From assembly GCF_000739935.1 (NCBI RefSeq), contig NZ_BBJU01000003.1:124001-188000 (forward strand): a stretch of DNA of 64,000 bases. The letters are read 5' to 3'. Numbering within the stretch: position 1 is the stretch's first letter; each line of letters begins with the position of its first letter. Both the position numbers and the translations under genes were made by a program. Of the stretch, positions 1 through 64,000 are shown in pieces. Below the pieces are notes generated by a model. That model saw only the letters and a list, made by a program, of their open reading frames with translations. It was not told the origin of the DNA and ran no database searches. Source of the stretch: Agrobacterium rubi TR3 = NBRC 13261. Its GTDB lineage: Bacteria > Pseudomonadota > Alphaproteobacteria > Rhizobiales > Rhizobiaceae.

Positions 1-106
1 TACGGTGCGCGATGTGGAAGAGCCGTTCCAGCCCGCGCGTGGTGCCTATCATGCCCATGGTGGCCATTCGCACGGCCATGATCATCATAATCACAGTCAT
101 GATTGA
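1..106 (+). CDS. ureE: Urease accessory protein UreE, 3' end only
   Basis: Only the last 34 codons are present, because the gene runs in from the left edge. The visible tail is strikingly histidine-rich: about eleven His residues alternate with Gly, Ser and Asp before the TGA at 104-106. A His-rich C-terminus is the nickel-binding tail of UreE, the metallochaperone that delivers Ni to urease. The identification rests on this tail plus the immediately following ureF and ureG, the usual rhizobial order. The core domain cannot be seen. Confidence 0.85.
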
Positions 107-115
107 CCGATCGTG

Positions 116-781
116 ATGAACCGTAGCGTCGATGCGTTGCTAAGGTTGCTAGCGTGGATGTCGCCGGCTTTTCCCGTCGGTGCATTTTCCTATTCCGGCG
201 GGCTGGAAAGTGCAGTGAACGACCGGCGCCTCTCAAACGCCACCGATCTTCGAAACTGGATCGGCCTGCTGTTGCAGCGGGGAACGTTGTGGAACGATGC
301 GGTGCTGCTGGCGCAGGCGTGGCGATGCCATGAAGATCGCGGTGAACTGGCTACGTTGGCCGAATTGGGGCAGGCTTTGGCCGGGTCGGCGGAACGCTAT
401 CGTGAAACGGTTTTGCTGGGCGACGCCTTCGTGGATGCCGCTGCCGCATGGCCGCATGATGTGTTCAGGCGCCTGGCAAAAGCGACACCTTATCCCGTTG
501 CGGTGGGTGCCATAGCTGCGGCGCATTATATCGCACTTGAAGATGCCTTGGCCGCCTATCTGCATTCCGGCGTGTCGCAGTTTGTCTCTGCCGGCATCCG
601 TCTCGGCGTTGCCGGGCAAAAGGATGGTGTCTCGATCCTCGCGCATCTGGAGGCCGATATCGCCTCCGTTGCCAATCGCGCGGTGTCTTCGACCTTGGAT
701 GATCTGGGATCCGCTACCATCCTTGCGGACACGGCGTCGATGCGCCATGAAATTCAGGAAACACGGCTTTTTCGTTCATAA
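116..781 (+). CDS. ureF: Urease accessory protein UreF
   Basis: UreF is part of the UreF-UreG-UreH (UreD) complex that carbamylates and loads nickel into apo-urease in the cytoplasm; it acts as a regulator of the UreG GTPase. The 221-residue all-helical protein opens with the family signature (WMSPAFPVGAFSYSGGLE, residues 14-31) and has the usual length. A GTG at 113 directly precedes the ATG at 116; I chose the ATG, without a strong ribosome site for either, and translation is probably coupled to ureE, which ends 9 bp upstream. ureG follows after 24 bp. The large antisense reading frame inside it is a shadow. Confidence 0.95.
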   Translation: MNRSVDALLRLLAWMSPAFPVGAFSYSGGLESAVNDRRLSNATDLRNWIGLLLQRGTLWNDAVLLAQAWRCHEDRGELATLAELGQALAGSAERYRETVLLGDAFVDAAAAWPHDVFRRLAKATPYPVAVGAIAAAHYIALEDALAAYLHSGVSQFVSAGIRLGVAGQKDGVSILAHLEADIASVANRAVSSTLDDLGSATILADTASMRHEIQETRLFRS

Positions 782-805
782 AGACTGGATTTGGAAGGAC
801 GTAAT

Positions 806-1417
806 ATGAAATCGGGAAATGGCCCGCTCCGGGTCGGCATTGGCGGACCTGTCGGCTCTGGTAAAACGGCTCTGACGGAGAAACTCTGCAAGGCGATGAG
901 TGCGGATTATTCGGTCGCCGTCGTCACCAACGATATCTACACCAAGGAAGATGCCGAAGCGCTGGTGCGCATGCAGGCGCTGCCGTCGGAGCGGATCGTC
1001 GGCGTGGAGACGGGTGGTTGCCCGCATACCGCCATCCGTGAGGATGCGACCATCAATCTCCAGGCGATTGCCGGTCTCAACGAGCGCTTCCCCGATCTCG
1101 ACATTGTCTTCATCGAATCGGGCGGTGACAATCTGGCTGCGACCTTTTCGCCCGATCTTGCCGATATCACTATCTATGTGATCTCGGTTTGTCAGGGTGA
1201 GGAAATTCCGCGCAAAGGGGGGCCGGGCATCACCCGTTCAGACCTGCTCGTCATCAACAAAAAGGATTTGGCGCCTTATGTCGGTGCCGATCTCGGTGTG
1301 ATGGACAGTGACGCCACGCGCATGCGCAAGGATATGCCTTTCGTCTTCACCGATATGAAGCGGGGCGAGGGCGTGGATAATATCGTCGGCTTCCTGAAAC
1401 AGCACGGTGGTCTGTAA
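806..1417 (+). CDS. ureG: Urease accessory GTPase UreG
   Basis: UreG is the SIMIBI-class GTPase that powers nickel insertion into urease. The 203-residue product has the P-loop [11 protein letters not shown] near the N-terminus, the nickel-site region [10 protein letters not shown] around residue 70, the ESGGDNL motif and the NKKDL guanine-specificity motif. The ATG at 806 is chosen because GGAAGGA lies about 8 bp upstream; an upstream in-frame TTG at 791 would overlap that site. It is the last urease gene here, followed by a strong terminator near 1.5 kb. The urea it helps consume can come from AllA encoded at 52 kb. Confidence 0.97.
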
Positions 1418-1500
1418 GGCTCGACAGGCGCTGAAACGGGATCATCGCTGTTTCAACGACTTTCCTCTCGATCAGGTCGTTCGATTCTGACTTGGTCACA

Positions 1501-1531
1501 CAAAAACGCCGGGCAATGCCCGGCGTTTTTG
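1501..1531. terminator. Bidirectional intrinsic terminator between ureG and the RND pump gene
   Basis: A GC-rich inverted repeat (ACGCCGGGCA / TGCCCGGCGT) is flanked by an A-run on the left and a T-run on the right, so it can terminate both ureG (+) and the converging efflux gene (-). Confidence 0.85.
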
Positions 1532-1547
1532 ATGTGCTGCTGTGGCT

Positions 1548-4500
1548 TTATTCTGCGGCGAGTGGTGGCAGGCGCAGGACATTACTGGAATTGCCGGTAT
1601 TTTTTGGGCTCGTTCCGTTTTTCTGCTCGATGTTTGCCAGGCGCTCTTCAAGGCCCGATACGGCGTCCTGATTGGTACGCGCTGCTTCCGACAGTTCCTC
1701 ATTGGAGAGAACCGGATGCTCCTCTTCCTTCTTGCCAATGAAACGGCCGAAGAGGTGGGCGAGGAGCATCGACAGGTCGTCCATGATGAGGAAGAAGGCT
1801 GGGACGACGACCAGAGACAGGACCGTCGAGACGATGATGCCGCCGATCACAGCGATGGCCATGGGCGAGCGGAACGAGCCGCCTTCGCCAACGCCCAGCG
1901 CCGACGGCAGCATGCCCGCCGACATGGCAATCGAGGTCATGATGATGGGACGCGCGCGCTTGCGACCGGCTTCCACCATGGCATGAACCCGCTCCATGCC
2001 GTGGCGGCGCATTTCGATGGCGAAATCCACCAGCAGAATGGCGTTCTTGGTCACGATACCCATCAGCATCAGGATGCCGATGAGAACGGGCATGGAGAGC
2101 GCGTTGTTGGTGATGATGAGCGCCACCGCGACACCACCGATGGCCAGTGGTAGCGACAGCAGAATGGTGAAGGGCTGGATGACATCCTTGAATAGCAGGA
2201 TGAGAACGACCAGCACCAAAAGCAGGCCGAGCAACATGGCATTGGTGAAGCCGCGCAGCATTTCGCCCTGCACCTTGGCGTCACCGCTTTCGGCAAGACG
2301 CACGGTTGGCGGCAATTGCGTTTCTGCAACGATGCGCCTGAACTCGGCAGAGGACGTATCCAGCGCCGTGCCGAAGGGAACATCGGAGCCGATGGACACC
2401 ACGCGGTTGCGGTCGTTGCGCTTGATGGAGCTTGGACCTTCCGAATAGTCGATATCGGCCACGCTATAGAGCGGAACCGTGGCACCTGCCGCCGTCTTGA
2501 TTTTCAGCGCGCGGATAGAGGCCAGGTCGCGTCGGACATCCAGCGATGCCTGTACGCGAATGGGGATTTGCCTGTCATCCAGCGAAATCTTTGTCAGTTG
2601 TGCATCAATATCACCGATGGTGGCGACACGCACGGTCTGCGATATCTGCTGCGGCGTGATGCCGAGGCGAGCGATCTCATCCTTGCGCGGGCGGATTTGT
2701 AGTTCGGGGCGTGGAAGCGCACCTTCCGAGCTGACATTGGCCAGGATAGGCGAGGCGCGCAGATGCGATTCCAGCGTGCTGACCGCCTTTTGCAAATCCT
2801 CTTCGCTCGAGGACAGGAAGTTGAAGCTCAGTTCCCGTTCGCCGCGGTCATTGAGTTTGATGATGCGCACATCCGGAATTGTGTTCACCTTGGCGAAAAT
2901 ATCCCGCTCCACATCCCATTGCGGGCGCGTTCTGCCATTGTCCTGCACTTTGGGGAGATATTGGCCAATCAGCGGAATGGAGCCCAATCCGTCATTGACC
3001 AGCGTTTTCAGCAGGGAGTGGTCGATATGCTGGAGAATGACGCGCACCGTTGCGCGCCGCAATTCCAGATCACCCTTTGGCGATGCGCCACCTAGGATGA
3101 AGATGCTTTCCACGCCATTGATGTCGCGGATCGCCTCATTGATCTTTGAGGTCGTCGCGTCGGTTTCTTCCAGCGTTGCATTGGGCGGAAGTTCGACGGA
3201 GAGCACGACGCGCGAGGCGTCATCCGGCGGCAGGAAGCTGCCGGGCACGCCGCTCAGAAGCACGATCGAGCCGACTAGGAAGCCGATGGCCCCGATGAGT
3301 GTCAGATAACGCGCCCACCATCTGCTCGTGGTTGCGCTCACCATCTGCGTATAGGCCTTCATCAACCAGCCGTCATTGTCGTGATGGTCATCGACGGCGT
3401 CGTCGGAACGCATGAGGTAGGCGGCCATCAACGGGGTGATGAGACGCGCGACCATGAGCGAGAAGAACACCGAAAAGGCGACTGTGAGGCCGAACTGGAT
3501 GAAGTATTGGCCCGGCACACCAGGCATGAAGGAGACCGGCACGAAAACCGCGATGATGGTGAAACTGGTCGCGATCACCGCAAGCCCGATTTCGTCGGCA
3601 GCTTCCAGCGAGGCGCGATAGGGCGATTTGCCCATCTTTATGTGGCGGGAGATATTCTCCACCTCCACGATGGCATCGTCCACCAGAATACCGGTGGCCA
3701 GCGTCAGGGCGAGGAAGCTGACGAGATTGAGCGAAAAGCCCAAGACATCCATGACCCAGAAGGTGGGGATGGCCGACAAGGGAAGCGCCACGGCAGCAAT
3801 CAAGGTCGCGCGCCAATTGCGCAGGAACAGCAACACGACGATGACGGCGAGGATGGAGCCTTCCACCAGCGTGTGAAGGGCGGCCTCATAGTTGCCATAG
3901 GTGAAATAGACCGAGTCATCCACCATTTCGATCGAGACGTTCGGGTGGTCTGCACGCACCTTGTCCAGATTTTGCGCGACGGTTTCCGCAACCGACACTT
4001 CGCTGGCACCCTTGGAGCGGAAAACGGCGAAGGTCACGCCCGGATTGCCGTTGAAGCGTGAGAAGGACTTTGGCTCCTCATAGGTATCGGTGATGGTGCC
4101 GAGTTCCGACAATGTAACGAAACGGCCGCTGGACAGCGCAATGGTGGTGTTGGAAAGCTGGGCCACATCACGGGCATCACCCAGCGTGCGAATGGTCTGT
4201 TCGTTGCCCGCCACCTGTCCACGACCGGAGCCGAGGTCGATATTGGTGCCACGCAGCTGTTCGTTCACGTCGGCCGCGGTAATGCCATAGGCATCCAGTT
4301 TGGCCGGGTTGAGCGATACGCGCACTTCGCGGTCCGCACCGCCGTAACGGTCGATCTTGCCAACGCCCGCCTGACCCTGAAGCGCCCGCTTGATCGTGTC
4401 ATCCACAAACCAGGAGAGCTCTTCCAGCGTCATGTTGGGTGACGAGACGGCAAAGGTCTGGATCGCCTGTCCCTCGACGTCGATCTTGCTGACAACCGGC

Positions 4501-4874
4501 TCCTCGATATCCGAGGGCAACTCGCTGCGAATCTTGTCGATGGCGTCCTTGGTGTCCTGAACCGCTTCTTCGGTCGGCTTTTCGATGCGGAACAACACCG
4601 TCGTCAGCGACTGACCGTCGGTCACCGTCGACTGGATCTCATCGATTCCGCTGATGGAGGCAACCGCGTCTTCGACTTCCTTGGTGACCTGTGCCTCAAG
4701 CTCGGAGGGCGAGGCGCCGCTTTGGGTGACGGTGATTGCCACCACCGGCACGTCGATATTGGGGAAACGCGTGATCGGAAGATCGTAGAACGCCTTGACG
4801 CCCAGAAACATCAAAAGCACAAAGCACAGCAGTGGCGCAATCGGGTTGCGGATGGACCATGCGGAAAAGTTCAT
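1548..4874 (-). CDS. RND-family multidrug efflux permease (AcrB/MexB-like)
   Basis: A 1108-residue inner-membrane proton-drug antiporter of the hydrophobe/amphiphile efflux family. It shows the N-terminal helix with IRNPIAPLL, two large periplasmic loops and twelve expected membrane spans. The proton-relay aspartate pair is visible in TM4 (ATGILVDDAIVEVEN), and the matching lysine in TM10 (GIVTKNAILLVDFA). The C-terminus is about 60 residues longer than in typical AcrB and contains a charged, potentially coiled segment. It starts 13 bp after the membrane-fusion gene, so the two form an operon. No outer-membrane factor gene is present nearby; the pump presumably uses a TolC homologue elsewhere. 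The substrate cannot be told from sequence. Confidence 0.93.
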   Translation of the reverse strand: MNFSAWSIRNPIAPLLCFVLLMFLGVKAFYDLPITRFPNIDVPVVAITVTQSGASPSELEAQVTKEVEDAVASISGIDEIQSTVTDGQSLTTVLFRIEKPTEEAVQDTKDAIDKIRSELPSDIEEPVVSKIDVEGQAIQTFAVSSPNMTLEELSWFVDDTIKRALQGQAGVGKIDRYGGADREVRVSLNPAKLDAYGITAADVNEQLRGTNIDLGSGRGQVAGNEQTIRTLGDARDVAQLSNTTIALSSGRFVTLSELGTITDTYEEPKSFSRFNGNPGVTFAVFRSKGASEVSVAETVAQNLDKVRADHPNVSIEMVDDSVYFTYGNYEAALHTLVEGSILAVIVVLLFLRNWRATLIAAVALPLSAIPTFWVMDVLGFSLNLVSFLALTLATGILVDDAIVEVENISRHIKMGKSPYRASLEAADEIGLAVIATSFTIIAVFVPVSFMPGVPGQYFIQFGLTVAFSVFFSLMVARLITPLMAAYLMRSDDAVDDHHDNDGWLMKAYTQMVSATTSRWWARYLTLIGAIGFLVGSIVLLSGVPGSFLPPDDASRVVLSVELPPNATLEETDATTSKINEAIRDINGVESIFILGGASPKGDLELRRATVRVILQHIDHSLLKTLVNDGLGSIPLIGQYLPKVQDNGRTRPQWDVERDIFAKVNTIPDVRIIKLNDRGERELSFNFLSSSEEDLQKAVSTLESHLRASPILANVSSEGALPRPELQIRPRKDEIARLGITPQQISQTVRVATIGDIDAQLTKISLDDRQIPIRVQASLDVRRDLASIRALKIKTAAGATVPLYSVADIDYSEGPSSIKRNDRNRVVSIGSDVPFGTALDTSSAEFRRIVAETQLPPTVRLAESGDAKVQGEMLRGFTNAMLLGLLLVLVVLILLFKDVIQPFTILLSLPLAIGGVAVALIITNNALSMPVLIGILMLMGIVTKNAILLVDFAIEMRRHGMERVHAMVEAGRKRARPIIMTSIAMSAGMLPSALGVGEGGSFRSPMAIAVIGGIIVSTVLSLVVVPAFFLIMDDLSMLLAHLFGRFIGKKEEEHPVLSNEELSEAARTNQDAVSGLEERLANIEQKNGTSPKNTGNSSNVLRLPPLAAE

Positions 4875-4887
4875 GGTGTTTCCTCAG

Positions 4888-6069
4888 TCAGTTCGATGCT
4901 GCGGCGTCAGCTGGAACCGGGTTGATCTTGTCACCATCGCGCACGAATGCGCCTGCTTTTTCAACGACCATGTCGCCTGCGGAAATTCCGCTTTTGATTT
5001 CGACGAAGCCTTTGTCCTGTATGCCGATCTCGACGGCAACCTGCCGGACGATGCCATCTTCCACCCGCCGCGTGCTCGATCCGTCACGGCCGGAGGTGAC
5101 GGCAGACAGCGGTAGCGCCAGCGCGTTGGCCGATGCGATGACGACTTCTGCGCTGCCATACATGCCGGCGCGGGCAGGGCTGTCGGCGGGCAAAAGGATA
5201 TGCACGGAGCCAAGCCGGGTGGTGGCATCGACCGTGGGTGACACCAGCCGCACCTTGCCTTCGATCTTGTTGCGACCGCCAGCGACCGTGATGATCGCTC
5301 TTTGTCCAGTCTGAACCTTCTGGATATCGGTTTCGGAAAGATCGGCAACGAGTTCGATCGCGTTATCCTTGATGACGGTAAACAGCGGATCGCCGCTGCC
5401 GCTGGCAATGGCACCGACGCGGGCATTCCTGGCCGACACGATGCCGGCGACCGGTGTTTTAACGCTGGTGCGTGACAGTTTCAGATCGATATCCTCGATC
5501 TGCGCATCCACGACTTTTATCTCCGCCTCACCGACCGTGACATTTTGTCTGGAGGCCTGAAGGCGTGCCTGGGCGACATCTGCGGCGGCAGCGGTCTGTT
5601 CCACCTGCGATACCGAGCCTGAGCCGGATTTGCCGAGACGGTCTGCCCGGTCACGCTGGCGCACGGCGTCATCGTAATTGGCTTGCGCCTCGATGACCTG
5701 CGCCCTGCTTTGTGCGACGGTGGCCTCAGCTTTGGCCCGGTTAGCCTGAAGCTGACTTTTTTGCAGAATGAGGCTGTCCTTCGACAATTCGGCGAGCGAC
5801 GCACCGGCCTCGACCTTGTCGCCAATGTCGACGTTCAACTTGTCGACGGACAGACCATCCACCAAAGGCTGCACGTAAATCTCATCGACTGGCTTCAGCG
5901 TGCCGGTTGCCACGACGCGGTCCACGAGATCGCGCTTGGTTGCTTCGCTGACGACGATGGAGGGCAAGTTCTTGCGGTCTGCTCCACCTTGAGCGCCTGC
6001 CAAACTGGGCACGAGCAAAGCCGAAACCATCAGAAGCGAAAACCGGGTTGAAACTGTGCTGCGATGCAT
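4888..6069 (-). CDS. RND efflux periplasmic membrane-fusion protein (AcrA/MexA-like)
   Basis: Periplasmic adaptor that links the RND permease to an outer-membrane channel. From the ATG at 6069 the product is 393 residues with a signal peptide (LLMVSALLVPSLAGAQ). It then has a lipoyl/beta-barrel half, an alpha-hairpin rich in Ala/Gln/Arg (about residues 105-185) and a second barrel. A longer frame reaches 6243, but its first 58 residues look non-coding; ATG 6069 has GGACAGG just upstream. No lipobox Cys is obvious after the signal. First gene of the pump operon. Confidence 0.92.
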   Translation of the reverse strand: MHRSTVSTRFSLLMVSALLVPSLAGAQGGADRKNLPSIVVSEATKRDLVDRVVATGTLKPVDEIYVQPLVDGLSVDKLNVDIGDKVEAGASLAELSKDSLILQKSQLQANRAKAEATVAQSRAQVIEAQANYDDAVRQRDRADRLGKSGSGSVSQVEQTAAAADVAQARLQASRQNVTVGEAEIKVVDAQIEDIDLKLSRTSVKTPVAGIVSARNARVGAIASGSGDPLFTVIKDNAIELVADLSETDIQKVQTGQRAIITVAGGRNKIEGKVRLVSPTVDATTRLGSVHILLPADSPARAGMYGSAEVVIASANALALPLSAVTSGRDGSSTRRVEDGIVRQVAVEIGIQDKGFVEIKSGISAGDMVVEKAGAFVRDGDKINPVPADAAASN

Positions 6070-6319
6070 ATGCCTGTCCGTTCCAAGGTCGCATCGCAGG
6101 GTCATCGCGCACAAATCGTGCCTTTGAAGGTCCTGCGATGATGAATGCAAGAAATTGGGGCGACAATGCCTGCCCTCGCCTCGCGGCGGACTGTAATTCG
6201 TCACGGGGGCGAATTCAATCCGTCTGACCCGTGGAGCGGGCATAGATTTCTGAATTTCACTTGATATGGATGTGAAGCGTCTGCAACTCGAGGGCGCGCG
6301 AGGCTGCGCGCCCCGGATG

Positions 6320-6697
6320 TTACTGCCTATTTAAGCTCAGCGTCCGTGATTTCGGTCGTAAACGCGCCCGTCGGTTCTTGGTGATGACGGGATCGGAACC
6401 GCCACTGCGGACGGACGGATGCCAGAAGGTGACGGCGCGCTCTGCCAGCGCCACCAAACCGTAAAAGCCCGAGCCAGCGATGGCGGCGACGGCAATCTCG
6501 GCCTAGACCATATCCACATCGCTCCGGCCCATTTCGGCGGAGATGCGAAATCCCATGCCTTGGCCGACCTTCGCCATATCCATCAGAGTGTCCCAAAGAC
6601 GGTTGCTGTTGATCGTCAGATTTTTTCCAGTTGTTTCATTTTTTGCGGATGTTTCCGGCATGCCAGTCTTTTCCTCACCCGTTTTGATCGTCATCAT
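6320..6697 (-). pseudogene. Deletion remnant: start of N-carbamoyl (beta-ureidopropionate) amidohydrolase fused to end of an ABC permease
   Basis: The first about 45 codons encode NLTINSNRLWDTLMDMAKVG, which matches the conserved start of Zn-dependent HyuC/N-carbamoyl amidohydrolases of the pyrimidine-degradation pathway. At about 6550-6563 the text changes abruptly to GMGFRISAEMGRSDVDMV. An in-frame TAG (6503-6505) follows where the family would have Trp or a similar residue, and the frame then continues with AEIAVAAIAGSGFYGLV and FWHPSVR. That second half is the C-terminal end of a SsuC/TauC-type ABC permease. So one fusion frame with an amber codon survives, stopping at 6320-6322. The adjacent divergent regulator is RutR-like, which fits a lost pyrimidine catabolic and uptake operon. 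Family assignment is by motif memory, not a search. Confidence 0.75.
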
Positions 6698-6760
6698 GCG
6701 AGGGGCGTGCCGTCCAAGAGGGGACGGCGAGATGCGTGGGCGACGTGGTCGTCCGATTAA

Positions 6761-6776
6761 TTGACCGACTGGTAAA
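6761..6776. promoter_or_regulatory. RutR-like operator
   Basis: TTGACCGACTGGTAAA matches 12 of the 14 specified positions of the Escherichia coli RutR palindrome TTGACCANNTGGTCAA. It lies between the RutR-like gene (+) and the operon remnant (-), about 65 bp upstream of the remnant's start, where an operator would be expected. Confidence 0.65.
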
Positions 6777-6920
6777 CATTGTTATTTCAGGCTTTGGTGA
6801 TTAAAAGAAATCGAGGGAGTTTCGCGAGTAAAGCGGTATTTTCTGATTGAGCTTTCATCACCGATTATTTTTTATCCAAAGTGACCTTCCAATTGCATTG
6901 AAAACAGACAGAGATCCTTG

Positions 6921-7580
6921 ATGGCCATACCCAGAGCGGCAAAAACGCAGAAGCGGACGCGGATACAGGAAGAAAAAGAAGAGATCATTTTAGAAGCGGC
7001 GCTGGATGTGTTTTCCGTCAACGGTTTTCGCGGCACGACCATCGACCAGATTGCCGAGGTGGCGGGCATGTCGAAGCCGAACGTGCTCTATTATTTCCGC
7101 ACCAAGGAGACCATGCATCGGGCGCTGATCGAGCGTGTGCTGGACACGTGGCTAGACCCGCTTCGCGCTTTCGATGCCGAAGGCAATCCTGAAACGGAAA
7201 TCAAATCCTATCTTCGCCGCAAGCTGGAAATGGCGCGCGACTACCCGCGAGAAAGCCGTCTGTTCGCCAATGAGGTGCTGCAAGGTGCGCCGCATGTGGA
7301 AGACGAGTTGAAAGGCCCGCTGAAACAGCTGGTGGACGAGAAGGCGGATGTCATCCGCGCTTGGGCGAAGGCCGGACGAATCGCGCCGTGCGATCCCTAT
7401 CATCTGATCTTTTCCATCTGGGCGACAACCCAGCATTATGCCGATTTCGATGTTCAGGTTCGTTCCGTGCTGGGGTCTGCGCATGCGGGCGAGGGGCGTT
7501 TCGAGGATGCGGCACGCTTTCTGGAGCAACTGTTTATGGGCGGTTTGGGCATCATTCCGGCACCACTCAAAAAAACATGA
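6921..7580 (+). CDS. rutR: TetR-family regulator of pyrimidine catabolism, RutR-like
   Basis: Cytoplasmic repressor of 219 residues. The N-terminal helix-turn-helix (about residues 20-65) reads TTIDQIAEVAGMSKPNVLYYF, a close match to the RutR/YcdC type, and the C-terminal ligand domain contains the family segment IFSIWATTQHYADF. RutR proteins respond to uracil or thymine and control pyrimidine breakdown. ATG 6921 is preferred to the in-frame TTG at 6918. The gene diverges from the operon remnant and faces the operator at 6761-6776. If its former target operon is gone, it may now regulate only itself or distant genes. Confidence 0.82.
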   Translation: MAIPRAAKTQKRTRIQEEKEEIILEAALDVFSVNGFRGTTIDQIAEVAGMSKPNVLYYFRTKETMHRALIERVLDTWLDPLRAFDAEGNPETEIKSYLRRKLEMARDYPRESRLFANEVLQGAPHVEDELKGPLKQLVDEKADVIRAWAKAGRIAPCDPYHLIFSIWATTQHYADFDVQVRSVLGSAHAGEGRFEDAARFLEQLFMGGLGIIPAPLKKT

Positions 7581-7678
7581 CGCGATTATCAACTTTATAC
7601 TTTACTCTAAAACTCATCTTTACTATCGTGCGGCCAGCCTGATCCAACAGGCGGTACATTTCGATGAAAAGGTGAGGC

Positions 7679-8089
7679 ATGGCGCGCAAGGAAAAGAAGA
7701 AGGCGGAGCGACACGGCAAGCGGGACAAAAGTTCACAGCAGGCAGCGCCCGCGGTTTCTCAGGCAGCGTCATCCGGGCCGAAAAGCTTTCTCTATGTGGG
7801 CGGCCGTGACTGTCAGGTTGCGCATCTTCGCCAGATCGCCAGCAACTTCGATGCCGAACTCATTCACCACGATGGCGGCCTGCGAGAGGCCGTGTCGCGC
7901 ATCGATACGCTGCTTCCGTCGGTCGATTGTGTTTTCTGCCCCATCGACTGTATCAGCCACGATGCGTGTCTGCGGGTCAAGTCCGGCTGCAAGAAGTTCG
8001 GTAAAACCTTCGTTCCCTTGCGCAACGGTAGCAAGTCCAGCCTTGAACGGGCGCTTCAGACGATGAACGACAGAGCCGCAGCCAATTGA
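7679..8089 (+). CDS. DUF2325-family cysteine-rich protein
   Basis: A 136-residue protein with a Lys/Arg/Ser-rich, probably disordered first 35 residues. A compact domain follows, beginning SFLYVGGRDCQVAHLRQIA and carrying a CPIDCISHDAC cluster plus a further Cys. This is the DUF2325 pattern, a small Rossmann-like domain of unknown function with conserved cysteines that suggest metal or redox chemistry. The start at 7679 has AAAGGTGAGG upstream. It stands alone between rutR and a convergent membrane gene; no operon partner is visible. Confidence 0.8.
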   Translation: MARKEKKKAERHGKRDKSSQQAAPAVSQAASSGPKSFLYVGGRDCQVAHLRQIASNFDAELIHHDGGLREAVSRIDTLLPSVDCVFCPIDCISHDACLRVKSGCKKFGKTFVPLRNGSKSSLERALQTMNDRAAAN

Positions 8090-8092
8090 CGA

Positions 8093-8461
8093 TTACTGGC
8101 GCGCTGTTACGAAAAAGGCAGCGCTGGCCAGAGCCAGCCAACCCAAGATCATGCCGAGCCCACCAATGGGTGCAGCCATGGGAAACAAGCCGCTTTCGGT
8201 GAAATGTCTCGAGACGAGATCGCCTGCGAACACCATGGTTCCCAATCCCAGCAGGATCGCCGCAGGCACGGCCGTCCTGATGCGTTCCCAACCCAGATAG
8301 AGCCCGAGAAGAATGGGCGCGTGGGCCAGGCACATGGCCGAGGCATTGCCCAGCATATAGGTCGCGCCCGTGTGCGTTGCCGCTGCCGCGAGGGCAACAC
8401 CCGCAGCCCCCAGAATACCGGATAGAAAAAGGCTCGTCGGGCGTAGCCAGCTGGTGTTCAT
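8093..8461 (-). CDS. Small integral membrane protein, DUF423-like
   Basis: A 122-residue hydrophobic protein with about four membrane spans (about residues 8-28, 36-56, 63-82 and 98-118). The length, the Gly/Ala-rich first helix (LSGILGAAGVALAAAATH) and the end (APIGGLGMILGWLALA) resemble the DUF423 (YgdD) family. Function unknown. The start at 8461 is chosen because its ATGA overlaps the stop of the haemoglobin gene upstream; the 41 extra codons of the longer frame lie inside that gene and are spurious. It is therefore translationally coupled to the haemoglobin gene. Confidence 0.75.
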   Translation of the reverse strand: MNTSWLRPTSLFLSGILGAAGVALAAAATHTGATYMLGNASAMCLAHAPILLGLYLGWERIRTAVPAAILLGLGTMVFAGDLVSRHFTESGLFPMAAPIGGLGMILGWLALASAAFFVTARQ

Positions 8462-8859
8462 GGGTTTGGGTCTTCCTGATTTTGCATGTGGAACGCAAGC
8501 CTCTCGACCGGCGCCCAGATGATCTCGCGTAGTTTCGGATTGTCGATGGTGTCGTCCATGGCTCGGCGAAAACACAGCAGCCACTCGTCACGCTCAGTGG
8601 AGCCAATGGGCGCAACGAAGTGACGTCTGCGCAGCATCGGGTGGCCGTGTTTTTCGACATAGATGGGCGGGCCGCCGAGATAGCCGATCAGATATTCGGT
8701 GAACTTGCTCTCACTGCCCGACAGATCCGGCGGGTGGATGGCGCGGCAGTTGGTGGCTTCCGGCAGGGTGTTCATCAGCTCATAGAAGCGCCGCGTCAGG
8801 GCGCGAACAGTCTGCTCCCCGCCAATGGCCTCATAAAGCGTGATGGTTTCGTCTGCCAC
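8458..8859 (-). CDS. Group II truncated haemoglobin (trHbO)
   Basis: A 133-residue 2-on-2 globin. The segment LGGPPIYVEKHGHPMLRRRH is typical of group II truncated haemoglobins; the proximal His lies in RRRHFVAPIG, and the group II Trp at G8 is in DEWLLCFRRAM. Such proteins bind oxygen, NO or peroxide and are linked to stress tolerance rather than oxygen transport. The start codon is GTG at 8859. Its stop overlaps the start of the DUF423-like membrane gene, a two-gene operon. The physiological ligand cannot be read from the sequence. Confidence 0.92.
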   Translation of the reverse strand: MADETITLYEAIGGEQTVRALTRRFYELMNTLPEATNCRAIHPPDLSGSESKFTEYLIGYLGGPPIYVEKHGHPMLRRRHFVAPIGSTERDEWLLCFRRAMDDTIDNPKLREIIWAPVERLAFHMQNQEDPNP

Positions 8860-8962
8860 GTCTCGCCGTCTCCGTTTCCAGCCGTTTTGGCTCTTTCGTC
8901 AAGAAAGCGCAACCTCAAACGGCTGGTGCGACAAAGCGAATTGCCGCACCTGAAGAGGCGCG

Positions 8963-10378
8963 TCAGCCAAAGTTGCGAAGCAGGTCCAGTCCCTTGCTCA
9001 ACAGGGCGTTGGCCTTATCTTCGTTGGCGGCTTCAACATAGCAACGCATTTCAGGTGCATTGCCGGACGGGCGGAAGTGGATGGTGCCGCCATCGGTCAA
9101 TGTGACGCGAAGACCATCGATGTCGCTGGTGTCCTTGACGGTACCCACGGGTGCCAGGAAAGCTTCAAGGTTTGCGCGGGAAGAGCGCAGATGGCCCATG
9201 ATGGCGGCGCTCTTTTCCTGTGCGAAATCCTGCAAACGGTCGGCTGCTGCAACGGGCAGCTTATAGGCAGCGGCGATCTCGGACAGCGGCTTTTTCTGGT
9301 CGGCAACCAGCTTCAAGGCAGCCAGAAGAGGCAGGAAGCAATCGCGGGTGGGGAGCGGGGAGATGGTTTTGCCGCTGAGTTCGAACGGCGATGCGGTGAG
9401 AAAACCGCCATTGGCCTCAAAGCCGATGATACCCTTTTTACCGGCCGCCAGCGCTTCATCCATACCGGCAATCACGAAGGGCGAGCCAACCTTGGTGCGT
9501 ACCACTTCGAACTCACCGCTGGATTCGATGCCGGAATTGGAGGTGACCGGCGTGACCACCACATCTGCCTTGAGGAAGTTTGCGGTTATGAGGCCCAAGA
9601 GGTCGCCACGCAGCGGCACGCCATGTTCGTCGGCCAACAGGGGGCGATCGCCATCTCCATCGGCGGAAATAATGGCGTCGAAGTGGTGCTCGGCGGCCCA
9701 CCCTTTCAGCTTTTCCAGCGTATCGGTAGAGACGGCTTCTGTATCGACGGGAATGAAGGTTTCGGAACGACCGAGGGGTGCTACATCCGCGCCGTAATGT
9801 TTCAAAACATCGACAAAGAGATCACGGGCGACGGTGCTGTGCTGGTAGACACCGATTTTGAGACCCGCCAGGGATTGTTCCGGAAGCAGCGACGCATTGC
9901 GCTGAAAAAACAGGGCGTTGGCTTGCTCGGCGTGATTTTCGGCCTGCGCGGTGTCGGCAGTGATGCCATCTGCTTCCACTTTTCTTGCGAGTTCGGCAAT
10001 CGCCAATTCGTCCTTCTTGTCGATCTCGCCGTCGGGGCGGTAGAATTTGATGCCGTTGCGGTCTGCCGGGATATGGGACCCTGTGATCATCAGTGCTGCG
10101 GCTTTTAACGAAAGTCCGTAAAGCGCCAAAGCCGGGGTGGGGAGTGCGCCGCAATCGAGCGGAGTGAGACCTGCCGTCTTCAGCGCAGCAATGCAAGTCT
10201 GTGCGATGGACGGGCTGGAGTCGCGAAAATCCTGGCCGATAAGGATCGGATCGCCGTCTTTTGCCATGCCGGAAGCCAGAAGGTGTCGCGCGAAGGCCGT
10301 TGCATAGATGGCCGATGCCTTGCCTTTCAAATCCTGTGAAAGTCCGCGAAGACCGCTCGTTCCAAACTTCAGGCTCAT
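8963..10378 (-). CDS. Phosphomannomutase (alpha-D-phosphohexomutase family)
   Basis: A 471-residue cytosolic enzyme expected to interconvert mannose-6-P and mannose-1-P for GDP-sugar synthesis. It has the phosphoserine active site TGSHIP (Ser101), the metal loop SADGDGDRP (about residue 243), a sugar-binding loop EANGGF and the C-terminal phosphate-binding loop RPSGNAPEMR. The sugar-specificity loop lacks the usual GEMSGH text, so phosphoglucomutase or phosphoglucosamine mutase activity is possible. The related rhizobial gene is sometimes called noeK. Monocistronic by context. The 1-kb reading frame on the opposite strand is a shadow. Confidence 0.88.
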   Translation of the reverse strand: MSLKFGTSGLRGLSQDLKGKASAIYATAFARHLLASGMAKDGDPILIGQDFRDSSPSIAQTCIAALKTAGLTPLDCGALPTPALALYGLSLKAAALMITGSHIPADRNGIKFYRPDGEIDKKDELAIAELARKVEADGITADTAQAENHAEQANALFFQRNASLLPEQSLAGLKIGVYQHSTVARDLFVDVLKHYGADVAPLGRSETFIPVDTEAVSTDTLEKLKGWAAEHHFDAIISADGDGDRPLLADEHGVPLRGDLLGLITANFLKADVVVTPVTSNSGIESSGEFEVVRTKVGSPFVIAGMDEALAAGKKGIIGFEANGGFLTASPFELSGKTISPLPTRDCFLPLLAALKLVADQKKPLSEIAAAYKLPVAAADRLQDFAQEKSAAIMGHLRSSRANLEAFLAPVGTVKDTSDIDGLRVTLTDGGTIHFRPSGNAPEMRCYVEAANEDKANALLSKGLDLLRNFG

Positions 10379-10590
10379 GTCAAATGCTTCCTTATTCCGG
10401 GTCGTTTCATGCTGTTTCGATCAAGGTGATCGCCAATGTAACGCAACAAGGCGCTGCATTGATCCCAATTTCGGTATGCCTGTGGTTGGTACCCGATCGG
10501 CAATGAACTCTCAAGTTTTGACAGTCCGCGGATGCGGAGACTATATCAAACCCGCGCCGCAACCGGTAATTTTGATGGGAATTGGGTTCT

Positions 10591-10800
10591 ATGGATACTG
10601 TATCGATCGACAATCGTGGTGACTTCGGCCTGTGGGCTATCGAGCGCGCCAAGGCCATCATTGCCGTCGAGGGATCGAACCTAGCGGTTGCCTCGCGGGA
10701 AGGCGACGATGTTGCTATCCGCGAAGCCGCTAACGCTCTGGGAACTGCAATTTCAGCCGCGCTGCTGGAAGTCTATGACGGTCTTGCGCTGGAGGAGTGA
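10591..10800 (+). CDS. Small conserved-looking protein of unknown function
   Basis: A 69-residue soluble acidic protein (MDTVSIDNRGDFGLWAIERA at the start) that looks all-helical. I do not recognise a family. The ATG at 10591 is preferred to an in-frame TTG at 10582; a GGGAATTGGG stretch lies just upstream. Its last 28 bp overlap the converging membrane-protein gene, which lowers confidence slightly, but the composition looks coding. Confidence 0.6.
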   Translation: MDTVSIDNRGDFGLWAIERAKAIIAVEGSNLAVASREGDDVAIREAANALGTAISAALLEVYDGLALEE

Positions 10801-11324
10801 TCGCCTCTGTCCAAACCGGCATAGCGCAACGCGATGAAGGCTGTCAGGCAGGCCACTGCGAAAGCGTTGAGGTTGAACAGCTTGGCGAGATCAGACGCGC
10901 TCCAGATATGCAACGCATCGCCAATCAAGTAGCGCGTGAACAGAAAACCGGCAAACACCACGCCTGTCATGCCGATCTGCCATAGCTTTTCGGCTGCCCG
11001 GAACGACAGGGCGACGAGCATGATACAGGCAGCGAAAAACAGCTCGGTGCCCGCACCGGTGCCGAATAGCTTGGTCTCGAAGATCGTATCGATGGTGCCG
11101 ATCAGCGGTAGTGCCACGCGTGCGGCAAGCGCCGACTTACGCGCGATCAGCGGAATGGCCAGAAAGAACAGCATGGAGGCGACGCTGATCAGCGATGCCT
11201 CTACGCCGTTTCCAACCAGCCACCAGATGGACAGAGGATAGAACGGCTTATTCAAAATGATGACCCAAGCAACGGTGAGTGTTGCCGCGGTCAGGGGATC
11301 ACGCGTTCCATCCTCGCTCGTCAT
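10773..11324 (-). CDS. Polytopic membrane protein of unknown function
   Basis: A 183-residue protein with five or six hydrophobic spans separated by short loops, starting MTSEDGTRDP. I recognise no catalytic motif. It begins 4 bp after the cyclopropane-synthase gene ends and is the last gene of the DUF1295/CFAS/membrane-protein operon, which suggests a membrane-lipid role; that is inference only. The 3' end overlaps a converging small gene by 28 bp. Confidence 0.75.
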   Translation of the reverse strand: MTSEDGTRDPLTAATLTVAWVIILNKPFYPLSIWWLVGNGVEASLISVASMLFFLAIPLIARKSALAARVALPLIGTIDTIFETKLFGTGAGTELFFAACIMLVALSFRAAEKLWQIGMTGVVFAGFLFTRYLIGDALHIWSASDLAKLFNLNAFAVACLTAFIALRYAGLDRGDHSSSARPS

Positions 11325-11327
11325 GTG

Positions 11328-12359
11328 TCAGCGCTTTGCAGGCGTGAGCAGATAGTGGCCCACGCCCCAAACGGAGCCGCCATCATGGCCGAACAGCCCG
11401 GCGGTGGCCAGGAAGAACAGACGCCAGCGGCGACGCCACAGCGCGGCATCCGCACCGTAAACCTCTCGCAGGATCGGGGTGATGCGATCGGTCTCCCGGT
11501 CGAAATTCGCAAGCCAGTCCATGGCGGTGCGGCGATAATGTTCTCCAGACCAGCGCCATTCCTCCTCGACATCATAGGTGTCTTCGAAACGATGCGGCAG
11601 ATCGTGCGCGGGCATGATGCCACCGGTGAAGAAATGCTGCGCTATCCAGTCTGCTGGATCGCTCGGGCAAAAACGGTAGGATCGGCTCTTGTGGGTGAAC
11701 ACGTGGATGAACAGCTTGCCGTCATCCCGCAGCCAGCCGCGGGTGCGCTCAAACAGCGTGCGCCAGTTGGACATATGTTCGAACATCTCGACCGAGACGA
11801 TGCGGTCGTAGGTGTCCGACGGGGCAAAGTCATTCATGTCAGCGGTGATGACGGTGAGATTGTGGATGCCCTGGCGCTCTGCCTCACCCAGAATATAGGC
11901 GCGCTGCGACGTGGAGTTCGAAACCGATGTGATGCGCGCGTCGGGAAACTGGCGCGCCATGTAGAGCGACAAGGAACCCCAGCCGCAGCCCAGCTCCAGA
12001 ATATCCATGCCGTCGCGCAAGTTCGCATGTTTGACGGTTTCGGCCAAAGCTGCCGTTTCGGCGTCGTCCAGCGTCGTCGTGGCGCTGGGGTAGTAGCAGC
12101 AGGAATATTTGCGCTGTTGGCCCAACACCAGGGAAAAGAATTCTGCAGGTACTTCGTAATGCTGCCGATTGGCATCATCCGTGTTGGTCGCCACGGGAAA
12201 ATCCGTCATCCGTCGCGTGAATGTCTCCTCTTCTTCGCGCGGCGCTCTTTCCAGCTTCCGCTTGGTGCGGGCGCAGAGAAAATCGATGCCAGCCAGCGTC
12301 AAACTATCGGAAAGCGGTGCTCGTTCTGCGGTATTGATGGCGAAAGCCAGCATGTTCAT
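11328..12359 (-). CDS. Cyclopropane-fatty-acyl-phospholipid synthase family methyltransferase
   Basis: A SAM-dependent enzyme expected to methylenate unsaturated acyl chains of membrane phospholipids. The 343-residue product contains the CFAS hallmarks CCYYPS, the SAM-binding ILELGCGWGSLSLYMA, the region SVEMFEHM and the tail region EEEWRWSGEHY. It is shorter than E. coli Cfa (about 380), lacking part of the N-terminal lipid-binding region, so the substrate may differ. ATG 12359 is chosen because GAGGAGG lies immediately upstream; the 24 extra codons of the longer frame overlap the preceding gene. Middle gene of a three-gene operon. Confidence 0.9.
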   Translation of the reverse strand: MNMLAFAINTAERAPLSDSLTLAGIDFLCARTKRKLERAPREEEETFTRRMTDFPVATNTDDANRQHYEVPAEFFSLVLGQQRKYSCCYYPSATTTLDDAETAALAETVKHANLRDGMDILELGCGWGSLSLYMARQFPDARITSVSNSTSQRAYILGEAERQGIHNLTVITADMNDFAPSDTYDRIVSVEMFEHMSNWRTLFERTRGWLRDDGKLFIHVFTHKSRSYRFCPSDPADWIAQHFFTGGIMPAHDLPHRFEDTYDVEEEWRWSGEHYRRTAMDWLANFDRETDRITPILREVYGADAALWRRRWRLFFLATAGLFGHDGGSVWGVGHYLLTPAKR

Positions 12360-12360
12360 A

Positions 12361-13149
12361 TCATTCCTCCTCTTTTCTCGGTCCAGGAAAGAACGCGTTG
12401 ACGCGTCGTTGCAGCGATTTGAATTTTTCACCGCGTGAGCGCAGCATGTGCTCTTCCAGCGGCGGGATGCCGGACGCGTGGACCAGCAGCCAATACATCA
12501 GCGCCGGTGCGAGCAGCGATGCCCAGCTCCATGGCGATGGCCCGGTCAGCGCCATCAACGGCCATGCGCACCAGAACAGCCACTCGAAAAAGTAGTTCGG
12601 ATGGCGCGAGTAGCGCCACAGGCCTTCTTCGCAGACCTCGGTTTTGGCTTCTGGCTTTTTGCGGAAATGGGCAAGTTGCCTGTCCGACACGGCTTCGCCG
12701 ACGAGCGCGATGAGGGCGACCAGGATGGCGACGATGTCCAGCAAGGTTGGGAACGGTGACGGGTTGGACGCTGCTAGATAAATGGCCAGCACCAGGATGA
12801 ACCCGGCCAGAGCCTGTATCTGCAGAAACTGGAACAGGCGGGTGCTCGCTTTGCTGCCCCAGTCTTCCACCAGCTTGGCATAGCGCGGGTCTTCACCGCC
12901 GCCCTTCGTGCGCGACCCGATGTGGCTGCCAAGCCTGATCGACCAAATGGCGATGATGAGGAAGGCCGCTATGCGCCGCTCGAGCGTGCCGCTGGCGGCC
13001 AGCGCGACGACAAGTCCGCCTATGCCCACCGCAAAGGACCAGATCGTGTCGATCCAGCCACTGGCACCGGTTTTTCGCTGAATGGCCCATGCGGCTGTCA
13101 TGGCAAGACTAAGCCCAATGGCAATGAAGATCAGCAATCCATAGTTCAT
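12361..13149 (-). CDS. DUF1295 / steroid 5-alpha-reductase-like membrane enzyme
   Basis: A 262-residue integral membrane protein with about seven spans and the conserved C-terminal block WRYSRHPNYFFEWLFWCAW, which marks the DUF1295/ICMT-like NAD(P)H or SAM-binding family. These genes commonly sit beside cyclopropane-synthase genes, as here: the CFAS start is 1 bp beyond this stop. A role in reducing or modifying lipid acyl or isoprenoid groups is inferred. Start taken at 13149 with GGAAG upstream; the longer frame adds only six residues. Confidence 0.85.
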   Translation of the reverse strand: MNYGLLIFIAIGLSLAMTAAWAIQRKTGASGWIDTIWSFAVGIGGLVVALAASGTLERRIAAFLIIAIWSIRLGSHIGSRTKGGGEDPRYAKLVEDWGSKASTRLFQFLQIQALAGFILVLAIYLAASNPSPFPTLLDIVAILVALIALVGEAVSDRQLAHFRKKPEAKTEVCEEGLWRYSRHPNYFFEWLFWCAWPLMALTGPSPWSWASLLAPALMYWLLVHASGIPPLEEHMLRSRGEKFKSLQRRVNAFFPGPRKEEE

Positions 13150-13327
13150 CGGGATATTCTTCCGCACTCATCTGTTTCTGCTTTCAACAGACTACGGCGA
13201 AGGATACGCATTGGTTTCGTGAGAGAGGAAAAAAACTGATGTGACGGTTCCCGGTGATCCAATGAAACTCTTTGCGCGTTCTAGTCTTCAACAATTCACG
13301 ACAAGGCTTTACCTGTTGGAGGAGACG

Positions 13328-13702
13328 ATGATGAAAACAGTATTCCCATATGCAATCGGCATGGCCCTTTTTTCCGTGAGCATCGCTTCGGCTGCCGATA
13401 TCAATGGCCAGTGGGCACGCGGTGACGGAAATGCGAAGGTCCGGGTCGCCCCTTGCGGCGCCGACATCTGCGCGACCAATACCTGGATCAAGCCCGGGAC
13501 GCCGAAAGAAAAAGAGGGCGACAAGCTGGTCATGAGCATCAAGCCGACATCTGACGGTGAGTATTCGGGAACCGCTTTCGACCCGCAACGTGATCTGACC
13601 TACAAGCTGACGGTGTCGGTCAAGGGCGACACGATGACGACCAAGGGCTGCGTGCTGGCAGGCGTCATCTGCAAAGGCGTGGAATGGTCACGCATCAACT
13701 GA
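13328..13702 (+). CDS. DUF2147-family secreted protein
   Basis: A 124-residue protein with a cleavable signal peptide (about residues 1-23, ending SIASAA) and a small domain starting DINGQWARGDGNAKVRVAPC. This is the DUF2147 signature, with paired cysteines in APCGADICA and GCVLAGVICKG. Periplasmic; function unknown. TTGGAGGAG just upstream fits ATG 13328 or the adjacent ATG 13331. The longer frame from 13241 lacks support. A DUF2177 membrane gene follows 24 bp downstream and is probably cotranscribed. Confidence 0.85.
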   Translation: MMKTVFPYAIGMALFSVSIASAADINGQWARGDGNAKVRVAPCGADICATNTWIKPGTPKEKEGDKLVMSIKPTSDGEYSGTAFDPQRDLTYKLTVSVKGDTMTTKGCVLAGVICKGVEWSRIN

Positions 13703-13726
13703 TTGTTTTGAAAGACTGGGGCTAAG

Positions 13727-14143
13727 ATGAAAAAACGCGCGGTCGCTTATATTTCGACGCTGGTGGTGTTCGTCGCCATCGATTTTGTGTGGCTGAGCAC
13801 GATGGCGGACGTGCTCTACCGGCCCACGCTGGGGCCGATGCTGGCACCAGAATTCCGGCCAGTGCCCGCCATTCTGTTCTACTTCATCTATGCGGCTGGC
13901 CTGACGTTCTTTGCCGTGCGTCCCGGTTTGGTGACAGCCAAATTGGGCACGTCAGCGCTTTATGGCGGCCTTCTCGGCTTTATGGCTTACGCGACCTATG
14001 ACCTCACCAATCAGGCAACGCTCGTCAACTGGACGACGACATTGACTGTTGCCGATCTGATCTGGGGCTCGTTGCTATCAGCGGTTTCTGCCTGTGCAGG
14101 CCACTGGATTACCGAAAAGTTGGGCGGTCGGATCGCCCGTTAA
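13727..14143 (+). CDS. DUF2177-family membrane protein
   Basis: A 138-residue protein with four predicted membrane spans. Its opening (AYISTLVVFVAIDFVWLS) and the later YATYDLTNQATLVNWTTTL are typical of DUF2177, an uncharacterised family often found near cyclopropane synthase and DUF1295 genes, as in this window. It follows the DUF2147 gene closely on the plus strand. Confidence 0.87.
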   Translation: MKKRAVAYISTLVVFVAIDFVWLSTMADVLYRPTLGPMLAPEFRPVPAILFYFIYAAGLTFFAVRPGLVTAKLGTSALYGGLLGFMAYATYDLTNQATLVNWTTTLTVADLIWGSLLSAVSACAGHWITEKLGGRIAR

Positions 14144-14228
14144 ACAACCAGGCCGCCTGCGGTCTGCGTCTTCAGGCGGTCGGGTTAATTTGTCCTCAGG
14201 TCATATGCCGTTCGGTTTCAGGATCATC

Positions 14229-15233
14229 ATGTCATCTCGTTTTGTTACCGCATTCGGCATTTTCATAGCCATGATGCTTGGAGGTGGCGCCTTGGCGTCG
14301 GAAAAGACAAAAGCCCTCGTTACATCAGGCGAAACACGAATCGACGTTGGCGGCTTCAAGCTCAACAGTGTGCTGCTGCCAGCCAAAAAGGGAGCGACAG
14401 TGCCGCCGATCGTGTTCATCCATGGCGCGAGCACAAGCCTTTATGATCCGATATACGCCTTCCGCGAAAAGCTGGAGGGCAAGGCGACGCTGCTGTTCGT
14501 CGACCGGCCCGGTCATGGCCGCTCCGATGTGGGTCCTAAAACGACCGTGTCGCCGGACGTGCAGGCAGATGCCATTGCGGAGCTGATGACGAAGCGGGGC
14601 ATCCGCAAGGCCATCATCGTCGGGCACTCCTTCGGCGGTGCCATCACGGCAGCCTTCGCGGTTCGTCACCCCGACATGGTGGAAGGCCTCGTCTTTCTGT
14701 CTCCCGCGCTCTACCCATGGCCGGGCGGTGTCTCCTGGTATTACGATGCTGCGCGGCTTCCCTTCGCCGGCGTTCTCTTCAGCGCAATCATCGCGCCACC
14801 CGCCGGCGCCTTTGCCATGGATGCGGCCGTCCGATCGGTGTTTGCCCCCAACCCGCGTCCGTCGGATTATATTTCGAAAACCAAGGCCTATCAGGCCCTG
14901 CGTCCTGTCGCCTTCCGTCACAATGCCCAGGAAGTGGGCGGTCTGAACGCGTGGGCGAAAACCGCCTCTCCTGCCTTTCGGGACATCAAGGCCAAGACCA
15001 TCATCATCGCTGGCGATGCCGACAAGGTCGTCTCCACGGACATCCACTCGCGCCACCTCGCGCGTGACGTCAGAGGCGCCGAACTCGTCGTCGTCCACAA
15101 TCTCGGCCACAAATCCGATTACGTGGCCAGCGACCTTGCCATCGCTGCCATGGAGAAAATCGCTGGCAAAAAGCGGAATCTGAAAGCCATCGCGAAAACG
15201 CTCGAAGCGAAGATTGCAAATGATGGAAAATAG
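14229..15233 (+). CDS. Secreted or membrane-anchored alpha/beta-hydrolase
   Basis: A 334-residue protein with an N-terminal signal or anchor (FGIFIAMMLGGGALAS) and an alpha/beta-hydrolase domain. It shows the oxyanion region FIHGAS, the nucleophile elbow GHSFGG, the acid in IAGDADKV and the His in NLGHKSDY, so the triad is complete. Substrate unknown. ATG 14229 is used; ATG 14205 (CAGG upstream) would add eight residues and is equally possible. The gene stands alone after the DUF2177 gene and before a converging SDR gene. Confidence 0.85.
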   Translation: MSSRFVTAFGIFIAMMLGGGALASEKTKALVTSGETRIDVGGFKLNSVLLPAKKGATVPPIVFIHGASTSLYDPIYAFREKLEGKATLLFVDRPGHGRSDVGPKTTVSPDVQADAIAELMTKRGIRKAIIVGHSFGGAITAAFAVRHPDMVEGLVFLSPALYPWPGGVSWYYDAARLPFAGVLFSAIIAPPAGAFAMDAAVRSVFAPNPRPSDYISKTKAYQALRPVAFRHNAQEVGGLNAWAKTASPAFRDIKAKTIIIAGDADKVVSTDIHSRHLARDVRGAELVVVHNLGHKSDYVASDLAIAAMEKIAGKKRNLKAIAKTLEAKIANDGK

Positions 15234-15248
15234 CCCGATTGGCTAGGG

Positions 15249-15965
15249 CTACCAGGGAATGTCACTGCCATCGTAAGCAATGAACGCACCCGAACGTTGC
15301 GCACTCAAACCATCCAGCGACGACAGCATCGCGCAAGCGGCCTCGGCTGCGGAAACGGTCTTGTGGCCGCGCGAATAGGGCTCCGAAAGACCGGTCCGCA
15401 CCGTTCCCGGATGGATCGACACAATCACCGCCTCGGGATGCGTGCGCCGATACTCGATCGCGCAGGTATGCACGACCTGGTTCAGCGCCGCCTTTGCCGC
15501 GCGATACGACATCCATCCGCCCAGCCGGTTGTCACCGATCGAGCCGACTCGCGCCGATAGGAAAGCGGCGATGGACCGCTCTTGTCGGTCAAGCAACGGT
15601 AAAAAATGCTTGGCCACCAGCGCCGGCCCCACAGCATTCGTCCTGAACTGCTCCAGCATGATCGCCGGGTCCAGATGTCTCAACGACTTCTCTGGCGCAA
15701 CGCCCTTCGTCGTGAGAATTCCAGTCGCGCAAACGAGAAGATGGATCGGCCCACCCAAAACAGACGCCGCCGCTGCCGCGATACTTGTCTCATCGAGCAG
15801 ATCGAACCCCTCCGAACTGCGCGAAAGGGCGATGAGCTCACCAAGGTGAGCCTGCTGCGCCACCAACCCCGAAATCGCCGACCCAACACCTCCGCTCGCC
15901 CCGATGATAACGGCACGGAAGCCTTTTGGCAGGGAATGCAAAACGGTTGGGGGCGATGGTTCCAT
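15249..15965 (-). CDS. Short-chain dehydrogenase/reductase (CsgA-like SDR)
   Basis: A 238-residue NAD(P)-dependent oxidoreductase. It has the dinucleotide-binding glycine motif [10 protein letters not shown], the NAVGP segment, the catalytic Ser region [10 protein letters not shown] and the catalytic YRAAK, then the HPGTVRTGL segment usual in this subgroup. Substrate unknown. It starts at ATG 15965 and converges on the hydrolase gene with a 15-bp gap. Confidence 0.9.
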
Positions 15966-16039
15966 TGGTTATAAACCCGCAATGCGTCAGGAAGTTCATA
16001 TGGAATTTCCGAGGGATGTTTGCAGAACGTCAACGGAAA

Positions 16040-16116
16040 TGGCGCACCCGACAGGATTCGAACCTGTGACCTTTGGAATCGGAATCCAACACTCTATCCA
16101 GCTGAGCTACGGGTGC
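16040..16116 (-). tRNA. tRNA-Arg (anticodon CCG)
   Basis: On the minus strand the sequence folds as a complete cloverleaf. The acceptor GCACCCG pairs with CGGGTGC, the D arm is GCTC...GAGT, the anticodon arm TTGGA-TTCCGAT-TCCAA presents CCG, and the T arm is ACAGG-TTCGAAT-CCTGT. The CCA end is encoded (TGG at 16040-16042 on the plus strand). It reads the CGG arginine codon. Confidence 0.97.
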
Positions 16117-16575
16117 ATCCGTGCGTGCAATGAATCGCCGCTGGTCGTAATTGGTTCTTAGCCCAGCTTGTCTTTCGCATCAATGCGTAAAATGGGTGAG
16201 AGGACGCGGATGCGGGATTATCCTGCTCAAACGGCTTCGGAATGCAGAAATTCCTTCTCCTAAAAAGTGTGGTTTTGCGGTGAGATGGGATCAGTCAAGT
16301 GCGCGTTTTCGTCTCGTTCGTGACTTTTTTTGGGCGCGGCGGCAGTCGATATGTTGGTTCGTGCGGTGTCAAAAGAATTTTTCGGCGGGGCAAAAACGAG
16401 GGCGTATAACGCTAAGTTGTTGCAACTTATGCTTTGTTTCCACGAACTTTGTACGCGGCAACTAATCAGCGGTGAGAAACTTTAGGCCCTTGCTTTATAT
16501 ATTATTAAACCTTGTTCTAATAAACCCGATTGGGTAATTAACTATACCATCGCAACGAATCGACGGAGGCTAGAC
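16117..16575. other. Intergenic region between tRNA-Arg and the MarR gene
   Basis: About 460 bp without a convincing gene. The right half is A+T-rich (around 16495-16560) and presumably carries the promoter of the MarR gene; an open frame at 16151-16465 has no family resemblance or ribosome site. The left part holds the tRNA promoter. I see no hallmark of an integrated element next to the tRNA. Confidence 0.5.
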
Positions 16576-17085
16576 ATGACTGAAGGTCTCGCATTTGACT
16601 ACCGCGCGGCGAACACGAAGTACGTGGAAACCGATGATGCGCCATTGGCGCCCAAGCTGGATATCGATTATTCGATTTTGTCGGAGGCTGTCGTTTACAG
16701 GCTTCGCCGTGCGCAACTATCAGTTGTCAGTGATTTCAACGAAAGTCTGCTGGCGCTTGGGCTGCGGCCTGCTGATTTTTCGGTTCTGATCCTCGTTGCC
16801 AACAATAGCGGCTTGAAGCAGAGCGATGTGGCTGAGGCTCTGGGTATCCAGCGTGCCAACTTCGTCGCCATCATCGATGGCCTTGAGGACAAGAAACTGC
16901 TTGTGAGACGCCGCTCCATGTCCGACCGTCGCGTTCATTATCTGGATATGACGCCAGAAGGCCACGTTGTGGTGGAAGACGTGTCTCGTATTTGGCAGGA
17001 CCACGAGAACAAGCTGGTCGATCGCTTGGGCGGTGAAAAGGCGCGGGATCAGCTTGTGAAACTCCTGCGGCGCATCAAGGACTGA
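16576..17085 (+). CDS. MarR-family transcriptional regulator
   Basis: A 169-residue protein with a winged helix-turn-helix in the middle (about residues 65-125: [20 protein letters not shown], then the wing [17 protein letters not shown]). This is the MarR pattern, including the conserved DRR in the wing. It starts at ATG 16576 with CGGAGG upstream. It is monocistronic, with no adjacent effector gene; the xylose operon converges on it from the right. Ligand and targets unknown. Confidence 0.9.
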
Positions 17086-17185
17086 GATCCGGTGTTGGCA
17101 GTTTATCTATGGCCGCCGCCGCCACACTGTATCTGTCCCGGAATGACGAAGGGTACGCTATGGGCGCGCCTTTCGGCAGGACGTC

Positions 17186-17968
17186 TCAGACCTTCATGGC
17201 GCCGGGACCGGGTGTTGCGCCTGCTGGCACCTTGCCCATGATGATCATGCCCAGCACTTCATCCTTGGTCACGTCCTGCGTTCTGGCATGGCCAACGACC
17301 TTGCCGTTTTTCATCACGAACACGCGGTCTGCAAGATCGAAGACGTCGTGAATGTCATGGCTGATGAGGAAGATGCCGATGCCTTCCTTCTTCAGTTCCT
17401 TGACCAGATCGCCCACCTGCGCGGTTTCCTGCGGCCCAAGCGCTGCGGTCGGTTCGTCCATGACGAGAATGCGGGCGTCGAACAGAATAGCGCGGGCGAT
17501 GGCGACGGATTGCCGTTGTCCGCCGGAGAGCGCCTTGACCGGTTCCTTGAAGCGTTTGAAGTTGGGATTGAGGCGGCCCATGACTTGGCGGGCGGAGGCT
17601 TCCATGGCCACATCGTCCAGAGTGCCCCAGGGGGTGCGCAGCTCGCGGCCGAGATAAAGATTGGCGGCGGCGTCGACATTATCGGCCACGGCCAAGGTCT
17701 GGTAGATGGTCTCGATGCCGTATTTCTTGGCATCACGTGGGTTGCGGATATCGACATCCTCACCATTGATCAGGATCTCACCGCCATCGCGGCGATAGGC
17801 GCCCGAGAGGATTTTGATCAGCGTCGATTTGCCCGCGCCATTGTGGCCCAGCAAGGCCACGACTTCACCGCGGTGAAGATCGACGGAAGCGTTTTCCACC
17901 GCGTGGATGCCGCCGAAGGAGATGGAAATATTGCGCATTTCCACAAGCGGAGTGGATTGGTCCGTCAT
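17186..17968 (-). CDS. xylG: Xylose ABC transporter ATP-binding protein (single ABC domain)
   Basis: Energises the XylH permease from the cytoplasmic face. The 260-residue product has Walker [10 protein letters not shown], signature [13 protein letters not shown], Walker B ILVMDEP and the H-loop ISHD. It has one ATPase domain, unlike enteric XylG with two; the single-domain form is usual for rhizobial xylose/fructose systems, so it probably works as a homodimer. Start 17968 ([10 protein letters not shown]), 20 bp after xylH; the longer frame overlaps xylH. Last gene of the operon. FrcA (fructose) is the nearest alternative name, but the partner binding protein is XylF-like. Confidence 0.88.
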
Positions 17969-17988
17969 ATCGGAAACTCCTCTTTTTC

Positions 17989-19302
17989 TTACTTGGCTCT
18001 GGCGCGGTAAACCGTATCCAGCCATACGGCCAGAACGAGCACCATTCCGATGACGATGCTTTGCAATGGCGTGTCCATGCCCAAAAGCACCATGCCCGAG
18101 TTCAGCGATTGCATGACAACGGCACCCAGAATGGCACCGGCAATGGTGCCTGCGCCACCGGCAAGCGATGTGCCGCCGATGACGGCTGCAGCGATGGTGT
18201 AAAGCTCGTCCAGCGTTCCCTGCGCATTGGTCGCCGCGTTGAGGCGCGCAGTGGAGATGGCAGCTGCAATGGCGCAGAGCGCACCCATCAGCGCGAAAAT
18301 ACGCACCGTGACCCAGCGGGTTTTGATACCAGCGAGAACGGCAGCTTCCGGATTGCCGCCGATGGCGAAGACATAGCGACCAAAGCGGGTGCGGTTGGTG
18401 ATGAAGTTCATGATGATGGCGATGCCGAGTGCAATCAGCACTGGGATGGCGACACCGAGCGATATTTCCAGCCCGGCTTCCGGCCAGGCGATGCCGTTTG
18501 CTTCGGCATATTTGCGGGCAAGATTGACCGGCATGTAATAGCTGTTGAGAACTTTCACGGCGCCCAGTACGATGCCGCAGCCGACGAGGCCCATGAAATA
18601 TTCAGCCCAAATGGGCTTGAGCGGAAAGCCGAAGCGTTTGCGCTGTCGCCTCGAATTGATGATGGTCAGGACGATGAGGACGCAGGCGATGATGCCGACG
18701 ATCCAGCTGGCCGTGGCACCGATGGAGCCATCGGCGCCGCCGCCCATCAGGCGAAAGCGTGTGTCCATGGGCGCAACCGTCGCGCCGCTGGTGACCATCC
18801 AGGCGGCACCGCGCCACACCAAGAGGCCGCCGAGCGTGACGATGAAGGACGGCACGTTCATGAAGGCGATGATGACGCCCTGAAACGCGCCGATGGCGGC
18901 ACCGAGTGCAATGCCGACGCTGAGCGCGAACACCCAGGACATGGGGTGGTCGTAACCCAGCCATCCCGGCAGGAAGCGCGTCTGCGTCACGGCCATGATC
19001 ATGCCGACGAAGCCAAGGATGGAGCCGACCGACAGATCGATATTGCGCGTGACAATGACCAGCACCATGCCGGTTGCCATGACGGAAACGGATGCGGCCT
19101 GAACCGACAGGTTCCACAGGTTTCGCGAGGTCAGGAAGAGGCCACCGGACAGGATTTCAAATCCGACCCAGATGCAAAACAGCGCCACCACCATGCCCAA
19201 GAGTCGGGTGTCGATTTCCGTCGCGTTTAAGAAACGTCGCAACGGGTTGCCCCGCTCTGTCCGTGCGCCGGGTGACGATGCGACAACGGTTTGGTCCGTC
19301 AT
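17989..19302 (-). CDS. xylH: Xylose ABC transporter permease
   Basis: A 437-residue polytopic protein of the RbsC/XylH permease family. It contains the family motifs [16 protein letters not shown] and [15 protein letters not shown] and about ten or more membrane spans, with a central hydrophilic insertion ([16 protein letters not shown]) seen in XylH. It forms the inner-membrane channel for sugar delivered by XylF. It lies between xylF (139-bp gap with a stem-loop) and xylG. Confidence 0.92.
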
Positions 19303-19386
19303 ATGTCCTGTGCTCCCTGAAACATATCATGCCTGCGCATGTGCCGGTCCGCCGCAAGGGTACCCCTGCGGCGGTGCCGGTAGGGA

Positions 19387-19429
19387 TTTGGCGAAACGTC
19401 AGGCCTTTGGGCCGAGGCATCTCGCCAAA
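19387..19429 (-). promoter_or_regulatory. Intercistronic stem-loop between xylF and xylH
   Basis: The arms TTTGGCGA and TCGCCAAA enclose a 27-nt stretch in the 139-bp xylF-xylH gap. There is no T-run, so it is more likely an mRNA-stabilising or partial-attenuation structure that keeps binding-protein expression above permease expression than a full terminator. Confidence 0.5.
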
Positions 19430-19441
19430 CCGAATGCGGGC

Positions 19442-20482
19442 TTATTTGCAAGCGGCGACGGTTCCGCCCTTCACGCCCTGGCAAAGTTCGCTCTTGGTGA
19501 TCCATTTTGCATCCAGAACAACGTTCAGGTTGTCCTTGGTGATGGCCTGTGGCTCGAGGAAGTAAGAGCTCATCTCGACACCGTTGGTACCGCCCTTGAA
19601 CTTGATGGTGCCGTCCAGCGTCTCCATCTTGGTGCCCTTGGCGAGAGCGACAGCCACTTCGCCGGCCTTCTTGCCCAGCTTGCGGCTGTCTTTCCACACG
19701 GAGACCGTCTGGGTGCCCAGCGCCACGCGGTTCAAGGCGGCTTTGTCGCCATCCTGACCGGACACGGGAACGGAACCTGCAAGCCCCTGCGCTTCCAGGG
19801 CCGCGACCACGCCGCCTGCCATGCCGTCATTGGACGAGACGACGGCATCGACCTTGTTGTTGTTGGCGGTCAGAAACTGCTCCATGTTCTTCTGGGCAAT
19901 TTCCGGCTTCCAGCCGTCGGTATAGGCTTCGCCGACATTCTTGATCTTGCCGGAGTCGATGGCAGCCTTCAGCACTTCCATCTGGCCGGAGAACACGAAG
20001 TCCGCATTCGGGTCGGTCGAGCCGCCCTTGATGAAGACGTAGTTGCCTTCAGGCTTGATCTTGAAGACTTCTTTGGCCTGCAAGCGGCCGACTTCCTTGT
20101 TGTCGAAGGTAATGTAATAGGTGCTGGGGTTTTCGATTAGGCGGTCGTAGCCCACGACCGGGATGCCTTCAGCTGCGGCCTTTTCGATGGCCGGGCCGAT
20201 GGCGCTGCTATCCTGCGCCAGCACGATCAGCGCGTTCGCTCCCTGTGCGATCAGACTTTCGATGTCGGTCAGCTGTTTTGCAGCCGAGGTCTGGGCGTCT
20301 GCGGAGATATACTTGGCGCCAGACGCTTTCAGCGCGTCCTTGATGGCGGCTTCGTCGGTCTTCCAACGCTCTTCCTGGAAGTTGGACCAGGATACGCCGA
20401 CGACGAGATCGGCAGCAACGGCCACCGTGTGCAGAGAAACGAGTACGGCTGTACCCGCCAATAGCTTGGCAAAAGAATTCAT
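19442..20482 (-). CDS. xylF: Periplasmic xylose-binding protein
   Basis: A 346-residue type I periplasmic binding protein. A signal peptide (about residues 1-23) precedes [20 protein letters not shown], a segment characteristic of XylF; later hallmarks are [18 protein letters not shown] and [10 protein letters not shown]. It captures D-xylose for XylH/XylG. First gene of the xylF-xylH-xylG operon, divergent from the ROK regulator across a 227-bp region with a perfect palindrome. Confidence 0.93.
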
Positions 20483-20570
20483 GAAGTCCTCCCGGGTAAC
20501 GACGACGCGCGACGCACCTCCATGCCTCTACGATCGCCACAAAAGCTGCCAAGCAACGCCAAAAGCATTT

Positions 20571-20589
20571 TTTCTCGACAGTCGAGAAA
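20571..20589. promoter_or_regulatory. Perfect palindromic operator for the xylose operon
   Basis: TTTCTCGACAGTCGAGAAA is a perfect inverted repeat with 9-bp arms around one central A. It lies in the divergent xylF/xylR intergenic region, 89 bp from the xylF start and about 120 bp from xylR. This is the expected position for the binding site of the adjacent ROK repressor, probably controlling both directions. Confidence 0.8.
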
Positions 20590-20709
20590 TTAAATGTCAG
20601 AGATTCCTGACGCTGTCAACAGAACTCCGCACTGCTCGTTAGCAGGGTGGTTGCGGCCAAATCCGGTAGGGTCTATGGCGGTGAAAACAGGTGAAGGAAC
20701 GCAAGCGCA

Positions 20710-21930
20710 ATGTCGGGCATAGCGAGTACAGAGCTGGTCCGGCAGCAAAACAGTCTACGGGTTTTGAGTGCGCTCCGCCGCCACGGCAATCTTTCGCACA
20801 CCGACCTTGCGGGGTTGACCGGCCTTGCCTCCGCCACTGTCTCCGCCATTACGGCGGACCTTGAGCGTTTCACGCTCATCGAGCGAACCGAGCAGCAGGC
20901 GGCGTCGGGCAGGGGCCGTCCACGGGTTCTGTTTCAGCCAAACAGGCAGTTCGGCTATGTGGCGGTGGTCGTCATCTCCTCGGATGCGGTGCAATATTCC
21001 CTGGTGGATTTCACTGGCAAGCTGATGGACCGGTTTGGTGAGGCGCGATCCTCCGGCAAGGCTGAGGATTTCGCGCAATCGATCTTGAGCGGCCTGTTGC
21101 GTCTCGTTGAGCGCTCGAAGATTGCGGCCAGCGCCGTTCTGCATATCTCCATCAGCAGCAAAGGGTTGGTCGATCCGGCCAGCGCCACGCTTGTCTGGTC
21201 GCCTGTTTTGGGGGAGGGGCAGGTTGATTTTCGCCAAACCCTGTCGGCGCATTTTCATGCGCAGATCTACCTCTATAATGAGACGCTTCTGGTGGCCGAG
21301 GCCCTATGGATGCGTGAGCGCGTCGAGACACCGCCACCCGCCGCGCTTGCGGCCCTGTCTCTTGGCCACAGCATCGGTTTGGGTGTGGCGCGCGATAGGG
21401 GCGAGGGACGTGCTGCTGTCGAGGCACCCAATTTCGGGCACATGCTGCACATGCCGGATGGCGCGCTGTGTCGATGTGGCGCCAAGGGCTGCGTCGAGGC
21501 CTATTGTGGGTTCTACGGTATTTTGCGCACCGCATTCGAGGTGCCGACCAACACGATCCCGGCCAAATTCGTGCCCATTGGAGAGGTCGATAAGATCGCT
21601 GCCTCCGCGCGGTTGGGAAATCGCATGGCTGCTTTCGCCTTCCGGCAGGCGGGGCTTGCGCTCGGCAACGGGCTTTCGCGGCTGTTCAGCCTGCACGGCC
21701 CCATGCGCGTCTTCGTAACGGGGCCGGGAACACGCTTTTTCGATCTGCTCAAGACCAGCATTCAGGATGGCATGATGCAGACCAATGCCATCCGCATCGG
21801 TGGTATGCCGCAGATCACAATCGAGCCAGATGAGCAGAGTTTGGTGTTCGACGGGCATATGGGGCTTGCATTGTCGCGTCTGGATGGAGATATCCTGATG
21901 TCAGGCACGGCCGCGCCACAGACGTCTTGA
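20710..21930 (+). CDS. xylR: ROK-family transcriptional regulator of the xylose operon
   Basis: A 406-residue protein with an N-terminal winged helix (about residues 12-65, HTDLAGLTGLASATVSAITA) and a C-terminal ROK sugar-kinase-like domain. The ROK zinc motif is present as CRCGAKGCVEAYCG. Proteins of this build next to xylFHG are XylR repressors that release DNA on binding xylose. GAAGGA precedes the ATG. It is divergent from xylF, with the palindrome at 20571-20589 between them. A small membrane gene follows 29 bp downstream. Confidence 0.88.
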   Translation: MSGIASTELVRQQNSLRVLSALRRHGNLSHTDLAGLTGLASATVSAITADLERFTLIERTEQQAASGRGRPRVLFQPNRQFGYVAVVVISSDAVQYSLVDFTGKLMDRFGEARSSGKAEDFAQSILSGLLRLVERSKIAASAVLHISISSKGLVDPASATLVWSPVLGEGQVDFRQTLSAHFHAQIYLYNETLLVAEALWMRERVETPPPAALAALSLGHSIGLGVARDRGEGRAAVEAPNFGHMLHMPDGALCRCGAKGCVEAYCGFYGILRTAFEVPTNTIPAKFVPIGEVDKIAASARLGNRMAAFAFRQAGLALGNGLSRLFSLHGPMRVFVTGPGTRFFDLLKTSIQDGMMQTNAIRIGGMPQITIEPDEQSLVFDGHMGLALSRLDGDILMSGTAAPQTS

Positions 21931-21959
21931 GCGCAGCCGACGACGCGCAGGGAGACAAC

Positions 21960-22190
21960 ATGCTGTTCATCGACACCAACCACCCGATCTACCAGCCCCT
22001 ATGGGTCAGGCTGTTGATCGTCGGTCTTTGCGCGGGCTGGGCCATCATCGAGTTCATCAACCACGAGATTTTCTGGGCCACGCTCATTGGCGGCATCGCG
22101 GCTTACTCTGCCTATGTGTTGTTGATCACCTTCAAGCCGGCGCCTGTAAAAACCGAGGAAGGCACGGCCATACCACCGGATGAAGCGTAA
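21960..22190 (+). CDS. Small DUF3329-like membrane protein
   Basis: A 76-residue protein starting MLFIDTNHPIYQPLWVRLLI, with two membrane spans (about residues 14-32 and 37-57) and a short cytoplasmic-looking tail. It resembles the DUF3329 pattern. ATG 21960 is used because AGGGAGA is just upstream; a longer frame starts inside xylR. Probably cotranscribed with xylR; its stop abuts the stop of the converging gene. Function unknown. Confidence 0.75.
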   Translation: MLFIDTNHPIYQPLWVRLLIVGLCAGWAIIEFINHEIFWATLIGGIAAYSAYVLLITFKPAPVKTEEGTAIPPDEA

Positions 22191-22646
22191 TCACCGCGTG
22201 ATGAAACGGATGGCCTGATCGATCAGCAGATTGGCCGCTGTCATCCGCAGATTGGCGTTGTGGCGAAACTGCGGGCTGACCATATCCGGGTGGTTCAGCC
22301 GTGCGAAGTTGCGGCGTTTCTCGCTCAGCGTTTCCACAGTGTCCTTGTCGTTGATCGCAAGCTCGTCCGATACGTCGGAAAGTGCCGTTCTCTCGAGGTG
22401 CGGCGGCATGATATCTGGTATGGCTTCCGGCGTTGGCTGAGCAACGGGTTGCTCCACAAATCCCAGATAGGATTCAAGCGGCCTGTTGGCAGATGAGGGC
22501 TCCTGGGTGGCGGTCTCGAAGACCAGGCTGGAACTAAAGCTGTTGATGCCAAAGCCGGATCGGATTTCTTCCTCGGGCACATCGCTTTCGTCCTCACGCT
22601 CCAGGCGCTCCACAACGGATTGAAAGACGGATTGGCCGAACAGCAT
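22191..22646 (-). CDS. Hypothetical protein with J-domain-like HPD segment
   Basis: A 151-residue acidic protein. The first 90 residues look disordered and Pro/Glu-rich. The C-terminal 50 residues read EKRRNFARLNHPDMVSPQ followed by an amphipathic helix, recalling helix II, the HPD loop and helix III of DnaJ-type domains. If real, it may stimulate a DnaK-type chaperone, but the assignment rests on a short motif. Monocistronic on the minus strand. Confidence 0.65.
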   Translation of the reverse strand: MLFGQSVFQSVVERLEREDESDVPEEEIRSGFGINSFSSSLVFETATQEPSSANRPLESYLGFVEQPVAQPTPEAIPDIMPPHLERTALSDVSDELAINDKDTVETLSEKRRNFARLNHPDMVSPQFRHNANLRMTAANLLIDQAIRFITR

Positions 22647-22707
22647 GTGATGGTTCCCGATGAGTGGCCGACACGATCATATCAACATGGCCTCTGGCTT
22701 GCGCCCG

Positions 22708-23712
22708 TCAAGTCCATGTCAGATTGCGGCTTTCCTCCAGCACGAGGTCATAGAGCAATTGCGCGCTCGGCGGTAAAGCGCGGTCTTTGGTGACGATCAG
22801 GCTGTAGGGTTTGACGCTCAATTCGAATTCGGTCGGAAGAATACGGATATCACCCATCGGCGAATGCTGGCCCGAGACGAACTGCGCCATCTCATAGGCA
22901 AGCGGCGCAATCGCGTTGGTTTGCGTGACGATGGCGAGTGTCAGAACGACGGAGGGCGTGTTGATGATGTTGCGGGGCAGGGCAACGCCTTGCGACAGAA
23001 ACACATCTTCCATCGTACGTCGCAACAGGGCACCCGGCGGCTGAAACACCCAATCATATTGCGAGAGGTCCTCCAGCTTGGCCGGTGATCCATTCAGCAG
23101 CGGGTGGCCCTTGCGCACGAGAAGACACGCCGATTCGATGCCGATCTCATGGGCGTTGAACAGCGCTGGATCGAGATCGTCAGGAATGCGGCCGATCACG
23201 AAATCATGTCGGGCAGCCAAAAGTTCGCGAGCCAGCACGTTGCTTGTCTCGACCTGCACATTGATCTCGATGCCGGGATAGGTGTCCATGGCCTTGTGAA
23301 GGGCAGGCACGACGAGGCTGATAGCGGGTGCCGTGACCGAGCCGATGAATACCGAACCGCCATTGCCGGATTTCATCTGCGCAAGTTCGCGACTGGCCTC
23401 GCGCAATTCCAGAAGAATCTTCTTCGCACGCTTGGCAAGCGCCTCGCCGAACTGGGTCAGAACCACGCCACGCGAGGCGCGCTGGCACAGCGGGCTCTTG
23501 ACGATGGCCTCCATTTCAGCCAACATGCGTGAAGCTGCCGGTTGTGTCATATTGAGTGCCGCCGCCGCCGCACTGACCTGTCCATGCTCTTCGATCGTCA
23601 CCAGCATGCGCAGATGGGCCATTTTCAAACCGGCGCGCAACAGGGGGTTGTCTTCCGTCAAAGACAGAAATTCGAACGTGTTCGTTCCATTCCGTTCCAT
23701 GGATTTGTCCAT
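22708..23712 (-). CDS. gbpR: LysR-type regulator of the chvE operon
   Basis: A 334-residue LysR-type protein. The helix-turn-helix (about residues 45-75, VSAAAAALNMTQPAASRML) is followed by a periplasmic-binding-like effector domain. It is transcribed divergently from chvE, exactly as gbpR (galactose-binding-protein regulator) of Agrobacterium, where GbpR activates chvE in response to sugars such as arabinose, galactose and fucose. ATG 23712 is preceded by a G-rich ribosome site. The N-terminus is about 30 residues longer than in a typical LysR protein, also as expected for GbpR. Confidence 0.9.
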   Translation of the reverse strand: MDKSMERNGTNTFEFLSLTEDNPLLRAGLKMAHLRMLVTIEEHGQVSAAAAALNMTQPAASRMLAEMEAIVKSPLCQRASRGVVLTQFGEALAKRAKKILLELREASRELAQMKSGNGGSVFIGSVTAPAISLVVPALHKAMDTYPGIEINVQVETSNVLARELLAARHDFVIGRIPDDLDPALFNAHEIGIESACLLVRKGHPLLNGSPAKLEDLSQYDWVFQPPGALLRRTMEDVFLSQGVALPRNIINTPSVVLTLAIVTQTNAIAPLAYEMAQFVSGQHSPMGDIRILPTEFELSVKPYSLIVTKDRALPPSAQLLYDLVLEESRNLTWT

Positions 23713-23966
23713 TTGGCCCCCCTAAAAACAGGGGAAGGCGATAATATCGATTTAATATACCAAAAATGACATAGGAAAAGCCACATATTCTATTTGACAG
23801 TTATATGGATTCAGAACAGTTTGCGCCTGTGCCGAGGAGGAGTGGCGAAAGACTGGATTGTGTTTGCGATTCCGTCGAGTAAGCTAAACTTCATTGCTCG
23901 GGCAGTGGATTTGAAGGCGGATTGTAGATAAACAACGCCTGCAAGAGGGTTCAAGGGAGAGAGTTC
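23713..23966. promoter_or_regulatory. gbpR-chvE divergent control region
   Basis: 254 bp between the divergent starts. The gbpR-proximal half is A+T-rich (around 23740-23815) and includes a TTGACA hexamer at 23794-23799 pointing towards chvE. In Agrobacterium this region is where GbpR regulates chvE; I cannot place the exact site. GGGAGAG (23957-23963) is the chvE ribosome site. Confidence 0.6.
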
Positions 23967-25031
23967 ATGAAATCCATCATTTCGTTGGTTGCGGCCTGTG
24001 CCATCGGCGCTGCAGCATTTGCGTCCCCAGTCTGGGCGCAGGATAAGGGCACAGTTGGTATCGCGATGCCAACGAAGTCGTCTGCACGCTGGATCGATGA
24101 CGGCAACAACATCGTCAAGCAGCTTCAGGACGCTGGTTACGCAACAGATCTGCAGTACGCTGACGACGATATTCCGAATCAGCTGTCCCAGATTGAAAAC
24201 ATGGTTACCAAGGGCGTAAAGGTTCTGGTGATTGCATCGATCGACGGCACGACGCTGTCGGACGTGCTCAAGCAGGCTGGTTCGCAGGGCATCAAGGTCA
24301 TCGCGTATGACCGCCTGATCCGCAACAGCGGCGACGTCAGCTACTATGCAACCTTCGACAACTTCCAGGTTGGCGTGTTGCAGGCAACATCGATTGCCGA
24401 CAAGCTTGGTCTGAAGGACGGCAAGGGTCCGTTCAACATCGAACTGTTCGGCGGTTCGCCAGACGACAACAACGCTTTCTTCTTCTACGATGGCGCAATG
24501 TCCGTTCTCAAGCCTTACATCGACAGCGGCAAGCTCGTCGTTAAGTCCGGCCAGATGGGCATGGACAAGGTCGGTACGCTGCGTTGGGATCCTGCAACGG
24601 CCCAGGCCCGTATGGATAACCTTCTCTCTGCCTTCTACACAGACGCAAAGGTCGACGCCGTTCTGTCGCCTTATGACGGTATCTCCATCGGCATCATCTC
24701 CTCGCTCAAGGGCGTTGGTTACGGTTCTGGCGACATGCCGCTCCCAGTCGTTTCCGGTCAGGATGCTGAAGTTCCGTCCGTCAAGTCGATCCTGGCTGGC
24801 GAACAGTATTCCACCATCTTCAAGGACACACGCGAACTGGCCAAGGTTACCGTTGGCATGGTCAACGCTGCAATGCAGGGCAAAGAGCCTGAAGTTAACG
24901 ACACCAAGACCTATGAAAATGGCGTCAAGGTCGTTCCTTCCTACCTCTTGAAGCCGGTTGCCGTCACCAAGGACAACGTCAAGCAGGTTCTGGTTGACAG
25001 CGGTTACTACAAAGAAGACCAGCTGAAGTAA
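23967..25031 (+). CDS. chvE: Multiple-sugar-binding periplasmic receptor ChvE
   Basis: A 354-residue periplasmic binding protein. Signal peptide about residues 1-25 (ending SPVWAQ), then [19 protein letters not shown]; sugar-site regions [19 protein letters not shown] and [10 protein letters not shown] are visible. In Agrobacterium ChvE binds glucose, galactose, arabinose and acidic sugars, mediates chemotaxis to them, feeds the GguAB transporter, and docks on the VirA sensor to boost virulence-gene induction. VirA is not in this window, so virulence capacity cannot be inferred. A stem-loop separates it from gguA. Confidence 0.95.
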
Positions 25032-25043
25032 TTTTATGATCGT

Positions 25044-25073
25044 GGCGGGGGTGGATATTTTATCCATCCCCGC
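25044..25073 (+). terminator. Stem-loop (partial terminator/attenuator) after chvE
   Basis: Strong inverted repeat (GCGGGG[G]TGGATA / TATCCATCCCCGC) lies 13 bp after the chvE stop and 45 bp before gguA. Followed by TTCTTC rather than a clean T-run, it probably lets only part of the transcription continue into gguAB, so that binding protein is made in excess. Confidence 0.65.
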
Positions 25074-25117
25074 TTCTTCAAATAAGAACGCCGGATTGTA
25101 CGGCGCTGGATTGCGAT

Positions 25118-26653
25118 ATGGACAATACCATTCTCGAAATGCGGAATATCACCAAGACCTTCCCGGGCGTGAAAGCGCTTGAGAATGTGAACCTCAAGGT
25201 TCGCCAGGGTGAGATACACGCACTCGTCGGCGAAAACGGTGCTGGAAAGTCGACCCTCATGAAGGTCCTTTCAGGCGTCTACCCTGCCGGCACCTATGAC
25301 GGCGAAATTCACTACGAAGGTCAGCTGCGGAACTTCCGCGCGATCAACGACAGTGAAGACGTCGGCATCATCATCATTCACCAGGAACTGGCCCTTGTGC
25401 CGCTTCTGTCGATTGCCGAAAACATTTTCCTCGGAAACGAGATCGCCACCAACGGCGTCATCAGCTGGCAGCAGACGTTCAATCGGACGCGCGAGCTTTT
25501 GAAGAAGGTTGGCCTCAAGGAATCGCCCGAGACGCTGATCACCGATATCGGTGTGGGCAAGCAGCAGCTGGTGGAAATCGCCAAGGCGTTGTCCAAGAGC
25601 GTGAAGCTGCTCATTCTCGACGAGCCCACTGCGTCCCTGAACGAAAGCGATTCGGAAGCGCTGCTCAACCTGCTGATCGAGTTCCGCAAGCAGGGCCTGA
25701 CCTCCATCATCATCACGCACAAGCTCAACGAAGTGCGCAAGGTGGCAGACCAGATTACGGTTCTGCGCGACGGTATGACGGTCAAGACGCTGGACTGTCA
25801 CAGTGAAGAGATCAGCGAAGACGTCATCATCAGAAACATGGTGGGCCGCGATCTCGAAGACCGTTACCCGCCGCGCGACGTGCCGATCGGCGAGACCATT
25901 CTGGAAGTCAAGAACTGGAACGCCTATCACCAACAGCACCGCGATCGTCAGGTTCTGCACGATATCAACGTCAACGTCCGCAAGGGCGAAGTCGTGGGTA
26001 TTGCGGGCCTGATGGGTGCCGGTCGCACCGAATTTGCGATGAGCGTGTTCGGCAAGTCCTACGGTCACAAGATCACCGGCGACGTTCTCATCCACGGCAA
26101 GCCCGTAGATGTCAGCACCGTGCGCAAGGCCATCGATGCCGGTCTTGCCTACGTAACCGAAGACCGCAAGCATCTGGGCCTCGTGCTCAACGACAATATT
26201 TTGCACAACACCACACTTGCCAATCTGGCCGGTGTGTCGTCTGCCAGCGTCATCGACGATCACAAGGAAATGAACGTCGCAAACGACTTCCGTAAGCGTC
26301 TGCGCATCCGCTCTTCCGGCATCTTTCAGGAAACGATCAACCTGTCCGGCGGCAACCAGCAGAAGGTTGTCCTGTCGAAATGGCTGTTCTCCAATCCTGA
26401 CGTTCTCATTCTGGACGAGCCGACACGCGGTATCGACGTCGGTGCAAAATACGAAATCTACACCATTATCAACCAGCTCGCCGCCGAAGGAAAAGGCGTT
26501 CTGATGATCTCATCGGAAATGCCCGAACTGCTTGGCAATTGCGACCGCATCTACGTTATGAACGAAGGACGGATTGTCGCCGAATTGCCGAAGGGAGAGG
26601 CGAGCCAGGAAAGCATCATGCGCGCTATCATGCGCTCAGGGGAGAAGAACTGA
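25118..26653 (+). CDS. gguA: Sugar ABC transporter ATP-binding protein GguA
   Basis: A 511-residue tandem ABC ATPase (RbsA/MglA type). The first domain has GENGAGKST, a Walker [12 protein letters not shown] and ITHKLNEV. The second has the degenerate P-loop GLMGAGRTE usual in these proteins, the signature [14 protein letters not shown] and [10 protein letters not shown]. It powers uptake of ChvE-bound sugars through GguB. Its stop overlaps the gguB start by 1 bp (TGATG), indicating translational coupling. Confidence 0.95.
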
Positions 26654-27849
26654 TGAGTTCGGCCAACACATCCACCGAAGAGAGCAACGTCGTTTCAGTC
26701 GGCTCGTATATCCGGTCCAACATCCGCGAATACGGCATGCTGATCGCGCTTGTCGCCATCATGGTTTTCTTCCAGTTTTACACGGGCGGCATTCTGTTTC
26801 GCCCGGTTAACCTGACGAACCTGATCCTTCAGAACTCGTTCATCGTCATCATGTCGCTGGGCATGCTGCTGGTGATCGTTGCGGGGCACATCGACCTGTC
26901 GGTCGGCTCCATCGTCGCCTTCGTCGGCGCTATCGCGGCCATTTTGACCGTGCAATGGGGCATGAACCCGCTGCTCGCAGCGCTGATCTGCCTCGGCGTC
27001 GGCGGCATCATCGGTGCAGCGCAGGGCTATTGGATTGCCTACCACCGCATTCCATCGTTTATCGTGACACTGGCTGGCATGCTCGTGTTCCGCGGCCTGA
27101 CGCTGTTCGTTCTCGGCGGCAAGAACATCGGTCCGTTCCCGGTCGATTTCCAGGTCGTCAGCACCGGCTTTCTGCCCGATATCGCTGGTATCGCCGGTTT
27201 CAACACGACTTCGATGGTTCTGACCGTTGCCATCACCGCTGCTCTGTTCGTGTTCGCCCTGCGTCGTCGCCAGGTGAACCAGAGGCACGGCATCGATGTC
27301 GAACCTTTTGGCTTCTTCATTGCCCAGCATGCTCTGATTTCGGCTGCCATCCTGTTCCTGGGCTACCAGCTTTCGACCTATCGCGGCCTGCCGAATGTTC
27401 TGATCGTGATGCTGGTGCTGATCGCGCTTTACAGCTTCGTTACACGTCGCACGACCATCGGCCGTCGTATCTACGCCATGGGCGGCAATGAAAAGGCGAC
27501 GAAGCTGTCGGGTATCAACACCGAACGCTTGAGCTTCCTGACCTTCGTCAACATGGGTGTTCTTGCCGGTCTTGCCGGTATGATCATCGCCACACGCCTG
27601 AACTCGGCAACGCCAAAGGCTGGCGTCGGCTTCGAACTCGACGTGATCGCGGCCTGCTTCATCGGCGGCGCCTCTGCGTCCGGCGGCGTTGGCAAGATCA
27701 CCGGTGCGGTCATCGGCGCGTTTATCATGGGCGTCATGAACAATGGAATGTCGATCGTCGGTCTCGGCATCGACTTCCAGCAGATGGTCAAGGGCCTCGT
27801 GCTTCTGGCTGCCGTGTTCTTCGACGTCTACAACAAGAACAAGGGCTGA
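26653..27849 (+). CDS. gguB: Sugar ABC transporter permease GguB
   Basis: A 398-residue polytopic membrane protein of the RbsC/MglC type, with about ten spans. It includes the family motifs [17 protein letters not shown] and YAMGGNEKATKLSGI. Forms the inner-membrane channel for ChvE substrates with GguA. ATG 26653 overlaps the gguA stop; the upstream extension of the frame lies inside gguA and is rejected. Confidence 0.95.
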   Translation: MSSANTSTEESNVVSVGSYIRSNIREYGMLIALVAIMVFFQFYTGGILFRPVNLTNLILQNSFIVIMSLGMLLVIVAGHIDLSVGSIVAFVGAIAAILTVQWGMNPLLAALICLGVGGIIGAAQGYWIAYHRIPSFIVTLAGMLVFRGLTLFVLGGKNIGPFPVDFQVVSTGFLPDIAGIAGFNTTSMVLTVAITAALFVFALRRRQVNQRHGIDVEPFGFFIAQHALISAAILFLGYQLSTYRGLPNVLIVMLVLIALYSFVTRRTTIGRRIYAMGGNEKATKLSGINTERLSFLTFVNMGVLAGLAGMIIATRLNSATPKAGVGFELDVIAACFIGGASASGGVGKITGAVIGAFIMGVMNNGMSIVGLGIDFQQMVKGLVLLAAVFFDVYNKNKG

Positions 27850-27881
27850 TCGTCAGGTCGCTGCCAGATTTTACACAGAAC

Positions 27882-27904
27882 AAGTGGCCGGTTTCCGGCC
27901 ACTT
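27882..27904 (+). terminator. Stem-loop between gguB and gguC
   Basis: Near-perfect hairpin AAGTGGCCGG-TTT-CCGGCCACTT, 33 bp after the gguB stop, followed only by TCATG. Probably an mRNA-end or attenuating structure ahead of gguC. Confidence 0.6.
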
Positions 27905-27946
27905 TCATGAGATGCAGGCGTCGAATCGTCTTTGAAAGGAACTACC

Positions 27947-28942
27947 GTGCTGATTTCTCAAATCAAGGATTCGAGCGGAAACATCGTCGTCGCCGTTCGT
28001 GAAGAGGGTGGCCAGGCGCGCTCCGTCAACAATGCCGGGTCGGTTTACGCGCTCGCGATGGAAGCCGCCAACAGCGATAAGTCGCTGGCGGATGTGATCG
28101 CCGCCAAGGGTTACGGCGATGCCGTCGATCTCAAGGAAGCCTATGCCGAAGGCCGCTTCCTGCCGCCGATCACGCATCCGGATCCAGCCCATCTGCATCT
28201 GACGGGCACCGGCCTGACCCATCTCGGTTCGGCCGCCACTCGCGACAGCATGCACAAGAAGACCAGTGAAACATCCGAAGAGAGCCTGACGGACTCGATG
28301 AAGATGTTCAAGATGGGTCTCGAAAACGGCAAGCCAAAGCCTGGCCAGACCGGCGTTCAGCCCGAATGGTTCTATAAGGGCAACGGCAATGTTGCCGCCG
28401 CACCTGGGGCTGCGCTGCTGTCTCCGTCTTTCGCGCTGGATGGCGGCGAAGAGCCTGAAATGGCCGGTATCTACGTGATCTCGGATAAGGGCGAAGCTGT
28501 GCGTGTCGGTTTTGCCGTTTCCAACGAGTTTTCCGATCACGTGACGGAGCGGGTGAACTATCTCTATCTCGCCCATTCCAAGCTGCGTCCAGCCAGCTTC
28601 GGCCCCGAAATTCGCGTCGGCGCACCGCCATCCGACATTCGCGGCACGTCCCGTATTCTGCGCGATGGCAAGGTCATTTTCGAAAAGCCGTTCCTGTCGG
28701 GTGAAGACAACATGTCTCACACCTTTGCCAATCTGGAATATCACCACTTCAAATATGGTCTGTTCCGTGCGCCTGGCGAAGTGCATGTGCATATGTTCGG
28801 CACGGCCACGCTGTCCTTTGCCGATGGCGTCAAGCCGGAAGCGGGCGACGTATTCGAGATCGAAGCCGAGGGTTTCGGTCTGCCCCTGCGCAACACGCTC
28901 AAGGTTGAGATGGAAGAGACGATTTCGGTCCGCCAGCTTTAA
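27947..28942 (+). CDS. gguC: GguC / AraD1-family protein
   Basis: A 331-residue soluble protein of the fumarylacetoacetase-fold GguC/AraD1 family, recognised from PPITHPDPAHLHLTGTGLTH and the acidic, metal-binding region EPEMAGIY. Some relatives act as dehydratases on 2-keto-3-deoxy sugar acids, so a catabolic role for sugars imported by ChvE-GguAB is plausible but unproven. I take GTG 27947 as start because AAAGGA sits 6 bp upstream; a TTG at 27932 would place the site inside the gene. Terminated by a strong hairpin at 28963-28996. Confidence 0.88.
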   Translation: MLISQIKDSSGNIVVAVREEGGQARSVNNAGSVYALAMEAANSDKSLADVIAAKGYGDAVDLKEAYAEGRFLPPITHPDPAHLHLTGTGLTHLGSAATRDSMHKKTSETSEESLTDSMKMFKMGLENGKPKPGQTGVQPEWFYKGNGNVAAAPGAALLSPSFALDGGEEPEMAGIYVISDKGEAVRVGFAVSNEFSDHVTERVNYLYLAHSKLRPASFGPEIRVGAPPSDIRGTSRILRDGKVIFEKPFLSGEDNMSHTFANLEYHHFKYGLFRAPGEVHVHMFGTATLSFADGVKPEAGDVFEIEAEGFGLPLRNTLKVEMEETISVRQL

Positions 28943-28962
28943 ACTGATCAAGCATTCAAATC

Positions 28963-28996
28963 AAAAAGCCCTGAACCTCACGGTTCGGGGCTTTTT
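28963..28996 (+). terminator. Intrinsic terminator of the chvE-gguABC operon
   Basis: AAAAAGCCCTGAACC and GGTTCGGGGCTTTTTT form a long stem with a short loop and a terminal T-run, 20 bp beyond the gguC stop. Confidence 0.9.
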
Positions 28997-29221
28997 TGAT
29001 TGAGGCGTCAATCAAGATAAGAGATGCTAAGAATTGCCGACGATAGGGTGGGGCAGGAAGGCTCCGTCTTCGACAGCCGTGATATCAGACACCATGGGTG
29101 AAGCCTTTAAGCCTATGCTGTACTGGCGCATAGAGAATTGCGGTGTGCCGATCGTTCACAATGTGCCGCGAATTTATCTTGGCAAATCCGGCAGCGCGTC
29201 CACCTTGTCGTCACACAAAAT

Positions 29222-29251
29222 GAAACGGCGCGACAAAAGCCGCGCCGTTTC
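29222..29251 (-). terminator. Terminator of the octapeptide-repeat gene
   Basis: GAAACGGCGCG / CGCGCCGTTTC is a perfect 11-bp stem with an 8-nt loop, 33 bp beyond the repeat gene's stop on the minus strand and followed in that direction by ATTTTG. The 341-bp interval 28943-29283 otherwise holds only the gguC terminator and no convincing gene. Confidence 0.75.
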
Positions 29252-29283
29252 CATTTCAGATAGTCGGGTCGTCCAGGCTTCTA

Positions 29284-32200
29284 TCAGGTTGTCTGATAGG
29301 CGTGGATGATGGCGGCGACCTGAGCATTATTCAGCGACTGCATCTGTGTCGATGTGAAGCTTTCGATTGCGGTATCCGACAGGCCTTCGATTGACGTTGT
29401 CGTCAGGCCAGCAAGAGCCTGGGTGCCGAGGGCAGCGATTTCATCCGTGGTAAAGCTGTTGAGCTCGTCGGATGAGAGTGTCGCGACCTGTGCGGCACTG
29501 AGAACGCTAATCTGGGCGCTGGTCAGTGCTGCGATGCTATCGGAAGTGAAGGCATCGAGCTGGTTGGTGTTGAGAGCAGCAATCTGAGTGGAGCTGAGTG
29601 TCGCCACCTGAGTAGACTGCAAGCCTGTGATGGCGGCTGTCGAGAGAGCCTTCACCTGCAGAGCGCTCAATCCACCAAGTTGTGCGGTGGTGAGGGCACC
29701 TGCCTGGTCTGACGTCAGGGAGCCAATCTGTGCGGTGCTCAGCTTGGTGACCTGTCCGCTGCTGAGGGCAGCGACCTTGTCGGTTGTCAGGCCTGTGAGG
29801 GCAGTTGTCGTCAAGCCGGACAGAGAGGCGGCGCTCAGAGATGCAATCTCGTCTGTCGAGAAGCTGTTCAGCTCAGTGGAGGAGAGAGTAGCAACCTGCG
29901 CTGCACTCAAGGCACCGACCTGTGCGCTTGTGAGTGCTTCGATGTTGTCAGAAGAGAGAACATCGAACTGGCTGGTCGTCATCGCTGCGACCTGCGCGGA
30001 GCTCAGTGTCTGAACCTGCGTGCTCTGCAATCCGAGAAGTGCAGCGGTTGTCAGGGCCTTGACCTGTGCGAGGCTCAGGGCGGCGATCTGACCCGATGTC
30101 AGAGCACCAACCTGATCCGATGTCAGGGAGCCGATCTGAGCTGTGCCCAGCTTGGCAACCTGTCCGCTGCTCAGTGCGGCGACATTTTCCGTCTTCAGAC
30201 CGGCCAAGGCCGTCGTGGACAGACCGGCCAGAGATGCAGCGCTGAGCGATGCAATCTCGTCGGTAGAGAAGCTGTCGAGTTCAGCCGAGTTGAGAGTTGC
30301 GACCTGGGCCGCACTCAAAACGCTTACCTGGGCGCTGGTCAGTGCTTCGATGTTGTCAGAAGAGAAGGCATCGAGCTGGTTGGTGTTCAGCGCTGCAATC
30401 TGTGTAGAGCTGAGGGCCACAACCTGAGTGGACTGCAAGCCTGTGATGGCTCCTGTCGACAGGGCCTTCACTTGCAGAGCGCTCAATCCGCCAATCTGTG
30501 CGGTGGTGAGGGCACCAGCCTGGTCGGATGTCAGCGATGCGATCTGGTTTGCGGCCAGCTTGGCAACCTGTGTCGTGGACAATGCGACGAGATTGTCGGT
30601 TTTGAGACCGGCAAGTGCCGTCGTTGTCAGGCCAGACAGAGATGCTGCACTGAGGGATGCGATTTCGTCCGTGGAGAAGCTGTTCAGCTCGTCAGACGAC
30701 AGAGTGGCAACCTGTGCCGCACTGAGCGCGCCGACCTGGCTGCTTGTCAGAGCTTCGATGTTGTCAGAAGAGAATGCGCTCAACTGGCTTGTGGAGAGTG
30801 CCGTCAGCTGGCTGTTCTTAAGAGCGACAACCTGTGTGCTCTGAAGGCCTGCCAACATCTGGGTGGTGAGCGCGGCAATCTGCGTTGCAGAGAGTGCTGC
30901 GATCTGGTCTGTCGTCAGAGAACCGAGCTGGGTCGATGTGATCGACTTGATCTGGTTGGCGCTCAACGACGCAACCTGTGTGGTTGTCAGCGCCGAGAGA
31001 TTGGCTGTGCCCAATGCGGCGAGTGCGCCCGTCGTCAGTCCTGACAGAGATTTGACGTTGAGAGCAGCCATTTCGTCTGTGGAGAAGCTGTCGAGTTCGG
31101 CACCGCTCAATGTTGCGACCTGAGCTGCGCTCAAGACACCAATCTGCGTGCTGGTCAGTGCTTCGATGTTGTCGGAAGAGAAGGCGTCGAGCTGGTTGGT
31201 GTTCAGCGCAGCAACCTGTGTCGAGCTGAGTGCTACAACCTGCGTGGACTGCAAGCCTGTGATGGCAGCTGTCGAGAGGGCCTTCACTTGCAGAGCGCTC
31301 AATCCACCAATCTGTGCGGTGGTGAGAGCACCGGCCTGGTCGGACGTCAGGGATGCGATCTGGCTTGCGCCGAGCTTGGCAACCTGTGTGGTGGACAGTG
31401 CGACGAGGTTGTCTGTCTTCAGACCAGCAAGTGCCGTCGTTGTCAGGCCGGAGAGCGATGCTGCGCTGAGAGATGCGATTTCGTCGGTCGAGAAGCTGTT
31501 CAGCTCATCGGACGACAGGGTCGCAACTTGGGCCGCGCTGAGGGCGCCGACCTGGCCGCTGGTCAACGCTTCGATGTTGTCAGAGGAGAAAGCCTGTAGC
31601 TGGCTGGTGGAAAGTGCCGTCAGCTGGCTGTTTTTCAGAGCGATGACCTGTGTGCTCTGAAGACCTGTCAACATATCTGTCGTGAGGGCGGCGATCTGCT
31701 TTGCGGACAGTGCTGCGATCTGGTCTGTCGTCAAAGAACCCAGCTGGGTCGATGTGATGGACTTGATCTGAGCGGTGCTCAGCGAGGCAACCTGTGTGGT
31801 TGTGAGGACCGAGAGATTGGCAGTGCCCAATGCGGCGAGTGCGCCCGTTGTCAGTCCCGACAGGGACTTGACGCTGAGAGCAGCCATTTCGTCGGTGGAG
31901 AAGCTGTCGAGTTCGGCACCGCTGAGGGTAGCGACCTGGGCTGCGCTCAAAACGCTGATCTGCGTGCTGGTCAGTGCTTCGATGTTGTCGGAAGAGAAGG
32001 CACCAAGCTGGTTTGTGGTCAGCGCAGCGACCTGGGTCGAGCTGAGCGCGACGACCTGAGTCGATTGCAGACCCGAGATGGCAGCTGTGGTGAGTGACTT
32101 GACCTGAAGAGCGCTCAATCCGCCAATCTGTGCGGTGGTGAGAGCACCAGCCTGGTCGGATGTCAGGGATGCGACCTGGCTTGCGGCCAACTTGGCAACC

Positions 32201-33531
32201 TGTGTGGTGGAGAGAGCAACGAGATTGTCGGTCTTCAGACCAGCAAGTGCCGTCGTTGTCAGGCCGGAGAGCGATGCGGCGCTCAGAGACGCGATCTCGT
32301 CGGTCGAGAAGCTGTTGAGTTCGTCAGACGACAGGGTGGCAACCTGGTTGGCGCTGAGTGCACCGATCTGGCTGCTGGTCAGAGCTTCGATGTTGTCAGA
32401 GGAGAAAGCTTGTAGCTGGCTGGTGGACAGTGCTGCGAGCTGGCTGTTTTTCAGAGCGACAACCTGTGTGCTCTGAAGACCCGACAACATATCGGTTGTG
32501 AGAGCGGCGATCTGCTTTGCGGACAGTGCCGAAATCTGGTCGGTGGTCAAAGAGCCGAGCTGGGCAGAGGTGATCGACTTGATCTGTGCTGTGCTGAGCG
32601 ACGCAACCTGTGTGGTTGTCAGTGCCGAAAGGTTAGCTGTGCCGAGTGTGGCGAGTGCGCCTGTCGTCAGTCCCGAGAGGGACTTAATGCTGAGAGCAGC
32701 CATCTCGTCTGTGGAGAAGCTGTCGAGTTCGGCGGCGTTGAGGGTTGCGACCTGAGCGGCGCTCAAAACGCTGATCTGTGTGCTGGTCAGTGCTTCAATG
32801 CTGTCGGAGGAGAAGGCCTCGAGCTGGTTCGTGGTCAGTGCAGCGATTTGGGTCGAGCTGAGCGTGGCAACCTGCGTGGACTGCAAGCCCGCAATAGCAG
32901 CTGTCGAAAGCGACTTGACCTGAAGAGCGCTCATTCCACCGAGTTGTGCAGTGGTGAGGGCGCCAGCCTGGTCCGATGTCAGGGACGCAACCTGGTTTGC
33001 AGCGAGCTTGGAAACCTGGGTTGTGGAAAGAGCGACGAGGTTGCCGGTCGACAGACCGGCAAGTGCCGTTGTCGTCAGACCAGACAGGGCTTTTACGCTG
33101 AGGGATGCAATCTCATCGGTGGAGAAGCTGTTGAGCTCGGCAGACGAGAGAGTGGCAACCTGTGCTGCACTCAGGGCGCCAATCTGCGCGCTTGTCAGTG
33201 CTTCGATGTTGTCGGACGAGAAGCTTTCAAGCTGGCTCGAATACATCGACACGATCTGGCTTGTGGAAAGACCGGCGACCTGTTCTGTTCCGATGGCGGC
33301 GATCTGGGTTGCGCTCAATCCAACGATCGCCTTCGCGGAGATGGCCGAAACTGACGCGCTGCTGAAAGAGGAAATGGCATCGGTGCTGAATGCGCGGATC
33401 TGCGCAGACGACAGGGCCGCAACCTGACTGCTGCTCAAAGCCGCGACGTCGTCGGTCTTAAGGCTGGCGATCGATGTGGTTGAAAGCGAAGAAATCTGCT
33501 TGATGGAAAGCGAAGAGATAATAGAAGTCAT
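29284..33531 (-). CDS. Giant octapeptide-repeat protein, function unknown
   Basis: A 1415-residue protein made almost wholly of one octad, L/F-[ST]-[ST]-x-Q-[ILV]-x-[AS], repeated 175 times without a single insertion or deletion (residues 8-1407). Seven residues precede the array and eight follow (IIHAYQTT). Octads are grouped in units of 17 (136 residues), each marked by FSSDNIEA or a variant, and adjacent units alternate between two types. There are no cysteines, few charged residues, no signal peptide and no membrane span. The S/T at position 2 with Q/D/E at position 5 looks like a helix capping box, so a tightly wound helical solenoid is possible; a beta-type solenoid cannot be excluded. 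ATG 33531 is the start; the 58 codons upstream in the longer frame are unrelated in composition. No secretion genes adjoin. Flanked by its own terminator and an 850-bp upstream region. Confidence 0.85.
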   Translation of the reverse strand: MTSIISSLSIKQISSLSTTSIASLKTDDVAALSSSQVAALSSAQIRAFSTDAISSFSSASVSAISAKAIVGLSATQIAAIGTEQVAGLSTSQIVSMYSSQLESFSSDNIEALTSAQIGALSAAQVATLSSAELNSFSTDEIASLSVKALSGLTTTALAGLSTGNLVALSTTQVSKLAANQVASLTSDQAGALTTAQLGGMSALQVKSLSTAAIAGLQSTQVATLSSTQIAALTTNQLEAFSSDSIEALTSTQISVLSAAQVATLNAAELDSFSTDEMAALSIKSLSGLTTGALATLGTANLSALTTTQVASLSTAQIKSITSAQLGSLTTDQISALSAKQIAALTTDMLSGLQSTQVVALKNSQLAALSTSQLQAFSSDNIEALTSSQIGALSANQVATLSSDELNSFSTDEIASLSAASLSGLTTTALAGLKTDNLVALSTTQVAKLAASQVASLTSDQAGALTTAQIGGLSALQVKSLTTAAISGLQSTQVVALSSTQVAALTTNQLGAFSSDNIEALTSTQISVLSAAQVATLSGAELDSFSTDEMAALSVKSLSGLTTGALAALGTANLSVLTTTQVASLSTAQIKSITSTQLGSLTTDQIAALSAKQIAALTTDMLTGLQSTQVIALKNSQLTALSTSQLQAFSSDNIEALTSGQVGALSAAQVATLSSDELNSFSTDEIASLSAASLSGLTTTALAGLKTDNLVALSTTQVAKLGASQIASLTSDQAGALTTAQIGGLSALQVKALSTAAITGLQSTQVVALSSTQVAALNTNQLDAFSSDNIEALTSTQIGVLSAAQVATLSGAELDSFSTDEMAALNVKSLSGLTTGALAALGTANLSALTTTQVASLSANQIKSITSTQLGSLTTDQIAALSATQIAALTTQMLAGLQSTQVVALKNSQLTALSTSQLSAFSSDNIEALTSSQVGALSAAQVATLSSDELNSFSTDEIASLSAASLSGLTTTALAGLKTDNLVALSTTQVAKLAANQIASLTSDQAGALTTAQIGGLSALQVKALSTGAITGLQSTQVVALSSTQIAALNTNQLDAFSSDNIEALTSAQVSVLSAAQVATLNSAELDSFSTDEIASLSAASLAGLSTTALAGLKTENVAALSSGQVAKLGTAQIGSLTSDQVGALTSGQIAALSLAQVKALTTAALLGLQSTQVQTLSSAQVAAMTTSQFDVLSSDNIEALTSAQVGALSAAQVATLSSTELNSFSTDEIASLSAASLSGLTTTALTGLTTDKVAALSSGQVTKLSTAQIGSLTSDQAGALTTAQLGGLSALQVKALSTAAITGLQSTQVATLSSTQIAALNTNQLDAFTSDSIAALTSAQISVLSAAQVATLSSDELNSFTTDEIAALGTQALAGLTTTSIEGLSDTAIESFTSTQMQSLNNAQVAAIIHAYQTT
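29311..33510 (-). repeat. In-frame 24-bp tandem repeats with an exact 408-bp higher-order period
   Basis: The 4200-bp array equals 175 x 24 bp. A marker sequence (GATGTTGTC-like, plus strand, encoding the Asp-Asn-Ile or Asp-Ser-Ile of FSSDNIEA) begins at 29533, 29941, 30349, 30757, 31165, 31573, 31981, 32389, 32797 and 33205: ten copies exactly 408 bp apart. Similarity is highest between units two steps away (816 bp), shown by alternating text such as LSGLTTTALAGL and LSGLTTGALAAL. Confidence 0.95.
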
Positions 33532-34382
33532 GGACACGTGCCCCCGTTGATAACTGGCCAAAGTGCCATTCACCGTTTCAATTGCGCAGCGCAACCCTAA
33601 GGCCGCATCCGATCCCCCGGATACGCTCATGCGCGAATTGACACAGTGCCCCAGTCGCCCGATGCGTGCATCGACCGGTTGAGCGTCCGTTCTGGACAAT
33701 AGCAATATTTAAGCAGGACATGGCTCGAGAGAGCCGGCGCAACGGAAGGGCATCATGCGTACAGAACTTTGGACAGTTCTGATCCCCACGCCATCGGACA
33801 TTAGAGCTTCGTTTTTAGCACGAGACTTTTGGTAAAAGTGACGCACCTGAACAGGCGCATCACGAACACCTCACATGACCGTTATCACTATCGTCTGATA
33901 AGTGTGAAATTTTGGTTAACGATGGTTATTCGCTTATGTCTTGTTGAAGTTACCATGGAGTCTAACACTGTCACATATTCTTAATATCAAAAAGAACAGG
34001 CATCCATACCGGGTCGTCCGGGATATTTTTCTTACTATATCGACCCGATATGAGATTTTTATTTGCTTACAAAGAAGAGAAATGGCACGGCCCCATCAAG
34101 GGTGACTTTTTTTGGCCTTACAGCGGTTTTCAACGCATAACGCGATAATGAATATTCACGGTTGCAAGTATCATCAATAACGGGGGTGCATTTTTACGTT
34201 TCTGGTTATATAAAACACGTCATCGGACGATCTAGACTCTGTATCGCAAGTTGTTCTGCTCATTGTCCGGTAATGCTGAACGAGAAGGTCAAAATCTTCT
34301 ACGAACGCACGTATGCCCGCCGCGGTGAAGCGGCGTGCGAATGTGTTGTTTTTGATTCGTCTGGTCTATACTTGTGCCGCAG
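33532..34382. other. 850-bp non-coding region upstream of the repeat gene
   Basis: A+T-richer than its surroundings from about 33800. No convincing gene: an 85-codon frame at 34162-34419 runs into the transglutaminase gene on the other strand and has no ribosome site. One inverted repeat (CGGGTCG at 34010-34016, CGACCCG at 34041-34047) could be an operator or RNA hairpin. It probably holds the repeat gene's promoter and the 3' end of the transglutaminase operon, possibly also a small RNA. Confidence 0.5.
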
Positions 34383-35204
34383 TCAGCTTTGCGACTGGGA
34401 TTGGCTTTGCGCTTCTTGAACCGTCACCGATACGGTGAGGCTTTCGCCGGAAAGGCCGACGCGCATACCTGAAACGGGCGCGCAATCGCGGTAGCAAAGA
34501 CCGCTTGCGATGCGGACATAGCGTTCGTCCGGGCAAACTTTGTTCGCCGCATCAAAACCCACCCAGCCGAGCACGGGAACATGGACTTCCGCCCATGCAT
34601 GGGTGGCGACCTGTTCAGCGACATCTTCCATCATCAGGTAGCCCGAAATGTAACGAGCGGGCATGCCCATCTGGCGTGCTGCCGAAATCAGGATATGGCT
34701 GTGGTCCTGGCAGACACCCTTGCCGGCTTCAAGCGCTTGCTCGGCCGTCGTCGCGGTGCCTGTCGATCCCGTGACATACTCGACTTCGAGGTGAACGAGC
34801 GCCATCAACTCGTGCAGACGTTCGAGCGGCGTATCGCCTGTCGCCTGTCGTGCAAGGTCGCGAATGAGCTTGCCGGGTTTTGTCAGCGGCGTCTCGCGCA
34901 TGAAGAGCCAAAGTGGGGCATTGCCGGTGTGAGCGCCGAAAACGCCAGCCTTGTCGATCGTTTCGACTTCGCCGCGCGCCACGACCTTTACCGCACTGCG
35001 CGGGCCCTCGGTTTCCACCAGTTCGACACGGTTGCCGAAGTGGTCGTCATAGCGCACTTCCAGCTTTGCGCCATCGACGGTCACGTCCCAGTCGATCACC
35101 GTTTGCGTAGGCCCGTCGGCAGGCGTCAGCCGCAACCGTTGCAGGGAGTAGGGCACCGGCTCGTCGTAGAGATACTCGGTCGTGTGGTTGATGTTCAGAC
35201 GCAT
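34383..35204 (-). CDS. Transglutaminase-like cysteine protease family protein
   Basis: A 273-residue cytoplasmic protein with an N-terminal beta domain (MRLNINHTTEYLYDEPVPYS) and a transglutaminase core. The full triad is visible: Cys in GKGVCQDHSH, His in THAWAEV and Asp in GWVGFDAANK. Such enzymes cleave or form amide bonds. The C-terminus ends in a simple (QS) repeat. It starts at 35204 with GAGG upstream and is the last gene of the ATP-grasp / alpha-E / transglutaminase operon, a widespread triplet predicted to make and process a peptide or amide-linked product. Confidence 0.9.
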   Translation of the reverse strand: MRLNINHTTEYLYDEPVPYSLQRLRLTPADGPTQTVIDWDVTVDGAKLEVRYDDHFGNRVELVETEGPRSAVKVVARGEVETIDKAGVFGAHTGNAPLWLFMRETPLTKPGKLIRDLARQATGDTPLERLHELMALVHLEVEYVTGSTGTATTAEQALEAGKGVCQDHSHILISAARQMGMPARYISGYLMMEDVAEQVATHAWAEVHVPVLGWVGFDAANKVCPDERYVRIASGLCYRDCAPVSGMRVGLSGESLTVSVTVQEAQSQSQSQS

Positions 35205-35225
35205 ACCGTATCCTCGTCTCACCGC

Positions 35226-36167
35226 TTACTGGTAGAAGCGGTAGCCTTCCGTGATTTCCTGCCCCAGCTGTCCGTTCTTGTGAATGAACAGTTCCAGGAA
35301 CTCGTGCAGACCCTGATCCATGACGCGGTTGATGGTCGTCTTCTGAAGCGTCGCCCGGATGGCTTCAGCGGTTTCATGTGCCTTGTGGCGGTCTTCATAT
35401 TCATGCGCCAGATAGCCCAGATTGCTGACGATCTTGTCGTAGCAATAGGCAAGCGAGCGCGGCATGCGACCATTGAGGATGAGGAAGTCCGCGATGTTGG
35501 ATGGTTTGTACTCGGCGTCATAGACCCAGCCATAGGATCTGTGGGCCGATACCGAGCGCAGGATCGATTCCCATTGGGCATTGTCGAGCGACGACCCTAC
35601 TTGCACCGCCGCTGGCAAAAGCACGTAATATTTCACGTCCAGAATGCGGGCGGTGTTGTCGGCGCGTTCGATGAAGGTGCCGATGCGCGAGAAATTGTAG
35701 AGATCGTTGCGCAGCATCGAGCCGTGGAACGCACCGCGTACCAGTCCGGCCCTGTGCTTGATGGCATCGATGACCTGCGGCAGTTCCGCCGCCTTCTGTT
35801 TTCGGCTGAAGATGGTCTTGAGTTCCATCCAGAACTCGTTGGTTGCTTCCCATGTCTCACGTGTCAGGGCCGTGCGCACCATGCGGGCGTTGTTCCTGCC
35901 GAATTCGATGCAGGACATGACGCTCGATGGATTGGCCTTGTCGCGCAGCATGTAGTCGATGGCGTCAGCTGTCGTGACCTTCTCATGCTTTTGGAGAAAT
36001 TCTTCGTGCGCGCCTGCGCTTTGCAGCACGCCATCCCAATCCTCGTCACCGCTGCCGCTGCGTGTCAGCGAGACACGCATGCCTGCGTCCACCAGTCGGG
36101 CAATGTTTTCCGCACGTTCGATATAGCGGAACATCCAGTAGAGTCCGTTCGCCGTTCTTCCCAGCAT
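35226..36167 (-). CDS. Alpha-E domain protein (DUF403)
   Basis: A 313-residue, mostly helical protein with the alpha-E hallmark near the start (ARTANGLYWMFRYIERAEN-like: LGRTANGLYWMFRYIERAE) and a repeated helical half with FIERADNTARILD. Alpha-E proteins are almost always encoded beside a circularly permuted ATP-grasp and a transglutaminase; some copies are fused to them, implying a physical complex. Function unproven. It follows the ATP-grasp gene by 3 bp and precedes the transglutaminase gene by 21 bp. Confidence 0.92.
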   Translation of the reverse strand: MLGRTANGLYWMFRYIERAENIARLVDAGMRVSLTRSGSGDEDWDGVLQSAGAHEEFLQKHEKVTTADAIDYMLRDKANPSSVMSCIEFGRNNARMVRTALTRETWEATNEFWMELKTIFSRKQKAAELPQVIDAIKHRAGLVRGAFHGSMLRNDLYNFSRIGTFIERADNTARILDVKYYVLLPAAVQVGSSLDNAQWESILRSVSAHRSYGWVYDAEYKPSNIADFLILNGRMPRSLAYCYDKIVSNLGYLAHEYEDRHKAHETAEAIRATLQKTTINRVMDQGLHEFLELFIHKNGQLGQEITEGYRFYQ

Positions 36168-36170
36168 GGC

Positions 36171-37595
36171 TTAGTCCTCCAGTACCCACGTATCCTTGGT
36201 GCCGCCACCCTGGCTGGAATTCACCACGAGCGATCCCTGCTTGAGGGCAACGCGTGTCAGCCCGCCGGGGATGATCTTCACCTTGTCTGACACCAGAACG
36301 TAAGGGCGAAGATCGACGTGGCGTGGGGCAATTCCGTTTTTCACCATGATCGGCACTGTGGACAGGGAAAGCGTGGGCTGTGCGATGTAATTCGAGGGAC
36401 GGGCGCGCAGCTTGTCTGCAAACAAAGCGCGTTCCTTCTTAGAGGCCGTCGGGCCAACCAGCATGCCGTAGCCACCTGAGCCGTGAACCTCCTTCACCAC
36501 CAGATCGGCCAGATTGTCGAGAACGTATTTCAGGCTGTCGGGCTCGGAGCAGCGCCATGTCGGCACGTTTTCCAGCAGGGGTTTGCGGCCCGTGTAAAAC
36601 TCGACGATCTCCGGCATGTAGGAATAGATCGCCTTGTCGTCCGATATTCCCGTACCCGGCGCGTTGGCGATGGTGATGTTTCCGGCACGATACACATCCA
36701 TGATGCCGGGAATGCCAAGCGCCGAATCGGGGCGGAAGGTGAGGGGGTCGAGGAAATCGTCGTCCACCCGGCGATACAGCACGTCGATGGCCTCATAACC
36801 ACGCGTCGTGCGCATCTTGACCTTGCCGTCCATGACGCGCAGGTCAGATCCTTCCACCAACTCGACGCCCATCATATCGGCAAGAAACGAATGCTCGTAA
36901 TAGGCGGAGTTGTGAATTCCCGGCGTCAGGACCGCGACGCGCGGCTTGCCTTTGCAGCCCGGAGGGGCTAGCGATGCCAAGGATTGGCGCAGTTGATAAG
37001 GATAGTCCTCGACGCGCTGGACCTTGTTTTCGTGGAACAGTTCCGGGAACATCTGCATCATCGTTTCGCGGTTTTCCAGCATGTAGCTGACACCGGAAGG
37101 GGTGCGGGCATTGTCTTCCAGAACGTAGAACTGGTCTTCGCCGGTGCGCACGATATCGGTGCCGACGATGTGGGTGTAAACGCCGCCCGGCGGTTTGAAG
37201 CCGATCATCTCGGGCAGGAAGGCCTCGTTGCGCTCGATGAGTTCGCGGGGAATGCGACCGGCGCGGATGATTTCCTGCTTGTGATAGATGTCGTCGAGAA
37301 AGGCGTTGAGTGCCAGCACCCGCTGCTCGATGCCTTGCGCCAGCTTGCGCCATTCGCGACCGGAAATGATTCGCGGGATGATATCGAAGGGGATGAGCTT
37401 TTCGGCGCTGTCTGCATGGCCGTAAACGGCAAAGGTAATGCCGGTTTTTCGAAATATATTCTCGGCATCCCTGGATTTCTGGATCAGGTGCGCTCTGTCC
37501 TGGCGGCTATACCAGTCGTTGTATTTCTCATATGGGCTTCGCGGCGTTGAGTCCGCATCTATCATTTCATCAAATGCCAACTTCAGGTTCCCCAT
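36171..37595 (-). CDS. Circularly permuted type 2 ATP-grasp protein
   Basis: A 474-residue protein predicted to form peptide or amide bonds using ATP. Recognisable segments are PFDIIPRIISGREWRKLAQG (near residue 70), VLEDNARTPSGVSYMLENR, PGTGISDDKAIYSYMPEI and VVKEVHGSGGYGMLVGP (ATP-binding lysine and Gly-rich loop). First gene of the three-gene operon. Substrates are not known for this group; the pairing with a transglutaminase protease suggests opposing synthesis and hydrolysis of the same linkage, which is inference. Confidence 0.92.
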   Translation of the reverse strand: MGNLKLAFDEMIDADSTPRSPYEKYNDWYSRQDRAHLIQKSRDAENIFRKTGITFAVYGHADSAEKLIPFDIIPRIISGREWRKLAQGIEQRVLALNAFLDDIYHKQEIIRAGRIPRELIERNEAFLPEMIGFKPPGGVYTHIVGTDIVRTGEDQFYVLEDNARTPSGVSYMLENRETMMQMFPELFHENKVQRVEDYPYQLRQSLASLAPPGCKGKPRVAVLTPGIHNSAYYEHSFLADMMGVELVEGSDLRVMDGKVKMRTTRGYEAIDVLYRRVDDDFLDPLTFRPDSALGIPGIMDVYRAGNITIANAPGTGISDDKAIYSYMPEIVEFYTGRKPLLENVPTWRCSEPDSLKYVLDNLADLVVKEVHGSGGYGMLVGPTASKKERALFADKLRARPSNYIAQPTLSLSTVPIMVKNGIAPRHVDLRPYVLVSDKVKIIPGGLTRVALKQGSLVVNSSQGGGTKDTWVLED

Positions 37596-37950
37596 TTTTG
37601 TCCATTTGAATACAATGGCGATGGCAATGCAAGAACCATGCGCCGCGCGTAGTCACATTTTTTGAACGTCTGATTATGCTAAATATCAATAAAATAAGCA
37701 GTTTTCTGTTCTCTTGCGTAAAAATGCGTCAGAGGCGGAATGGTTTCATGACTGGCGTGTTTTGAAAGTCGGTTTTTCTTCCGTTCAAATTCATTTCCTG
37801 GAAAAATACGATGATTTTTCAGGCAGCCAAGATGTGTCGATTTCTTCGACGGGACTGAACTTGCGTTAATATTTGCCATCGGTGATTTAGGGTTTATTAA
37901 CCATAAAATTATACCCGTTGTTAATCTAAAGATTTTCGACCGGGGGTCAT
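37596..37950. other. A+T-rich intergenic region with divergent promoters
   Basis: 355 bp between the divergent ATP-grasp and L,D-transpeptidase genes. No convincing gene. Near the transpeptidase start (37873-37925) there are several TTAA/TTAACCAT-type words, which resemble CtrA half-sites but do not form the full TTAA-N7-TTAA motif. Confidence 0.45.
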
Positions 37951-38571
37951 ATGTCTATTTCGCGCCGTGGTGTCCTTTTCGGATTGCCGCTTCTCCTCGC
38001 AGGCTGTGCCAGCACAAACTTCGTTCAGCAAAAACAGAATTACGCAGCCATACCGGACGAGAAGTTTCCGCTCAGAGCCATGGAGCTCGACAAGATCAAT
38101 CCGGAGCTTCGCCGTCAGGAAGTGGCGTATGAAACCACCTATCCCGCCGGAACTGTGGTCGTGGATACGCCTGCGCGCCGTCTTTATTACGTGATGGGCA
38201 ACGGTCGGGCGATGCGCTACGGCGTGGGTGTTGGGCGCCAGGGACTGGCATTGCGGGGCAATGCCTATATCGGTCGCAAAGCCGAATGGCCCAGCTGGAC
38301 ACCGACACCGAACATGATCCGTCGCGAACCCCATAAAAACCTGAAATATGCCGGTGGCATGCCGGGTGGTCCGAACAATCCGCTCGGCGCGCGCGCACTT
38401 TATCTCTACCGCGAAGGCAATGACACGATGTTCCGTCTGCATGGTACCAACCAGCCGCAGTCTATCGGTCATGCCATGTCCAGCGGCTGCATTCGCATGC
38501 TCAACCACGACATCATCGACCTTTACCAGCGTGTGCCGGTTGGGTCTCGTGTGGTGGTTTTGCAGGCCTGA
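37951..38571 (+). CDS. L,D-transpeptidase (YkuD) lipoprotein
   Basis: A 206-residue cell-envelope enzyme that cross-links or remodels peptidoglycan through 3-3 bonds or anchors proteins. The N-terminus carries a lipoprotein signal (LPLLLAGCAS). The YkuD domain (about residues 65-205) has the catalytic block RLHGTNQPQSIGHAMSSGC followed by IRM, with the His and the nucleophile Cys. Rhizobiales grow from the pole using mainly L,D-cross-links and encode many such enzymes. The upstream region is A+T-rich. The glutamine amidotransferase gene follows 67 bp downstream. Confidence 0.93.
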   Translation: MSISRRGVLFGLPLLLAGCASTNFVQQKQNYAAIPDEKFPLRAMELDKINPELRRQEVAYETTYPAGTVVVDTPARRLYYVMGNGRAMRYGVGVGRQGLALRGNAYIGRKAEWPSWTPTPNMIRREPHKNLKYAGGMPGGPNNPLGARALYLYREGNDTMFRLHGTNQPQSIGHAMSSGCIRMLNHDIIDLYQRVPVGSRVVVLQA

Positions 38572-38638
38572 CGATCTTAGAAATGCCTCGATCCGGGGCT
38601 TTCGTGCCGGATCACAACCCGCTTCCAACGGTGTCCGC

Positions 38639-39436
38639 ATGTGTCGTTTTCTCGCCTATTCCGGTGCTCCCGTCTGGCTCGATTCGCTTCTGATCGAGCC
38701 GGAAAGTTCGCTCATCACCCAATCGATGGCGGCGCGGGAGGCAAAGACGGTGGTGAATGGAGACGGGTGTGGCATCGGCTGGTACGGGGAGAGAGGTGAA
38801 CCGGGCATCTATCGCGGTATCTTGCCCGCATGGTCGGATCGAAACCTCACGTCTCTTTGTCATCAATTGCGCTCAGGCATGTTTCTGGCGCATGTTCGTT
38901 CAGCAACGACGGGCGGCGTTTCCATGGCCAATTGCCACCCGTTCGGCTTTGGACGTCACCTGTTCATGCATAACGGCCAGATTGGCGGCTACGAGAAGGT
39001 CAAGCGCGCAATCGAGACGCATATTCCCGATGAGGTCTATTGTTCGCGTGCAGGCAATGGCGACAGCGAGGCCATCTTTCTGATCGCCGCAGGTTTCGGG
39101 CTGGATCGCGATCCCATCGCTGCCTTGAAGAAGACCTTGCAGACGTGCCTCGATGTGGTCGAGCGGTCGGGCCTAAACCAGCCAATCCGCTTCAGCGCCA
39201 TTCATTCCGACGGTGAAAAGCTGCATGCTTTCCGTTGGTCCAGCGACGAGCGTCCACCGACGCTCTATTGGCGCAATGTGGGTCTTGGCATCGCGGTGGC
39301 GTCTGAACCCTTCGGCACCGGTGCTGAGAAATGGGAGATAATACCGGCCAATACGGTTGCGACCGTGGTGGGGACCGATATCACCTTCCAGCCGTTCAAC
39401 CCGGTTGTGCACTCGACGGTGCGCATGTCGGCCTGA
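38639..39436 (+). CDS. Class II glutamine amidotransferase (YafJ/EgtC-like)
   Basis: A 265-residue Ntn-hydrolase-fold protein. Cys2 (MCRFLAYSG) becomes the N-terminal nucleophile; HVRSATTGGVSMANCHPF and FMHNGQIGGY are the glutamine-binding segments, and GNGDSEAIFL completes the fold. It hydrolyses an amide, with substrate unknown; EgtC acts in ergothioneine synthesis, but no egt genes are here. ATG 38639 is required for Cys2; the upstream frame overlaps the L,D-transpeptidase gene. Confidence 0.9.
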   Translation: MCRFLAYSGAPVWLDSLLIEPESSLITQSMAAREAKTVVNGDGCGIGWYGERGEPGIYRGILPAWSDRNLTSLCHQLRSGMFLAHVRSATTGGVSMANCHPFGFGRHLFMHNGQIGGYEKVKRAIETHIPDEVYCSRAGNGDSEAIFLIAAGFGLDRDPIAALKKTLQTCLDVVERSGLNQPIRFSAIHSDGEKLHAFRWSSDERPPTLYWRNVGLGIAVASEPFGTGAEKWEIIPANTVATVVGTDITFQPFNPVVHSTVRMSA

Positions 39437-39470
39437 TATTTCGGGCACATCATCAATTCGGGACAGGCAT

Positions 39471-40673
39471 TTGCTTTCATTTTTGCGCGGAAACAGTCGC
39501 TGGCTTGGTGCCGGCTTTATGGTGCTGTTTGCATCATCTTTCGGCCAAACGTTCTTCATTTCGCTGTCGGGCGGTGAAATACGCCGCGCGTTCGGGCTGA
39601 GCGATGGCGATTTCGGCCTGATCTACATGGGCGTCACACTCGCTTCCGCCATCAGTCTGGTCTGGCTCGGTAAACTGGCGGATCGTTGGTCTTTTCGACA
39701 GATCGTCAGTTTGGCGGTGCCTGCGCTGGCGCTGGGTGCGCTGGGTATGGCGTACGCTTTCTCCACTGCGGTGCTGATCGCCAGCCTTTATCTTCTGCGG
39801 CTGTTTGGCCAGGGCATGATGGTGCATATCGGCTATACCAGCCTCGGCCGCTGGTTTGCGGCGGAACGTGGGCGCGCGGTGTCGCTGTCTGCCTTGGGGT
39901 TGAATGCCGGGCAGGCGGTGCTGCCTCTGCTGGCCGTGGCGGGCATCGCAGCATTCGGTTGGCGCAGCATTTGGATGATTGCAGCCATCTTCCTTGTCGC
40001 AATCGTTCTTCCCGCAGTTCTTATGCTGGTCAAGACCGAACGTGTGCCGACGCGTATGTCCGCAATATCGGTTTCCACGGATGCTCGCAGCTGGACGCGG
40101 TCGGACGTCGTTTGCGATCCGTGTTTCTATTTGTTGATGCTGGGCATGCTGCCACCCGCCTTTATCAGCAACACGATTTTCTTCCATCAGGTGCATCTGG
40201 CGCAATCAAAGGGCTGGCCGGTGGAGCTGATGGCGTCTGCCTTTTTTCTCTATGCTGGCGTCGCGGTCGCCAATTCCTTGCTGTCAGGATATCTGGTCGA
40301 CCGATATTCCGCGCTGAGACTATTGCCGTTCTATCTCATTCCATTTGGGGTCGGGTGCGTCGTGCTGGCTATGGTCGACGCGCCTTGGGCTGTGTTCGCC
40401 TTCATGGTCCTCTACGGCATTTCAGACGGATTTTCGCTGACGCTTTTCGGAAGTCTCTGGCCTGAAGTTTACGGTGTGAAATTTCTAGGCGCAATCAGAG
40501 CCGTCATCGTCGCCATCATGGTGTTCGCCTCTGCGCTTGGGCCGGGGCTTAGTGGTTTGCTGATTGACCACGGCGTGGCTTTCACTTCCCAGATTTTTGC
40601 CATGGGCGCCTATTGCATCCTGATTGTCATGGTGCTGCTACCCGTTTCCCGTCATCTCGTAGCAAGACGTTGA
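39471..40673 (+). CDS. Major facilitator superfamily transporter
   Basis: A 400-residue protein with about twelve membrane spans, the MFS loop motif GKLADRWSFRQ between TM2 and TM3, and the MFS fold typical of monocarboxylate-like or multidrug carriers. Substrate unknown. I take the TTG at 39471 as start: GGGACAGG is just upstream and the frame then includes the whole first span (WLGAGFMVLFASSFG). The next ATG would cut into that span, and the frame further upstream lies in the amidotransferase gene. Confidence 0.85.
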   Translation: MLSFLRGNSRWLGAGFMVLFASSFGQTFFISLSGGEIRRAFGLSDGDFGLIYMGVTLASAISLVWLGKLADRWSFRQIVSLAVPALALGALGMAYAFSTAVLIASLYLLRLFGQGMMVHIGYTSLGRWFAAERGRAVSLSALGLNAGQAVLPLLAVAGIAAFGWRSIWMIAAIFLVAIVLPAVLMLVKTERVPTRMSAISVSTDARSWTRSDVVCDPCFYLLMLGMLPPAFISNTIFFHQVHLAQSKGWPVELMASAFFLYAGVAVANSLLSGYLVDRYSALRLLPFYLIPFGVGCVVLAMVDAPWAVFAFMVLYGISDGFSLTLFGSLWPEVYGVKFLGAIRAVIVAIMVFASALGPGLSGLLIDHGVAFTSQIFAMGAYCILIVMVLLPVSRHLVARR

Positions 40674-40860
40674 CCTTTCATCTGCCAATAGGCGCGATGC
40701 GTCTGAATATAAGCATTTTCGAGTTCACACACAGATCGGTGATCTCAAATTCTGGATATTGTTTTCGCTGTGAAAATATGGTTTTCACTAAAAATATAAG
40801 GGTTTTTCAGTCAGGTTTTCGGCCATTCGAGCCGAGCCTATTTTAAGGGGACTAAAACAT

Positions 40861-41253
40861 ATGGCATTTTTTGACAATCTGTCGCGATATCAGCCTTACG
40901 CTCTGGCAGCGTTGCGCATCATTGCGGCACTTTTGTTCATCGAACACGGCACACAGAAGCTGTTCGGCTTTCCTGCATCGACCATGGAAGGTTCGCTTCC
41001 ACCGATGCTGATGGTCGCAGCACTTCTTGAGATGATCGGCGGCATTCTCATTCTGATCGGTCTGTTCACGCGCCCGGTCGCATTCGTTCTTTCTGGCCTG
41101 ATGGCATTCGCCTATTTCATGGCACATGCACCAAAGAGCTTCTTCCCTGTCCTTAACGGCGGTGATGCAGCCATTCTGTTCTGCTTTGTCTTCCTTTATC
41201 TCGTGACAGCAGGCCCTGGTGCCTTTTCCGTAGACGCGTCCCGTCGCCGGTAA
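40861..41253 (+). CDS. DoxX-family membrane protein
   Basis: A 130-residue protein with four membrane spans (about residues 14-30, 48-68, 74-92 and 100-122). The opening ALRIIAALLFIEHGTQKLFGF and the later LEMIGGILILIGLFTRPVA are the DoxX pattern. Members are linked to quinone or thiol redox processes, but no function is assigned here. It is monocistronic, ending at a bidirectional terminator. The 187 bp upstream are A+T-rich and likely hold its promoter. Confidence 0.93.
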   Translation: MAFFDNLSRYQPYALAALRIIAALLFIEHGTQKLFGFPASTMEGSLPPMLMVAALLEMIGGILILIGLFTRPVAFVLSGLMAFAYFMAHAPKSFFPVLNGGDAAILFCFVFLYLVTAGPGAFSVDASRRR

Positions 41254-41277
41254 TTCCCGGCGGTTTCGACCGGTTAC

Positions 41278-41311
41278 AAACGCCGCGTGTGATATTGTCC
41301 ACGCGGCGTTT
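41278..41311. terminator. Bidirectional intrinsic terminator
   Basis: AAACGCCGCGTG pairs perfectly with CACGCGGCGTTT over 12 bp around a 10-nt loop, between the convergent DoxX and hybrid-kinase genes. Confidence 0.88.
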
Positions 41312-44300
41312 TCAATGCGACTTCGCTTGCGTCGTCTCGGTCTTGCATCGCAGCCACTTGTCGATTTTTGCCTGAAGCAACTCGGGACTGATCGGCTTCG
41401 ACAGATAGTCATCCATGCCAGAGGTGAGACACAGATCGCGGTCGCTGTCCTGCGCATGGGCGGTGACGCCAATGATGGGAATGCGATGGGCGCCCTTTTC
41501 CTCGGCGCGGATTGCCTGTGTCGCCTGGTGCCCGTTCATGACAGGCATGGAAACATCCATCAGAATGATGGATGGATTATAGTCTCTCCAGGCCTCAACC
41601 GCTTTTTTGCCGTTGTTGACGATACGGAACCGAAGCCCGGTTTCCTGAAGGATCTGGGTAAAGACGATCTGGTTGACGTCGTTGTCTTCCGCAATCAGAA
41701 CATCCAGAAGCGACGGTCTGGACACGCGGTCCTGACTGACGACTGAGGGTTCGTTCCGGGGCGCTGGCTTGGCACTTTTCGTCTTATATGCTTCGGTGTC
41801 TGGCGTGGAGGGCGTCTTGCGCAAAGCGCGTTTGGAGCGTGACGTCCGCACGACATCGGTCAGCGTCTTGCGCAGAAGTCGCGCTCGGACCGGCTTCATC
41901 AAATGCGCGTCAAAGCTGATGTCGGATGGCTGGTTATCCTGATGGATGGCGTCCATCGAAGTCAGAAAAATCATCGCCGTTTCGTTGAGGGCCGGGTTTT
42001 GCCTCAAGAGACGCGCAACCTCCAAACCATTCATATCAGGCATATCGTCATCGAGAATGACTGCGTCGATATCAAAGCCGATCAGAGCCGCTTCTTCGAG
42101 AATGGCAAGGCCCGCGGGGCCGCTTTCGGCAGCATAGGCGTCGATATCCCAGCTGGACAGCTGTTCGGTGAGGATTTGCCTGTTTGCGCTGTTGTCGTCG
42201 ATGATGAGGACGCTGACTTTTTGGCGGTCGATGGCGCCCGTCATGTGTTCGTCGGTTCTGGCCACCACCCGCAGCGGCAGGGTGACGGTAAAGGTCGAGC
42301 CTTCGCCAATCGCGCTCTCCACATCGACCTTGCCACCGAAGATACCGACTAGCCCGACGGTGATGGCAAGACCGAGGCCCGTGCCCTCATGGCGGCGTGT
42401 GGAGGAGGAATCCGCCTGATTGAACTTTTCGAAGATGTGGTCGAGTTGATGAGGCGCGATGCCGATGCCGGTGTCTTTCACGCGCAACAGCAAAATGACT
42501 TCGCTGTCATCGACGGGTTCAGCCGATAGCTCGATCAGCACATGGCCCTTTTCCGTGAACTTGATGGCATTGCCGACAAGGTTCGTGACGATCTGGCGGA
42601 AGCGACCCGCATCACCGCTGACCCGTGTCTTGAACGACGGATCGACGCGCACGATGAGCTCGATGTTCTTGTTCTGCGCCTGCGAGGATAAAAGCGAGGC
42701 GACGTCTTCAACGGCTTCGATGGCGTCGAAGGGCGCGGAGCGAAGCGTCATCTGGCCCGCATCGATTTTTGAAAAGTCGAGGATATCATTGATGATCGTC
42801 AAAAGGGCATTGCCCGATTTGACGATAACGTCGGTGAAGGTTCTCTGCCGCGTATCCAGATTGGACTTGGCCAGCAGTTCCGCCATGCCGAGAACGCCGT
42901 TCATGGGAGTGCGGATTTCGTGGCTCATATTGGCGAGGAATTCCGACTTTGCCCGGTCGGCGGCCTTGGCACGCGCCAACAAGCCTTCAAGCTCGGCCTC
43001 GCGTTGTTTCATGTCGGTTACGTCGGTGACGATAACAAGCCAATAGTCGCCTGCGCCGATAGTCGCTTCCAGATTGAGCCATCGTTTATTGGCGAGGTGT
43101 ATGAGCCACGAGAAGGGTTTGATGGCCGCGACGTTTTCGGTCCAGAGCTGTTTGGTCTTTTCAATCTGCTCCTCGCTCCCGAAATCTCCGCGCGCGGCGC
43201 AGTGGGAGAAAAACGGAATCCAGCTTTCGCCTGCGGCCAGCAACGTCTCGGGCACGTCGAACAGGCGCGCCATCGCGTCGTTGGACATGATGATGCGGCC
43301 CTTTTCCACCAGTGCAAGGCCTTGTGCCATAACACGCGTCGCATCGCGCATATGCTCACCGACGCGCTGCAATTCCTGCCGCGCATCGCTGATTTCCCTG
43401 TCGCGGGAGCGGACATCGGTGCTGTCGGAAAAGGTCAGCAGGATCTTGTTACCGGCAATGCGGCACTCCGAGATGATGGTGAACCTGCCTGCCTTGCTTT
43501 CTATCTCGCGCGATGAGTAGCCGTCGATCTGGCTCAGATGCGCTTCGCGGGCCCGGATGGCGCTTTCGATGTCCATCTCGCCAAGATGATATTTGCCGCT
43601 TTTGTATCCCAGTTCCAGATAACGACGATAGGACAGCCCAACGAGATCGACCTGCTCTGTGACCTCCCACAGTTCGTAAAAATAACTGTTGGCGTATTCT
43701 ATCGTATAGTCCGATCCCAGCAGCATGACGCCCACCGGCAGCGACTGGAGGATCGATTGTACCTCGGCATGAAGCCGTTCCGCCTCGTTGCGGGCGGCCA
43801 TCAGTTCTTCCTTACGCTTCATCAGCGGTGTCGTATCGGTGACAGAGCCGACGAGATATGGTTCCTGCGCCGGTGTGACGATACGGCCCACCCGTATGAT
43901 CGTTGGAATGACGGTGCCGTTGTTGAGAATGATCTGTTCGGTTTTGAGCAGCTCTTCACCGGTCTCCAGAACGTGCGTGTTCTCCTGCCGGAAAACTTCA
44001 CCCTCATGGACGAAGATTTCTTCCTCGGTCCGGCCATAATTCTTCTCGCGGGGTTCTCCCCACAATGTCTCGTAAGAGGCGTTGGCATAGGTGAGGCGGC
44101 GCTGGCCATCGAGCATGAACACGGCGACGGGCAATTGTTCCAACGCTTCGCGAAACAGCCAGTTTTCCCGTGTGTGTTTTTCCAGCAAAATTTCCTGTGT
44201 TCGCGCATCGGTAATATCAAGCAGGAGAGCGACGAGCACTCCGCTGTCCAGTCGTCGTGTAATGCCACGGATCCAGTGACCGTCTCCGGTTTTCTGGGTG

Positions 44301-44965
44301 AACTCGGCAAATGGCTTTTGCGCGTCGGCAAACATGCCGTCGATCCATGCCTGCCTGTCAGGCCGGACGGTTTCAGTGCCGTGATTGTCCGACGCAAAGC
44401 AGTAGTCGTGGAAAGCGGCGATGACGGCTGTCAGTTCAAGGCCTGGTTTCCAGACAAGGGACAAGTCACCGCACAGGCTCTCGAGCCTCGCATTCGCATA
44501 AACAAGCTTATCATCAGGACCGTAAATGCCGATGGCAACATCGAGGAGGTCCAGATTGGCCGTGGAGATCAGGATGTTATCTTTGTTTGAAGGCGGTTGC
44601 GCATCCGCTGCGCGCGATGGCATCGTGTCAAACACTTCATACAGAAAAATGCCGCCATCTTCTGTCTCGAACCGCTCGCATGTGATGGTGTGAGGTGCGG
44701 AAACGGGGCTTTTCCAGACCGTCGTCTCGTCTGTCGCAAAGACAAGACAGCGCTTTTCTTTGTCTTCACGCTCCATGTCCTCTGGCGTGCCAAACAATTC
44801 GATGGTGGTTTTGTGTTTGAAATCTTCGACAGCGCGCCCGGCAAAGCGCGCATAGGCGGCGTTGACGCAGACGTAGCGCAACTGGCTGTCTTTGACGCAG
44901 GCGGGGAGTTCCAGCGTCAGGACGCCTTCGCATGCTTTTTCAAGCAAACCGCCTTCAGTGTTCAA
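41312..44965 (-). CDS. Large multi-PAS hybrid sensor histidine kinase
   Basis: A 1217-residue signalling protein with no membrane span, so probably cytosolic. About five PAS-like domains fill residues 10-650. HisKA carries the phospho-accepting His in ANMSHEIRTPMNG (about 690), followed by a HATPase domain with DTGIGIAPHQLDHIFEKF and GTGLGLAI. Two receiver domains follow: the first has VLIIDDNSANR and the phospho-Asp in LDDDMPDMNG; the second has DVLIAEDNDVNQ and LMDVSMPVMNG. No Hpt domain or response-regulator gene adjoins, so the partner is elsewhere. The start codon is TTG 44965, with CGGAGAA upstream. Signal unknown; several PAS domains suggest redox, light or small-molecule input. Confidence 0.92.
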   Translation of the reverse strand: MNTEGGLLEKACEGVLTLELPACVKDSQLRYVCVNAAYARFAGRAVEDFKHKTTIELFGTPEDMEREDKEKRCLVFATDETTVWKSPVSAPHTITCERFETEDGGIFLYEVFDTMPSRAADAQPPSNKDNILISTANLDLLDVAIGIYGPDDKLVYANARLESLCGDLSLVWKPGLELTAVIAAFHDYCFASDNHGTETVRPDRQAWIDGMFADAQKPFAEFTQKTGDGHWIRGITRRLDSGVLVALLLDITDARTQEILLEKHTRENWLFREALEQLPVAVFMLDGQRRLTYANASYETLWGEPREKNYGRTEEEIFVHEGEVFRQENTHVLETGEELLKTEQIILNNGTVIPTIIRVGRIVTPAQEPYLVGSVTDTTPLMKRKEELMAARNEAERLHAEVQSILQSLPVGVMLLGSDYTIEYANSYFYELWEVTEQVDLVGLSYRRYLELGYKSGKYHLGEMDIESAIRAREAHLSQIDGYSSREIESKAGRFTIISECRIAGNKILLTFSDSTDVRSRDREISDARQELQRVGEHMRDATRVMAQGLALVEKGRIIMSNDAMARLFDVPETLLAAGESWIPFFSHCAARGDFGSEEQIEKTKQLWTENVAAIKPFSWLIHLANKRWLNLEATIGAGDYWLVIVTDVTDMKQREAELEGLLARAKAADRAKSEFLANMSHEIRTPMNGVLGMAELLAKSNLDTRQRTFTDVIVKSGNALLTIINDILDFSKIDAGQMTLRSAPFDAIEAVEDVASLLSSQAQNKNIELIVRVDPSFKTRVSGDAGRFRQIVTNLVGNAIKFTEKGHVLIELSAEPVDDSEVILLLRVKDTGIGIAPHQLDHIFEKFNQADSSSTRRHEGTGLGLAITVGLVGIFGGKVDVESAIGEGSTFTVTLPLRVVARTDEHMTGAIDRQKVSVLIIDDNSANRQILTEQLSSWDIDAYAAESGPAGLAILEEAALIGFDIDAVILDDDMPDMNGLEVARLLRQNPALNETAMIFLTSMDAIHQDNQPSDISFDAHLMKPVRARLLRKTLTDVVRTSRSKRALRKTPSTPDTEAYKTKSAKPAPRNEPSVVSQDRVSRPSLLDVLIAEDNDVNQIVFTQILQETGLRFRIVNNGKKAVEAWRDYNPSIILMDVSMPVMNGHQATQAIRAEEKGAHRIPIIGVTAHAQDSDRDLCLTSGMDDYLSKPISPELLQAKIDKWLRCKTETTQAKSH

Positions 44966-45441
44966 GATATTCTCCGTAGTATTGTGCCGCCCATAATAGA
45001 ATCAAATTACTTAAGAATATTCTTGTGAAGAGAGGATATTGTAGACAGGCGACATTGGCTATCCATCAGGCCAGCTTATAACAGTTTTTTAACCATGATC
45101 GGCCACTGGTTTCGGCGGTTTTTCTGCCTGAAAGAGATTGATGGCGCAGGGCGCGCGCACCCCATTTCAAAACATTCACTTGACTTTGCTCTCCAAAAAG
45201 ACCAAATCCGGGTCAAGCTTTCACCCTCGGCAGCCGCGTGAGCTGCAGCGTCAACGAAAACAATACGACGCATGAAGGAAAAAGCGCATTGATACAGGAG
45301 CAGGCGAAATCGCCGCACTGAAGCGCAGAAAGTCATTCCAACCCACAAGTTCCCAATTCACGCGGGGTTCTTGACGCCAAGACAACCGGACAGCAAGGCT
45401 GATCCGGGTTCAAGCGTTTTGGCGCCCCGAAAGGTAGACTA
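44966..45441. other. Long leader region of the RhlE helicase gene
   Basis: 476 bp between the divergent kinase and helicase genes with no convincing gene. Two near-copies of one segment occur: ATCCGGGTCAAGCTT at 45206-45220 and ATCCGGGTTCAAGCGTTTT at 45402-45420, the second just ahead of the helicase start. A long structured 5' leader is common for DEAD-box genes under cold or autoregulatory control, so this may be one. Confidence 0.45.
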
Positions 45442-46968
45442 TTGACCAGTTTTAGCGAACTCGGCCTCTCCGAAAAAATCGTGGCCGGCGTCACCCAGCT
45501 CGGTTACACCACACCTACTCCTATCCAGGCAAAAGCGATCCCGCTTCTTCTGGAAGGTCGCGACATGATCGGTCTTGCACAGACCGGCACCGGCAAAACG
45601 GCCGCTTTCGGCCTGCCGATCATCGAAATGCTTCTGAAGCAGCCGGATCGTCCGGCAAACCGCACCACCCGCACCCTTATTCTTGCGCCAACCCGCGAGT
45701 TGGTGAACCAGATCGGCGAGAGCCTTCGTGGTTTCGTGCGCAAGACGCATCTGAAGATCAACCAGGTCGTTGGTGGCGCGTCCATCAACAAGCAGCAGCT
45801 TCAGCTGGAAAAGGGCACCGACATTCTGGTTGCCACGCCTGGCCGTCTGCTCGACCTCATCTCGCGCAACGCGATCTCGCTGTCCAAGGTGACTTATCTT
45901 GTGCTCGACGAAGCCGACCAGATGCTGGACCTCGGCTTCATCCATGACCTGCGCAAGATTTCCAAGATGGTGCCCGCCAACCGTCAGACACTGCTGTTTT
46001 CGGCCACCATGCCGAACTCAATTGCGGATCTGGCCAGCAGCTACCTGACCAACCCGGTCACCGTTCAGGTTACGCCTCCGGGCAAGGCTGCCGACAAGGT
46101 GGAACAGTATGTTCACTTCGTTGCAGGCAAGAACGACAAGACCGAGCTTCTCAAGAAGTCTCTGACCGAGAACCCGGATGGCCGTGCCATCGTGTTCCTG
46201 CGCACCAAGCATGGCGCTGAAAAGCTGTCCAAGTATCTGGAGCACATCGGCTTCAAGGTTGCCTCGATCCACGGCAACAAAAGCCAGGGTCAGCGCGAAC
46301 GTGCGCTCAAGGGCTTCAAGGATGGCGAATTCAAGGTTCTGGTTGCGACCGACGTTGCCGCTCGCGGTATCGACATTCCAGCCGTGACGCACGTCTTCAA
46401 CTACGATCTGCCGGAAGTGGCTGACGCTTACGTTCACCGCATCGGTCGTACGGCGCGTGCCGGTCTCGACGGCATTGCGATTGCGTTCTGCGCACCGGAC
46501 GAGACACGTTTGTTGCATGACATCGAAAAGCTGATGAAGATCGAAATTCCCGTTCTGTCCGGCGAACGTCCGGCCGGTCTGGTCAGCCCATCGCGCGGCA
46601 ACAACAACAATCGTGGCGCTGGCAATCGCGGCAATGCCAACGGTCCTCGCCGTCAGGCTGGAGAACGTGCTCATGGTGATCGTCCACAGCGCGGTCCCCG
46701 TGACGGTGCTTCGCGTGACGGCGGACGCCGCAACGGTGAATTCCGTGGTCAGCGGGCTGGTGAGTTTGCGCCTGTCGAACGTGACAACGATCTGGAAACG
46801 ACATCGGATTTCAAGCGCTCGAACGCCGAAGGCGCCGCTGGCAAGCCTGCCGTCAACCGCAATCATCGCGGTGGCCAGGGTCGTCCGGCTCGCAAGGCTG
46901 GTTCGTTCGCGCCTGCTGGTCAGGGTCGTCCTGCCGGTAATGCCGGTCGTGGCCGCAAGCGCGGCTGA
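45442..46968 (+). CDS. rhlE: DEAD-box ATP-dependent RNA helicase, RhlE-like
   Basis: A 508-residue RNA helicase. Motifs in order: the Q-motif with GYTTPTPIQAKAIP, motif I AQTGTGKT, Ia PTRELVNQI, II VLDEADQML, III SATMP, then the helicase C domain with VATDVAARGID and HRIGRTARAG. A basic, Gly/Arg/Asn-rich tail (about residues 385-508) is typical of RNA-binding extensions and probably disordered. The start is TTG 45442, with GAAAGG upstream. Likely roles are ribosome assembly and mRNA turnover. The long leader upstream may regulate it. Confidence 0.92.
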   Translation: MTSFSELGLSEKIVAGVTQLGYTTPTPIQAKAIPLLLEGRDMIGLAQTGTGKTAAFGLPIIEMLLKQPDRPANRTTRTLILAPTRELVNQIGESLRGFVRKTHLKINQVVGGASINKQQLQLEKGTDILVATPGRLLDLISRNAISLSKVTYLVLDEADQMLDLGFIHDLRKISKMVPANRQTLLFSATMPNSIADLASSYLTNPVTVQVTPPGKAADKVEQYVHFVAGKNDKTELLKKSLTENPDGRAIVFLRTKHGAEKLSKYLEHIGFKVASIHGNKSQGQRERALKGFKDGEFKVLVATDVAARGIDIPAVTHVFNYDLPEVADAYVHRIGRTARAGLDGIAIAFCAPDETRLLHDIEKLMKIEIPVLSGERPAGLVSPSRGNNNNRGAGNRGNANGPRRQAGERAHGDRPQRGPRDGASRDGGRRNGEFRGQRAGEFAPVERDNDLETTSDFKRSNAEGAAGKPAVNRNHRGGQGRPARKAGSFAPAGQGRPAGNAGRGRKRG

Positions 46969-46992
46969 TCAGGTCTGATCTGAATTGAGAGG

Positions 46993-47019
46993 CGCCCGGA
47001 TGAAAATCCGGGCGTTTTT
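46993..47019 (+). terminator. Intrinsic terminator after rhlE
   Basis: CGCCCGGA and TCCGGGCG form a stem around TGAAAA, followed by a T-run; 24 bp beyond the helicase stop. Confidence 0.85.
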
Positions 47020-47028
47020 CGTTTGTGC

Positions 47029-47757
47029 TTATAGTGCGGGCTTTACACCGCACAGCATTTCCCGTTTGCCCGCAAAGCCGGGCCGACGTTCGACGGTAAA
47101 GCCAGCCGCACCCAGATTGCGGCGCACGAAACCGGCGGCTGCAAATGTCGCGAAGGTTCCCCCGGGAGCCGTTTTCTCAAACAGCGCCGACATGATCTCC
47201 AGCGACCACATATCCGGGTTTTTGGCTGGTGCAAAGCCATCGAGATACCAGGCATCGAATGTATCCGTGCTCTCAATGATGCCCTGCATGGCGTCGCCGC
47301 AGAAGACAGTCAGACGTGTCTGGTCGTCCAGTGTGATATCAATCCAACCTTCGGGGTCCGAAGGCCATTGTGCGACGAAGGCTTCGCGCTCTGCATCCAG
47401 TTGCGGCCAGTGGGATAGCGCACGGTCAAGCTCGCTTGCGGTCATCGGGTAGAGCTCGAAGGACACGAAATGCAGCTGCGCATTCGCCGGACGATGGAGT
47501 TTCCACTGTCGCCATGTCTCACATAGATTGAGTGCGGTGCCGAAACCAAGTTCGCCGATGCGGAATGTTCCCTGTGCCGTTTCCCAGCGCTCAGGCAAGC
47601 CATTGCCCGTCAGCGAGACATGGCTGCATTCCTGCCGCCCATCGGTCTGGCAATAAAAATGATCGCCAAAGGCCAGCGAATAGGGCATATCGCCCTCTCG
47701 CCAATCCAGCATGTTTGAGCCGGCTCGTGCCGGCATGTTTTCGTCGGGATGTGTCAT
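47029..47757 (-). CDS. mnmD: tRNA 5-aminomethyl-2-thiouridine methyltransferase MnmD
   Basis: A 242-residue SAM-dependent methyltransferase matching the N-terminal half of bifunctional MnmC: LDWREGDMPYSLAFGDHFYC, IGELGFGTALNLCETW (SAM site) and AWYLDGFAPAKNPDMWS. It would methylate nm5s2U to mnm5s2U at the wobble position of certain tRNAs. Stand-alone, without the FAD half; a FAD oxidoreductase begins head-to-head, sharing a CATG start overlap at 47755-47758. Confidence 0.88.
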   Translation of the reverse strand: MTHPDENMPARAGSNMLDWREGDMPYSLAFGDHFYCQTDGRQECSHVSLTGNGLPERWETAQGTFRIGELGFGTALNLCETWRQWKLHRPANAQLHFVSFELYPMTASELDRALSHWPQLDAEREAFVAQWPSDPEGWIDITLDDQTRLTVFCGDAMQGIIESTDTFDAWYLDGFAPAKNPDMWSLEIMSALFEKTAPGGTFATFAAAGFVRRNLGAAGFTVERRPGFAGKREMLCGVKPAL

Positions 47758-48949
47758 GGTTCAAGCCGATAGTCTTCCGCGACAAACAGGTCAATCACCT
47801 TTGCCCGCCAGCGTCTCGTTGCTGATCATCGGCGGCGGTATCATGGGGCTGTGGGCGGCGGTCAAGGCGGAGCGGCTGGGGATCGACACGCTTCTGGTCG
47901 ATGCGGGCAGGATCGGCAGCGGCGCCAGTGGTGGTCTCCTGGGCGCGCTGATGTCGCATATGCCGGATCGCTGGTCGGATAAGAAGCAGTTTCAGTTCGA
48001 TGCCCTGTTGAGCCTGGAAGCGGAAATCGCGGCAGTGGAGGCAGAGACCGGTCTTTCGGCTGGATATCGCCGATGCGGACGCATCATTCCGCTGCCCAAA
48101 CCGCATCTACGACCCATTGCCGAACGTCACCAAAGCGATGCGCTCACCAACTGGAGCACGGACGGAGGGCATTTTCACTGGCATGTGCTGGATGCACCAC
48201 CGGTCGAGGGTTGGGTGGAGGCTGCAGCGGGTGAGGCAGGTTTCGTACACGACACCTTTGCTGCAAAAGTCTCTCCTCGGGCTTTTGTTGCCACGCTGGA
48301 AGCGTATCTGCGGCGGGCAAAGCATGTGCGGCTGTTGGAGCAATGCGGGGTGTCTGCGCTCGACCTTAACGGCACGGCCACATTGGCTAGCGGCGAGACC
48401 GTTCGCTTCGATCACGCCGTGGTCTCGGCGGGGCACCACTCGTTTCCGCTTTTGACCCAGGCCTTGGGGTTGCCTTCAGCGCCGAGACTGGGTCAGCCGG
48501 TCAAGGGTCAAGCGGCGCTGCTGCAAGCTAATGTCGATCCGTCGATGCCCGTGGTGTTTCTCAACGGCCTCTACGTCGTGCCCCATGAGGACGGAACTGT
48601 TGCCATCGGCAGCACCAGCGAAGAGGAATTCGAGGATGCGTTTGCGACGGATGAGAAGCTGGACGTGTTGATCGCGCAGGCGCGTCAAATCGTTCCCTCG
48701 CTTGCAGATGCGCCCGTGATCGAACGCTGGGCCGGACTGCGTCCCAAAGCGATCGGGCGTGACCCGATGGTCGGGCGTCATCCCGACCATTCCCGCGTCA
48801 TCGCACTGACCGGCGGTTTCAAGGTAAGTTTTGGTGTGGCGCACCGTCTGGCGGATGCTGCCCTGAATGTTGTGCTGGGAAAATCTATGGATGTACCCAC
48901 GTGTTTTACACTCGAAGATCACATTCGTGTTTTCAACGCAAAGATGTGA
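47756..48949 (+). CDS. FAD-dependent oxidoreductase (DAO family), candidate detached MnmC oxidase half
   Basis: A 397-residue protein of the D-amino-acid-oxidase/glycine-oxidase superfamily. The FAD site LLIIGGGIMGLWAAVKAERL is near residue 22; the segment GSGASGGLLGALMSHMP resembles the corresponding region of the MnmC C-terminal domain; the C-terminal FAD contact is WAGLRPKAIGRDP and the Gly-rich end ALTGGFKVSFG. In MnmC this domain converts cmnm5U to nm5U. Its divergent, overlapping start with mnmD supports that role, but glycine oxidase or D-amino acid dehydrogenase remains possible. ATG 47756 is used; ATGs further upstream (47711, 47735) lie inside mnmD. Confidence 0.8.
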   Translation: MVQADSLPRQTGQSPLPASVSLLIIGGGIMGLWAAVKAERLGIDTLLVDAGRIGSGASGGLLGALMSHMPDRWSDKKQFQFDALLSLEAEIAAVEAETGLSAGYRRCGRIIPLPKPHLRPIAERHQSDALTNWSTDGGHFHWHVLDAPPVEGWVEAAAGEAGFVHDTFAAKVSPRAFVATLEAYLRRAKHVRLLEQCGVSALDLNGTATLASGETVRFDHAVVSAGHHSFPLLTQALGLPSAPRLGQPVKGQAALLQANVDPSMPVVFLNGLYVVPHEDGTVAIGSTSEEEFEDAFATDEKLDVLIAQARQIVPSLADAPVIERWAGLRPKAIGRDPMVGRHPDHSRVIALTGGFKVSFGVAHRLADAALNVVLGKSMDVPTCFTLEDHIRVFNAKM

Positions 48950-49052
48950 CGCTGCTGCGTTTCCAGTCGTTAATCTGTCACGCAAATCACCTAACAGCTT
49001 GGCTTATGCAATAAGCTGATGAGGACCGTTTCGGACGGCGAGGTGACGACGC

Positions 49053-49760
49053 ATGCGGTACGCCATTCATTTTACGCCTTCCCCGAATGATCCGCTCACC
49101 CATGTCGCAGCAGCGTGGTTGGGCCGTGATGTCTACTCCGGTCAGTCCGTGGAGCCACCAGCCGTTTCAAGCCTTGGAATGCAGGAAATTTCCTATCACA
49201 CGGCCCTGCCGCGTCGGTATGGTTTCCACGGCACGATCAAGGCACCGTTTCGTTTGATGACCGATGTGAGCGAGGCTGCGCTGCTGCGCGGTTTGATGCA
49301 TTTTGCCGGCACGCATCAACCCTTTACATTGCCCCCGCTCGAGATCGCGAAACTCGGAAATATCTATGGTCTCGTGCCCTCCTGGCCATCGGAAACGCTG
49401 AATTTCCTGGCGGCCAGCGTTGTGCAGGAATTCGATCATTACCGCGCACCTTTGTCCGACGCAGAGATCGAACGCGCCGATCCGGATCGTCTGTCGGCCA
49501 CGCAACTGACAAACCTGCACCGCTGGGGCCATCCATACGTCATGGATGAGTTTCGTTTTCAGATGATGCTGACAGGCGGTGTGGTGCCGGGGGATTGTGT
49601 ACGCGTGGAGCGGGCCGTGCGCGGCGTGTTTGGGCCGGTGCTGGAACGGCAGGTCGAGTTTTCCAATCTTGCACTTTTCGTGGAAGATGAACCGGGTGCC
49701 CCGTTCCGTGTGCATTCCTTGCACCCCATGGGGCGGGTATCTGCTCGCAAAATTGCGTAA
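49053..49760 (+). CDS. DUF1045-family 2H-phosphoesterase-like protein
   Basis: A 235-residue protein of the DUF1045 family, often listed as phosphonate-metabolism-associated. It begins MRYAIHFTPSPNDPL, and the motif RYGFHGTIKAPFRL contains one His-x-Thr typical of 2H phosphoesterases; the second half has HPYVMDEFRFQMMLTG. Here no phosphonate genes are present; it is followed 75 bp later by puuE, an association with purine catabolism. Function unknown. The ATG at 49053 (MRYAI) has GGCGAGG upstream. Confidence 0.85.
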   Translation: MRYAIHFTPSPNDPLTHVAAAWLGRDVYSGQSVEPPAVSSLGMQEISYHTALPRRYGFHGTIKAPFRLMTDVSEAALLRGLMHFAGTHQPFTLPPLEIAKLGNIYGLVPSWPSETLNFLAASVVQEFDHYRAPLSDAEIERADPDRLSATQLTNLHRWGHPYVMDEFRFQMMLTGGVVPGDCVRVERAVRGVFGPVLERQVEFSNLALFVEDEPGAPFRVHSLHPMGRVSARKIA

Positions 49761-49835
49761 GTTTACTTACGACATTGCTCTCGACTTTCCGGTTTGCGAT
49801 GCTACCGTTCACGAAATTTGCGTGAAGGTGATTTG

Positions 49836-50759
49836 ATGATTTCCGCTGACTATCCCCGTAATCTCGTCGGTTACGGTCGCAACACTCCTGATCCGAAATG
49901 GCCCGGCGATGCGAAAATCGCGGTGCAATTCGTCATCAATTACGAAGAGGGCGGCGAAAGCAGCATTCTCGACAGCGACAAGGCGTCGGAATCGCTGCTG
50001 TCGGAAATCGTCGGTGCTCAGCCTTGGCCCGGCCAGCGCAATCTCAATATGGAATCGATCTATGAATATGGCTCGCGCGCTGGTTTCTGGCGGCTGTGGC
50101 GCATGTTTACCGATCTTGGCGTGACGACCACCGTCTATGGTGTTACCGCCGCCATGGCTCGCAACCCGGAAGCGGTCGCCGCGATGAAGGAAGCGGGCTG
50201 GGAAATCGCCAGCCACGGTTATCGCTGGTTGGAATACAAGGATTTTTCCGAAGAGGAAGAACGCAAGCATGTGCTGGAAGCCGTGCGCCTGCACACGGAG
50301 CTGACGGGCGAGCGCCCCTATGGGATGTATCAGGGCAAGCCATCCGACAACACATTGCGGCTGGTGATGGAGGAGGGCGGTTTTCTCTATTCGTCGGACA
50401 GTTATGCGGATGATCTGCCCTATTGGGTGAAGGGTTTGAAAGACGATCCATTCCTGATCATTCCCTACACGCTCGACGCCAACGACATGCGGTTTGCGAC
50501 GCCGCAGGGTTTCAATTCCGGCGATCAGTTCTTCACCTATCTGAAGGACACGTTCGATGTGCTCTATCAGGAAGGGGCCGATGGTGCCGCTAAGATGATG
50601 AGCATCGGCCTTCACTGCCGCCTCGTCGGTCGCCCCGGCCGTGCAGCGGCATTGCGCCGTTTCGTCGAATATGTGCTCAGCCACGAGAAGGTCTGGATAC
50701 CGCAACGCGTCGAAATCGCCCGCCATTGGCATGCGCATCACCGGGCGGAGGCTGTGTGA
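49836..50759 (+). CDS. puuE: Allantoinase PuuE (metal-independent, polysaccharide-deacetylase fold)
   Basis: Converts (S)-allantoin to allantoate in the cytoplasm. The 307-residue product begins SADYPRNLVGYGRNTPDPKW and contains NYEEGGESSILD, ASHGYRWLEY and MYQGKPSDNT, all characteristic of PuuE rather than the metal-dependent AllB type. ATG 49836 has GAAGG upstream; the longer frame adds 14 unrelated residues. The stop overlaps uraD (TGATG), so the two are translationally coupled. Confidence 0.95.
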   Translation: MISADYPRNLVGYGRNTPDPKWPGDAKIAVQFVINYEEGGESSILDSDKASESLLSEIVGAQPWPGQRNLNMESIYEYGSRAGFWRLWRMFTDLGVTTTVYGVTAAMARNPEAVAAMKEAGWEIASHGYRWLEYKDFSEEEERKHVLEAVRLHTELTGERPYGMYQGKPSDNTLRLVMEEGGFLYSSDSYADDLPYWVKGLKDDPFLIIPYTLDANDMRFATPQGFNSGDQFFTYLKDTFDVLYQEGADGAAKMMSIGLHCRLVGRPGRAAALRRFVEYVLSHEKVWIPQRVEIARHWHAHHRAEAV

Positions 50760-51256
50760 TGTTGGATCGAGCCGAGTTTATCAGCCGGTTCGGCGGTGTG
50801 TTCGAGCATTCGCCTTTCATTGCTGAGCGTGCTTATGATGCAGGCAACCTTCGTGAGCCTTTGACGGCGAGCACTGTGCATGCCGCGCTGACACAACAAT
50901 TTCGCGCTGCCTCCCAAGAAGAAAGGCTGGGCGTGCTGTGCGCTCACCCTGATCTTGCCGGAAAGCTGGCCATCGCCGGAGGTCTGACCGAAGACAGCCG
51001 TAAGGAACAGGCCGGGGCTGGTTTGGATCGTCTCTCGCCGCAGGAGCATGCGCGCTTTACCGAACTTAACGCTGCTTATGTCGAGAAGAACGGCTTCCCC
51101 TTCATCATCGCGGTTAAAGGTCTGACGAAGGACGGTATCCTGCGCGCCTTTGAAACGCGGATTGAGAACAACGCGCAGGACGAATTCGCCAAGGCAACGG
51201 CACAGGTCGAAAAAATCGCGTTGCTGCGCTTATCAGCCATATTGCAGGAACGCTGA
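50759..51256 (+). CDS. uraD: OHCU decarboxylase UraD
   Basis: Decarboxylates 2-oxo-4-hydroxy-4-carboxy-5-ureidoimidazoline to (S)-allantoin, the step before PuuE. The 165-residue protein is all-helical with the catalytic motif LCAHPDLAGKLA (about residue 65) and the end region NGFPFIIAVKGL typical of the family. It overlaps puuE at TGATG. A 70-bp gap separates it from the MntA/HepT pair. Confidence 0.94.
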   Translation: MLDRAEFISRFGGVFEHSPFIAERAYDAGNLREPLTASTVHAALTQQFRAASQEERLGVLCAHPDLAGKLAIAGGLTEDSRKEQAGAGLDRLSPQEHARFTELNAAYVEKNGFPFIIAVKGLTKDGILRAFETRIENNAQDEFAKATAQVEKIALLRLSAILQER

Positions 51257-51326
51257 GAGTGATGCGCCAGCAATCGTCTTTCCACGCGGCGACTTGACCT
51301 CTATATTGTCGCTCAGGAGACAAGCC

Positions 51327-51620
51327 ATGAGACCGTCAGAAGTGCTGGAACAGAACCGGGAAGCGATCCGCGAAGCGACAAAACGCTTCAACGCGGCCAA
51401 CCCGCGCGTGTTCGGTTCCGTTGCGCGTGGTGAGGATCGGCCGGATAGCGATCTCGATATTCTGGTGGATGCATTGCCGGGAGCAACGCTTTTCGATTTG
51501 GGCGGGTTGTTGGAAGAGTTGACAGACATCATGGTCGGCACCGAAATTCATCTGCTGACGCCGGGCGATTTTCCCGAGCGGGTTCGTGTGCAGGTTCTAA
51601 AAGAAGCAAAGCCTGTATGA
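51327..51620 (+). CDS. mntA: MntA-type minimal nucleotidyltransferase (antitoxin)
   Basis: A 97-residue nucleotidyltransferase with the catalytic motif GSVARGEDRPDSDLDILVD, a perfect GSx10DxD. In characterised MntA/HepT systems the MntA enzyme adds AMP groups to a tyrosine of the HEPN toxin and neutralises it. ATG 51327 is preceded by AGGAG; the upstream extension overlaps uraD. Its stop overlaps the hepT start (ATGA). It is unusual in lying inside a purine-catabolism gene string. Confidence 0.9.
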   Translation: MRPSEVLEQNREAIREATKRFNAANPRVFGSVARGEDRPDSDLDILVDALPGATLFDLGGLLEELTDIMVGTEIHLLTPGDFPERVRVQVLKEAKPV

Positions 51621-51979
51621 GTGTGGAGCGCTTGCACTCATATCTCGATGAAATACGGCAGATCGCGTCCGAAACGCTCGACTTTATGCACGCGAAATCC
51701 AAAGAGGATTTTCTGGCCGATCTCGTGCGGCAGCGCGCCGTCGGCATGAATTTGCTGATGATAGGTGAGATAACCACGCGCCTTATGGAAGAATATCCCG
51801 AGTTTATCGCCGATTTCCCCGATATTCCCTGGAAGAGAATACGCGGCATGCGAAATCGAATTGCTCATGGCTACATGACAATCAATTTGGAAACCGTTTG
51901 GGACACGACGCAGACGGCTATTCCTGAGCTTCTGGAAAAAATATCGGGGATACAAAACTGGCGTGCCCAAGGTGAATGA
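51617..51979 (+). CDS. hepT: HepT-like HEPN ribonuclease toxin (DUF86)
   Basis: A 120-residue helical HEPN-fold protein. The RNase motif Rx4HxY is intact as RNRIAHGY, the tyrosine being the AMPylation target in studied systems. It is translationally coupled to the antitoxin gene upstream. The allA start is only 3 bp downstream, so the toxin and the catabolic gene probably share a transcript. Confidence 0.9.
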   Translation: MSVERLHSYLDEIRQIASETLDFMHAKSKEDFLADLVRQRAVGMNLLMIGEITTRLMEEYPEFIADFPDIPWKRIRGMRNRIAHGYMTINLETVWDTTQTAIPELLEKISGIQNWRAQGE

Positions 51980-51982
51980 ATT

Positions 51983-52483
51983 TTGACTGAATTTCTGGAC
52001 ATACGGCCACTGACCAGCCAAGCATTCGCACCCTTCGGCGACGTCATCGAGACGGATCCTGCAACCATCAGGCTCATCAATGGTGGCAATACCGAGCGGC
52101 ACCATGCGTTGGCAGCGCCTGACGTGACAGGCGAGGGCGCTCGTGTCGTCCTGAACATCTTTCGCGGTAAACCGCGCCAGTTTCCCTATGCCATCGATAT
52201 GATGGAGAGGCACCCGCTTGGTAGCCAGAGTTTCACGCCCTTGTCCGGTAATCCGTTTCTGGTCGTCGTAGCAGACGATGACCATGGCAGGCCAGGCAGA
52301 CCGCATGTGTTTCTGGCCCGTTCAGATCAGGGCGTGAATTATCATCGCAATGTCTGGCACCATCCTTTGATGACGCTTGGCTCCATCAGCGATTTTCTGG
52401 TTGTGGATCGGGATGGGCCGGGCAACAATCTGGAAGAGTTCTTTTTCGATAAGCCTTATTTCATTGCGGAGCCAAAGCCATGA
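51983..52483 (+). CDS. allA: Ureidoglycolate lyase AllA
   Basis: Splits (S)-ureidoglycolate to glyoxylate and urea. The 166-residue cupin-like protein shows [15 protein letters not shown] near the start, LGSQSFTPL and [12 protein letters not shown], the family's conserved stretch. The start is TTG 51983, 3 bp after the hepT stop, with AAGGTG upstream. Its stop overlaps hiuH (ATGA). The urea formed links the cluster to urease, whose accessory genes begin the window. Confidence 0.92.
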
Positions 52484-52836
52484 CCGGCCTTACCACCCAT
52501 GTTCTTGACGCCGCCCACGGTACACCCGCGCAAGGGCTGAAGATCGACCTCTATCGGCTTGATGGTGACAGTCGCGAAAAGCTGAAAACGGTCGAAACCA
52601 ACAGCGATGGCCGTGTCGATGGCGGGCCTTTGCTGATCGGCGAGGATTTCCGGGCGGGGCAGTATGAGCTTGTTTTCCACGCTGGCGACTATCTGAGAAC
52701 CAAAGGCCTCGTTCTACCCGAGCCTGCCTTTCTTGACATCATTCCCATTCGTTTCGGCATCGCCGACGAAAGCGGGCACTATCACGTGCCGCTGCTGCTT
52801 TCGCCCTATAGCTACTCAACCTACCGCGGAAGCTGA
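52480..52836 (+). CDS. hiuH: 5-Hydroxyisourate hydrolase (transthyretin-like)
   Basis: Hydrolyses 5-hydroxyisourate, the product of PuuD, to OHCU for UraD. The 118-residue protein has the N-terminal [17 protein letters not shown] and ends in YRGS, the C-terminal tetrapeptide that distinguishes hydrolases from true transthyretins. Catalytic residues His (THVLD), Arg (IRFG region) and His (SGHYHVPLL) are all seen. It overlaps allA by 4 bp; no signal peptide, so cytosolic. Confidence 0.95.
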
Positions 52837-52841
52837 CCTTT

Positions 52842-53582
52842 ATGATTTTTGCCGCTATTGCTGACATCCATGGAAACTGTGCAGCACTGGAAGCCGTGCT
52901 CAAAGATATCGAAAAGCTTGGTATCACCGATATCGTCAATCTCGGTGATTGTTTCAGTGGTCCGCTGGAAGCGGGCCGCACCGCCGATATTCTGGTGGGT
53001 CAAAACATCCCGACCGTTCGCGGCAATCATGATCGCGCTTTGATCGACCGCCCCTTCGAGCTGATGGGCGATTGGGAAAAGCCAGCCCATATGCAGCTAT
53101 CGTCCGAGCATTTCGACTGGTTGCAGGCTCTGCCTTTCGACTTGGTTTTCAAGGACGTGGCCTATTGCTGCCACGGCTCGCCCAAGGATGATCTAGGTTA
53201 TTGGCTGGAGCAACTGGCGCCGGAAGGGTTTCTCTATCAGCGCTCACTTCCTGACATCGAAGCGTTGGCGGAGGGGATCACGCAACCTCTCATGCTGTGT
53301 GGCCACACCCATATCGCACGCACCGTCCAGCTGTCTGATGGCCGGTTGATCGTCAATCCTGGCAGCGTCGGCTGCCCAGGCTGGAAGGACGACGAGCCTT
53401 TCTACCATCAGGTCGAAGCGGGCCATCCTCTTGCCAGCTACGCGGTGCTGGAGGACACAGCGCATGGCTGGCAGGTCTGTTTCCGGCAGGTCCGTTATGA
53501 CAGCAAACCCATGGGCGAGCTTGCCAGCGCCAATGGTATGCCGGGTCTCGGCAAGGCCATCGCCACCGGCTGGCTCAGCTGA
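52842..53582 (+). CDS. Calcineurin-like metallophosphoesterase
   Basis: A 246-residue protein with the dinuclear metal motifs in order: IADIHGN, NLGDCFSGP, VRGNHDRA, CCHGSP and CGHTHIARTV, then NPGSVGCPG. These are the YfcE/YmdB-like phosphodiesterase residues. Substrate unknown. It begins 5 bp after hiuH and may be cotranscribed with the purine genes, though no pathway link is known. Confidence 0.88.
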   Translation: MIFAAIADIHGNCAALEAVLKDIEKLGITDIVNLGDCFSGPLEAGRTADILVGQNIPTVRGNHDRALIDRPFELMGDWEKPAHMQLSSEHFDWLQALPFDLVFKDVAYCCHGSPKDDLGYWLEQLAPEGFLYQRSLPDIEALAEGITQPLMLCGHTHIARTVQLSDGRLIVNPGSVGCPGWKDDEPFYHQVEAGHPLASYAVLEDTAHGWQVCFRQVRYDSKPMGELASANGMPGLGKAIATGWLS

Positions 53583-53589
53583 TCCACCA

Positions 53590-54855
53590 TCAACCCTCGT
53601 TTGCCATGACGACGCAGGAATAGTCGTGCGCTTTCAGGTTCTTGCAGGCCGACAGGGCTGCCGCCTGGCTGTCGAAGCCGGTGAAGCGTGCCCGGTAGAG
53701 CGTGGCTGCGCCGCTGCGAACCGCTTCTGTGTAGGGCGCGATGCCTGAGTAGTCGGATGCAATGGATGGTCGTGCGTTGCGCAGGAGCGACATCGCTGCG
53801 GCTTGTGAATCCGCTGCGGCGAGTTGCACTTCCCAATCGCTCCGCTCGGATGCAGTTGCGCGCACTGCCGAGGTCGGCATCATATCCGGTACGACATCGT
53901 TTGCGGCGGCAATCTGCAGCGCGATTGGGTCGTGGTGTTCCTTGAACATGGGCAGGGGCACAGCGGCTGGCGTAGCGTCGAATGTCCGGCTCGTGGTTGC
54001 GCTGGCAATCAGCTGCTGACTGCTTCCGCCTCTGGATGCCTTGGGTATCGTTCGATCCAGAAGCGATGCCATCTGGTTGTCGCGGCTGCGGGCCGTCTTG
54101 CCACCCAGCACGACGCCGACGACGCTGCGGCCATTGTGGTTGACCGCACTGACGAGGTTAAACCCGGAAGCGTTGGTGTAACCGGTCTTGATACCGTCGA
54201 CGCCAGTGTAGCGTGCCATCAGGCGATTGTGTCCGCGAATAGTCTTGCCGCGAAACTTGAAGGACTGCATGGCGAAGAGTTTGTATTCCCGGGGAAAATC
54301 ACGCTGAAGCGCCAAGCCCAGCTTTGCCATGTCGCGGGCCGTTGTGACCTGCGCGTTGTTGGGCAATCCGGACGCGTTGCGGAAGACGGTTTTCGTCATG
54401 CCGAGTTGGTGCGCTCTGCGGGTCATCATCTGTGCGAATTTCGCTTCCGAGCCGCCGATGTGGTCGCCCATGCCTTCCGCCATGTCATTGGCAGACTTGA
54501 CGATCATGCCGTAGACCGCTTCGCGAACGGTAAAGGTGGTGCCGGCCTTGACCCAGAGCTTCGATGGAATGACGGCTGCGGCCTGTCTTGACATGGTGAT
54601 GCGCTGGTCCCAGCTCAGGCGTCCGTCATTCAGGGCTTCGAACACCATATAGAGCGTCATCATTTTCGTGAGAGAGGCTGGATAGTTCCTCACATCAGCA
54701 TTTTGCGATGCCAGCACCTTGCCGGTCTTTGCGTCCATCACGAAATGCGCATAACCCGCCTGTGCCTCGGACGCCTCTAACGCGACGACCGCACAGAGGA
54801 AAGCCAATGCAAACATCCATGCTCCGGCCATTCCCCGCCTGATCGTTCCCAACAT
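53590..54855 (-). CDS. D-alanyl-D-alanine carboxypeptidase (S11) with SPOR domain
   Basis: A 421-residue periplasmic peptidoglycan enzyme that trims stem peptides. After an N-terminal signal (FALAFLCAVVALEASEAQAG) come SLTKMM (nucleophile Ser), SANDMAEG (SxN) and KTGYT (KTG). The last about 75 residues (from DWEVQLAAADSQAAAM) form a SPOR domain, which binds denuded glycan at division sites. ATG 54855 has AAGGGG upstream; the longer frame adds twelve residues. Monocistronic; converges on the phosphoesterase gene. Confidence 0.92.
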   Translation of the reverse strand: MLGTIRRGMAGAWMFALAFLCAVVALEASEAQAGYAHFVMDAKTGKVLASQNADVRNYPASLTKMMTLYMVFEALNDGRLSWDQRITMSRQAAAVIPSKLWVKAGTTFTVREAVYGMIVKSANDMAEGMGDHIGGSEAKFAQMMTRRAHQLGMTKTVFRNASGLPNNAQVTTARDMAKLGLALQRDFPREYKLFAMQSFKFRGKTIRGHNRLMARYTGVDGIKTGYTNASGFNLVSAVNHNGRSVVGVVLGGKTARSRDNQMASLLDRTIPKASRGGSSQQLIASATTSRTFDATPAAVPLPMFKEHHDPIALQIAAANDVVPDMMPTSAVRATASERSDWEVQLAAADSQAAAMSLLRNARPSIASDYSGIAPYTEAVRSGAATLYRARFTGFDSQAAALSACKNLKAHDYSCVVMANEG

Positions 54856-55030
54856 CCATTCACCCCTTGTCCGTGCGCTCGTCTCATCCAAGCCTACCGA
54901 TAGTTTCAGACAACGAAACCGTTCAAACTTTAAAGATCGCTTTCATCCCTAATTAAGTATGAAAATCGACCCTCATTGGTGGCAGGTTATTTCCTTGAAA
55001 AGAAACCAACCATCCGGTATGTATATTTGG

Positions 55031-55603
55031 ATGGACATCACGAGCGAACGTAAAAAGCAGCCCGACAGGGTGCGTCGGAATCTGATCGACTGCGCGGCAA
55101 GACTTGCGGCAGAACAGGGCTTTTCGGCGGTCTCGATGCAGGCCGTCGCCGCTGCTGCGGGGGTGACGAAGGGTGGGTTGTTCCACCATTTCGCCTCCAA
55201 GCAAGCCTTGCTGGAAGCCGTTCTCGGTGACCTTCTGGAGACGCTCGATGCTGACATAGACGCGCTGATCTCACAGGATCGTGACGACTATGGATGCTTC
55301 ACGCGGGCCTATGTGAATGCGTTTTTTGCCGATCGTGGACGCGAGACCTATGCGCAGTGGTCGGCACTTTCGGTTGCTCTGATCAGCGAACCGTCGCTGC
55401 GGCAGCGATGGGAGAGCTGGATGGGCGGGCGCCTGACACGCCATAAAAAGACCGATGGCGATGTCGGCCTGGAGCTCGTCAGGCTTGCCGTCGATGGCGT
55501 CTGGCTTGCGGATTTGATGAGCGAGAACGGCCGTTCCGGCGGAGACAGGGAAGCACTTCGAAAGCGGCTCATCCGCGCGGCACGAAAGGAAAATTCGGTA
55601 TGA
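55031..55603 (+). CDS. TetR-family repressor of the adjacent SMR pump
   Basis: A 190-residue regulator. The helix-turn-helix spans about residues 15-60 (VSMQAVAAAAGVTKGGLFHH). The C-terminal domain is diverse and presumably binds the pump's substrates. The start is uncertain: ATG 55031 (MDITSERKKQ) is the best fit to the family, ATG 55019 and ATG 54959 are alternatives. CCATCC and GGATGG (55010-55034) form an imperfect inverted repeat at the start. The stop overlaps the SMR gene (ATGA). Confidence 0.85.
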   Translation: MDITSERKKQPDRVRRNLIDCAARLAAEQGFSAVSMQAVAAAAGVTKGGLFHHFASKQALLEAVLGDLLETLDADIDALISQDRDDYGCFTRAYVNAFFADRGRETYAQWSALSVALISEPSLRQRWESWMGGRLTRHKKTDGDVGLELVRLAVDGVWLADLMSENGRSGGDREALRKRLIRAARKENSV

Positions 55604-55944
55604 GCGGGGCCGTCATGACCTATGGCGCGCTTTTTGCGGCCATCATATGCGAAGTCGTGGGAACATCGTTCTTGCAGCAATCGCAACAGTTTACGCGGTT
55701 GGTGCCGACAATCCTGATGGCAGTCTTCTATGGCGCTGCTTTTTACCTACTGTCCATCACGCTGAAAACGATCCCCGTCGGCGTTGCTTACGCCATCTGG
55801 AGCGGCCTTGGCATCGTGCTGATTTCAGCCGTTGGTTATGTCTTCTTCCGCCAGACGCTCGACCTCGCCGCAATGATCGGCCTGGGGCTCATTATCGCAG
55901 GCGTGGTGGTCGTCAACGTGTTCTCGAAGACGGTGGGGCATTAG
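55600..55944 (+). CDS. Small multidrug resistance (SMR) efflux protein
   Basis: A 114-residue protein with four membrane spans. The essential Glu of EmrE (Glu14 there) is Glu18 here, in AIICEVVGTSFL, and the signature GVAYAIWSGLGIVLIS is intact. It exports quaternary cations, or possibly polyamines or guanidinium, against protons as a dimer. Coupled by a 4-bp overlap to the TetR gene. A start at Met6 is also possible. Confidence 0.93.
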   Translation: MSGAVMTYGALFAAIICEVVGTSFLQQSQQFTRLVPTILMAVFYGAAFYLLSITLKTIPVGVAYAIWSGLGIVLISAVGYVFFRQTLDLAAMIGLGLIIAGVVVVNVFSKTVGH

Positions 55945-55958
55945 GGGGCTGTCGCCCC

Positions 55959-57095
55959 TCACTTTACCAGAATGTCGCTGGTTACATCCGTCAGCAAACG
56001 CTTGCCGCACAGCGCCATGGTGATGTCCATCTCCTTGCGGATGATTTCCAATGCAGTCGTCACCCCCAGCTTGCCGCCAGCGCCGAGACCATAAAGGAAT
56101 GGGCGGCCGATATAGGTGCCCTTGGCGCCCAGAGCGATGGCCTTCAGCACGTCCTGACCTGAGCGAATGCCTCCATCCATGTGGACTTCGATACGGTCGC
56201 CAACGGCATCGACGATCTTCGGCAGCATCGCAATCGACGACAGTGCGCCATCGAGCTGGCGTCCACCGTGGTTGGACACGATAATGGCATCGGCCCCGGT
56301 ATCGGCTGCGGCGCGTGCGTCTTCCTCATCCAGAATACCCTTGAGGATCAGCTTGCCGCCCCAGCGCTCCTTGATCCACTCCACATCCTTCCACGACAGG
56401 CGCGGGTCGAATTGCTCTGCCGTCCAGGAGGATAGCGAAGAGAGGTCAGAGACGTTCTTGGCGTGGCCGACGATATTGCCGAAGCTGCGGCGCTTGGTGC
56501 GAAGCATGTCGAGGCACCATTGCGGGCGGGTTGCCATCTGCCAGATGTGCTTGGGCGTGAATTTCGGCGGGGCGGACAGGCCATTGCGCAAATCCTTGTG
56601 ACGCTGGCCCAGCACTTGCAGGTCGAGTGTCAACACGAGTGCCGAGCATTTCGCTGCCTTGGCCCGGTCGATGAGGTTGTTGACGAAATCACGGTCCTTC
56701 ATCACGTAGAGCTGGAACCAGAAGGGGCGTGATGTGACGGAGGCAACGTCTTCGATGGAGCATATGCTCATGGTGGACAGCGTAAAAGGAACGCCGAATT
56801 CCTCTGCCGCCTTGGCCGCCAGCATCTCGCCATCGGCATGCTGCATGCCGGTCATTCCTGTCGGTGCCAGCGCAACAGGCATCGAGACTTTTTCGCCGAT
56901 CATCTCCGTTGCCAGCGAACGATCCGTCATATCGACTAGCACGCGCTGGCGCAGCTTGATCTTGGCGAAATCATCTTCGTTGGCACGGTAGGTGCTTTCC
57001 GTCCATGCGCCACTGTCTGCGTAGTCGAAGAACATTTTTGGCACGCGGAATTTTGCCTGTTTCTTCAAGTCAGCAATGGTCAGTGCTTTGCTCAT
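55959..57095 (-). CDS. lldD: L-lactate dehydrogenase (FMN-dependent, cytochrome-linked)
   Basis: A 378-residue FMN alpha-hydroxyacid dehydrogenase that oxidises L-lactate to pyruvate and feeds electrons to the respiratory chain. It opens MSKALTIADLKKQAKFRVPK and shows VPFTLSTMSICSIEDVAS, IVSNHGGRQLDG with the active-site His, and MDGGIRSGQDVLKA (FMN phosphate site). ATG 57095 is the natural start; the frame adds five residues upstream. No lactate permease or regulator adjoins. Confidence 0.9.
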   Translation of the reverse strand: MSKALTIADLKKQAKFRVPKMFFDYADSGAWTESTYRANEDDFAKIKLRQRVLVDMTDRSLATEMIGEKVSMPVALAPTGMTGMQHADGEMLAAKAAEEFGVPFTLSTMSICSIEDVASVTSRPFWFQLYVMKDRDFVNNLIDRAKAAKCSALVLTLDLQVLGQRHKDLRNGLSAPPKFTPKHIWQMATRPQWCLDMLRTKRRSFGNIVGHAKNVSDLSSLSSWTAEQFDPRLSWKDVEWIKERWGGKLILKGILDEEDARAAADTGADAIIVSNHGGRQLDGALSSIAMLPKIVDAVGDRIEVHMDGGIRSGQDVLKAIALGAKGTYIGRPFLYGLGAGGKLGVTTALEIIRKEMDITMALCGKRLLTDVTSDILVK

Positions 57096-57374
57096 GGATG
57101 AAGCCTTCAAATTTGAATAACATCTTCACCTAACATGAGAGCGTGATTTGTGACATCGGAATTGTCGGTTTCCCGGTTCAAAATCTTCGGGAAATTTTAC
57201 GGTCGGCTGTCGGAGACAGGGCGCTGCGCAATCTTCATCCGCGTTTCGATAAAACACGATGGTCCACATCTGGCTATCTTTTGCCACAAAATCGCCTTTT
57301 ACGTGTTATGAAAAATCTAGATGAATATAATTCTACCGAGGATAGATTTTTTATAAAGTTGATTGGAGCTGGTC

Positions 57375-57893
57375 ATGATTACGGTTTATTTTTGGGCGCC
57401 GGATATGTCTGCTAATAACATTGGTCATATCTCGCTTACCATCGGCACGGGGCAAGCGAAGGGGCTCGAGAGATATGTGAGTTGGTGGCCCGGTCACGGT
57501 GACAAGAAGTGGTTGGTGGGCAAGCCAATATCGTCGCGAACATACGAGGGCGATGTAAAAGCTGAGGGAGGTCCTCCCACTGCTACGGTTTCAATATCTG
57601 GCCTTGATGAAGCAAAGATGAAGCGTGCTTGGGAGAATATGCTTGCAAATAACCCGCGTTATTTAGTGTACCGAAAAAACTGTGCTTGGACTGTCAAAAG
57701 TATTCTAGACGTTGGCACAGGTTATGATTTAATGTCAGCTCATCTAGATTTTATCAATTTGCGGCTAACAGGCGGTGTCTGGACACCTAGAACGGTGTTC
57801 GAATACGCAAAGCTGGTAAAACATCGATATAACAGCAATGCCCAACGTTCCGCCCAAGTACCAAGCGATGCTTACGGTCTTCGCCTCAGTTAG
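57375..57893 (+). CDS. Orphan protein with LRAT/NlpC-P60-like His and Asn-Cys motifs
   Basis: A 172-residue protein I cannot assign by name. It has a GHISL segment (His18) followed by YVSWWPG, and an RKNCAWTVKSIL segment (Cys103 at a helix start). His before an Asn-Cys is the order seen in permuted papain-like folds such as LRAT, several of which are amidases, acyltransferases or secreted toxins. Codon usage is A+T-rich, unlike neighbours, and it is flanked by two unrelated genes, which suggests recent acquisition. ATG 57375 has GGAG 6 bp upstream; a longer frame from 57363 is weaker. No signal peptide, no immunity gene and no secretion genes are visible. A bidirectional terminator follows. 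Confidence 0.7.
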   Translation: MITVYFWAPDMSANNIGHISLTIGTGQAKGLERYVSWWPGHGDKKWLVGKPISSRTYEGDVKAEGGPPTATVSISGLDEAKMKRAWENMLANNPRYLVYRKNCAWTVKSILDVGTGYDLMSAHLDFINLRLTGGVWTPRTVFEYAKLVKHRYNSNAQRSAQVPSDAYGLRLS

Positions 57894-57925
57894 AGTTCCG
57901 GCAATTCTCAGATTTGTGACATGAA

Positions 57926-57951
57926 AAATGGGCGGCCAAAGCCGCCCATTT
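57926..57951. terminator. Bidirectional intrinsic terminator
   Basis: AAATGGGCGGC / GCCGCCCATTT, an 11-bp perfect stem with a 4-nt loop and A/T tracts outside, between the convergent orphan and chemoreceptor genes. Confidence 0.88.
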
Positions 57952-57971
57952 CATTTGCTTTGGGTTTAGTC

Positions 57972-59930
57972 TCAGAACTCTTCCCAGGTATCCTGTGCAA
58001 CTGCTGCTGCCGATGAACCGCCACCGAAGGCGCCAGCGATCTTGCGGCCCAGCGCGCGGGCTGGTGACGGTGCTGGTCTGGACGCGTTGGACGCAGCTCT
58101 GACCGGTGCCGCCGCCGGCATTGTCCGGGTTGCGCCTGTGCCATCACCCAGATTGAAGCGCGACAGCAGCTGGTTGAGAGAGGCCGCTTCCTTGGCAAGG
58201 CTGTGGCTGGCCGCTGTCGACTGCTCGACCATGGCCGCGTTCTGCTGTGTGCCCTGGTCCATGGTGTTGACGGCGGTATTGATCTCCTGAAGGCCCACCG
58301 ACTGTTCGCGCGACGATTCAACGATCGCGGTAATGTGGCGGTTGATTTCCTGGACTTCGGTGACGATGACCTCAAGTGCCTTGCCGGTTTCACCCACCAG
58401 CGTCACGCCAGAGCGAACGTGCTCGCCAGACGTGGTGATCAATGCCTTGATCTCTTTCGCAGCCTTTGCAGAGCGCTGCGCCAGTTCGCGTACTTCCTGT
58501 GCAACAACCGCAAAACCCTTACCGGCTTCACCGGCGCGGGCCGCTTCAACACCTGCGTTCAGGGCCAGAAGGTTGGTCTGGAAGGCAATCTCATCGATAA
58601 CGCTGATGATGTTGGTGATCTCGCCCGAGGAACGTTCGATCTCGTTCATGGCGGTCACGGCCTGACGCACGACGTTGCCGGACTTTTCTGCACCATCACG
58701 GGCCTTGGCAACGAGATGGCCGACTTCTTCGGCACGGCTGCTCGAATCCTTCACCGTCGTGGTGATTTCTTCGAGAGCGGCTGCGGTTTCTTCAACCGAT
58801 GCCGCCTGTTGTTCCGTGCGCTTGGACAGATCGTCTGCAGCAGACCGGATTTCGTTGGCACCTGCGTCGATACCACGGGCATTCTGGCCAACGGCACGCA
58901 GGGCGTCGTTCAGGTTGGCAACCGAGCCGTTAAAGTTGCTGCGCAGTGTGTCGAGGTGCGAAACGAATGGCGTTTCGATGCGGTATGCAACGTCGCCATC
59001 GGCGAGTCGGTCGAGACCCTTAGCCAGTTGATCGACAGCAAACTGAGTATCTGCCGCGTCCTGTGCCTTTTGGGCTTCGCGGTCAATACGTTCCTTCTCG
59101 GAAACGCTGCGATTGGCTTCGGCTTCCTTTTCCAGACGAATCTTCTCAAGGGCGTTGTCGCGGAAGACGGAAACGGCCTTCGCCATCTGGCCGACTTCAT
59201 CCTTGCGATCCTGGCCTTCGACAGGCGCTGCCGTCTGGCCCTGAGCAAGCGAAATCATCCGTTCGCGCAAGGATGCGATCGGTGTCGTGATCCCCTTGGC
59301 GGCAACGATGAGGGAGGAAATGATACCCAGTGTGAAGGTGATGCCGACGACCATCAGGGACGTGAAGATGGTAGAGTTCGTCTGGTCGGTCAGTGCGTCA
59401 CTATTGACGCCGACTGCCTTGACCATACCGTCCAGAAACGCAGCATTGTCCGCTGTCAGAGGTAAAATCAAAGCGTCAGCTTTCGCCAGAAACGCCTTCG
59501 CCTGTTCATCCTGATCCATTTGGCCCATCTGAACAGCCTGGTCGGTGATGGAAATCACCTCTTTCGCGCGCGTCAGCAGAGAATCGATCTTTGCGCTTTC
59601 GTTTGGAACAAGTTGTTTGACACGGTCAAACCTGCTGAAAAGGCTGGTCTTGCTGTCGTTATAAAAATCCAGCGCCCTTTTCATTCCAGGATCTTGCTGA
59701 CGATAGGTCAGTATTTGATATGCGCCGTAGCCAGAGGCGACCATATTGCGGTTAGCGCGTGCCATCTCGACGCTCGCGATGTTGTCCTTCGCAATGAAGT
59801 CGGAATAGCTCGTGTCCGCTGCCTTGTAGCGGCTGGAAATAAAGGCCGTAGCGCTTAGTCCCACAACGCATAGCGGGATGATCAAGGATAGGATTTTTGT
59901 CCGAATACTTGCGTTTTTAAGAAATGACAT
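57972..59930 (-). CDS. Methyl-accepting chemotaxis protein
   Basis: A 652-residue transmembrane chemoreceptor. TM1 is about residues 12-31 and TM2 about 190-213, enclosing a helical periplasmic sensor domain. A HAMP follows and a cytoplasmic signalling domain with the hairpin tip [20 protein letters not shown]. The C-terminus ends DTWEEF, resembling the pentapeptide tether (NWETF) that recruits CheR/CheB. Ligand unknown. Monocistronic with a 253-bp A+T-rich upstream region (59931-60183) that holds its promoter and no gene. Antisense frames of over 400 codons here are shadows. Confidence 0.93.
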
Positions 59931-60183
59931 CGTTCCTCGCGGTAGACTTAGTTACTGCGAACACAAGGCATCCAAAGGCGCAGCCGTGGGAGAACGGCTG
60001 TGCAAAGACTCTTCAGAGAGCGTGTAGTTCGAGAAAAATGATAGCTGCATGACAGAGTGGCGTGCCGTCATGGCGACCGAGGGAGAATTTCTGTCAAGGA
60101 GAGAGTTAAACAGTTGTAGTTTAAATATAATTAAATTTCGTTTTGTTGTTTTAGTACAAAAACATTATGAAGTTTAGTGTAGA

Positions 60184-61491
60184 CTAAATAATACTTTTAG
60201 TTGCTTGTCCTGCAATATAAGTTTCAACCACTGTGCGGTCATCTCCCATGGTCAGCATGAGGAAGAGTTCTTCCGTCAGGCTGGTCACGACTTCCATCTT
60301 CAATGCCATCGCGGGCGTCGAAGACGCGTTGAGCACGGTGATATCGGCATCTGTACCAGCATCGAGCGTACCGATGCGGTCTGCCATCGATAGGGCCTCG
60401 GCGTTGCCGCGCGTCATCAGGTACCAGCTTTCCAGCGGATTTAAACGTTCTCCCAGCAGTTGCTGAATTTTGTAGGCTTCGTCCATGGTGCGCAGCATGG
60501 AATAGCTCGATCCGCCGCCAATATCGGTGGCCACGCCGATGCGAACCGGCTTTTCTCGCCGTTGCAGCTTCTTCATTGGGAACAGGCCGGAGCCGATGAA
60601 GAGGTTGGATGTGGGGCAGTGAACGGCCACCGCGCCGGTTTCCGAGAGCACATCGGCTTCACGATCCGACAGATGGATGGCATGGCCGAGCAGCGTCTTT
60701 TTGCCCATCAGCCCGTAGCGGACATAGATGTCCGTATAGTCGATAGCATCGGGATAGAGTTCGCAGGTGTATTTGATCTCGTCCAGGTTTTCGGACAGAT
60801 GCGTCTGGATGAAGAGGTCAGGGAATTCCTGCGCCAGTGCCTGTGCGGCTTCCATCTGTTTCGGCGTCGAGGTAATAGCGAAGCGTGGCGTGATGGCGAC
60901 GTGGTTGCGGCCTTTGCCGTGCCAGTCGGCAATCACCTGACGTGTCTCGTCATAGCCGAGTTCCGGTGTGTCCAGCAGGCCTTGCGGGGCGTTGCGGTCC
61001 ATCATCACCTTGCCGCCGACCATCAGCATGTTGCGCTTCATGGCTTCCGCGAAAAAGGCGTCAGCGGAGGTCTTGTGTACCGAGCAGTAGGCGACAGCCG
61101 TCGTGGTGCCGTGGCGGATCAATTCGTCGTAGAAATGCGTGGCGATGCGCTGTGCATGGGCGCTTTCCACGAAACGGCACTCTTCTGGGAAGGTGTAGGT
61201 GTCGAGCCATTCCAGCAGATTGGCGGCGTAGGAACCGATGACCTGCATCTGCGGGAAATGCATGTGCAGATCGATCAGGCCCGGCACGATGAGGTGAGGG
61301 CGGTGGTCCGTTTCTTCGATGTCTTCAGGTGCCTGCGCGCGGATGTCCGCATACTCGCCGATGGCGCTGATCTTGCCGTTTTCCAGCAGCAGGCCGCCAT
61401 CTTCGATGTAGAGGTAGCTTGCCGTATCGTCGATTGCGAGCGGTGCGCGGTTGAAGCTCAAGAGACGTCCGCGCAGCAGAAGCATGCTCAT
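60184..61491 (-). CDS. guaD: Guanine deaminase
   Basis: Deaminates guanine to xanthine, feeding purine breakdown. The 435-residue amidohydrolase has the metal motif GLIDLHMHFPQMQVIG (HxH), TTAVAYCSVHK, FIQTHLSEN, LLGHAIHLS and ATDIGGGSSYSML, the expected GuaD set. ATG 61491 overlaps the puuD stop (ATGA), so it is translationally coupled; the 73-codon upstream frame lies inside puuD and is rejected. Confidence 0.95.
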   Translation of the reverse strand: MSMLLLRGRLLSFNRAPLAIDDTASYLYIEDGGLLLENGKISAIGEYADIRAQAPEDIEETDHRPHLIVPGLIDLHMHFPQMQVIGSYAANLLEWLDTYTFPEECRFVESAHAQRIATHFYDELIRHGTTTAVAYCSVHKTSADAFFAEAMKRNMLMVGGKVMMDRNAPQGLLDTPELGYDETRQVIADWHGKGRNHVAITPRFAITSTPKQMEAAQALAQEFPDLFIQTHLSENLDEIKYTCELYPDAIDYTDIYVRYGLMGKKTLLGHAIHLSDREADVLSETGAVAVHCPTSNLFIGSGLFPMKKLQRREKPVRIGVATDIGGGSSYSMLRTMDEAYKIQQLLGERLNPLESWYLMTRGNAEALSMADRIGTLDAGTDADITVLNASSTPAMALKMEVVTSLTEELFLMLTMGDDRTVVETYIAGQATKSII

Positions 61492-62735
61492 TCCGTTTTT
61501 CCTTGGGATACGGCGCTCTCGTACCATGCGGTCAGCACCTTGCGTTCCTGCGGCGTGATCGCCGTGATGTTGCCGGGGGGCATGGCATGGCTGCGACCTG
61601 CCTGTAAATAGATTTCCCGTGCATGGGCCGCAATTTGCGCGTCGGTTTCCAGTTTGACCGATTTTGGTGTGAACGGCACGCCTTCCCAGACAGGCTCCGC
61701 CGCATGGCACATGGAACAGCGGCTCTGCACCACGTCGCGTGCCGAGGCGAAATGCACATCGGCTGCGAAAAGCTGCTGGGTGGGCGAAAGCGTTGCTGCT
61801 TTTTCTTCCTGCTCACCGGTCAGAACCTTCGGCACGGTGGAGAGCCACATGATGACGATGAAGATCAGCACGGTGACCAGCCATGTCCACGTAGGTCTGC
61901 CCTTGCGGGCGTGGGTGGTGTTGAACCAGTGGCGGATGGTGACGCCCATCAGGAACACCAATGCCGCGATGATCCAGTTGAACTGCGTCGCAAACGCCAG
62001 CGGATAATGGTTCGACAGCATAAAGAAGATGACGGGCAGCGTCAGATAATTGTTGTGCAGCGAGCGCTGCTTGGCGATGCGGCCATATTTCGGGTCAGGC
62101 GTGCGACCGGCGATGAGGTCGGCGACGACGATCTTCTGGTTCGGAATGATGATCATGAAGACGTTGGCCGACATGATGGTGGCGGTGAAGGCGCCGAGAT
62201 GCAGGAAGGCGGCGCGGCCCGTAAACACTTGCGTATAACCCCAGGCCATCGCCACCAGCGCGATGTAAAGCACCGCCATCAGGCCCCAGGTGTTCTTGCC
62301 GATGGGGGATTTGCACAGCAGATCATAAAACACCCAGCCGATGGCGAGCGAGGCCAGCGACAGACAGATGGCCTGGAACTGCGTGAGTTCCAGCACCGAA
62401 TGATCGATGAGAAACAGATCTGCACCGCCATAATAGACGATGCACAGCATGGCAAAGCCGGAGAGCCACGTAGCGTAGCTTTCCCATTTGAACCAGGTGA
62501 GATGTTCCGGCATCGAGGCAGGCGCGACCAGATATTTCTGCACATGGTAGAAACCGCCGCCATGCACCTGCCACTCTTCACCATAAACACCCGGCGGCAT
62601 GTGCGGGCGCTTCACCAGCCCCAAATCCAGTGCGATGAAGTAGAAGGATGAGCCGATCCAGGCGATGGCGGTGATGACGTGCAGCCACCTGACGGCAAAG
62701 GCCATCCATTCCCACGCAATGGCATATTCGTACAT
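61488..62735 (-). CDS. puuD: Urate hydroxylase PuuD (membrane cytochrome c-type urate oxidase)
   Basis: Oxidises urate to 5-hydroxyisourate, replacing soluble uricase. The 415-residue protein has about eight membrane spans and a C-terminal periplasmic cytochrome c domain with the haem motif CSMCH (about residue 340). Further family segments are AIAWIGSSFYFIALD and GGFYHVQKY. Its product is the substrate of HiuH encoded at 52.5 kb. ATG 62735 is used; the longer frame adds seven residues. Coupled to guaD by a 4-bp overlap. Confidence 0.95.
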   Translation of the reverse strand: MYEYAIAWEWMAFAVRWLHVITAIAWIGSSFYFIALDLGLVKRPHMPPGVYGEEWQVHGGGFYHVQKYLVAPASMPEHLTWFKWESYATWLSGFAMLCIVYYGGADLFLIDHSVLELTQFQAICLSLASLAIGWVFYDLLCKSPIGKNTWGLMAVLYIALVAMAWGYTQVFTGRAAFLHLGAFTATIMSANVFMIIIPNQKIVVADLIAGRTPDPKYGRIAKQRSLHNNYLTLPVIFFMLSNHYPLAFATQFNWIIAALVFLMGVTIRHWFNTTHARKGRPTWTWLVTVLIFIVIMWLSTVPKVLTGEQEEKAATLSPTQQLFAADVHFASARDVVQSRCSMCHAAEPVWEGVPFTPKSVKLETDAQIAAHAREIYLQAGRSHAMPPGNITAITPQERKVLTAWYESAVSQGKTE

Positions 62736-62837
62736 TATGTTCCCCTGACGTTGCACCGCACTGTGCGAGAAATTCGACCATCAGAAAAGAGGGGAACCTG
62801 CGAAACCGACAGATTTGTTGAGGGTAAACAGTGGCAA

Positions 62838-63731
62838 TCACGGCTCCGTCGGAAACTCCTCCTCCATCCACTCGCTGAATGCCTTGATCTTGGCGACCTT
62901 GCGGCGGCTTTCGTGATGAACGATCCAGTAGTCGTGGCCATCATTGCAGACCAGGTCGAAGGGTTGGAGCAGGCGACCGGATGCGATGTCTTCGGCGAAG
63001 TGGACCGGATTGACGATGGCAACGCCGTGGCCCGCAATGGCCGCCTGCGCTTCCAGATTCTGGATGCCGAAGTCGCTGCCGGTTCGGCTGTCGAGATCGG
63101 TCTCGGTCACCCCTGCTTCCGCAAACCAGTGTTTCCACCAGCGATCATTGGGGCTGATGATGGGCAGTTTCAGAATATCGGCGGGATGCTTCAGCCCGCC
63201 GATGGTGGCGGCAAGCTTGGGGCTGACGACTGGGGCAAAATCCAGCCGCATGATTCGACGGCTGATGACGTCAGGCCAATCGCCTTTGCCCCAGCGAATG
63301 CCGATATCGACATTGGTGCGGGCAAAGTCCACGATCTCGTTGGTGAGAGCCAGTTGCACCGAGATTTTGGGGTATCTGGCCTGAAACACGCCCAACCGTC
63401 TCGCCAGCCATTGATGCGCGAAGGTCGTGGTGCAGGAGATGATGAGAACATCCGCCGTCCTGTTGCGCGCTTCTTCCAGCGCCGTCGCAAGAATACCGAA
63501 GGCTTGCGATGCCCGACCTGCCAGTAACTCGCCCGTTTGAGTCAGTTCCACCTGCCGTGGCTTGCGCAGGAACAGCGGTGCACCGACGAAATCCTCAAGC
63601 AATTTGATCTGATAGCTCACCGCCGTCTGCGTCATGCCCAGCTCTTCGCCAGCCCTAGTGAAACTCAGGTGACGCGCGGCACTTTCCAGCACGCGCATGG
63701 CATTCAGGGGTACGTTACGGGAGAGTTTCAT
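62838..63731 (-). CDS. LysR-family regulator (GcvA-like)
   Basis: A 297-residue LysR protein. The helix-turn-helix (about residues 18-50: LSFTRAGEELGMTQTAVSYQ) is followed by an effector domain of GcvA type with DVDIGIRWG-like text (TNVDIGIRWGKGDW). It is upstream of puuD/guaD on the same strand (102-bp gap) and divergent from the DUF1127 gene, so it may control either; the DUF1127 pairing is common in Rhizobiaceae. ATG 63731 with AAAGAGAA upstream; ATG 63752 is an alternative. Confidence 0.88.
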   Translation of the reverse strand: MKLSRNVPLNAMRVLESAARHLSFTRAGEELGMTQTAVSYQIKLLEDFVGAPLFLRKPRQVELTQTGELLAGRASQAFGILATALEEARNRTADVLIISCTTTFAHQWLARRLGVFQARYPKISVQLALTNEIVDFARTNVDIGIRWGKGDWPDVISRRIMRLDFAPVVSPKLAATIGGLKHPADILKLPIISPNDRWWKHWFAEAGVTETDLDSRTGSDFGIQNLEAQAAIAGHGVAIVNPVHFAEDIASGRLLQPFDLVCNDGHDYWIVHHESRRKVAKIKAFSEWMEEEFPTEP

Positions 63732-63834
63732 GGATAAGTTCTCTTTATCCATATCATCAGAAGTTTCATTGGTTTTTCCATGAAAACAGGAGCATTTCTT
63801 CTCCATAGCATCAAAAGAACTTTGGAGAAATGAT

Positions 63835-64000
63835 ATGCGTACAGCCGCTCTCAGCGTCTGGCCACGGCTATTTGCGCGACTATGGATATTGGACTGGTTT
63901 ACGCGAAAATCGGCTCAATCGAACCCGTCGCAGGAAGACGAAATGCAGGACCACATCAAACGCGATCTTGGCCTGCTGGATGGTCGCGATCAGATCGGGC
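63835..64000 (+). CDS. DUF1127 (YjiS-like) small protein, cut by the window end
   Basis: At least 55 codons are visible, starting MRTAALSVWPRLFARLWILD after TTTGGAGAAA. The last visible part, HIKRDLGLLDGRD, is the DUF1127 signature. These small Arg-rich proteins are stress-related regulators in rhizobia, some affecting phosphate and RNA metabolism. Divergent from the LysR gene with a 103-bp shared control region. The gene continues beyond position 64000. Confidence 0.82.
   Translation, partial: MRTAALSVWPRLFARLWILDWFTRKSAQSNPSQEDEMQDHIKRDLGLLDGRDQIG

Follow-up and report, generated by a model that had tools for sequence, protein, structure and literature searches.

The repeat gene and its locus

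The 64-kb stretch of DNA analysed here (hereafter the window) contains one long gene built almost entirely of a repeated octapeptide, whose position and immediate surroundings are listed in Table 1. An array detector requiring at least ten chained octads in one frame found this gene as the sole array in the window. Nothing unusual stands out among the other genes identified in the frames scanned, which include those for efflux, sugar transport, LysR regulators, a sensor kinase, a helicase, urate oxidase and a chemotaxis receptor; the names GguC, CheD and CheB are putative assignments from sequence. The only Rfam match at the gathering threshold in the window is a tRNA-Arg (CCG) at 16040-16116.

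Table 1. Features of the ALTTAQ-repeat locus (window coordinates)
Feature	Position	Strand	Basis or remark
GguC-like gene, convergent neighbour, synteny anchor	27932..28942	+	no Pfam match
Terminator-like hairpin, 13-bp stem, just 3' of the stop	29222..29251	-	count of such sites in the region not above chance
ALTTAQ-repeat gene, 1415 aa; ATG at 33531, stop 29284-29286	29284..33531	-	reading frame and Pfam
Last, degenerate octad IIHAYQTT	29287..29310	-	overlaps the 11-residue helix ending the C-terminal model
175 in-register octads: 10 units of 17 plus 5 octads	29311..33510	-	octad count
Conserved N-terminus MTSIISS	33511..33531	-	translation
Inverted repeat CAGAAC-N8-GTTCTG in conserved upstream block	33762..33781	-	possible regulator site, from sequence only
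Transglutaminase-like, Alpha-E and circularly permuted ATP-grasp neighbours	34383..37595	-	transglutaminase-like/Alpha-E relatives near ALTTAQ and GT41 in L113, L114, L141 and L144

The ATG start was preferred over an upstream TTG because both the start and the ribosome-binding region before it are kept in five syntenic copies (the window and four relatives). The same five copies keep the upstream block that holds the inverted repeat, a pattern absent from the stretches examined around the two paralogs, and a scan for sigma-70-like promoters returned none.

After seven residues, the encoded protein consists of 176 octads in a single register. Position 1 is L, F, I or M in all 176 octads, Ser or Thr stands at position 2 in 140 of them and at position 3 in 131 (271 in total), Gln stands at position 5 in 101 and Ile, Leu or Val at position 6 in 165. 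As the hydrophobic first position stays in register throughout, the array contains no insertion or deletion, in agreement with the first-pass annotation, which had counted 175 octads; the first of these indeed starts at 33510 and the 175th ends at 29311. The same annotation considered seven residues before and eight residues after the array as non-repeat. This holds for the seven, but the last eight form a degenerate 176th octad directly followed by the stop. Both ends resemble those of relatives: MTSI[IV] starts 45 of the 59 family frames whose start fits the search pattern, and many relatives end like QVxA[VI]IxAY, to which the window end is similar.

Compared with itself, the window protein shows an identity of 0.80 when shifted by 34 octads, 0.64 when shifted by 17 and 0.62 when shifted by 51, against a median of 0.31 for shifts that keep the register and 0.09 for those that do not. 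The proposed exact period of 408 bp is borne out by this self-comparison, by Tandem Repeats Finder, which also reported it, and by a marker octad spaced 136 residues apart throughout. This marker, FSSDNIEA, was said to recur ten times; the ten slots do exist at exactly that spacing, but the exact letters fill only seven of them, the remaining three being FSSDSIEA, LSSDNIEA and FTSDSIAA. Likewise, units two apart are more alike than neighbours on average, as had been stated (nucleotide identity 0.787 versus 0.644), but this similarity is carried by units 2-8 only, units 1, 9 and 10 being divergent. Between units, dN/dS is 0.16-0.26: purifying selection acts on the protein sequence, while synonymous positions have diverged widely. 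The combination of high mean pS (0.48-0.64) and low mean pN (0.12-0.27) marks the array as an old, selected coding sequence and not a fresh tandem expansion.

An array adjoins gguC in 10 of the 39 genomes of the genus, the window's own included, several copies being cut by contig ends; for G023 the comparison covers 300 bases. The five syntenic copies that could be read through encode 1415, 1415, 1415, 1279 and 1279 residues, a difference of exactly one 136-residue unit. In the G030 ortholog the best lag is 51 octads, not 34, so the 34-octad amplification is a local event atop an older periodicity. Of the history first envisaged, from octads to a 17-octad unit and then to an amplified pair of 34, the hierarchy (8 residues, 17 and 34 octads) is real, but the 17-octad period is not just the amplification history of this gene. 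In another genome (G033, locus L046), the syntenic array is broken into overlapping frames with undetermined bases, through a frameshift or an assembly error.

Family membership and nearest known proteins

Although the repeat had not been recognised as belonging to a described family, the window protein matches Pfam PF20080 (ALTTAQ_rpt) with 733.1 bits against a curated cut-off of 26.4 (E 7.7e-227), in 58 matched stretches covering its whole length, and its tandem octads follow the pattern L-[ST]-[ST]-x-Q-[IVL]-x-A. Judged by its sequence, the gene is an ordinary member of this named family, and nothing contradicts its membership. PF20080 is known by name; searches of the open literature by name and accession found nothing describing the family or its function, and broader searches gave nothing on the octad repeat among the matches listed. 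The superhelix period, charge stripes, length rule and glycosyltransferase link described below come from the present analysis.

By sequence, the only solved chain matching below 1e-5 is 9zem_A, named HeliScrew4 (E 1.3e-14). This 120-residue chain of LTPEQIAA-like octads aligns octad on octad with the window protein but is much shorter and more regular, and its name suggests a designed or consensus screw; a literature search for HeliScrew by name found nothing. Its absence from the 50 fold-search matches listed says nothing either way.

Other assignments were considered and rejected. Leucine-rich repeats, of about 20-29 residues with one beta strand each, gave a score of 43.9 for PF23952 (cut-off 27.9) and a score under the cut-off for PF13855; they are ruled out by the 8-residue unit and by models devoid of strands. 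Some relatives are annotated as ice-nucleation protein, which is a beta-solenoid of octads; no such family occurs in the Pfam table of the window protein to E 10, and the models are helical. TAL-effector-like repeats are similarly absent from that table. A scan of genome contigs with the whole protein confirmed no relative, perhaps since repeat patterns make poor seeds, and phage records gave no match.

Association with GT41 and candidate routes of export

A TPR-GT41 glycosyltransferase gene was found in the flank of the array at all eight plasmid loci chosen for diversity out of 58 records (Rhizobium, Pseudorhizobium, Rhodovastum, Niveispirillum, Cereibacter and Pseudomonas). GT41 loci were also collected by scanning genome contigs with a GT41 alignment, and among the best 80 of at least 586 confirmed candidates, 73 have an ALTTAQ array at most 10 kb away; two of the seven arrayless loci (L151 and L168) lie on contigs shorter than 4.5 kb. 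The same 80 loci contain GLF in 58 cases, queried flagellar or chemotaxis genes in 17 and the type I secretion gene HlyD in one. Around the arrays of 11 relatives taken from the best genome matches, GT41a is present at five loci and was not found at L032, L033, L037, L038, L039 and L040.

The two genes also occur together at the level of genomes. Among 101 related genomes, 31 have both, two ALTTAQ only, seven GT41 only and 61 neither; within the genus (39 genomes), these numbers are 27, one, none and 11. Arrays without GT41 were observed in G057 (long arrays) and G017 (short arrays). In a phylum sample of 398 genomes, many of which come from one family and are hence not independent, GT41 is present in 19 of the 28 ALTTAQ genomes and in 133 genomes overall, 114 of them without PF20080. 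The proportion is 17 of 18 for genomes with at least 20 listed PF20080 matches and 2 of 10 for those with at most six. Listed coordinates place array and GT41 within about 13 kb of each other in G466, G446, G144, G172, G140, G202, G134, G176 and G234. The best single array score of this sample belongs to a 5446-aa PF20080 frame in G466 (C1, about 2816852-2829397), where the last PF20080 match listed and GT41 are about 4 kb apart. The association of GT41 with the ALTTAQ family is strong.

The 5.29-Mb genome that contains the window has three PF20080 loci: the window gene, a 2387-aa paralog and a 734-aa paralog. The 2387-aa paralog is flanked by GLF and a TPR-GT41 gene (GT41a) and, at its opposite end, by fliF, and five flagellin-domain genes belong to the same cluster; the region (C47:62001-118000, loci L080, L028 and L081) comprises flagellins, fliF, chemotaxis-like genes, two TPR-GT41 genes and a UDP-galactopyranose mutase gene (GLF) besides the repeat gene itself. 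Just one flagellin-domain gene was found elsewhere in the genome, a frame of 598 aa (L170, about 1400-3200, contig C55) which is nearly twice as long as the others; the 734-aa paralog is situated about 4 kb from it. At the window locus, GT41 was not found beside the array. However, the four loci named in Table 1 carry an array, GT41 and relatives of the transglutaminase-like and Alpha-E neighbours within one 22-kb stretch, so that a GT41 copy may have disappeared from the window locus, which may use the enzyme encoded elsewhere in the genome.

Since its relatives often lie beside a sugar-adding enzyme, the window protein is probably a sugar-coated rod, and its glycosylation by GT41 is suggested by this association together with the Ser/Thr content. 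Known systems offer partial parallels. FlmG, a TPR glycosyltransferase, is reported to modify the six flagellins of Caulobacter (PMC7591256), and an HMW1C-like enzyme is reported to mediate N-linked glycosylation of the HMW1 adhesin, which follows two-partner secretion and is modified on Asn (PMC3012730). The likeness would be one of workings, a glycosyltransferase gene that accompanies the gene of a large substrate on the surface or in the flagellum; the ALTTAQ protein would differ from HMW1 by its predicted helical fold and by modification presumed to fall on Ser/Thr.

These parallels also lend themselves to another account, in which GT41 would be a FlmG-like flagellin glycosyltransferase and the ALTTAQ protein a helper (scaffold, docking rod or chaperone) for glycosylation or flagellar assembly, and not the acceptor. 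The positions of both paralogs close to flagellin genes, the flagellar or chemotaxis genes found at some GT41 loci and the activity of FlmG itself would fit such a role. However, 63 of the best 80 of at least 586 GT41 loci have no queried flagellar or chemotaxis gene and 73 have an ALTTAQ array, making ALTTAQ the tighter partner of GT41, and we consider the helper role unlikely.

As to a possible export, the indications differ among relatives. Type I secretion genes adjoin relatives on Pseudomonas and Cereibacter plasmids, and other relatives adjoin flagellar export genes or flagellins. The flagellins of the window's own genome begin with MTSIL, MTSIK, MSSIN and MTNIL and the window protein with MTSII; this common MTSI-like start is a likeness that gives a lead toward flagellar type III export. 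Neither a signal peptide nor a membrane anchor was recognised by eye in the window protein, which has no fused surface domain either, as would be expected if it remained cytoplasmic as an elastic or ruler-like scaffold. Against this stand the type I secretion genes beside the plasmid relatives and at one of the best 80 of at least 586 GT41 loci, and the non-repeat region that ends the Pseudomonas relative; a cytoplasmic scaffold seems to us a doubtful reading.

Predicted fold, periodicity and proposed role

AlphaFold2, given an alignment made of shifted copies of the window protein alone, modelled residues 1-415 and 1008-1415 with pLDDT of 96.0 and 96.7 and pTM of 0.85. Both models contain one short helix per octad and no strands, with an 11-residue helix at the C-terminus. 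A fold search with the first model gave weak matches, among others to armadillo-type solenoids and mesothelin; in these, each repeat spans about 40 residues and comprises two or three helices, unlike the window protein with its one helix per 8 residues.

In the window gene and its syntenic and distant relatives, the strongest similarity lags are mostly 7, 10, 17, 24, 27, 34, 41, 44 and 51 octads, nearly all of them near whole multiples of 3.4 octads (the lag comparison that includes the G030 ortholog does not comprise L035, which has masked bases, nor L030, L031 and L040, missed by the start pattern). Members built on other units follow the same rule: a Niveispirillum locus (L086, 10825-16767) has a 24-octad unit with 93% octad identity, corresponding to about seven turns, and L083 has lag peaks at 27 and 44 octads. 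When multiples of 17 were removed, lags near 3.4k remained more alike than others in all 19 proteins tested (out of 21, two being too short, and second copies of two loci not being counted), and the mean over proteins was best at 3.40. Taken singly, 10 of these 19 proteins peak at 3.38-3.44 and nine at other harmonics of 17 (2.44 or 8.4-8.8).

The distribution of charges was examined in the 72 of 78 distinct proteins that were long enough. In 67 of the 72, the strongest periodicity of the net charge per octad lies at 3.35-3.45 octads (exceptions: L115, L160, L031, the G015 ortholog and L083). The angle separating acidic from basic residues has a median of 163 degrees and is no smaller than 120 degrees in 66 of the 72, the six exceptions being L090, L091, L161, L028 (the 2387-aa paralog), L031 and L039.

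Array lengths, scanned over periods of 2-20 octads, are also best described by about the same value: 3.40 for type A (R 0.99, 7 proteins) and 3.39 for type B, to which the window protein belongs (R 0.87, 34 proteins with 16 distinct lengths). This set consists of complete in-register proteins, 30 proteins with a non-whole octad length, frames at locus ends and unknown residues having been left out. The p value at 3.4, 5e-5, is the floor of the test, and such shuffle tests overstate independence because the proteins are related.

Sampling at whole octads does not distinguish 3.4 from a mirror or alias value. The simplest account of these observations is a superhelix that would complete one turn every 3.4 octads. 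With this value 17 octads make exactly five turns, so that the 408-bp unit would be a natural unit of change, and the most likely origin of the 17-octad period is a whole number of turns of a helical screw. That the pattern is instead a fossil of nested duplications (7 + 10 = 17, and further sums), propagated by recombination among those segments that resemble each other most and devoid of geometric cause, appears very unlikely: each of the lags 7, 10, 17, 24 and 27 can be composed from 7 and 10, nearly half of the proteins tested singly peak at other harmonics of 17 and quantised lengths would also result from recombination between similar segments, but distant members with other units (24 in L086, 27 and 44 in L083) retain lags near 3.4k, the charge spectrum peaks there in nearly all proteins, and L036 and L086 fit 3.42-3.44 with strong lags at 14, 38, 48 and 58.

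Our preferred reading, to which we give about an even chance (0.5), is that the window gene encodes a glycosylated, charge-striped alpha-helical screw, exported and displayed as a rod or fibre with a role in adhesion or as a coat. Each L-S/T-S/T-x-Q-I-x-A octad would form one short helix, and the octads would wind at 3.4 (27 residues) per turn into a long uninterrupted alpha-helical screw of about 52 turns. Acidic and basic stripes would run on opposite outer faces, suited to side-by-side packing. An OGT-like TPR-GT41, in this genome encoded beside the 2387-aa paralog, would modify the screw in the cytoplasm before its export and display on the cell surface or flagellum, where the glycosylated rod or fibre would serve in adhesion or form a coat. 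Duplications would survive where they leave the stripes in phase.

If this screw model is correct, the family has a structural constant, 3.4 octads per turn, readable from sequence alone, an exact higher-order DNA period is accounted for by complete turns of the encoded superhelix, and the bacterial GT41 enzymes of the OGT-like kind have a likely acceptor dedicated to them. More speculatively, and with rather low confidence, ALTTAQ proteins could represent a new class of charge-striped alpha-screw glycoproteins, modified by GT41 on Ser/Thr and exported by the flagellar type III or type I route, whose opposite stripes would zip neighbouring screws together to form a sheet or a sheath on the cell or the flagellum and whose genes would lengthen or shorten by whole superhelical turns, because other changes would bring ends and stripes out of phase. 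In 27 chosen proteins, Phe lies about 70 degrees from the acidic stripe, Gly lies on the basic side, and Ser/Thr are spread nearly evenly around the turn.
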